Origin: Candidatus Cloacimonadota bacterium
GTDB taxonomy: Bacteria > Cloacimonadota > Cloacimonadia > JGIOTU-2
DNA: 34,639 nt
NCBI GenBank assembly: GCA_011043895.1
Contig: DRBZ01000004.1
Span: 1 to 34,639 of the forward strand
Direction: 5' to 3'
The position numbers and the translations under genes were made by a program. Shown here piece by piece: positions 1 through 34,639 of the stretch (the first letter of the stretch is position 1; each line of letters begins with the position of its first letter). The notes below the pieces were generated by a model. That model was given only the letters and a program-made list of their open reading frames with translations. It was not told where the DNA came from and ran no database searches.

Positions 1-2646
1 AAATTCGGCGTTTACTATACCCCGCGGGAAATCGTGCATTACATGTGCAAGCAGAGCCTAATCAATTACCTCTCTACCAAAGTAACTCAGGCATTCCTGC
101 CTGAGGTGATTAACCGCCAGGACATTGAAGACCTGATCGAAGTCGGGGAAATGATCACCGAGCATGAAGCCACGGCCCTTATCAAACAGGAAAAGATCAA
201 AAATGGCATCCAGAAATCCACGGAATATACTGCCCTGCTCTCCGACAGTATTCGCGAAAACGCTGAATTAATCGATAAGTGGCTGGCAGACATCACCGTC
301 TGCGACCCGGCCGTGGGTTCCGGCGCCTTTCCCGTGGGTATGATGAACGAAATCGTGCGCGCAAGAAATGTGCTCTCGGTATTTTTGATAAATAAGAGTA
401 ACACAGGCATTCCTGCCTGTGATGAAACTAATAACACTCCCGCAAACAAGAATGATGATGTTACCATTACCCACCGTAACCTGCCCCATTGGAAAAAGCC
501 TGGCGCTATTTATTGGATTACCTTTCGGCTTGCGGATTCTATACCTCAGGGAAAACTAAATGTGTGGAAAGCGGAACGAGATCATTGGAAAAGCAAACAT
601 CCCGAACCCTGGAGCGACGAAGAATGGAAAGAATATAATAAACGTTTTGGAGATCGTCTGGAAAAGTGGCTTGATGCGGGTCATGGTTCTTGCGCCTTGA
701 GAAAACCGAAAATCCGGGAAATTGTGAAGGAATGTATTCTTCGTTTCAACGGGGAGAGATTCCTGCTTCATGCTGGAGTCATCATGCCGAATCACGTCCA
801 TCTCCTTCTTGAGCCATTGGCAGGACATTCACTTTCTGAATTGCTAAAAGGAATTAAAGGTGCGAGTTCAAGAAGAATAAATCAGTTGTTAAACAAGACC
901 GGTCATAGATTTTGGATGGATGAATCCTATGACCATATCGTTCGCAGCGAAGCCCAGTATCAGCACTTTATTCGCTATATCACCGAAAACCCGATAAAAG
1001 CCAATTTATCAGAGAAACAGTATTGGGTATATGAAGAAGGTAGCACAGGCATTCCTACCTGTGAAGGTAACACAGGCATTCTTGCCTGTAATAAAATACA
1101 CACACAGACAAGAATGTCTGTGCCACGCTCAGATTATGAATTCAAACGCCGTTGCATTGAGCATTCCCTCTACGGCGTGGACATAGACCCCGGCGCAGTT
1201 GAAATTGCCAAACTAAGGCTCTGGCTGTCGTTGATGGTGGATGAGGAGGACATCAAGAACATCAAGCCGCTGCCGAATCTGGATTATAAGATCGTGTGCG
1301 GGAATTCGCTGCTGGGTGTGGAAAAGAACTTGTTCAACCACCAACTGTTTGCCGAGCTGGAACGCCTGAAACCGCTCTACTTCGACGAAACCAATCCCAG
1401 TAAAAAGCAGGAATACAAAAAACAGATCGATGACCTGATCAGCCAGATTACCAATGGTCATACCGAATTTGATTTTGAGGTGTATTTTTCCGAGGTGTTT
1501 CATGAAAAAGGCGGTTTTGATGTGGTGATTGCCAATCCGCCTTATGGCAATATCTTTACAAAAAAAGAAAAGGCGAATCTTCGTAAACTATTTATTGAAC
1601 TTCAGTTCAAAATAGATGCTTATTCAGTATTTATTCTTAAGGGAATTAGTTTAAACAAAGAAAATGGGTATCTAATATATATTATCCCAAGTACCTTCAT
1701 AGATAATTATTTTGAAGAAAATGTCAGAAAACAATTGCTTATTAAAAACAGCATTGAGCTAATTATTGAATTGGATGATAGCATATTTGATAGTGCTGTT
1801 GTACACTCAATGATTTTAGGTGTAAAGAAGCAAGTACCAGAAAAAAGCCATAAAGTGAGGACTGGTTATTCGATGGATTTCGTTTTTAACAAACAAGATA
1901 TTCCCAATGAGTATTTCTTGAAGCAGGATTACGCCATATTTTCAATAAGATCCTATCAGCATGCTGATCTTTTATTAAAATTAAAAAAAGATACTGTCAA
2001 TTTAGAAAAGATTATTGATATTAGACAGGCAATTAAATCAGGAAACGATAAAAAGTATATACATAGGAAAAAAATAAACAATTCATACAAACCCATAGTA
2101 GGCGGAAAGCATATCAAAAAATGGTCATTAGTTGATCCTAGGCTATATATTTTTTATGGGGATCATTTAGCATGCCCTCGCGATCCAAGAATATTTGAAC
2201 AACCAAAGATATTAATTAGAGAAGCTGGAAAAGAGATAACTGCTACTTATGACGAGAACGGTTATTATGTTATGTCATCATTGTATAATGCGATCCAGAT
2301 TGATGAAAAATATAGCTTAAAATATATATTAGCATTATTGAATTCTTGCTTGTTTCAATACTTGATGAGACTCAAAACATTTGATAAAACAAAAGGAGCT
2401 TTTACAAAAGCAAAGATATATCATTATTATGATCTTCCAGTAAAAAATATTGATAGCACTGTGCAGGGTAGATTTGTTGATATTGTCGACCAAATTCTTT
2501 CCATCACCAAAGACAAAGATTATCTGCAAAACCCCGCCAAACAGGCGCAGGTTAAGGAATACGAAAAACAAATCGACCAGATGGTCTACAAACTATATGG
2601 ACTCACGCCAGAGGAAATTAAAATTGTTGAAAGCTCGCAAAGATGA
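1..2646 (+). CDS. Type IIG (Eco57I/PglX-like) adenine-specific DNA methyltransferase / restriction enzyme, 5'-partial, with in-frame RAYT insertion
   Basis: Frame is open to base 1 (KFGVYYTPREIVHYMC), so the GTG at 34 is only the ORF-caller start. Motif I DPAVGSGAF, then YGVDIDPGAVEIAKLRLWLSL, then motif IV FDVVIANPPYG. C-terminal tail QIDQMVYKLYGLTPEEIKIVE. Confidence 0.9.
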   Translation, partial: KFGVYYTPREIVHYMCKQSLINYLSTKVTQAFLPEVINRQDIEDLIEVGEMITEHEATALIKQEKIKNGIQKSTEYTALLSDSIRENAELIDKWLADITVCDPAVGSGAFPVGMMNEIVRARNVLSVFLINKSNTGIPACDETNNTPANKNDDVTITHRNLPHWKKPGAIYWITFRLADSIPQGKLNVWKAERDHWKSKHPEPWSDEEWKEYNKRFGDRLEKWLDAGHGSCALRKPKIREIVKECILRFNGERFLLHAGVIMPNHVHLLLEPLAGHSLSELLKGIKGASSRRINQLLNKTGHRFWMDESYDHIVRSEAQYQHFIRYITENPIKANLSEKQYWVYEEGSTGIPTCEGNTGILACNKIHTQTRMSVPRSDYEFKRRCIEHSLYGVDIDPGAVEIAKLRLWLSLMVDEEDIKNIKPLPNLDYKIVCGNSLLGVEKNLFNHQLFAELERLKPLYFDETNPSKKQEYKKQIDDLISQITNGHTEFDFEVYFSEVFHEKGGFDVVIANPPYGNIFTKKEKANLRKLFIELQFKIDAYSVFILKGISLNKENGYLIYIIPSTFIDNYFEENVRKQLLIKNSIELIIELDDSIFDSAVVHSMILGVKKQVPEKSHKVRTGYSMDFVFNKQDIPNEYFLKQDYAIFSIRSYQHADLLLKLKKDTVNLEKIIDIRQAIKSGNDKKYIHRKKINNSYKPIVGGKHIKKWSLVDPRLYIFYGDHLACPRDPRIFEQPKILIREAGKEITATYDENGYYVMSSLYNAIQIDEKYSLKYILALLNSCLFQYLMRLKTFDKTKGAFTKAKIYHYYDLPVKNIDSTVQGRFVDIVDQILSITKDKDYLQNPAKQAQVKEYEKQIDQMVYKLYGLTPEEIKIVESSQR
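86..105. repeat. REP-like palindrome CTCAGGCA-TTCC-TGCCTGAG
   Basis: Perfect 8-bp arms, 4-nt loop. Same core as the palindromes flanking the RAYT. Confidence 0.75.
402..421. repeat. REP-like palindrome CACAGGCA-TTCC-TGCCTGTG, left flank of RAYT
   Basis: Perfect 8-bp arms, translated as NTGIPACD. Confidence 0.85.
1044..1063. repeat. REP-like palindrome CACAGGCA-TTCC-TACCTGTG, right flank of RAYT
   Basis: Same motif with one arm mismatch, translated as STGIPTCEG. Confidence 0.85.
1072..1089. repeat. REP-like palindrome ACAGGCA-TTCT-TGCCTGT
   Basis: Direct-orientation copy adjacent to the previous one, translated as NTGILACN. Confidence 0.85.
1103..1122. repeat. REP-like palindrome CACAGACA-AGAA-TGTCTGTG in inverted orientation
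   Basis: Reverse complement reads GGCACAGACATTCTTGTCTGTG, giving a BIME-like inverted arrangement. Confidence 0.75.
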
Positions 2647-4616
2647 CCATACGATTCCTTATCAATGACGACGGCTCTCCGTTTGAAGCGTCTGAATTGC
2701 GAACATTGCGCGGTGAGCTTGATGCCTTGGATAACGCCGGGCGAACGGAATATCGCAACAATAACGCGTCGGAAATTGCGCAGCACGGTGCCACTAAATT
2801 TTTGATTGTCTCTGGTCCGGGGACAGGCAAAAGCCACCTCTTCCTGGACAGGATTGACCACTGGTATCAGCAAGACCAAGGCGCAAGCGTTGTTGTAACG
2901 AGCTTTGTTAGAAAATTAGTGGCGGATTTGCAGAATGATATTGAGCGCGACGAAAAACTAACCGCCGAACAAAAAGACAAAATCACAGTGTCCACCTTGC
3001 ATAAATTTGCTCGTAGTATTGTTGAAAAAAATCATGGAACAACCGAATGGCCATTTAGTCCACATTTTCGCATCATAGGCCAGTTTTGGAAAGAAGTCGT
3101 GTGGGGTGATGTGCTCGCTTTTTATCCTGACTTAGACCGAGGCGTCTTTACATGGAAGAAGTTTGAGGAACAGTTGCATGATAGTAACTTTGAGGAATCT
3201 GACGAATGGCAAGAGCTTAAAGAAACCTATTTCAAGCTTTGCCGATTTTACAATGCGGCTGGCTTCGCTGATTTGATTTTGCGCGCCACAAAGGCGTTAG
3301 CAGAAGATCCTGGTTTAAATGAAGATAAATACTTCATCATTGACGAATATCAGGACTTCAACCTTGCCGAAGAAGCGCTCATAAACCAATTGGTAGATAA
3401 CCCGAAAGGTCTACTTGTTGTCGGAGACGATGAGCAAGTTCTTTACGAAAAGCTGAAATCAGGCAAACCAACGCTCATTCGCAATCTGTATAAAGACAAG
3501 GTTTATGCTAAGGGCATGCTGCCTTTCTGTAGCAGGAGCAGTTTCCACATCACGAAAGCCGCCGATCATTTTATTCAGCAGCATAGAGAAACGGATTGCA
3601 TAGCAAAAATCTACTTGCCATTAATGACCAACAGCGATGAACCGAAAGTCCAAGTTATCGCGTGCGCTACCCCACAAACCGCCGTTGATTACATCGAAAA
3701 GTTCGTTGCTGATAACAAAGCAGAAATTGATGAGCGCAAGGGGCAATTGGAAGCCGATGAGCCAAAAGATGCATACCTATTGATTTTGACACCAGCGAAA
3801 GAAGTCAATTTTTATAGGGAATCGAAGGACAAGATAAAAAGAATCGTATCAGAATATCAAACAGAGACGAGGTCGTTTTCGGAGGATTATTATCAATTGC
3901 TAAGCTATTATTCGCTTGCAAACAATCCCAATAACAATTTCACTTTTCGGAAAGTGCTCTATTATGAAGGGGTCTCGGAAGAGAAAGTTCATAAGCTCAT
4001 TGCCAGGGCCATGCAGGATGACAAATGCCTTTGGGACTTGGATTTTCAAGAAATTAAGGACGCATTGGCCAAATGCAGCAAAATTAAAACTGTTCTGGAC
4101 GGTGAGAGGTCTGCTGCTGAAAAAGTGGATCAGATCTCCAGGCTCATCTCGGTGGCCGATAGGGAGAAACTTCAAAGTGACATGGAGCGGAAAGCTATCA
4201 GTCAGGGAGAAGTAGTGAAATTGGAACACGAAGAGGAGGAAGAAGCCGAGTTAGAAGAAATCGAAGTAAAGAAGATGGGTGCTGTTGAATTGATGACTAT
4301 CGTTGGTTCTAAGGGTTTATCTGCGGATCACGTAATCATTATTGGTTTTGATGATGTAAACATGAAATGGGTAACAAAAAACGCTTTTTATGTGGCTCTT
4401 ACTCGCGCGAGAAAAAGCTTGCACATTTTGACTGCTCTGAAATCCGGAGGTGCAACGAAAGCTCATAGCTTTTTGAAGCAATTACCGGATGCTCACCTAG
4501 AATTCTATAGTTATAGAAAAAGCGACCATACAAAAAGGCCGTTAGATAATCGACATGCTCTTATGGACTATCTTTACTATATCCATCGACAATCCCGCAG
4601 AAGCAGGCAAAGGTAA
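2643..4616 (+). CDS. UvrD/PcrA-like superfamily 1 helicase
   Basis: Walker A SGPGTGKS, Walker B-like IIDEYQDF, VVGDDEQVLY, C-terminal VALTRARKSLHIL. ATG overlaps the methyltransferase stop (ATGA). Confidence 0.85.
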   Translation: MTIRFLINDDGSPFEASELRTLRGELDALDNAGRTEYRNNNASEIAQHGATKFLIVSGPGTGKSHLFLDRIDHWYQQDQGASVVVTSFVRKLVADLQNDIERDEKLTAEQKDKITVSTLHKFARSIVEKNHGTTEWPFSPHFRIIGQFWKEVVWGDVLAFYPDLDRGVFTWKKFEEQLHDSNFEESDEWQELKETYFKLCRFYNAAGFADLILRATKALAEDPGLNEDKYFIIDEYQDFNLAEEALINQLVDNPKGLLVVGDDEQVLYEKLKSGKPTLIRNLYKDKVYAKGMLPFCSRSSFHITKAADHFIQQHRETDCIAKIYLPLMTNSDEPKVQVIACATPQTAVDYIEKFVADNKAEIDERKGQLEADEPKDAYLLILTPAKEVNFYRESKDKIKRIVSEYQTETRSFSEDYYQLLSYYSLANNPNNNFTFRKVLYYEGVSEEKVHKLIARAMQDDKCLWDLDFQEIKDALAKCSKIKTVLDGERSAAEKVDQISRLISVADREKLQSDMERKAISQGEVVKLEHEEEEEAELEEIEVKKMGAVELMTIVGSKGLSADHVIIIGFDDVNMKWVTKNAFYVALTRARKSLHILTALKSGGATKAHSFLKQLPDAHLEFYSYRKSDHTKRPLDNRHALMDYLYYIHRQSRRSRQR

Positions 4617-4708
4617 AGGCGCTGGAGCGGGAGATTGACCAGATGGTCTATGACCTCTATGGCCTGACAGAGGAGGAGATCCGGATTGTGGAGGGTGTGG
4701 AGTCTTGA
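4591..4708 (+). pseudogene. Relic of a Type IIG methyltransferase 3' end (tail copy 2)
   Basis: Translates KQAKVKALEREIDQMVYDLYGLTEEEIRIVEGVES*, aligning with the ORF1 tail KQAQVKEYEKQIDQMVYKLYGLTPEEIKIVESSQR*. The TGA overlaps the next ATG (TGATG). Confidence 0.82.
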
Positions 4709-5634
4709 TGGATTTGTTCGGAAATGTGGACATCCAAAAACCGGTTAGCGTCAATATTTATGCCGACGAAGTGTATGGAAAAGAATGTCCTTACACAAAA
4801 AATATCTGGCATTACATTGGAATAATCGTAGAAGATTTGAACAATCCATTACTCGATGACATCATACACGAAAGGTTCATGGGTAATTTTGATGAGCATT
4901 CACCATACTACGAAATGAACAATAAAGTCGTTCATTGGAGCGACATACGCATTGCCGACACCAAGAATATTTGTAAGAGATGGTTCGAATACATTCTGAA
5001 CCCGAACAGGAGTAAAAACACATTCTATTCTTACATTCTCGGCTTAAACGATTCTTTTCTGATAAGAGAGGAATTTGATACCAACGATGCATTCAATAGC
5101 AAGTATAACCGTTTCTTCAGTACGTCTGTTTTGTATGCTCTAAAGGTCTTTTTTGGTGGCAGTCAAGTAATCGTGGAAAATATCTACCATGAAGAAGGCC
5201 AGCAATCTTATAGCGAGTATTTCCCATGGCATGTCATTTATAAACTGAAACAAGAAGAAGAAAATATTACATTCAATTGCAACAAGATCATATTCTTGCC
5301 CAAAGATCATAAAAAAGATCGGCGTTCAAATATTATTCAACTTTGTGACGCGGTATTGGGCGTCAGCACAAGCATTATTCACGGCATCGAGAAAAGTAAG
5401 GCTTCAAAGTACAGAGAAGAATTAGCCGACCTTTATTGTGACATGTTTAAGAGAATCATTGAAAACCCAAGAAATAAAAATAGCCGATTTGAATATTACA
5501 ATCGCATTATGATCAGCTTCTTTCCAAAGGAAAAGACGGCACCTGATGATGTAAAGCGGCTTAGGAATCAGTTTTATTCGAAGAGGCGATTGTTTTATAT
5601 TGAACAAAAGTCTGGTCAGGAGAAGTTATTTTAA
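4708..5634 (+). CDS. DUF3800-like protein (putative RNase H-fold, defence-island associated)
   Basis: N-terminus VNIYADEVYG...WHYIGIIVED resembles DUF3800 (IYxDExG...yGiiv). Assignment from motif impression only. Confidence 0.5.
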   Translation: MDLFGNVDIQKPVSVNIYADEVYGKECPYTKNIWHYIGIIVEDLNNPLLDDIIHERFMGNFDEHSPYYEMNNKVVHWSDIRIADTKNICKRWFEYILNPNRSKNTFYSYILGLNDSFLIREEFDTNDAFNSKYNRFFSTSVLYALKVFFGGSQVIVENIYHEEGQQSYSEYFPWHVIYKLKQEEENITFNCNKIIFLPKDHKKDRRSNIIQLCDAVLGVSTSIIHGIEKSKASKYREELADLYCDMFKRIIENPRNKNSRFEYYNRIMISFFPKEKTAPDDVKRLRNQFYSKRRLFYIEQKSGQEKLF

Positions 5635-5669
5635 GTTAATTTTTCCGTTTCGAGCCTGCACACAGCAAC

Positions 5670-5753
5670 GCTGGAGCGGGAGATTGACCAGATGGTCTAT
5701 CAACTCTACGGCCTGACATAGAAGGAGATACGCTTGTGGAGGGAAAAGAATGA
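5670..5753 (+). pseudogene. Relic of a Type IIG methyltransferase 3' end (tail copy 3)
   Basis: 31 nt GCTGGAGCGGGAGATTGACCAGATGGTCTAT identical to 4621-4651. Reads LEREIDQMVYQLYGLT*KEI with a nonsense codon and a 1-nt deletion. The restored frame ends ..IVEGKE* on ATGA with the next gene. Confidence 0.8.
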
Positions 5754-6292
5754 AATACAATCCGGACATCCATCATCGTCGATCGATTCGATTGCAGGGA
5801 TATGATTATTCATCATCCGGTGCGTATTTTGTAACCATGTGCACCAACAACCGGGAATGTTTGTTCGGGGAAATTGTGGCCGGGAAAACGGCATTGAATG
5901 ATGCGGGAAACATGGTTGTGCAATGGTATCATGAATTGGAAAACAAATTTCCCGATATACAACACGATGCATTTATATGTATGCCCAACCATGTTCATTT
6001 TATTGTTGCAAACATGCCCCCCGTCACCGTAGGGGCAGATCGATGTGTCTGCCCCAATAAAACGGGCGAACACGCAGATTCACACCTACATCGGGTGGTG
6101 CAATGGTTTAAAACAATGACCACCAATGAATATATTCGTGGTGTTAAACAAAACGGATGGCCGCCATTTCCCGGGAAATTATGGCAACGCAATTATTACG
6201 AACACATTATCCGCAATGAAAACGAATTAAATAACATCCGGCAATACATCATCAATAATCCAATAAATTGGCAATCGGATGAAAATTATTAA
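5750..6292 (+). CDS. RAYT / Y1_Tnp transposase (second copy, different subgroup)
   Basis: RRSIRLQGYDYSSSGAYFVTMCTNNRECLFGEI...CMPNHVHFIV (HUH)...WQRNYYEHIIRNENELNNIRQYIINNPINW. Confidence 0.88.
   Translation: MKYNPDIHHRRSIRLQGYDYSSSGAYFVTMCTNNRECLFGEIVAGKTALNDAGNMVVQWYHELENKFPDIQHDAFICMPNHVHFIVANMPPVTVGADRCVCPNKTGEHADSHLHRVVQWFKTMTTNEYIRGVKQNGWPPFPGKLWQRNYYEHIIRNENELNNIRQYIINNPINWQSDENY
6031..6056. repeat. REP-like palindrome GGGGCAGA-N8-TCTGCCCC inside the RAYT coding sequence
   Basis: Perfect 8-bp arms at 6032-6039 and 6048-6055, translated as VGADRCVCPN. Confidence 0.75.
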
Positions 6293-6300
6293 TTCTGAAG

Positions 6301-6372
6301 GCAGAAAACTTCCTCGCAATTACCAATACCAACGATTATCTCCAAAACCCAGCAAAGCAGGCGCAGGTTTAA
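6301..6372 (+). pseudogene. Relic of a Type IIG methyltransferase 3' region (tail copy 4)
   Basis: AENFLAITNTNDYLQNPAKQAQV* aligns with ORF1 DQILSITKDKDYLQNPAKQAQVKEYE. Confidence 0.7.
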
Positions 6373-6430
6373 AGAATAATGGTAAAATCTTTTTGCAATA
6401 CAGCACAAATCCTTATTTACTCTTCCTTAT

Positions 6431-6691
6431 TTCGGACCGGAATTCAAGAATATCACAATAGATCTCAAGCTCCTCATACCCTTTATTGTGATCGCTATAA
6501 GTAAGACTTTCGTTGTAGGGATCTCTCTTATGTTTTGGTAGAGCACTGCGATGTTACCGGAACTGTATGCACACGCTCCTGAATTTATAAGAACTTTTTT
6601 CACCGATCCTCTACCCACCACCACGATACTCGCTGTCCTGTTGCATCAGATCTTAAATCTTGATAAACTCTTTATTAAAAAGGAGACGTAA
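6431..6691 (+). pseudogene. C-terminal remnant of a membrane transporter (possibly NCS2 nucleobase permease)
   Basis: FGPEFKNITIDLKLLIPFIVIAISKTFVVGISLMFW*STAMLPELYAHAPEFIRTFFTDPLPTTTILAVLLHQILNLDKLF: hydrophobic, permease-like, one in-frame stop, no start. Confidence 0.45.
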
Positions 6692-6736
6692 TCTAATTGT
6701 CTGGATAAAACTGCGATTGAAGAAGTTTCTACAACT

Positions 6737-8242
6737 TTACATTTGGTTTGGATCGCAATTCTTCACATACGCTTTCAATTCCTGTGAGAACTCGAAGGCA
6801 CAGACTATTTTATCATAATCAATAGGTACATTGTTGAGATATTGTAATACGAGAAACTGCTTATCATCATCGGGAAGAACACCAGCAAAGAAAAATCCAA
6901 ACATTTCAAGTTGTGGAACACATTTCATCAAATTGTTATCACACATATCGATCTGCAGTTCAATCACTTCTATCTTTTTCATACAAAGTTCTCGTACACG
7001 TTGCTTGATCTCTTCCTCAAAATATTTTCCGACAGCGTTGACATACAGACATGCCCAAGCGATAGACTCCATTACCTCAACTTCAATATCTGATTGCACA
7101 AATTTATCTTTTTCTTCCTTGAGATTTTTGGGAGTATTAATTATAGCATCCAGTCCTATATTGTTATAAATTTTTTCAATCATACTCTTATGATGCATAG
7201 GGGCATAAATCTCAACATCCTGATCCACGAGCTTCTTATATACAATAATCATGGATTCCCGTTGTGTACCCTGATCTTTCATGCCTTTGAAGGTTTTTGG
7301 AGGATCCATCGCGAGTCTTATACCACATGCTTTATACCCACATTTATGCAATGCCTTTTGCGAAAAAGGATGAGTAGTAACGGCATCAGCCATAATGCCT
7401 TTTATTCCTCTTTTTCCTGCAAGTTCATCGAGTAGCTCATTCAATCTGGTCATACATCCCTGACCGCGGAATTTTGGTTTTGTAAATGCCATACCGAGTT
7501 CCGGAACCTTACTTCTTTTACCTAAAAATTCAAGTGCAGCATGTCCCATCACTTCATTTGTTTCATCAGTAACTGCTACTGAACAGATAAGTTCACCGGT
7601 TTTATTCATTTCTATGAGACGTTCAGGATAATAAATATTCTCCATGAAATAGGTATATCCATAGGTTCTGTAGGCACATTGAGAAATCTCGATTGCCTGT
7701 TCTGGCTTGAGAAGCATGGTAGTGAAGAGAATTTTCACCAGATTTTTTTTATCTATATGAGTTGGTTCCTCATATGCTTCCATCTGAGATTCTTTGAAAT
7801 ACTCATCGATATGTTTTTGGTCGACGAATTTTATAAGCCGTACTTCCTTTCCCCCATATCCGAGGTTGTGAAATGATATTTTGTCGACACTTCCTTTCAT
7901 CAATTTGAATCCAAGCCCTCGCTGTTCAATTCCTTCAAGTGATTGTTCGGCGGAGAATTCTTCTACCCGATTTGGATCGAAAGGAAGCCCTTTATCCCTA
8001 ATTATAACTTTAAATTCTATTGAATTTATCTCGCAGAGTATATCAAAATGCTCTTCTTGTTCTGGTAAAAAAGCATGTTTTATTACATTCGTAATTGCTT
8101 CCTCTACAGCTACGTTAAAAAGCGTAATATCCTTTCTGGAAAAATTCACCAGCCGTCCGAGTTCCTCGATATATGCTTGTGCGGCAGGTAAATACTTTAA
8201 ACTTACAGGCAGGTGCAAAGAAGAAATATTTTTATTGCCCAT
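6737..8242 (-). CDS. RsbW-like HATPase domain fused to GNAT acetyltransferase
   Basis: N-terminal VAVEEAITNVIKHAF...VIIRDKGLPFDP...GLGFKLMKGSVD (GHKL ATPase). Middle MGHAALEF...ELGMAFTKPKFRGQGCMTRLNELL...GYKACG (GNAT). ATG at 8242 preceded by GAAAGGA. Confidence 0.82.
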   Translation of the reverse strand: MGNKNISSLHLPVSLKYLPAAQAYIEELGRLVNFSRKDITLFNVAVEEAITNVIKHAFLPEQEEHFDILCEINSIEFKVIIRDKGLPFDPNRVEEFSAEQSLEGIEQRGLGFKLMKGSVDKISFHNLGYGGKEVRLIKFVDQKHIDEYFKESQMEAYEEPTHIDKKNLVKILFTTMLLKPEQAIEISQCAYRTYGYTYFMENIYYPERLIEMNKTGELICSVAVTDETNEVMGHAALEFLGKRSKVPELGMAFTKPKFRGQGCMTRLNELLDELAGKRGIKGIMADAVTTHPFSQKALHKCGYKACGIRLAMDPPKTFKGMKDQGTQRESMIIVYKKLVDQDVEIYAPMHHKSMIEKIYNNIGLDAIINTPKNLKEEKDKFVQSDIEVEVMESIAWACLYVNAVGKYFEEEIKQRVRELCMKKIEVIELQIDMCDNNLMKCVPQLEMFGFFFAGVLPDDDKQFLVLQYLNNVPIDYDKIVCAFEFSQELKAYVKNCDPNQM

Positions 8243-8471
8243 GTGGATTCCTTTCAAAAAAAGTAATGTTTTTGTTTTCTTTTAATAATAAATTGCCAAG
8301 GACAATGCGAATCGTTGAAATTTTTAGCTTGCTTTTACTCAACTATATGTGCCAACAATGAAAGATATGTGCTCACTTTTCTAAGTGCAGGAAGTTAGTT
8401 ACACAACAATTCCTTGCATATATTCCAGATTCACTTATTTTATGGCGCAAGAATTATTACAGGAGGTACAC

Positions 8472-8774
8472 ATGTGTGATTGTAAACATGAACATCAAAA
8501 CGATTTGACCAATGCAACGCAGGACATGACCCGTGCATTGAACTCATTGATTGAAGAACTGGAAGCTGTTGACTGGTATAACCAACGAGTTGATGCTTGC
8601 GATGATGAAGAACTTGCAGCAATCCTTGCACACAACCGTGACGAAGAAAAAGAGCATGCCGCAATGCTTTTAGAATGGATTCGCCGTCAGGATCCAATAT
8701 TTGGTCATGAGTTGAAGAACTATCTCTTTACGGAAGGTTCTCTTGCAGATCTTGAACATGAACATCATGAGTAA
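8472..8774 (+). CDS. Encapsulated ferritin-like protein (EncFtn)
   Basis: LNSLIEELEAVDWYNQRVDACDDEELAAILAHNRDEEKEHAAMLLEWIRRQDPIFGHELKNYLF matches the EncFtn signature. RBS AGGAGG directly before ATG 8472. Confidence 0.85.
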   Translation: MCDCKHEHQNDLTNATQDMTRALNSLIEELEAVDWYNQRVDACDDEELAAILAHNRDEEKEHAAMLLEWIRRQDPIFGHELKNYLFTEGSLADLEHEHHE

Positions 8775-8893
8775 GCAGTAAGAATATCAATTTCGTGCCT
8801 TCCACCTAAGTAAGAAGATGGCTTTTTCATGATTAAAATTCCCTTTTTGCATAGCCAAAGGATTCTCGACCTGTGAAAATCTTTAGGATAATT

Positions 8894-8983
8894 CCACCGG
8901 ATTATCTCGTGGCTATTCATATAATTTTCTATATGTTTTTATCATGCTTTTGTGTGTTTGCACTTAACATGATTGTTTCATTA
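8894..8983. repeat. Dispersed intergenic repeat, copy A
   Basis: CCACCGGATTATCTCGTGGCTATTCATATAATTTTCTATAT...TGTGTGTTTGCACTTAACATGATTGTTTCAT aligns with 14301-14390. Confidence 0.7.
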
Positions 8984-10066
8984 GAACCTGAGAGTAAGTT
9001 GTTGCGGGAGATTTACCCCATCCTTTTCAAGATTCGAGACACTAATGCCCAGCAGTCTCACTCTGCACTGCTTCACAAGTGTCTCATCAAGTAATTTCGT
9101 GGCTGTTGAATAAATGATGTGCTTATCATTTGTTGGTTTATTGATAGTCCTGCTTCTTGTCGCCTGATAGAAATCGGGATACTTGATCTTCAGAGTTATC
9201 GTTCTACCAAGAGCATTATGTTTCTTCATCCGTTCCTCGATTTTTTCTGCACATTGTTGCAGATAATCTTTCATTGCATCTGGATCATCGAGATCAACAG
9301 CAAATGTATTCTCATTCCCTATCGATTTTCTTTCTCGCTCTGGAGTGACTTCCCGTTTATCAATCCCACGAACAACATAATAATAGTATTTCCCTGTCTT
9401 ACCAAAATGACGAACGAGTTCTTCCAACGATTGTGCTTTCAGGTCTTTACCACAGTGAATTCCAAGGTTCTTCATCTTTTTTTCTGTGATTTTCCCGATA
9501 CCATAGAATTTACCAATGGGAAGCTTCTCAAGCACTTCTTTTGCTTTTTCAGGAGGTATAACAACCAGTCCATCAGGTTTTTCCATATCAGAAGCAACTT
9601 TTGCCAGGAATTTATTATACGACACACCTGCAGAAGCAGTAAGTTTGGTTTTCTCGAGTATCCTCTTTTTGATCTCTTTTGCAATGAGTGTAGCAGATTT
9701 CATCCCTTTTTTATTGTAGGTAACATCCAAATATGCTTCGTCGATGGAGACAGGTTCAACCAAGTGAGAAAATTCATCAAAAATACCTCTTATCTGTTTT
9801 GAGATCTGACTATACACTTCATAACGTCCATGAACAAAAATTGCATGGGGACAGAGTTTATAGGCAATTGCGCTTGCCATTGCTGAATGGATCCCGTATT
9901 TTCTTGCTTCGTAAGAACAGGTGGCGACAACTCCCCTGCTGCCCGGATCACCTCCAACGATCAGGGGTTTACCCTTATATTCAGGATGATCTCGCACCTC
10001 AACTGCCGCAAAGAATGCGTCCATGTCTATATGTATTATTTTCTTTATCGGAGTATTCTCTTTCAT
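8981..10066 (-). CDS. dinB: DNA polymerase IV
   Basis: IIHIDMDAFFAAVEVRDHPEYKGKPLIVGG...ATCSYEARKYGI...SIDEAYLDVT...ASAGVSYNKFLAKVASDMEKPDG. Confidence 0.95.
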   Translation of the reverse strand: MKENTPIKKIIHIDMDAFFAAVEVRDHPEYKGKPLIVGGDPGSRGVVATCSYEARKYGIHSAMASAIAYKLCPHAIFVHGRYEVYSQISKQIRGIFDEFSHLVEPVSIDEAYLDVTYNKKGMKSATLIAKEIKKRILEKTKLTASAGVSYNKFLAKVASDMEKPDGLVVIPPEKAKEVLEKLPIGKFYGIGKITEKKMKNLGIHCGKDLKAQSLEELVRHFGKTGKYYYYVVRGIDKREVTPERERKSIGNENTFAVDLDDPDAMKDYLQQCAEKIEERMKKHNALGRTITLKIKYPDFYQATRSRTINKPTNDKHIIYSTATKLLDETLVKQCRVRLLGISVSNLEKDGVNLPQQLTLRF

Positions 10067-10075
10067 AAATTAATC

Positions 10076-10804
10076 TTAACTCAACGTCATACTCAATTTG
10101 TTTATGAAGGCGTAGTCCACTGAAACTGAATTGGGAATCTTTATTATTGTCAATGCAGGATTGTGATAATCATTATTATCAATAACAATATTTACTTTTT
10201 CCTCAGGCTTATATTTCTCAAAATAAATTTCTTGCGCAGGAAAATAGCGTTTCTCATATTTCTCTTTGAGTAAATCTATATTATTAAAATATATTCCATC
10301 ACGCTTGATTGCACGTTTCAACGCTTCACAAAAATCTACCTTTAAAAAAACGGTTATATCCCAGTAGTCAGATATTTCCTTACGCATGAGAAATATTCCA
10401 TCAAAGATCAGAATCGCATCTCTGGAAATGCTTATTGGTTCATCATGTACAGGAGTATCTTTTTTATAATCAAATATCCGAGTTCTTATTTCTGAATCAT
10501 TGCTTTTACATAAAGGATCGAGCAGCACTTCTCGTAATTTTGAATAATCAAATGAATCCTCAAAATAACCAATCGGTGATACTTCTCCCCTGCTCATCCT
10601 GATATGCTTTGGATTATGAAATCCATCTATCGATGCACGTATTACTTCTCTGCTAGTGAGCTTTTTTATGTGTTCTACCAGCAAATCGGCGATAGTGGTT
10701 TTACCTGAAGCATCAATGCCATCAATACCCACTTTTACAGGTTTCTCAGAATTGTATCTCAAAATGAAACCTGATAGGATATCCAATAACTCAGATTGCT
10801 TCAT
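10076..10804 (-). CDS. Uridine kinase-like P-loop kinase
   Basis: KVGIDGIDASGKTTIADLL Walker A, RASIDGFHNPK, ILIFDGIFLMRKEISDYWD. Confidence 0.8.
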   Translation of the reverse strand: MKQSELLDILSGFILRYNSEKPVKVGIDGIDASGKTTIADLLVEHIKKLTSREVIRASIDGFHNPKHIRMSRGEVSPIGYFEDSFDYSKLREVLLDPLCKSNDSEIRTRIFDYKKDTPVHDEPISISRDAILIFDGIFLMRKEISDYWDITVFLKVDFCEALKRAIKRDGIYFNNIDLLKEKYEKRYFPAQEIYFEKYKPEEKVNIVIDNNDYHNPALTIIKIPNSVSVDYAFINKLSMTLS

Positions 10805-10948
10805 ATAAATCCATATTCAGTTCGAATAGTAATATTCTATATTCATAATTTATCTATATTGTGCTATTTTACTACGTCAACTTTTTCAGGTAATGACTTG
10901 AGAATACAATCGTTATTTACATGTTGTTATAAAGATAGAATGATTACA

Positions 10949-12883
10949 TTAAGATTTTTTATTAATCCATTTTTGAGAAAGAATCCTGTAATCCCCTTTT
11001 CGTACCGTTATTCCTTCACCATCAAAATGTACTAATAGCAACAATCCAACTTTCCTATTCCCACCAAGAATATCACGGAATTCCGCTACAGTAATGGTAT
11101 CATGAGAATGAAGATAATCAAGTAACTTTTTTTGAGCGTCCTCAATAATTGAAGCATGAATGAAAAAACCTTCAATCGGCACAATGAGTTTTTTCTCAAC
11201 AAGATACTCAACTATTTGTTCGAGTTCCTTCTCTGAAATTCTTTTTTTTTGAGCAAGAGCAATCAAATCACCAGGTGCGGGAACATTCAATCCAAGCTCG
11301 ATGAATAGAGTGTTAATGAAATCTATCTTTTCTTGCTGGTCAGAAGTAATCTCATTCTGCTGTTCAGTTAACGCATAGGTTTTTTCCACTTGCTTACAAA
11401 ACCCCCTATCGATCATTTCTTTCAATACCATAGATAAAAATTTTTGTTGATTCTCTCCGTTCATATCTAAGATGCCTGCCAGCTCTTCAAATGTTTTTCC
11501 TTTTTGTACAAGTGGATGAGAATGATGATGCTTCCTGAGTTCAAATAGAATTTTATTCCATAGTTTTTTTGATTTATCTTTTGAATAGAGGAGCAATTCA
11601 TTGTCCATTTTATAAAAATCTATAGAATCGGATTTATCTGATACTACAAGCTCAAAGAGAATATCTTTCTTGGTGTTTGTCATAAGTGCGAGTTCTGTAA
11701 GCGTGACTAGTGACTGGTTTTTCTTCACTTCAGCAGATATGAAACCCATAAGACCTTTATCTGAAATTTCACGAAGTTCACTGAGAACCTTTTCAGTTCT
11801 TCTTTTATGGTGCAGGGGATAAGGATCGAGAATTTTACCCCCGCCAAGCGTAATATCATTGGAAGTACTTCTTATGATAAAAGAATCTCCATATAATGGA
11901 TAACATGCTTTATCAAGATTTATCTGCACAAATCCTCTTTCTCCCTTGGTTAACGCATCCTTATCAAGAAGATGGATTCTGACTTGATCCTCAAACGTAT
12001 CCATCAAAAAGAGCGCATGATTCCAAACAGACAATGCTCTTTCGTGTTCAAACAATGTTATTTCAGCATCAATCATCTTCGTCGGTTTAATCAATTTTTC
12101 TGAAAGAAGCATACCTCTTTCAAAATCATCAATATCCAAACCTGTCACATTAAGCGACGCCCTATCACCAGTTCTCACAAGATCAACTTTCTCACCATGA
12201 TGCTCAAGACCGCGAATTCGAAGCGTCTTCTCGCCAGGTAATAGGTAGAGTTTCGTAGATTTGGTTGCTTTCCCCTTGAGTACTGAACCATTCACTACTG
12301 TACCAAATCCTTGTACCGTGAAAATTCGATCGATATACATTCTGAAAAATTCCCCTTCAGAACGCTCTTCAATTGTTGCAGTAATATCTTCAATACACTG
12401 TATAAGCTTATCAATCCCCGTTCCATCAACAACGGATGTCTTGATAATTGGAGCATCCGCAAGGAACGTTTCTTCAATAAAATCCTGAATTTCCATCTCA
12501 ACCAGTTCAAGCATCTCGTCATCAACCAGGTCAGTTTTGGTCACTGCGATGATTCCTCTTTTGATACCGAGCAACTCCATGATCTGCAGATGTTCTCTGG
12601 TCTGAGGCATAATACTCGAGTCTGCAGCTATGGTAAAGAGAACGAAATCTATAGTACTCGCTCCTGCTATCATTGTATTTATGAAATCCTTGTGCCCCGG
12701 AACATCAATTATGCCAATACTGTTTCCATTCGGAAGATCGAGATGTGTAAATCCAAGATGTATCGTAATTCCCCGCTCCTTTTCCTCTTTATGGGTATCG
12801 CAATCATATTGTGTAAGAGATTGAATAAGCGCAGTCTTCCCGTGATCTACATGTCCTGCAGTTCCCATAATGAGATGTTTCAT
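10949..12883 (-). CDS. selB: Selenocysteine-specific translation elongation factor SelB
   Basis: MGTAGHVDHGKTALIQSLT...KEERGITIHLGF...IDVPGHKDFINTMIAG...VTKTDLVD. C-terminal winged-helix-like region. Follows selA. Confidence 0.95.
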   Translation of the reverse strand: MKHLIMGTAGHVDHGKTALIQSLTQYDCDTHKEEKERGITIHLGFTHLDLPNGNSIGIIDVPGHKDFINTMIAGASTIDFVLFTIAADSSIMPQTREHLQIMELLGIKRGIIAVTKTDLVDDEMLELVEMEIQDFIEETFLADAPIIKTSVVDGTGIDKLIQCIEDITATIEERSEGEFFRMYIDRIFTVQGFGTVVNGSVLKGKATKSTKLYLLPGEKTLRIRGLEHHGEKVDLVRTGDRASLNVTGLDIDDFERGMLLSEKLIKPTKMIDAEITLFEHERALSVWNHALFLMDTFEDQVRIHLLDKDALTKGERGFVQINLDKACYPLYGDSFIIRSTSNDITLGGGKILDPYPLHHKRRTEKVLSELREISDKGLMGFISAEVKKNQSLVTLTELALMTNTKKDILFELVVSDKSDSIDFYKMDNELLLYSKDKSKKLWNKILFELRKHHHSHPLVQKGKTFEELAGILDMNGENQQKFLSMVLKEMIDRGFCKQVEKTYALTEQQNEITSDQQEKIDFINTLFIELGLNVPAPGDLIALAQKKRISEKELEQIVEYLVEKKLIVPIEGFFIHASIIEDAQKKLLDYLHSHDTITVAEFRDILGGNRKVGLLLLVHFDGEGITVRKGDYRILSQKWINKKS

Positions 12884-12887
12884 GAAC

Positions 12888-14276
12888 CTAATCCTGTGTT
12901 ACTATTTTGATGATACTCTCCGCACAGTGTTTCACATCGTTATTATCAAGTGTATAGACATCAAAAATGATCTCGCCCTCTTTCAGGATTCCCAAAACAG
13001 GCTTATCGATCATAAGTAGTGAATGATAGAGTACTTCGGGAGTAATTTCCTCTTTCTCCAGATCAAGTTGTATTGCGTAGCTGGGAATATCTAAATCCGG
13101 CAGAGAACCACCTCCCGTATGAGCTGTACTTGGTATTATTGTATTCTTAATTGAAGATTCATTCAAAAGATTTGCAAATTTTTCCGCACGATTTTTCACT
13201 ATTCTATCACTCTGATTCAGCATTCTAAAACCAGGTATAGTATTGAAGAGCGTCTCATCCTTGAGATAGCTTCTCAGTACTGATGAAAGTGCAGTAATTG
13301 TCATCTTTCCTACTCTTAACACTCTCATTAAAGGAGATCTTCGTAATTGCTCTATTAAAATTTTCTTTCCTGCTATTATTCCAGCCTGAGGTCCTCCGAG
13401 AAGTTTATCACAACTGAACATCACAAGATCTGCACCAGACTGTAAGGCACTTCGCACATCAGGTTCATGTTTCACAGGGAGTCCTTTCGGCTTTCTGAGT
13501 AATCCAGAACCCATATCAAAAATGCAGAGCAGATTATTCTCGTGAGCAAAGTGTGCTAATTCTTTCGTTTCGACTTCTTCTGAGAAACCTTTGATCGAAT
13601 AATTAGATTTATGTGCTTTGAACACTACGGCAGTATTTTCGGTTATTGCTTGTTTATAATCTGCTAATTGTGTGCGATTTGTGGTTCCGACTTCGATCAT
13701 GATCGCACCACTCTGCTTCATAATATCAGGAATTCGGAACGATCCACCTATTTCTATCAACTCGCCGCGTGAAATAAGTGCTTCTTTACCCAAAGAAAAA
13801 GTATGCAAAGCAAGAAAAACACCCGCCGCATTATTATTCACGACGATCGCATCTTCTGCACCGGTAGTGTATCGTATCAAATCTGTAATATGATACTCTC
13901 TATGCCCACGTTTGGCAGTTTTAAGATCAAATTCAAGATTACAGTACCCTTCAATAATAGAAGCAACATCCTGTGATATTTTCTTTCCGAGAGGAGCCCT
14001 GCCCAGATTCGTATGAAGGACGATCCCTGTTGCATTTACAACTTTTTTCAAAGACTGTCTTCCGATTGAGTACACTCGTGATAAAATTTGATGAATTATT
14101 ACTTCTTCCTCAGGAAGCTTCTTACCACTCAAAATATCGCTTCTAAGTTCCTTGATTGATTCTCTTATCGCTTCCTTTACCAGCTCTTCTCCGAATTCTA
14201 TTTGTAATGATTGGAAAACTTCTTTCTTTAGTAAGATATCAACACCGGGAATATTTCTGAGATCTTTCTTGTTCAT
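12888..14276 (-). CDS. selA: L-seryl-tRNA(Sec) selenium transferase SelA
   Basis: NATGIVLHTNLGRAPLG...YCNLEFDLKTAKRGHR...VNNNAAGVFLALHTFS...FSCDKLLGGPQAGIIAGKK. Confidence 0.96.
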   Translation of the reverse strand: MNKKDLRNIPGVDILLKKEVFQSLQIEFGEELVKEAIRESIKELRSDILSGKKLPEEEVIIHQILSRVYSIGRQSLKKVVNATGIVLHTNLGRAPLGKKISQDVASIIEGYCNLEFDLKTAKRGHREYHITDLIRYTTGAEDAIVVNNNAAGVFLALHTFSLGKEALISRGELIEIGGSFRIPDIMKQSGAIMIEVGTTNRTQLADYKQAITENTAVVFKAHKSNYSIKGFSEEVETKELAHFAHENNLLCIFDMGSGLLRKPKGLPVKHEPDVRSALQSGADLVMFSCDKLLGGPQAGIIAGKKILIEQLRRSPLMRVLRVGKMTITALSSVLRSYLKDETLFNTIPGFRMLNQSDRIVKNRAEKFANLLNESSIKNTIIPSTAHTGGGSLPDLDIPSYAIQLDLEKEEITPEVLYHSLLMIDKPVLGILKEGEIIFDVYTLDNNDVKHCAESIIKIVTQD

Positions 14277-14300
14277 ATAATTAAAATTCCTTTTTGATTT

Positions 14301-14390
14301 GCCACGAGATCATCTCGTGGGTATTCATAGATATTCTATATAATTTAATCATCCTCCTGTGTGTCTGCGTCAAACATGGATGTTTCATGT
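14301..14390. repeat. Dispersed intergenic repeat, copy B, with palindrome CCACGAGA-TCA-TCTCGTGG
   Basis: Shares order and sequence with copy A (...TCTCGTGG.TATTCATA...TGTGTGTNTGC...AACATG.TTGTTTCAT). Confidence 0.72.
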
Positions 14391-14414
14391 TCTCTCCTGT
14401 TCATTAATAAAAAA

Positions 14415-14512
14415 TGGCCGAGAGGGCAGGAATCGAACCTGCCATGGACGGTGTTATCCGCTCACTACTGGTTTTGAAGACCAGCTGGAACACCAGTTCC
14501 TTCCTCTCAACC
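14415..14512 (-). tRNA. selC: tRNA-Sec (anticodon TCA)
   Basis: Minus strand GGTTGAGAGG...CTGGT-CTTCAAA-ACCAG anticodon arm, long variable arm, GCAGG-TTCGATT-CCTGC T arm, ending CCA. Adjacent to selA/selB. Confidence 0.93.
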
Positions 14513-14535
14513 GATAATATTCGAAAAGAAATCGA

Positions 14536-16458
14536 TTATTTCATGTAGACCATTTTTCTGGTCTGAGAAATGGAATCTCCTTGCAATCTATAGAAATAAA
14601 TTCCGCTTGCCACGGGTTTTTCACTTGAATTCAACCCATTCCACACAATAGTGCCTTGTGTGTCATCAAGTGTAAATTCATTTACTTTATCTCCGATGAT
14701 ATTGTAAATTGTGAGAGTTGCATGAGTACAATTTTTTGGCAAAGAGTATGAAATAGCTGTTGAACCCTTGAAAGGATTGGGAGAATTCTGACTTATATAG
14801 ATCGTCTCAATGTAAGGATCATCCACTGAAATCTGATGATGGTAATAAAGCGCACCCATATCAGCTCTTGTGCCATCTGGATCGGGTGGTGATGCCGGGT
14901 CACCTGTATCAATACATGGTGAAGTATCCTGAAGACTCCAATCAGCTGCTAATCCGTCATAAGTTGGACCGTCTCCGGTTGTTGGATCTAAGAATAAGGG
15001 ATCATCACTAATATTACCGGTTCCTGTGTAGCCACCTGTTACGCAAGAGTAAGTGACTGTTGGACTGCTACTAAAAGTCGTGAAGATCAAACCATCATGG
15101 ATAAGAATGCAGTTATTCACTATCGGACTTGAAGAAAGAAGATAGATGCATGCATAGTTTCCAATATTGTTTGCAATAGTATTATTTACCAAAGCTGCAT
15201 CCGAACCGTTCTTCATGCCTATTGCACCTGCAAACATTGCTTCATTATTCACTATGATGTTGTGGCTTATCGTGCATGATGAATTATCCAGGACAATACC
15301 TCCAGATAGAATTGAACTAGTATTATTGGAAATAGAATTTCCTGAGATCAAGACATCATTAGTTTCTATCACATTGATAGCGGGTCCCTTTTGAGAAGTA
15401 TTAGAATTCTCATAAAATATACTGTTAAGGATTTCAGCGGAAGAATTCTCAATTTCAACCGCACTTTCTGTCGCACCCGTGAAATAACAGTAATCAATCA
15501 CATTATCTTCCGAAGAATCAATGATCTTAATACCTTTCCACTGGTCATTAGTTGAGAATTCGATCAATCCTCTTTCAGAACCCTGTGCAATGATTTGTCC
15601 TTTCACCTCAAGTTTCGAATTACCATTCACAATGATTTCTGTATTCGGTTCTATATTCAGTAAGCATCCTGGTTGAATAGTTGTAGTTCCTGTTATCACA
15701 TACGGACTGTATGCAGAAGTCCATGTACCCGCAACGTTGCCGTAGATATTTGATGGATCTGTCACTGTGATGAAATCATCTTCCGTAAGAGTATTCGATT
15801 CAGTACCTTCATAAATGGTTAAAGATACGTCATAAGAACCTACTGCATCATACAGCCAGAAAGGATTTTCTTCATAACTATCTATGGTTCCATCACCATC
15901 AAGATCCCATTCCCATGTATCAGGATTACCAGATGAGGTGCTAGTAAATTGCACTCCAAGTTGAGGAGGACCTTGTGTGATGTTTGCTTCGAAGTTTGCA
16001 TACATTCCAAGTGAAGCGATTGCATCGTCTAGTGCAGAAGGTACACTACTCACGCCATTATCTCCATAATATAATACATATCCTCCACCAATGACTGCAA
16101 AGAATGGAATATATCCGTTGCCATAATCCCAATATATCGAGTTAATTTCTGCAGCATAGGGATAGGTTGCTCCATAAGCAGACCAGTTTGTCTCCGATAC
16201 AATATATACATGTCCAGTTGATTGGTAGTTCTGCCAGATAGTTTCAAGTTGCGGCGCCGCCGAAACACAGCCACTTCAACCAGTACCTCCCCAGAAAAAT
16301 ACGATTGCTTTCTGGGCATCTATCAAATCATAAATTGAGTGAGTTTCACCATTACTGTCCGTCCAGCTAAAATTATCAACTACATCTCCAACCTGATAGA
16401 CTGCAAATGCTGATGAACTCAATAGCAGTAGAAAAGCTAAAATTACTATTTTCTTCAT
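14536..16458 (-). CDS. Predicted secreted selenoprotein: signal peptide, thioredoxin-like head with UxxC, PKD, beta-helix, C-terminal sorting tail
   Basis: In-frame ORFs 16276-16458 and 14536-16053 are joined through one TGA (16278-16276): ...AIVFFWGGTG-U-SGCVSAAPQLETIWQNYQSTGHVYIVSE...GVSSVPSALDD... RBS AGGAGGAG before ATG 16458. Confidence 0.85.
16241..16266 (-). promoter_or_regulatory. Candidate bacterial SECIS hairpin, selenoprotein 1
   Basis: Downstream of UGA: upper stem CGGC-[GGC]-GCCG with a G-starting loop at +18, lower stem GUUU/AAAC. Hand-folded only. Confidence 0.5.
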
Positions 16459-16622
16459 TTGCTCCTCCTGTGTTATTTAACTTTCTAAATAAATTCCCCC
16501 GAAACCTTGTCAATTTTTTTTCATACATTTAGACTATAAATATCAATGTCTTCTGTCGGCTTACTATGATTTATTGTTCGAGCGGAATCGTAAACTCGGA
16601 CAATCGGAAGTTTTTCTATAAA

Positions 16623-16656
16623 AGAGAGCAGGAAAATATTAATTATCCTGCTCTCT
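16623..16656 (-). terminator. Rho-independent-type terminator hairpin downstream of the 16676-18853 gene
   Basis: AGAGAGCAGGA-N12-TCCTGCTCTCT, 11-bp perfect arms, followed on the minus strand by TTTATAG. Confidence 0.75.
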
Positions 16657-16675
16657 TGTGTGTATAAATTTTTGT

Positions 16676-18853
16676 TTATTTCATAAGGATCATTTTCTCT
16701 ATTCGCTCAATTGTATCTGTTTCGAGTTTATAGAAATAGATACCGTTTGCAACACCATTGCCAGCTTCATCCAGTCCGTTCCAGGTGACATTCTGATCTT
16801 CACTTGTGGTATTCAATTCGAACTGCTTAACAAGTTCACCTTTGATGTTATATATCTCAATCGAACCTGTTGTTACACCAGCGGGGAGCGAATAGGAAAT
16901 TGTTGTTTCATGTACAAATGGATTAGGATAGTTCTGGATAAGTATATCCTGAGCATGAGGTTCATCCACCGACACATTTTGATGGTAGTACAGCGCTCCC
17001 ATATCTGCAATTGTGCCATCCGGGTCTGGTGGTGATGCAGGATTTCCTGCATCAATGCAGGGAGAATTTTCCTGCAGACTCCAATCAGCTGCAAGACCAT
17101 CATAGGTCGGACCATCACCAGCTGTAGGATTGACAAATAATGGATCGACATCTATGTTTCCTGTTCCAGTATATCCACCAGAAAGATTTGTATAGTTCAC
17201 TATCGGAGCACATGAGAAGTTTATGAAAACTTCTTCCGTGCTGATAATTATGCAATTCTCGATATTCGGATTGGAATCTGAGAACATATAGAACGCAGCC
17301 CAGTTCGAAAGGTTGTTTGCAATCGTATTGTTAATAATATCAGGGGAAGATGTATTTTTCAAGCTGAAAGCTCCAGCAAAGTTTGCTTCATTGTTTACAA
17401 TGATATTTCTTTCGATCAATGGTGATGAATTATCTAAGCTGATCGCTCCAGCAAGACTTGTGCTCGTATTATTCGCAAACTTACTCCATGATATTTCTAC
17501 ATCATCAGAATTTAATACATTGATTGCTGGTCCCTTCTGAGTTGTTGTAGAATTTTCATAGAATGTACAATTAGTTACAGTAACTGTTGAATTATTAATA
17601 TCCACTGCAGATTCCGTGCAATTAGTGAAAGTAGCATAGGATAAGAGGTTATCATAAGGCGATAAGAAGAAGTAGATGCCTTTCCAGTTATTATCAGTTG
17701 TGAACAAAACATTTCCTCGTTCATCTCCGGCAACAAGCAGTGTACCTTCGACAGTCATCTTGCTGCTGTTGTTTATGCGAACTTCCACGTTGGGTCCAAT
17801 CTCCAGCGTTGCTTCATCTTTGATATTCACATTATCAGTAATCGTATATGGACTGTATGTCTCTGTCCACACTCCAGAAAGGTCGCCAATAATATTGGAA
17901 GTTGAGGTAACAGTGATGAAATCTTCTGCTGTTGTGGTCGCCTGGTCAATACCATCGGAAATACGAAGGATTACGTCATAGGAACCAGGGGCATCATAGA
18001 GAAAATAGGGATTTTCCTCAGTACTGTCCCACGTTCCATCACCATCGAAATCCCACTCATATGAAGTGATACCGGTACTTGGATAGGATTCGTTATAGAA
18101 CTGCACACCCAATTCCGGAGGACCGGACTGCACATTACTGCTGAACATCGGGAACAATCCATCCACTCCACAAGTTGCTGCCTGAAGGATCATAAGATTT
18201 CCCGAGAAGGTTTGCACCAGAACAACTCCCCTTAGATCAGGTACGATCCAGTCTGGATCATAAGTGAAAGAATGGGTAAAGGTTTCTGTTTGTCCCACTG
18301 TAGTCAAATTGAAGTTTACTTCATGATACGCTACAACTGCGCAGGTGTAGTCATCATTGTATTTGTAGGAGAGAAGAAAGATCAATTTGTTATTTGTTGT
18401 CGTAATATTACTGGTAACTTCAACATCTGCCTGAATATCAACTGTCGAACGTGTGGATAGATCCATTGAAATATCTATACTAAGTGGGCTATCAAGTGCA
18501 TTTAATGTATTATAATGTGGAAGGTAGTAATTATACATACTTCCGCTACCCATTCCTCCGACTTCAGAAATGTAACCGCCAAAACGTGCGTGTGGAATAC
18601 CACTTACACCATACATCCCTCCTCTGACACTGTAATTCGGACTGGGCATACCCACATAACCGCTTGAGCTCTGCCAGAAAAGAGGAATAAAGTTATCGAA
18701 ATTATTTGCTAAGTCTCTCAACCCGGCCCGGGCTGACGGACAGTATCCTCAAGTAGTTGAAGTAAACACTTCACCTACAACATTCATTGGTGTTGCCAGT
18801 AGTAACGAGGGAAGTATCGTGAGAGTTATTAGTGTAATCAGTAGTTTTTTCAT
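16676..18853 (-). CDS. Predicted secreted selenoprotein: signal peptide, Omp28/thioredoxin-like head with UxxC, PKD, beta-helix, C-terminal sorting tail
   Basis: ATG 18853 (RBS AAGGAG): MKKLLITLITLTILPSLLLATPMNVVGEVFTSTT-U-GYCPSARAGLRDLANNF..., in frame through TGA 18751-18749 into ORF 16676-18721. Confidence 0.87.
18718..18736 (-). promoter_or_regulatory. Candidate bacterial SECIS hairpin, selenoprotein 2
   Basis: UCAGCCC-[GGGCC]-GGGUUGA: 7-bp stem (one G-U), 5-nt loop beginning with G, loop starts 20 nt after the UGA. Confidence 0.6.
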
Positions 18854-18866
18854 GAGAACTCCTTTT

Positions 18867-21467
18867 TTATTGTATTATTGTGCATTTGTTAACATGTATT
18901 ATTTGGTCATCAATTGATAATTGATAGAGATACGTTCCAGCAGGAACTTCAGTTCCACGGGCATCTTTTCCATCCCATCTTACATAATGATCTCCCGCTG
19001 GTACATTCTTCTTAATCAATGTTCTGACCAATTGTCCCTTTATGTTGTACAAAGAAATTTCAACATGTGAAGGTCTTTCCAGTGTATAGGATATCTGAGT
19101 TTCTCTGTGCTGGGAGAGATTGAAAGGATTGGGATAATTCTGATACAGATGTGAGAGAACTTCATGCTGCTGGGGATCGGTACTCACAATGATATCATCA
19201 AGATCGATCTTATACGCAGAACATCCATAGGTTCCGATCACCATGAAACGTTCTATCTCGTGAATCTTCATATCGCAGACAGGTACATTTGGTAATCCCT
19301 GAGAGATACTATACCATTGCTGTCCTCCATTTTCGGTGAAGAACACACCGGAATCAGTGCCGACAAAAAGTTTATCTGGGATATCAGGATCAATTGCAAT
19401 CACATTAACGGGAATTTCAGGCAAATTTCCGCTTATATCAATCCAGTCCAAACCTAGGTTAGTCGATTTGAACACATGTGGTGCTTCTTCATCCCATCTG
19501 AAACCGGAAACTGTTGCATAAATCGTATTCACATCATGGGGGTCACAAGCAACTCTGGTAATCCAGCGAACAGGTAAACCAGCAGAGATATCTGTCCAGG
19601 AAGAACCTTCATTTGTTGAGATATGCACTCTCCCATCATCAGAACCAGCAACAATAATACTTGGATCAAGGCTCGAGATAGCAATCGTTGAGATAGTATG
19701 GTAACTGCTGCCATCATCACCTTGGGTAAGATCTCCGCTGACTGGTGTCCATCCAGATCCACCATTGGTTGTTTTCCATATCCGATAAGTTCCAAAATAC
19801 AGGATGTCTGGATCAGTAGGATGCATGACATAGGGTGAGGACCAATTGGTTCTATCACCACTCATAGAATAGGCGATATAACTGAAACCATAACCACCAT
19901 TTGTCGATTTATACAGATTGCCCCATTGGTATTCGGCAAAAATAATATTTGGATTTGTATAATCAACAAGGCAATAGAAGCCATCTCCTCCGAGGATCGC
20001 TTCCCAGTCATTAAAAGCACCTGTCAATGTTCGTATAGTGTTGTTGTCTTGGGTTCCACCATATATTCTGTAAGGATATGTATGATCAATTTCTATCGCA
20101 TAGAATTGCGTCATAGGAATATTGTTGATCTTTTCCCAGGAGTTTCCATTTGTCGTACTCTTGTACAAGCCACCGTCATTACCTTCTAATATGAACAGGA
20201 CATCATCATCGATATACATAGCATGATGATCAACATGCATACTGTAACCGACCTCATTCCAGCTGTTTCCGCCATTTGTTGACCGATAAAGTTCCACTCC
20301 CATCACATAGACGATATCCGGATTTGTCGGATCGACACGTATTTGCCCAAAATACCATCCAAAAGTACTGTTGATACCTTGTAGGGCACCATCATTGGTA
20401 GGAAGCCACGTTGCTCCACCATCATCTGTCTTGTACACATCTACCTGACTGGATCTGTCATAAAAAGCATAAAGCCGATTAGGATTTGACTGAGAAATAG
20501 TTATACCAATACGCCCAACATCACTTCCAGTTGGTAGCCCGTATGTAAGTTCATACCAGGTATCTCCGCCATCTTCTGTTTTCCAGATACCAGAACTTGG
20601 ACCGAAAGAACGACGATAGTTCAGTCCTCTCATACGCTCCCACATCGTTGCATAGAGTATATCAGGATTAGTGGGATGCTGAACAAGATCAACCGCCGCA
20701 GTTGAGTCTGTAATAAAAAGTTTTCTATCCCAGGTTTGTCCACCATCCTCACTTCTATATACTCCTCTCTGCTGATTTGGTGAAAAGAGATTACCACAGG
20801 CAGCGACAAAAACTCTCTGTGAGTTATTATAATCAACAATTATCCTTCCGATATAACCTGATTCCTCAAGTCCAATATGCTCCCATGATAACCCAGCATT
20901 AGTAGATTTATACAATCCATTGCCAAGGAAGCTATAACTGGAAGCATTTGCTTCTCCGGTTCCTACATAGAGTGTGTTCTCATCATTTGGATCAAGTGCA
21001 ATATCTCCAATAGAGATCACAGGGGCATTTGTAAAAACATTTGACCAGGTATTTCCCCCATCGATGGTCTTATACACACCACCAGAAGCTGCGCCCACGT
21101 AGAACTTATCAAGATCAGTCGGGCATACTGCAAGATCTGTAATGCGACCTCCGATATTCGTTGGTCCTACCAATTCCCAATTATATCTATACTGTGAAGA
21201 AGCTTCGTGCATTTTTTGTGCATCATCCATGCTCTGCAAATAATGATCGAGCTTGATCTTATCATGTGGATATACCCTCTGATAAGCCATCCATTCATTA
21301 GGAATCACATCTGGCTCTTTCAGGGCAGCTTCACCGTGAGGGCGTTCCACCCAGCGTTCAGCTGGTTTACCTTTCTTGGGAGTCCCGTTCGTAGTTAACA
21401 CTGTGACGACAACCGCAATAACAATGAGAAAAACAATCAGAGAGAACTTATATTGCAATATTTTCAT
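18867..21467 (-). CDS. Secreted BNR/VPS10-type beta-propeller protein with C-terminal sorting tail
   Basis: Repeated YKTIDGGNTWS / YRSEDGGQTWD / WKTTNGGSGW motifs. C-terminal YQNYPNPFN...ISLYNIKGQLVRTL...WDGKDARGTEVPAGTYLYQL. Confidence 0.85.
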   Translation of the reverse strand: MKILQYKFSLIVFLIVIAVVVTVLTTNGTPKKGKPAERWVERPHGEAALKEPDVIPNEWMAYQRVYPHDKIKLDHYLQSMDDAQKMHEASSQYRYNWELVGPTNIGGRITDLAVCPTDLDKFYVGAASGGVYKTIDGGNTWSNVFTNAPVISIGDIALDPNDENTLYVGTGEANASSYSFLGNGLYKSTNAGLSWEHIGLEESGYIGRIIVDYNNSQRVFVAACGNLFSPNQQRGVYRSEDGGQTWDRKLFITDSTAAVDLVQHPTNPDILYATMWERMRGLNYRRSFGPSSGIWKTEDGGDTWYELTYGLPTGSDVGRIGITISQSNPNRLYAFYDRSSQVDVYKTDDGGATWLPTNDGALQGINSTFGWYFGQIRVDPTNPDIVYVMGVELYRSTNGGNSWNEVGYSMHVDHHAMYIDDDVLFILEGNDGGLYKSTTNGNSWEKINNIPMTQFYAIEIDHTYPYRIYGGTQDNNTIRTLTGAFNDWEAILGGDGFYCLVDYTNPNIIFAEYQWGNLYKSTNGGYGFSYIAYSMSGDRTNWSSPYVMHPTDPDILYFGTYRIWKTTNGGSGWTPVSGDLTQGDDGSSYHTISTIAISSLDPSIIVAGSDDGRVHISTNEGSSWTDISAGLPVRWITRVACDPHDVNTIYATVSGFRWDEEAPHVFKSTNLGLDWIDISGNLPEIPVNVIAIDPDIPDKLFVGTDSGVFFTENGGQQWYSISQGLPNVPVCDMKIHEIERFMVIGTYGCSAYKIDLDDIIVSTDPQQHEVLSHLYQNYPNPFNLSQHRETQISYTLERPSHVEISLYNIKGQLVRTLIKKNVPAGDHYVRWDGKDARGTEVPAGTYLYQLSIDDQIIHVNKCTIIQ

Positions 21468-21471
21468 AATG

Positions 21472-23559
21472 CTACTTTATAATAATGAATTTATTTGAAT
21501 AACTCACATCCTGATAGTTGATCTTGTAAAAATAGAATCCATCCGCAAAAGATTGAGCATTTAGTGTTGCTGATCCATTTTGCCCGTAAATTGTCGTCAC
21601 ATATTTACCCTTAATATTATAAATATCTATCGGTATTTCGGGTTGGGTGTGATTAATAATATAAGAAATTGTAAGTTGCGTTTTCACTGGATTCGGGAAG
21701 TATTCTATTGAGATGTGAACAGGATTGACAGGATCATCATTACTTACATTTATATATCCCTGCCCGGTTACTGGTAGATAATCAAAGTTGAAAGGGAAAA
21801 TATTTATTCGAACATTACTGTCATAGTATTGCACACAAGTCGGGTAGAATGTGAGATCATATGTATTGCATTCTCCACAGGCAACTTCATAATCAAGGAT
21901 GTTTCTTCCGAGTTCTTTGGAACCAGACTCAGATACAGTAAATCCATCAGGGGTTACTATCGATCCACGAAGGGTATCTCCACCGACATTCTCGATATGG
22001 AATTGCAGAGTTGAGTCTGAACCAACATACACCGTACCAAAATCAAGGCTGTCCGGGAAAAAATATAGAATTGGCTGCGGGAAGGGTACATTATTCACTG
22101 CTTCCAGTGCATCAACACAACCAGAGCCATAGGTATTACTTTTGGTTGTTGCAAGATGTAGAGCAGTTTCCTCGAGTATTTGATCAATTTGAGGTGGCGT
22201 AAGATCACCATTTTTGGAGAGCATCAGTGCCATTACACCCGCAGCACAGGGTGTTGCCATTGAAGTACCACTCCATCCGCTTTCATATCCTGTATTGCTG
22301 TAATGAGCAAGGGATTTGATATTGGAACCGGGTGCTACCACGTCTGGTCTGACAAATCCCATCTCTGGATTGTATGGATAGTCATTAAATCCGTAGATCG
22401 TTTCCCATGTGGAAGGACCTCCTGCAGAGAAACCTGAAATATAATCACTTGAAGTGGTCGAACCAATACACACAACAGCAGTGGTTCCACCTAATAGGGT
22501 TTGATCAGGATGAAGCCATGGCGGGGGGCAATCACCAGGAGTTCGTACATTATCGGGGATCGGGTACATATACTGCTGATCTCCTTCATTACCAGCAGCA
22601 ACAGCAACAGTAACACCTGCTGACAGTGCATTTATCATAGTATTTCTCCAGGTTGCACGGTTAGGTCCCCATGACTGTTGCCATCCCAAAGACATGCTTA
22701 TAATATCAGCGCCATTATCTATGGAAAACTGAATAGCGCTCCAAACTCCAGATTCCGACCCACTTCCACCGCTATCCATGACTTTCAGACACATAATCTG
22801 TACATCAGGAGCCATGCCAGTTTGAGAACCAGCAGTTCCATCTCCCGCGACTGTACCAGCACAATGAGTACCATGTCCGTGATCATCCATTGGGTTATTA
22901 TCATTATTTCTAAAATCCCATCAGTGATAAGGATAACCAGGATCTGTCCAGAGATGATCTGCCAGATCCACATGATTATAATTGACTCCTGTATCAATCA
23001 CTGAAACGACAACACCATCTCCTGTATGGCCAAGCGCCCAGACATCATCTGCATTAACTTTTATAACATTCCAGGTGATCTCCCGGGTCGTTGGATCGAA
23101 AGTCTTGGTCTTCTCAAATGATATCATCTTGCGCATCTCATCATGATCTATCAATGTAATATCATCTCTATGAGCAAGGTCATAGATCACTTCATGTTTT
23201 GCCTTGCATGCAACAACATTTGATATCCAGAGTGGATTCAGATCTTTCACAAGATCACTGTGCATATAACTATTTAGCGAACCAACTATATCTTGCTGGT
23301 GAAATTCTGCAAAAGATTTTAATTCCTCAATAACATGACTGCGTTTTTCATTTCGAGGTAGATAAACACTCTGATCTAATAGCACTTGAGGATCATATTG
23401 ATCTTTCATAATGATGATGATTGGAATAAGATCATCTGATTTTGTTTCAATCAATTTGTGCTGTAGTTGTGGTGAAATAAGATCTCGGTTTCCGAATAGG
23501 GCTGCAGAGCCGACTAAGATTGTCAGTGTCAATACGAGTATGAAACGTAAATTGTGCAT
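21472..23559 (-). CDS. S8 (subtilisin-like) secreted protease interrupted by an in-frame TGA at 22923-22921
   Basis: VVVSVIDTGVNYNHVDLADHLWTDPGYPYH-*-WDFRNNDNNPMDDHGHGTHCAGTVAG...GTSMATPCAAGVMAL. Asp, His and Ser motifs span both ORFs in one frame. C-terminal sorting tail. Confidence 0.85.
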
Positions 23560-23568
23560 AAAAACTCC

Positions 23569-24318
23569 TTATCTGAGTAATAATAATTTCTTGGGTTGTG
23601 ATACGCCTGCATCATAAATGATAGTGTAATAGTACACACCGCTTGGCATCACGTTTCCAAAAGCATCTTTTCCATCCCATGAGATTGATGTCTGACCGGG
23701 ATTGAGTATGAAATCTTTAACTAATCGACCTTTTATATCATATATCGCTACTTCATTATGCAGCGAAGAATTGTTCTTCAAATCAAAGGAAATCGTTGTT
23801 GACTCGCTGAACGGATTCGGTGCATTATGCTGTATGATATCATTATAACCTGGATCATCTATCGAAGCAGAAGTGGTATAAGAAAAATTCAACACATAGG
23901 GCTCGGTAAGACTGGCTGCTTCAAAAGTAAATGAAAATGCCAATGATCCTGAGGAATTAACAATGACTTCAAAATCCAATTTTAATGTATCTCCAGAGTT
24001 AAAGGTAAAATTCCATGGAATTGGAGGGTATCCTTCTGGAGGTACCACATGACAACCTCCTGAACCATGAAGTTCATGACACCACAAAAGCTGCCAATTT
24101 GGTGGCACTGGTGTTGACTCATAATCAACCGTTAGGGTAAAATTATCACTTACACCAAGATTGATTACATCAAAATAATCTGAGAGATACATATAAGTAG
24201 AATCACTGTATGGAGGTCCTATCACATCAGGATCAAAGGGAATGTTTGATGTTAGGTCAGCTTGCAGGAGAGATCCTGCAAATAATGAAACGAAACAAAT
24301 AATTATAAATTTTTTCAT
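23569..24318 (-). CDS. Secreted protein of unknown function with C-terminal sorting tail
   Basis: Signal peptide MKKFIIICFVSLFAGSLLQA. Tail HNAPNPFSESTTISFDL...VAIYDIKGRLVKDF...WDGKDAFGNVMPSGVYYYTI. Confidence 0.75.
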   Translation of the reverse strand: MKKFIIICFVSLFAGSLLQADLTSNIPFDPDVIGPPYSDSTYMYLSDYFDVINLGVSDNFTLTVDYESTPVPPNWQLLWCHELHGSGGCHVVPPEGYPPIPWNFTFNSGDTLKLDFEVIVNSSGSLAFSFTFEAASLTEPYVLNFSYTTSASIDDPGYNDIIQHNAPNPFSESTTISFDLKNNSSLHNEVAIYDIKGRLVKDFILNPGQTSISWDGKDAFGNVMPSGVYYYTIIYDAGVSQPKKLLLLR

Positions 24319-24333
24319 GTATATACTCCTTTC

Positions 24334-25764
24334 CTAAAATGAGGTAATTAATTCTAATCGAAGTCCATTAAATTGACTTCTGTATTTACAAATACCATTT
24401 CTGCAAACCTTGCCGCCTTTCTCCTTGCCTACAAAAAGTCTGATAAGTGAGTCTTCAAACAACTCGGTGCCGATCTCTGCTCCAAGCCATAGAGGATTTT
24501 TGCCAATTTCCTTCATGTTTGCATAAGAATATTCTGCAATCACAGAAAGGTCGACATTTGATATACCAACATCTACCTGCAGAAGTGGTTCCCAATGATG
24601 GATTTTTTCCTGCTGGAAATGTTTTTCAAAATACTGATATTCCGCTTTTATGGATACTGGAGTTTGTTCAAGAAAAAAATCGTAAATGAGCGTGGGGGTA
24701 ACTTCCTTTTCCCAGTGCTGTATTTCCTCATCAAGGCGTTCCAGATGTGAGAAACTCAAGTTGAGACTGCTATTATCAAAATATTTCACCGCCTCTAACC
24801 AGATATCTGTTTGTCTGATAGACCAATCGGTATTCCATTCCTCTGAATAATTCGCAATAAATTCAAGATCATCATTTGGCATGAACTGAATCTCCCCCAT
24901 CGCACCCTGCTGGTCTTTACCTACAGGTGAATCATAGAGGGATTCATTACTATGATTAACCAGTGGAAGATCATTCAAGCGAGAGTCGAAATTCCAATAA
25001 TTATTATATGCTGCAGAAAAAGCGAATTTATCAAAATATGTACTCGTATGAGCATAAAACGCATGACCGATCTTATCGATACCATTGAATTGGTCGAGAT
25101 AGGCATATTCTGCTCCAAGATCGATCCAGTCTATAGACAGGTCTGAACGTATTCCAAAAATATGTCTCTCGAGATAGCTATCACCGACCTGCCACTCTCG
25201 AACATTCACTGCTGAAGTGCCGAGTCTTAGTGAACCAAAGAAATCCTTTTGAACATCCACTCCTGCAACCACATCATTTTTTGTTGTAGTATTTTCGTTT
25301 GGAAGAACACCATACAACGCTTTCATTTGAAGGATTTTCGGAAATATTTCGGCGGAAATACCTGTAAGTCTTGTATCAATATCAAAGTCGAGATCCTGAT
25401 AGCTGCTGAGTAAAATTCCTGAGCCAAAGACCTGTTTGAAGTTACCTCCCCGAAGGGAAAAACCATCATTTTTATACTCCAGATAACGCTCGTCCCATGT
25501 ATAAGAGAGATCCTGGGACGAGAGTTGGTGAATAGGCACATAATCATTATAACGAGGAAACTTTGCAATGAACTTCATGCCAAAAGTAACATCTTTATAG
25601 ACCATACGAAAGCTAAATTCATCATAAAAATATTGTTTAAGAGAATCTTGTGCATTTTTATAAACGTAGGTCATTTCATTAAGTCCACGAATGTAGAATT
25701 CATCCGAAGCAAACAATGTAGTTGTAATCAAAAGCAACATAATAATTATGGCAAATTTATTCAT
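24334..25764 (-). CDS. Outer-membrane beta-barrel-like protein (DUF6029-like)
   Basis: Signal peptide, alternating aromatic strands, RGGNFKQVFGSGILLSSYQDLDFDIDTRLTG. Terminal phenylalanine. Confidence 0.6.
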   Translation of the reverse strand: MNKFAIIIMLLLITTTLFASDEFYIRGLNEMTYVYKNAQDSLKQYFYDEFSFRMVYKDVTFGMKFIAKFPRYNDYVPIHQLSSQDLSYTWDERYLEYKNDGFSLRGGNFKQVFGSGILLSSYQDLDFDIDTRLTGISAEIFPKILQMKALYGVLPNENTTTKNDVVAGVDVQKDFFGSLRLGTSAVNVREWQVGDSYLERHIFGIRSDLSIDWIDLGAEYAYLDQFNGIDKIGHAFYAHTSTYFDKFAFSAAYNNYWNFDSRLNDLPLVNHSNESLYDSPVGKDQQGAMGEIQFMPNDDLEFIANYSEEWNTDWSIRQTDIWLEAVKYFDNSSLNLSFSHLERLDEEIQHWEKEVTPTLIYDFFLEQTPVSIKAEYQYFEKHFQQEKIHHWEPLLQVDVGISNVDLSVIAEYSYANMKEIGKNPLWLGAEIGTELFEDSLIRLFVGKEKGGKVCRNGICKYRSQFNGLRLELITSF

Positions 25765-25773
25765 AAAGAACCT

Positions 25774-26580
25774 CTATTCGTTTTCCATTCGAAATTTTAT
25801 TGGATATAAGAATCGTGCTTTCAATGTAGTATCATCAGTTTGAACTGGGGAGAACTTCCATTCTTCTACTGCGTCCATCACTGCTTGCTCAAATCCATAG
25901 GTCGAATCTGCACATTCGGTTACAAAGCACACCTGTCCTATTGAGCCATCTTCAAGAATTTCAAAATCAAGTACAATATCTGTTTCTACCTTTTCCTGAA
26001 GAGCTAACTCAGGATAAAGAGGTTCAACATAGTTAACCAGTTCTGGTCTCATGTCTTCAGGATATAACGCTTCAGCTTCATCTGCGGAAATATCCTTATA
26101 TATTATTTTCCTGAGCTCTGTTTCGAGTTCGTGTTCATCACCCTGAGTATAGCCAGAGTGATCATACATTATCTGACGATTCTGGTCTATGATGTATGTT
26201 CTTGGTATCGAAGTGACGTTCATCATACCGGCAACTTTTTTACTGGGATCAAACAGGGTGATGAAAGAATATTTTTTTGATTTGACCATTGATATTGCTT
26301 TGTCTTTATCTCGCGCTTTATCAATAGAAATGCATACAACATAGATATCATCTTTATATTTTTCGGTAAGATGACTAAGAGCTGGTAATGCTTTTTTGCA
26401 GGGTGAGCACCAGGTCGCCCAAAAGTCGATAACGATCGCTTTCTTATCCAGTAAATTCTCTGAATCTATTCGATCACCATTAATATCTTCAAGGGTAAAA
26501 TTCGCAAACTGCTGTGCTGCAAAAAGCGGATGCATGAGCACTATCATACAAAAGCAGAAGAACATGATCGTTTTCTTCAT
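25774..26580 (-). CDS. TlpA/thioredoxin-like protein fused to a TonB C-terminal-like domain
   Basis: VIDFWATWCSPCKKALPALSHL...SIPRTYIIDQ, then YPELALQEKVETDIVLDFEILEDGSIGQVCFV...AVMDAVEEWKFSPV. Confidence 0.82.
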   Translation of the reverse strand: MKKTIMFFCFCMIVLMHPLFAAQQFANFTLEDINGDRIDSENLLDKKAIVIDFWATWCSPCKKALPALSHLTEKYKDDIYVVCISIDKARDKDKAISMVKSKKYSFITLFDPSKKVAGMMNVTSIPRTYIIDQNRQIMYDHSGYTQGDEHELETELRKIIYKDISADEAEALYPEDMRPELVNYVEPLYPELALQEKVETDIVLDFEILEDGSIGQVCFVTECADSTYGFEQAVMDAVEEWKFSPVQTDDTTLKARFLYPIKFRMENE

Positions 26581-26595
26581 TAATAACCTTACTTA

Positions 26596-27666
26596 CTAAT
26601 TTATTGCAATGTTTTCTTCAATAACATTATATATCTTGCACGTATCTGCATTATAAGGATTCTCAAGTGTTTGGATCCAGAGGTAAAGTACTACATCATC
26701 AGGGATAGTATGCGGCATTTCGAGTGAGAACTGAACAGGTTGCGAAAGATCCTCATTAGCGATATATTTCTTTCCTTTTGCGATCACCACCTGCTCACAT
26801 GGTTCACCAGTATAACCAACCACTGATGAGACACGTTCAACTAACGCGTATTTCAAATACATATTATCTGTTGGAAGTTCATCTTTCTTATCTATAGTAA
26901 CCTGTCCCTGTAAAGTATCTCCGAAGGTATATGAAAAGTCTTCTATCTGTGCAAGTGCATCTACATCGAACAATGTCACGAGTGTATTATGATATTGTGC
27001 ATAAGTATCATCTCCACCCCCAGAGATTTTGAACTGTCCCTGAAACATAGATTGAGGAGCAAAATCCATTCCGTAATATGAGAAAAATTCATAATTACCA
27101 ATATCCAGCACATCACCCATATGATATTCTACATAATAGAATTGGTCTCCATAGGTATTCTTTAACTGTTTTAATGCATCTTCTGCATAATGACAATTCG
27201 GGCACCATGTCGCAGTAGCAACTTCAACAAGAACCTTCTGATGGACAACCGGTGCAATTTGATTTCCAATGAATAAAAAGCTATCTCGCTGTACCTCTGC
27301 ATAATCCACCACAGTTACATCAACTCCTGCATCATGAGCTAGAAATCTATATGCTACTTTATATTCAGCTTCAGAAAGTACTTCGATCTCAATCTCTACA
27401 CTGTCTATCAACGCTTCGCTAATGTCTTTATAGAGATCCCACATGTCATCTTTGTCCATACCGTCATTAAGGTAATTATCCGCATAGTATTCCATTATAC
27501 TGTCAATATCTCCAACAATTAGATCTTCGATTGTATTCTCACCAAAATCTATTAAGAATTTTTCGAAAGGAGTCACAACAGGATCGAAATGATGATTGAA
27601 TCTATCACAGGAAAATATAGTGAGTACTAATGCGCTTACACATAATATGAAAAAAAGTTTCTTCAT
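26596..27666 (-). CDS. Lipoprotein with Omp28/thioredoxin-like domain (CPNC)
   Basis: Lipobox LTIFSC. VLVEVATATWCPNCHYAEDALKQLKNTYGDQFYYVEYH. Confidence 0.78.
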   Translation of the reverse strand: MKKLFFILCVSALVLTIFSCDRFNHHFDPVVTPFEKFLIDFGENTIEDLIVGDIDSIMEYYADNYLNDGMDKDDMWDLYKDISEALIDSVEIEIEVLSEAEYKVAYRFLAHDAGVDVTVVDYAEVQRDSFLFIGNQIAPVVHQKVLVEVATATWCPNCHYAEDALKQLKNTYGDQFYYVEYHMGDVLDIGNYEFFSYYGMDFAPQSMFQGQFKISGGGDDTYAQYHNTLVTLFDVDALAQIEDFSYTFGDTLQGQVTIDKKDELPTDNMYLKYALVERVSSVVGYTGEPCEQVVIAKGKKYIANEDLSQPVQFSLEMPHTIPDDVVLYLWIQTLENPYNADTCKIYNVIEENIAIN

Positions 27667-27677
27667 GACAATCCTTG

Positions 27678-29360
27678 TTACTTTTCTTTAGGAAGAAGAA
27701 CAACATAGGATGGTAATCCAAGTATGCCAAATCTATCGAGTATCTCTTTTGTTGGTGAGATACCAAGATCTTCTGCCTGATACTTGATCAGCACAAAATC
27801 TTTCAGCACATTTTGAACAGCTCCATCCTTGAAGGTTGTGGCATCCATTGCAAGGCAATTCTTGCACCATGTTGCCCAAAAATCTATGAATACAGGTTTA
27901 TTTTCCTTTTGTGCAATCTTCAAACCTTCTACAAGAGATTTATTCCAATGCAGCGACTCTTCGCTTTCCACCGCAGGATGCTTCGAAATATATTCTGTAG
28001 TGTGTGACTGTGATGAAAATAAATGTACAGCAGTATAACCGTAATAAAGAGCAATAATCAATATGATCACTCCGAATATGATCTTCACCCAATTCATCCA
28101 TTTGCCGGGTTTGGGAAGAATAGAAAGCCCAGCCCCAACAAAGGGCCATGGTAACGCCATACCAAGTCCCAAAAGAAAAGGTAATAGCAGCCCTGCAACA
28201 TTACCAGCGGTGTACAAAGTAACAGAATAAAGAATGACAGAGATAAGAACTGGAGCAACACATGCCCCTGCAAGCACTGCTGCGATAACTCCAAGAATGA
28301 AAATAGTAATATATTTTGCTTTTCCAGCTTTTTTGCGTGCCACGGTTCCAGACTGGAAGCGAGTGAAATCTATAGAAAAAACGTCGAACATGGCAAGAGC
28401 AAGTAAGACAAAAATGATTGCGATTATGATATTGAACCATGGAGAGGAGTTGATCTCTCCGAAACGTGAACCTGTGAGTACCACGATGATCCCAAGTGTA
28501 CCATAGGCGAGCATCATGCCTATGCCATAGAGACCTCCGATAAAAAAACCCTTTTTCTTGGATTCTGCCTGAGTACCTGCGCCCAGCACGGCAATAGTGA
28601 TCGGCATCATAGGAAGCACGCAGGGCGTAAGATTAAGGGCAATTCCACCAACTATAATAAGTAGGATCATGAGCCACACACTCATGCCTGCAAATTTGTT
28701 AGCTTGAGTAGTATCATTTCTCTTTGCTTCTTGGACAAACTCAATAAAATCATCACTTTTTATATATCCTGCAGCAATACTCGAGAAAACAAATGCATCG
28801 AGTTCATCTTTGATCTCATCATAGGAAAAGCTATGTTGAAAAGCTGTCTTTGTTCTATCCTGATTTTCTGTCTCTACTTTGGATATACTTTCTGTCCCTT
28901 CGCCAACAACCGTAAAAGAAAGTTCAAGTTCTTCCTCTTCAGGAAAAAAGCACATGCCAGTTTCGTCACATAATTGGTATCCAGCGTATACTTTTATTAC
29001 AACGTTGCCAGCCAGTGCACTTTCCTCAACACTGAACGGAAGCTCAAGTGTTGTAAGCCCATAATAAATAATGATTCCATGCTCCTTCTTACCTTCCGGA
29101 TATATAACTTTATCGAAAATAATACCATCAACCTCTTCTGGTTCAAGATAGAAATAATCTTCCTGCAGGGTCTGGTGCATATCATCTGGTATTGCATAGG
29201 TGACTTTAATCACTCCGTTTCCACCTGGTGATATTTCTGATGGTTCAATGATTCCCTTTACAACAGCAACTTGAGCAAAAGCAATTTGACTACTTAACAA
29301 AAGTAACAGGAATACTATAACACTTTTTCTCATGGAATCTCCGTGTTTCAATTTTCTCAT
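27678..29360 (-). CDS. dsbD: Thiol:disulfide interchange protein DsbD family
   Basis: N-terminal DsbD-like domain, transmembrane segment GGIALNLTPCVLPMMPI...LAGACVAPVLISVILY, C-terminal PVFIDFWATWCKNCLAMDATTF. Confidence 0.88.
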   Translation of the reverse strand: MRKLKHGDSMRKSVIVFLLLLLSSQIAFAQVAVVKGIIEPSEISPGGNGVIKVTYAIPDDMHQTLQEDYFYLEPEEVDGIIFDKVIYPEGKKEHGIIIYYGLTTLELPFSVEESALAGNVVIKVYAGYQLCDETGMCFFPEEEELELSFTVVGEGTESISKVETENQDRTKTAFQHSFSYDEIKDELDAFVFSSIAAGYIKSDDFIEFVQEAKRNDTTQANKFAGMSVWLMILLIIVGGIALNLTPCVLPMMPITIAVLGAGTQAESKKKGFFIGGLYGIGMMLAYGTLGIIVVLTGSRFGEINSSPWFNIIIAIIFVLLALAMFDVFSIDFTRFQSGTVARKKAGKAKYITIFILGVIAAVLAGACVAPVLISVILYSVTLYTAGNVAGLLLPFLLGLGMALPWPFVGAGLSILPKPGKWMNWVKIIFGVIILIIALYYGYTAVHLFSSQSHTTEYISKHPAVESEESLHWNKSLVEGLKIAQKENKPVFIDFWATWCKNCLAMDATTFKDGAVQNVLKDFVLIKYQAEDLGISPTKEILDRFGILGLPSYVVLLPKEK

Positions 29361-29446
29361 ATTTTATTAAAATTTTTTTGAATGTAAATGTTTGTCAAAT
29401 TTAGTAGAAGCAATAATGGTAATAGTTTACAAGGATAAATGACTCT

Positions 29447-31657
29447 TTATTCGGTATGTTTTTGATCAAATTTGAATGTTCCATCCTTAAGGATTCGCAC
29501 TGCATGCTCAACAACTTCAGGATCGTATAAAATGCCTTTATTATCCTCAATTTCCTCGAGAGCGATCTCCATCCCGAGACTCTGTCTGTAGGGACGATCA
29601 TTTGCCATTGCTTCGACCACGTCAGCTACAGCAAGGATTCGCGCTTCGATGAGTGTATCTTCATTTTTCAAACCCTGTGGGTAACCACTGCCGTTAAATC
29701 TCTCGTGATGTTGACGTACAATATCAGCAACAGGCCATGGAAATTCCAAATCTTTTAGAAGTTCATACCCAACTTCAGGATGATTCTTTATAAGCTGCCA
29801 TTCATTGTCAGTGAGCATTTCGACTTTGTTCAGAACCTTGATCGGAACTTTGATCTTGCCGATATCATGCATAGTACCACCAATGCGGATTCCATTGATT
29901 TTATCTTCAGAAAGGTTCATCTCGTTTGCGATAGCCAGTGCAAGCTTTGCAACATTATGTTGATGACCAGCAGTATAGGGATCTCTAAGTTCAACAACAT
30001 GTGCCAGTACATTGACGGTATCCTCGATCAGTTTCTGCAAACGCTCATAGCTTTTTTTCAGTTCCCTCTCCGCCTGTTTGCGGTTTGTTATATCACGATA
30101 AATACCATATACAGCTACCTGTTTTCCTTCTATAATAATAGGTGTACCAAGAATTGAGACATCGATTATTGTTCCATCTTTTCGCATACGTTGTGTCTCA
30201 AGGCGAACTGTTTCTCCTTCGGCTATAGATTGGGTTATCTTATGTGCTTCATCCTTATAGTTATTCTCGGCTATTAACTCATCGATATTCTTGCCAATAG
30301 CCTCTTCCTGGCTGAATCCGAACATATCTATAAATGTTTGGTTTAACTGCAATACACGACTATCATTTGTAGCCACGACAATTGCTTCTGGTGAACTTTC
30401 AAAAAGTTGCTGGAAATAAGCTTTCTGTTCCTGAAGTGCCTTTTCTGCTTCTTTTCTATCAGTGATATCACGTCCTATACCTTGAAGATATAAGAGTTTT
30501 CCGCCATCAAAGACTGGGCGCATTTTTATCCAGAAAATCCTCTCGGTACCATCTTTTTTTACTATGCTAGTTTCAAATTCGACCGATTCACCTTTTAACG
30601 CCTTTTGATAATTTTCGATTGATTTCTTTCTATCTTCGTTAGCGATTATTTTTATTGATTGCTGGCCCTCTAGTTCCTCTTTGGAATAACCAAGTAGTTG
30701 CTCGAACATCTTATTAACAGAGATATATTTTCCCTTTTCGTCCGATATCCAGATAACATCATTTGCATTTTCAAAAAGATTTCTAAATTTTTCCTCACTT
30801 TTCTTCAGTGCTTCTTCAGATTGTTTACGTATAGTAATATCCCGAATGATACCCCAATAACCCATCATATTTCCTGCTTCATCCTTTTGAAGATAGGTTC
30901 GGCACTCCACTGGAAAGACAGTACCATCCTTGCGAAAATATTCCTTTTCATAAAGCTCAGAATATCCTTGCTTTTGAACCTGTGTTTTTATGATGTTAGT
31001 TTCATAATCATGCCATTTCTGTGGAGTTAGACTTCTGGTCTTCTTACCTATAAGTTCATCACGGCTATATCCTAATATTTTCTGAAAAGCTATATTGCAA
31101 TCTAATATTCTACCTTTTAAATCAGTTCTAACGGAACCATCACGCATATTTTCATAGAGAATGTGATATTGTTTTTCTGTAGAAATACGTGCTTGTTCTG
31201 CTTCTTTTCTCTGTTTCTCTTTCTGTTCGATTTCTTGCTGAAGAAGGATATTATTAGCAAGATCTTTAATGATTTCCATGAGCTGATTCACATCAACAGG
31301 TTTAAGAATAAATCCATGCACGCCGATCTCAATAGCCCTGAGGAAATAGTTCGTCTCTCCGTAGGCAGAAACGACCACAAATTTCGTGGCAGGTTCTATA
31401 TCTTTCATCTGTTCGATCATCTCAAGTCCATTTATAATCGGCATTTTTATGTCTGTCACAACAATATTTGGTTTGTATTTCTTAAATAACTCCAGCCCCT
31501 CCTGACCATTTTTTGCGATATACACATCTTTAATCTTACGTTTTAACATCGTGGAAACAGAGCGCAGAATAATCGTCTCATCTTCAACATACATTATGGA
31601 GATTGGTAAAAGCTTTTTTGTAGTAATACTTGTTCGATCAGAATTAGGAGAAGACAT
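29447..31657 (-). CDS. Response regulator with REC, three PAS domains and HD-GYP output
   Basis: MYVEDETIILRSV...VVTDIKMPIINGLEMI. PAS repeats (EKFRNLFENANDVIW). HVVELRDPYTAGHQHNVAKLA...GTMHDIGKIKVP...HHERFNGSGYPQGL. Confidence 0.9.
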   Translation of the reverse strand: MSSPNSDRTSITTKKLLPISIMYVEDETIILRSVSTMLKRKIKDVYIAKNGQEGLELFKKYKPNIVVTDIKMPIINGLEMIEQMKDIEPATKFVVVSAYGETNYFLRAIEIGVHGFILKPVDVNQLMEIIKDLANNILLQQEIEQKEKQRKEAEQARISTEKQYHILYENMRDGSVRTDLKGRILDCNIAFQKILGYSRDELIGKKTRSLTPQKWHDYETNIIKTQVQKQGYSELYEKEYFRKDGTVFPVECRTYLQKDEAGNMMGYWGIIRDITIRKQSEEALKKSEEKFRNLFENANDVIWISDEKGKYISVNKMFEQLLGYSKEELEGQQSIKIIANEDRKKSIENYQKALKGESVEFETSIVKKDGTERIFWIKMRPVFDGGKLLYLQGIGRDITDRKEAEKALQEQKAYFQQLFESSPEAIVVATNDSRVLQLNQTFIDMFGFSQEEAIGKNIDELIAENNYKDEAHKITQSIAEGETVRLETQRMRKDGTIIDVSILGTPIIIEGKQVAVYGIYRDITNRKQAERELKKSYERLQKLIEDTVNVLAHVVELRDPYTAGHQHNVAKLALAIANEMNLSEDKINGIRIGGTMHDIGKIKVPIKVLNKVEMLTDNEWQLIKNHPEVGYELLKDLEFPWPVADIVRQHHERFNGSGYPQGLKNEDTLIEARILAVADVVEAMANDRPYRQSLGMEIALEEIEDNKGILYDPEVVEHAVRILKDGTFKFDQKHTE

Positions 31658-31790
31658 TTAATCCTTTCTAAACAAATCCAGATATAGGAATTTAAAAACT
31701 ACTTTTCTTTAAATCTACTGATAACATCACTATTCGATGATCAGGTTTTTAGTTTTCGCAGTAAAAATTTTTGATTTTCTTTGTCAACCA

Positions 31791-32114
31791 ATTCGTCTTA
31801 ATCATGCATACCCCCAAAATTTTTCAGGGGCATGGGACTTTTTCATTATTACACAAAAACAACCTAATAATAACAAAAGATGAGGGATGGTGAATATCGT
31901 TGCAAAGTACTAGCATAACAATGATTCACAAAGTATGGGAGACCCTTCTCCGCCTGCCGGCGGATCAGGGTGATAAAAGTATTTTATGTTTAATTTTCAG
32001 ATTTACTGGAAAGTAATTTTCCAACCAAAATATATCGCAAACCCTTTATCTATAGTAATCCTCAGAAGTCACCTCCAAATTTTTTTTGGGGGGGTATCCC
32101 TGATTCGTCTTAAT
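31791..32114. mobile_element. MITE-like non-autonomous element (31803-32102) flanked by a 12-bp direct repeat
   Basis: ATTCGTCTTAAT at 31791-31802 and 32103-32114. Inverted ends CATGCATACCCCC / CAGGGATACCCCC. No coding capacity. Confidence 0.65.
31942..31971. repeat. Composite hairpin ACCCT-tc-TCCGCC-TGCC-GGCGGA-tc-AGGGT
   Basis: 6-bp inner and 5-bp outer perfect stems with a symmetric 2-nt internal loop, inside the MITE-like element. Confidence 0.75.
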
Positions 32115-32162
32115 TTTTCAAAATTCATTTATTATGGATAGTATTGGTATATGTCACATGCC

Positions 32163-32619
32163 GCGCCGATGGCGCTCCATATTTTTTTCCTTTTCTGTTG
32201 CGCTTACGCACAACATTAAAATATTTCGTTCCTACGGAACTTATGTTTATGATTTCCATGTTTCATCGTTCTCTGCAGATGGAGCTGATTTGATACTCCA
32301 CATTATGGATATTTCGTTGCTACAGAACTAAAAAATTCAAAACATTTTTCATTATTCCATATAGCATCAAAGCATCATAGATGCGACATATATTTTCAAA
32401 GACACCACAAAATATTCTGTTCCTACGAAACTTATCATAATTTAATTCAATTTCCAATCTTTCTACAAAGCATCGGAGATGCGTTATGTTTTACCCTGAG
32501 GTGTAAGCATCATGGCTTCAATAAATAAATTCCATTATAGCGCCAGAGGTACGATATATCCTTCCCGAATGCGTGAGCGTTCGGTATAGTCCAAAGGACT
32601 ATCAAAGCACCAAAGGTAC
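32163..32619. repeat. Array of about 12 mini-hairpins (mostly 5-bp stem, 3-nt loop)
   Basis: GCGCC-gat-GGCGC, GTTCC-tac-GGAAC, GCATC-ata-GATGC, GCATC-gga-GATGC, AGTCC-aaa-GGACT, plus degraded GTTCC-tac-GAAAC, GCACC-aaa-GGTAC, GCGCC-aga-GGTAC and others. Confidence 0.75.
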
Positions 32620-32629
32620 GGCATGTTAA

Positions 32630-34639
32630 TCAAACCTCAATTGTGAACCTCACTCCATCATCAATATTCTGTACATCAATTCTTCCCTTCATGTTCTCGA
32701 TCAGCATCTTGCTCATATATAAACCCAATCCAGTTCCCTCACTCTGATGCTTTGTGGTAAAATATGGATCAAAGATTTTATCAATAATATCTTCCGGAAT
32801 CTGACCACCATTATTCTCTATAGTCACACGTGAAGTAAAATCTTCGTCAGTCGTTTTTTCAAGTATGATCTTTACAAACGGCTCTTTGGGATTTGTCTTC
32901 TTAATCGCATCCTTAGCATTGTTCAGAATATTCAGCAGAACCTGCGTAAATTCATTGGAGAATCCTTCGATCTCACATTCTGCTTTAAGATCAGCTTCTA
33001 TCGTAATAGAATTATTCTTGAAACTACTCTCAAGAAAAGAAATGGTTTTTCCAATCGTCTTATTGATCTGGAATTTTTCCTTTAATCTGCTTGGCATAAA
33101 GAAATTCCTAAAATCATCGATGGTATGTGACATATATTCGAGTTGCTGCATGGTATTTGAAATGGATTCTCGAAGATATTCCTCATTCAATTCACCATAT
33201 TTGAATGCCTCTTCAATATCCTGCACAATAGCTCCTACTGCAGTGAGTGGCTGCCTCCATTGATGCGCAATATTACTTATCATCTCTCCCATTGCTGCCT
33301 GACGTGACTGTTTGATGAGAAGATGGTCCTTTTCGCGTAGTTCTTTCACCTGTTCCTCAACCTTCTGCTCCAGCTCATTACTAAGCTGCTCAAGCTTGAT
33401 ATTTGATTGACGAATTTTCATCTCAGTTTCTATTCTTGAGGTGATATCCTGAAGCAGCACAAGCTGAGAGTCCACTCCTTCCCATTGAACATGCGTAGTC
33501 TTAATATCCAGATAAAGTTTTTTACCATCTTTACGATGAAGTTCTACCTCACCAGAATCTCCAACTTTGATCAGATCCTCATATAACGTGCCTTCCAGCT
33601 CCCTTTCAGTGCTCTCAAATATACTGAGTGCTTGCGGATTTGCATAAGAAATTTTCTTTGTATTGTCAAGGATGATAATACCATGAATGCTGCTCTCCAC
33701 AATATTGATGAAGCTCTTCTGATATCTTTTCGCTTCAATTTCAGCAACTTTCTCGTAGGTAATATCCTCATGGCTGCCAATGACCCGAAGGGGCTTGTCC
33801 TCTTCATCCCACTCAATGACTTTACCCTTGCTTCTGATCCATCTGTACCCGCCGAACTTTGTCTTCATTCTGAATTCGTCAAAGTAAGACTCCATGCCAG
33901 ATTGAATAAAATCATCTACATTCATTTCTGCTGATGCTCTATCTTCTGGATGAAGGAGTTCCGCCCATTTCTTCATTGTTGGTTCAAATTCCTTCGGTTT
34001 ATAATCCAGCATTGTGTAATATCGGTCACTAAATTCCAACACATCTTCCTTAATATTCCATTCCCAGATACCTTCAGTTGTTGCTTCGAGTATTTCACGA
34101 AATTTTGCTCTGCTCTTAACAAGATCTTCTTGAGACTTTGCTCGTTTTATCGCCAGAGCAATTGCTTCAGAAACAAAAGTGAGAATACCGACATCTTCCT
34201 GTGAATAACAGGCTGGATCATCATAACTTTGCAGCGCAATTATGCCAATCGTCTCTTTCTCTACAATGAGTGGAACACCCATCCATACTTTTGATGGTGT
34301 ACCAATGATTTCCACTTTACCTTCCTGAGACATTTTCTTTATTTCCTCCCAGCCTACCAGCAGCGGCTTAGCAGTTTCGATAACGTATTTAGCGAGCGTC
34401 TTGCCAGCAGGAAATGTTTCAAATCTATCTTTCTTATCCACATCATAGGGAAGCGAAATGGTGTCGGTTTTCTCATCATAGAGCGCTACGGAGAAATTAG
34501 TGGTGTCCATTACCTTTCCTAGCAGGATGCGAATTTTATCGCACAAATCGGTCAGATCGAAGGTTCGGTTGAGTGCTTCGGAGATTTTAAGGAGTGTTTC
34601 CTGTTTCAGTTGCATCTTCTTCCGCTCGGAAATATTACG
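32630..34639 (-). CDS. GAF/PAS sensor histidine kinase, 5'-partial (runs off the window)
   Basis: GAF-like N-terminus, two PAS domains, H-box SNIAHQWRQPLTAV, HATPase EGTGLGLYMSKML. Frame stays open upstream (RNISERKKMQLKQ) to 34639. Confidence 0.9.
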   Translation of the reverse strand, partial: RNISERKKMQLKQETLLKISEALNRTFDLTDLCDKIRILLGKVMDTTNFSVALYDEKTDTISLPYDVDKKDRFETFPAGKTLAKYVIETAKPLLVGWEEIKKMSQEGKVEIIGTPSKVWMGVPLIVEKETIGIIALQSYDDPACYSQEDVGILTFVSEAIALAIKRAKSQEDLVKSRAKFREILEATTEGIWEWNIKEDVLEFSDRYYTMLDYKPKEFEPTMKKWAELLHPEDRASAEMNVDDFIQSGMESYFDEFRMKTKFGGYRWIRSKGKVIEWDEEDKPLRVIGSHEDITYEKVAEIEAKRYQKSFINIVESSIHGIIILDNTKKISYANPQALSIFESTERELEGTLYEDLIKVGDSGEVELHRKDGKKLYLDIKTTHVQWEGVDSQLVLLQDITSRIETEMKIRQSNIKLEQLSNELEQKVEEQVKELREKDHLLIKQSRQAAMGEMISNIAHQWRQPLTAVGAIVQDIEEAFKYGELNEEYLRESISNTMQQLEYMSHTIDDFRNFFMPSRLKEKFQINKTIGKTISFLESSFKNNSITIEADLKAECEIEGFSNEFTQVLLNILNNAKDAIKKTNPKEPFVKIILEKTTDEDFTSRVTIENNGGQIPEDIIDKIFDPYFTTKHQSEGTGLGLYMSKMLIENMKGRIDVQNIDDGVRFTIEV

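What the first reader, a model, noticed from the sequence alone, without database searches (positions are those of the whole stretch)
32163..32619. Array of mini-hairpins with conserved shape but different sequences
Seen: about 12 units in 457 bp, each about 13 nt with 5-bp stem and 3-nt loop: GCGCC/GGCGC (32163), GTTCC/GGAAC (32228), GTTGC/AGAAC (32316, decayed), GCATC/GATGC (32372), GTTCC/GAAAC (32419), GCATC/GATGC (32470), GCGCC/GGTAC (32540), AGTCC/GGACT (32588), GCACC/GGTAC (32607). Longer ones are TGCG/CGCA (32200), TTACCC/GTGTAA (32491) and CGAATGC/GCGTTCG (32566). Several are followed by a T/A-rich 'ATAT' or 'TTATG' tail. At least four stem classes recur, some mutated on one arm. It begins about 50 bp after the MITE-like element and runs up to the kinase stop codon. 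It is not a CRISPR: units lack a fixed repeat sequence. It might be an accretion site for tiny palindromic elements, a nested terminator/attenuator, or a structured RNA.
Basis: seen in the sequence. Interest (0 to 1): 0.62.

Follow-up and report, generated by a model that had tools for sequence, protein, structure and literature searches.

The report
Orphan array of transposase-linked mini-hairpins
The string of tiny hairpins is a worn-out cluster of repeat units that, in related bacteria, sit on both sides of a single-strand-DNA transposase gene of a type previously said to have no such repeats, so it links an unexplained enzyme family to its probable DNA target.

Summary
Window 32163-32619 has five perfect 5-bp/3-nt hairpins against 0.63 in shuffles (maximum 4 of 2000), plus decayed and longer ones at the stated places. 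They are not unrelated palindromes. They are copies, in both orientations, of one directional unit ("HB"): linker ..TACnnATATnTC, a 5-bp stem that varies freely but keeps pairing, a loop such as TAC, then TT. The three longer hairpins ("HA") sit 8-13 nt from an HB, as a second hairpin of the same unit.

The unit occurs across Bacteroidota and in the window's own phylum (one relative has 79 exact copies). HB hairpins directly bracket genes for a Y1 (HUH) transposase of "subclass 1.2": both sides in 22 of 68 genes versus 1 of 318 control genes, inverted, same stem on both sides in 13 of 22 (1.9 expected). Published work says this subclass has no such repeats. In the window's genus, two relatives carry the gene inside such an array, a third keeps the array with the gene deleted, and a fourth has the window's kinase-regulator locus without any array.

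Best reading: a decayed, transposase-less cluster of REP-like non-autonomous units. Recognition and mobility by the enzyme are inferred, not shown.

The parts
32143..32182 (+). HB unit 1: linker ACATGCC + GCGCC-GAT-GGCGC (hairpin 32163-32175); left end of the array
   Evidence: model R1 17.3 bits
32196..32216 (.). HA hairpin 1 TGTTGCG-CTTA-CGCACAACA (bulged), ending just before the AT-rich linker of HB unit 2
   Evidence: sequence; same HA-linker-HB layout in G001 and G018 arrays
32208..32247 (+). HB unit 2: ATATTTC + GTTCC-TAC-GGAAC (hairpin 32228-32240), intact
   Evidence: model R1 35.9 bits, E 5.7e-6
32296..32335 (+). HB unit 3, decayed: ATATTTC + GTTGC-TAC-AGAAC (32316-32328)
   Evidence: model R1 10.8 bits; repeat family D2
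32365..32404 (-). HB unit 4: hairpin GCATC-ATA-GATGC (32372-32384), linker GACATAT on its right
   Evidence: model R1 30.0 bits
32399..32438 (+). HB unit 5, one mismatch: GTTCC-TAC-GAAAC (32419-32431)
   Evidence: model R1 19.4 bits
32463..32502 (-). HB unit 6: GCATC-GGA-GATGC (32470-32482)
   Evidence: model R1 19.4 bits
32491..32506 (.). HA hairpin 2 TTACCC-TGAG-GTGTAA, 8 nt from HB unit 6 on its linker side
   Evidence: sequence
32533..32572 (-). HB unit 7, decayed: GCGCC-AGA-GGTAC (32540-32552)
   Evidence: model R1 11.7 bits
32565..32584 (.). HA hairpin 3 CCGAATGC-GTGA-GCGTTCGG, 12 nt from HB unit 7
   Evidence: the same HB-HA-HB composite at G000:C86 (L046)
32586..32602 (.). 7-bp hairpin ATAGTCC-AAA-GGACTAT, not assigned to HB or HA
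32600..32639 (-). HB unit 8: GCACC-AAA-GGTAC (32607-32619), linker GGCATGTT; right end of the array. CGGCATG here is complementary to CATGCCG at the left end.
   Evidence: model R1 19.9 bits
32630..34615 (-). PAS/GAF histidine kinase just upstream of the array (the array follows its stop codon)
   Evidence: Pfam
29447..31657 (-). Response regulator / PAS / HD_5 protein downstream; with the kinase it defines the locus that is array-free in G003
   Evidence: Pfam; synteny

Best explanation
The array is a decayed, transposase-less cluster of non-autonomous REP-like DNA repeats. Each full unit has two hairpins: a longer HA hairpin, an AT-rich linker, and a 5-bp/3-nt HB hairpin. Such units are the flanking structures, and probably the substrates, of Y1 (HUH) single-strand transposases of subclass 1.2, relatives of the IS200/IS605 TnpA. 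Shown: the dispersed conserved unit, its inverted bracketing of the gene, shared stems on both sides, co-occurrence with the gene, an array-free orthologous locus, and a sister array that has lost its gene. Inferred: the enzyme binds the HB hairpin mainly by shape, uses the conserved linker bases as a guide or cleavage signal, moves units through single-stranded DNA, and the units then mutate freely once the enzyme is gone.
For: Unit conserved across phyla: exact ATATTTNGTTCCTACGGAAC in 109 stretches of GTDB contigs; 79 exact 13-mers in G018, 0 reversed controls. Sites chosen by linker only are followed by a perfect 5-3-5 hairpin in 42 of 93 cases, 14 with a stem other than GTTCC, versus 0 of 21 on reversed sequence. 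TnpA homologue at E<=1e-25 in 37 of 40 genomes picked for the motif, against 36 of 118 genomes drawn evenly from the phylum of a Flavobacterium host; p = 1.2e-12 with the shared genome removed. In 105 genomes of the own phylum, model and gene go together, p = 2.9e-4. Bracketing: 5' 29/68, 3' 35/68, both 22/68 genes versus 7, 17 and 1 of 318 control ORFs; identical stems 13/22 versus 1.85 expected. Genes from the even draw, not chosen by the motif: 8, 8 and 4 of 20. G018: units of the same layout as its dispersed arrays flank its interrupted tnpA. Same genus: gene inside the array in G001 and G006, array with only the last codons of the gene in G004, orthologous kinase-regulator locus without array in G003. 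Active-site residues HUH, Y and Q are intact in all 68 proteins collected, and K, W, the second H of HH and E, not fixed by the collecting filter, are invariant. HB clusters by TnpA clade: 13 changes versus 18.8 shuffled, at most 1 of 500.
Against: No subclass-1.2 gene was found in the window's own genome, which is only 65% complete. Mobility, cleavage and target sites are not shown; no clean HB-only empty site with a target duplication was defined. 22 of 68 TnpA genes show no HB-type hairpin within 100 bp, many having other hairpins. Seven of 28 genomes with the model lack a detectable gene. The motif-bearing set and the even draw differ in lineage make-up. The array-free G003 locus could also reflect loss there.
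Confidence: 0.82

Rival explanations
1. The hairpins are kept for RNA: a chain of weak terminators, attenuators or mRNA-stabilising stem-loops at the 3' end of the kinase transcript, with the link to transposases only historical.
For: The array lies just after the kinase stop codon. RNA of the minus strand folds better than shuffles, z -4.56. Seven terminator-like matches in 31600-32700 versus 0.5 expected, four of them at three array hairpins.
Against: Units lie in both orientations, only some have T runs, stems are 5 bp and several have decayed on one arm, and the orthologous locus in G003 has no array. REP elements can also act secondarily on mRNA, so this is compatible as a side effect.
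Confidence: 0.15
2. Classical REP elements moved by a RAYT (TnpA class 2, REP-associated tyrosine transposase).
For: The window and genome encode RAYT-like proteins (5750-6292, and one fused in 1-2646).
Against: No GTAG/GTGG foot next to the hairpins. The RAYT at 5750-6292 carries a GTAG-type palindrome of a different kind. HB hairpins bracket class 1.2 genes instead.
Confidence: 0.05
3. Chance cluster of short palindromes in AT-rich intergenic DNA.
For: Short hairpins are common in AT-rich DNA; with loops of 3-6 nt the excess is modest (p 0.065).
Against: 5 versus 0.63 for 3-nt loops, a foreign covariance model concentrates here, and the flanks are conserved across phyla.
Confidence: 0.01

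Closest known systems
REP elements / REPINs and their RAYT (TnpA-REP) transposases
   Same: Short dispersed intergenic hairpins, often paired in inversion, several families, flanking a low-copy Y1 transposase gene (REPtron layout); PMC6006769, PMC8266576, PMC3116915.
   Different: No GTAG/GTGG foot; 5-bp stem of variable sequence behind a conserved ATATnTC linker; two-hairpin HA-HB unit; the linked enzyme is class 1.2, not class 2.
IS200/IS605 insertion sequences (IS608, ISDra2)
   Same: Y1 HUH transposase with YxxxQ; nearest solved structures are ISDra2- and IS608-type transposases; NCBIfam IS200/IS605; gene between hairpins.
   Different: Hairpins at the two sides are inverted copies of one hairpin, the gene copy number is low, and hairpin units vastly outnumber genes.
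TnpA subclass 1.2 (PMC6006769)
   Same: Signature Y---Q--HH, about 150 aa, occurrence in Bacteroidetes.
   Different: That paper lists 'no' REP sequences and no IS properties for it; here flanking and dispersed hairpins are found.
TnpA subclass 2.6 / RAYT group 5 'atypical secondary structures' of Bacteroidetes (PMC6006769)
   Same: Bacteroidetes; flanked by non-GTAG hairpins that recur in the genome.
   Different: Different protein motif (YIH[QN]NP); its hairpins were not compared here.

Membership tests
REP elements of RAYTs | GTAG or GTGG tetranucleotide at the foot of the hairpin | tested here: not met
   Base profile of 349 foreign copies shows ATATnTC before the stem and TT after it; tnpA-flanking copies likewise
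REP elements of RAYTs | Many intergenic copies in one genome | tested here: met
   79 exact copies in G018; 19 of 20 sampled clusters lie clear of the predicted genes, one touches a predicted ORF start. The own genome has few copies.
REP elements of RAYTs | Flank a class 2 (YxxNP) transposase gene | tested here: not met
   Bracketed genes carry Y..NQ..HH. Class 2 genes were not surveyed systematically.
IS200/IS605 family | Y1 HUH transposase with catalytic Tyr and Q | tested here: met
   H.H, Y and Q in 68 related proteins, fixed by the collecting filter; NF033573 72.6 bits, cutoff 55. Holds for relatives; no such gene in the window.
IS200/IS605 family | Subterminal hairpins with guide and cleavage tetranucleotides | tested here: inconclusive
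   Hairpins and a conserved 5' linker are present; cleavage sites unknown
TnpA subclass 1.2 system | Y---Q--HH signature in the linked protein | tested here: met
   Y, Q and the first H were fixed by the collecting filter; the second H is invariant without being fixed
TnpA subclass 1.2 system | The transposase acts on the hairpins | not testable with these tools
   Needs biochemistry or genetics
CRISPR array | Fixed repeat with regular spacing | tested here: not met
   No family beyond 3-4 loosely similar copies, irregular spacing
Rfam RNA families | Match at gathering score | tested here: not met
   Only tRNA-Sec in the window

The most novel reading that the evidence does not exclude
Subclass 1.2 TnpA defines a further kind of hairpin-dispersing Y1 transposase system beside IS200/IS605 and RAYT/REP. 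It recognises a two-hairpin unit by shape plus linker, so stem sequences drift freely while pairing is kept, and it seeds intergenic hairpin arrays across Bacteroidota, the window's phylum and neighbouring phyla.
Probability: 0.6. Interest if true: 0.75.

Novelty: new variant of a known kind. Interest (0 to 1): 0.62.

Why it matters
Subclass 1.2 Y1 transposases were described as close to IS200/IS605 but without IS properties and without REP sequences (PMC6006769). Linking them to a defined hairpin unit gives them a probable substrate that can be tested in vitro. It also explains a very widespread but apparently undescribed class of intergenic repeats in Bacteroidota and relatives, and offers a natural experiment in recognition by DNA shape rather than sequence.

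Tried and rejected
DNA similarity search of the array in its own genome gave only weak hits, and the 13-mer with 3 mismatches was not above control: the hits looked at lie mostly in long open frames; the copies are too few and too decayed for that test. Direct text search for the motif in papers found only unrelated papers. Flavo-1 RNA (Rfam) appears in 2 of 18 foreign loci but does not overlap the hairpins. Remnant of tnpA inside the window array: none (the better hits are the RAYT-like genes). Orientation of the G018 copies versus GC skew or neighbouring genes: no clear rule, local skew too noisy. The 100% pairing of alignment A1 is circular because copies were picked for perfect stems; the linker-only test replaces it. 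Adjacency of elements to Y1 genes is absent in G008, G012 and G014 at the thresholds used.

Full report
WHAT IS THERE. Five perfect 5-bp/3-nt hairpins stand against 0.63 in dinucleotide shuffles, maximum 4 in 2000. Aligning the hairpins with their flanks shows that they are one directional unit in two orientations. Read in its own direction the unit (HB) is an AT-rich linker ending ATATnTC (or ATGCC), a 5-bp stem closed by C-G, a loop (TAC, TAT, GAT, TCT, TTT) and TT. Plus-strand units start at 32163, 32228, 32316 and 32419; minus-strand units at 32372, 32470, 32540 and 32607. The three longer hairpins (HA, near 32196-32216, 32491-32506, 32565-32584) each lie 8-13 nt from the linker side of an HB. 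The two ends of the array carry complementary CATGCCG and CGGCATG.

THE UNIT ELSEWHERE. An exact search for ATATTTNGTTCCTACGGAAC over GTDB contigs found 109 stretches, mostly Bacteroidota (many Flavobacterium), also Chlorobiota and Ignavibacteriales, and a few bins labelled Fibrobacterota, Brocadiaceae and Verrucomicrobiales. In relatives of the window's genome the 13-mer occurs 79 times in G018, in arrays with 87-88 bp periods, with no reversed-control hit. G018's chromosome is 2,246,820 bases, which from memory is that of Cloacimonas acidaminivorans, so the window is probably from Cloacimonadota; I could not confirm this. In 349 foreign copies the linker is conserved (A .90, T .85, A .87, T .92; the rule that collected them favours these letters) and the stem takes many sequences, against 107 copies on reversed sequence by the same loose rule. 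The test that is not circular: sites chosen by linker alone are followed by a perfect 5-3-5 hairpin in 42 of 93 cases, 14 with a stem other than GTTCC, against 0 of 21 on reversed sequence.

INDEPENDENT MODEL. A covariance model from 56 foreign copies has its eight best hits in the window in or at the edge of this region. In the own genome it also marks C20 and C86. C86 repeats the HB-HA-HB composite seen at the right end of the window array.

LINK TO A TRANSPOSASE. In the same genus, G001 and G006 carry the array around a Y1 transposase gene with a 153-codon open frame. A GCACC hairpin precedes the start codon by 18 nt and another follows the stop codon, inverted, linkers facing the gene. The protein has DHIH and YIKNQKEHH, the signature given for TnpA subclass 1.2 in PMC6006769. 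It is called IS200/IS605 by NCBIfam and its nearest solved relatives are ISDra2- and IS608-type transposases. That paper states that subclass 1.2 has no REP sequences and does not share IS properties. No follow-up on it was found in the held library.

TESTS OF THE LINK. (1) Of 40 genomes chosen only for the motif, 38 have a homologue at E<=0.001 and 37 at 1e-25. In an even draw of 118 genomes from the phylum of one Flavobacterium host, 36 have one; Fisher p 1.2e-12. In that draw the two genomes with many motif copies (26 and 17; the first is the host itself) both have the gene, and in the other a motif copy lies about a dozen bases from the gene. (2) In 105 genomes of the own phylum: model and gene 21, model only 7, gene only 27, neither 50; p 2.9e-4. 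(3) Of 68 non-redundant genes, 29 have a GC-rich perfect 5/3 hairpin within 80 bp of the start, 35 within 80 bp of the stop, 22 both, against 7, 17 and 1 of 318 control ORFs, and about 0.5 in shuffled flanks. With any hairpin of 5 bp or more within 100 bp the figures are 54, 59 and 50 of 68 against 59, 87 and 21 of 318. (4) The nearest stems on the two sides are identical in 13 of 22 genes; 1.85 expected, maximum 7 of 5000. (5) Twenty genes from the even draw, not selected by the motif, give 8, 8 and 4; p 1.7e-7, 2.0e-5 and 4.4e-5. (6) On a tree of the 68 proteins the HB type needs 13 changes against 18.8 shuffled, and the window's genus falls in a clade that is mostly HB-flanked and mostly from motif-bearing genomes of other lineages. 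(7) In G018 the units beside its tnpA (one in-frame TAG) have the same linker and HA hairpin as its dispersed arrays. The flanks of the genes read ATATGTC[GCTCC..GGAGC]TT and the like, the same as the array units. In the 68 proteins HUH, K, W, Y, Q, HH and E are invariant; the collecting filter fixed H.H, Y, Q and the first H of HH, not the others.

GAIN AND DECAY. In G003, same genus, with no subclass 1.2 gene at 1e-25 and no model hit, the kinase (55% identity) and regulator (66%) lie side by side with roughly 200 bp between them and no array or MITE, against 972 bp in the window. In G004 the array sits next to the same neighbour gene as in G001 and G006, but of the transposase only the last codons (..ERYIFQ-stop) remain. 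In the window there is no remnant at all, no such gene in the 65% of the genome held, and four of the eight HB stems are not perfectly paired, as expected for units no longer renewed.

HOW IT PROBABLY WORKS. Established for IS608 and ISDra2 (PMC6006769): Y1 transposases bind small hairpins in single-stranded DNA and use bases 5' of the foot as guides. By analogy (inference) TnpA 1.2 binds HB by shape, uses the conserved linker as guide or cut site, and moves HA-HB units through single-stranded DNA, leaving inverted and tandem arrays between genes. The free variation of stem letters with kept pairing fits recognition of shape. A side role of the array in the kinase transcript is possible: minus-strand RNA folds at z -4.56, and three array hairpins resemble weak terminators.

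LIMITS. Association is not action. The covariation count on alignment A1 is circular and not used. E-values of the model are rough and its filters strict. Genome draws differ in lineage and relatedness. The own genome is incomplete. Some subscription literature is not in the library, so an earlier description of these repeats cannot be excluded.

Noticed in passing
window 1-2646 (+): Eco57I/TaqI_C-type restriction-modification protein (881 aa, open at the 5' end) with an in-frame Y1_Tnp/RAYT-like domain at residues about 237-339, flanked by repeated TGIP.C peptides that look like translated repeats.
   Followed up: partly
window 5750-6292 (+): 180-aa RAYT-like protein (YIINNP) whose variable middle is encoded by a GTAG-type palindrome GTAGGGGCAGATCGATGTGTCTGCCCC, as described for TnpA subclass 2.4.
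   Followed up: partly
window 31791-32114: MITE-like element of about 300 bp, near-inverted ends ATACCCCCaaaattttt / aaattttttttGGGGGGGTAT, between 12-bp direct repeats ATTCGTCTTAAT; absent from the orthologous locus in G003.
   Followed up: partly
window 14416-14512 (-): Selenocysteine tRNA gene (Rfam RF01852).
   Followed up: no
L208, L209, L210 (G008, G026, G012): A sister clade of these transposases is bracketed by other hairpins (AACCGTTTCAACGGTT, CCCACGATTAAAATCGTGGG), with the stop codon inside the hairpin; the HA type resembles them.
   Followed up: partly
L077 2644-2719, L099 3779-3878: Flavo-1 RNA hits a few hundred bases from HB arrays in two Flavobacterium loci.
   Followed up: no
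L297 (G018:C1:802663-803106): tnpA of subclass 1.2 interrupted by one TAG in the genome with the most HB copies; a larger transposase-like ORF starts just downstream.
   Followed up: no
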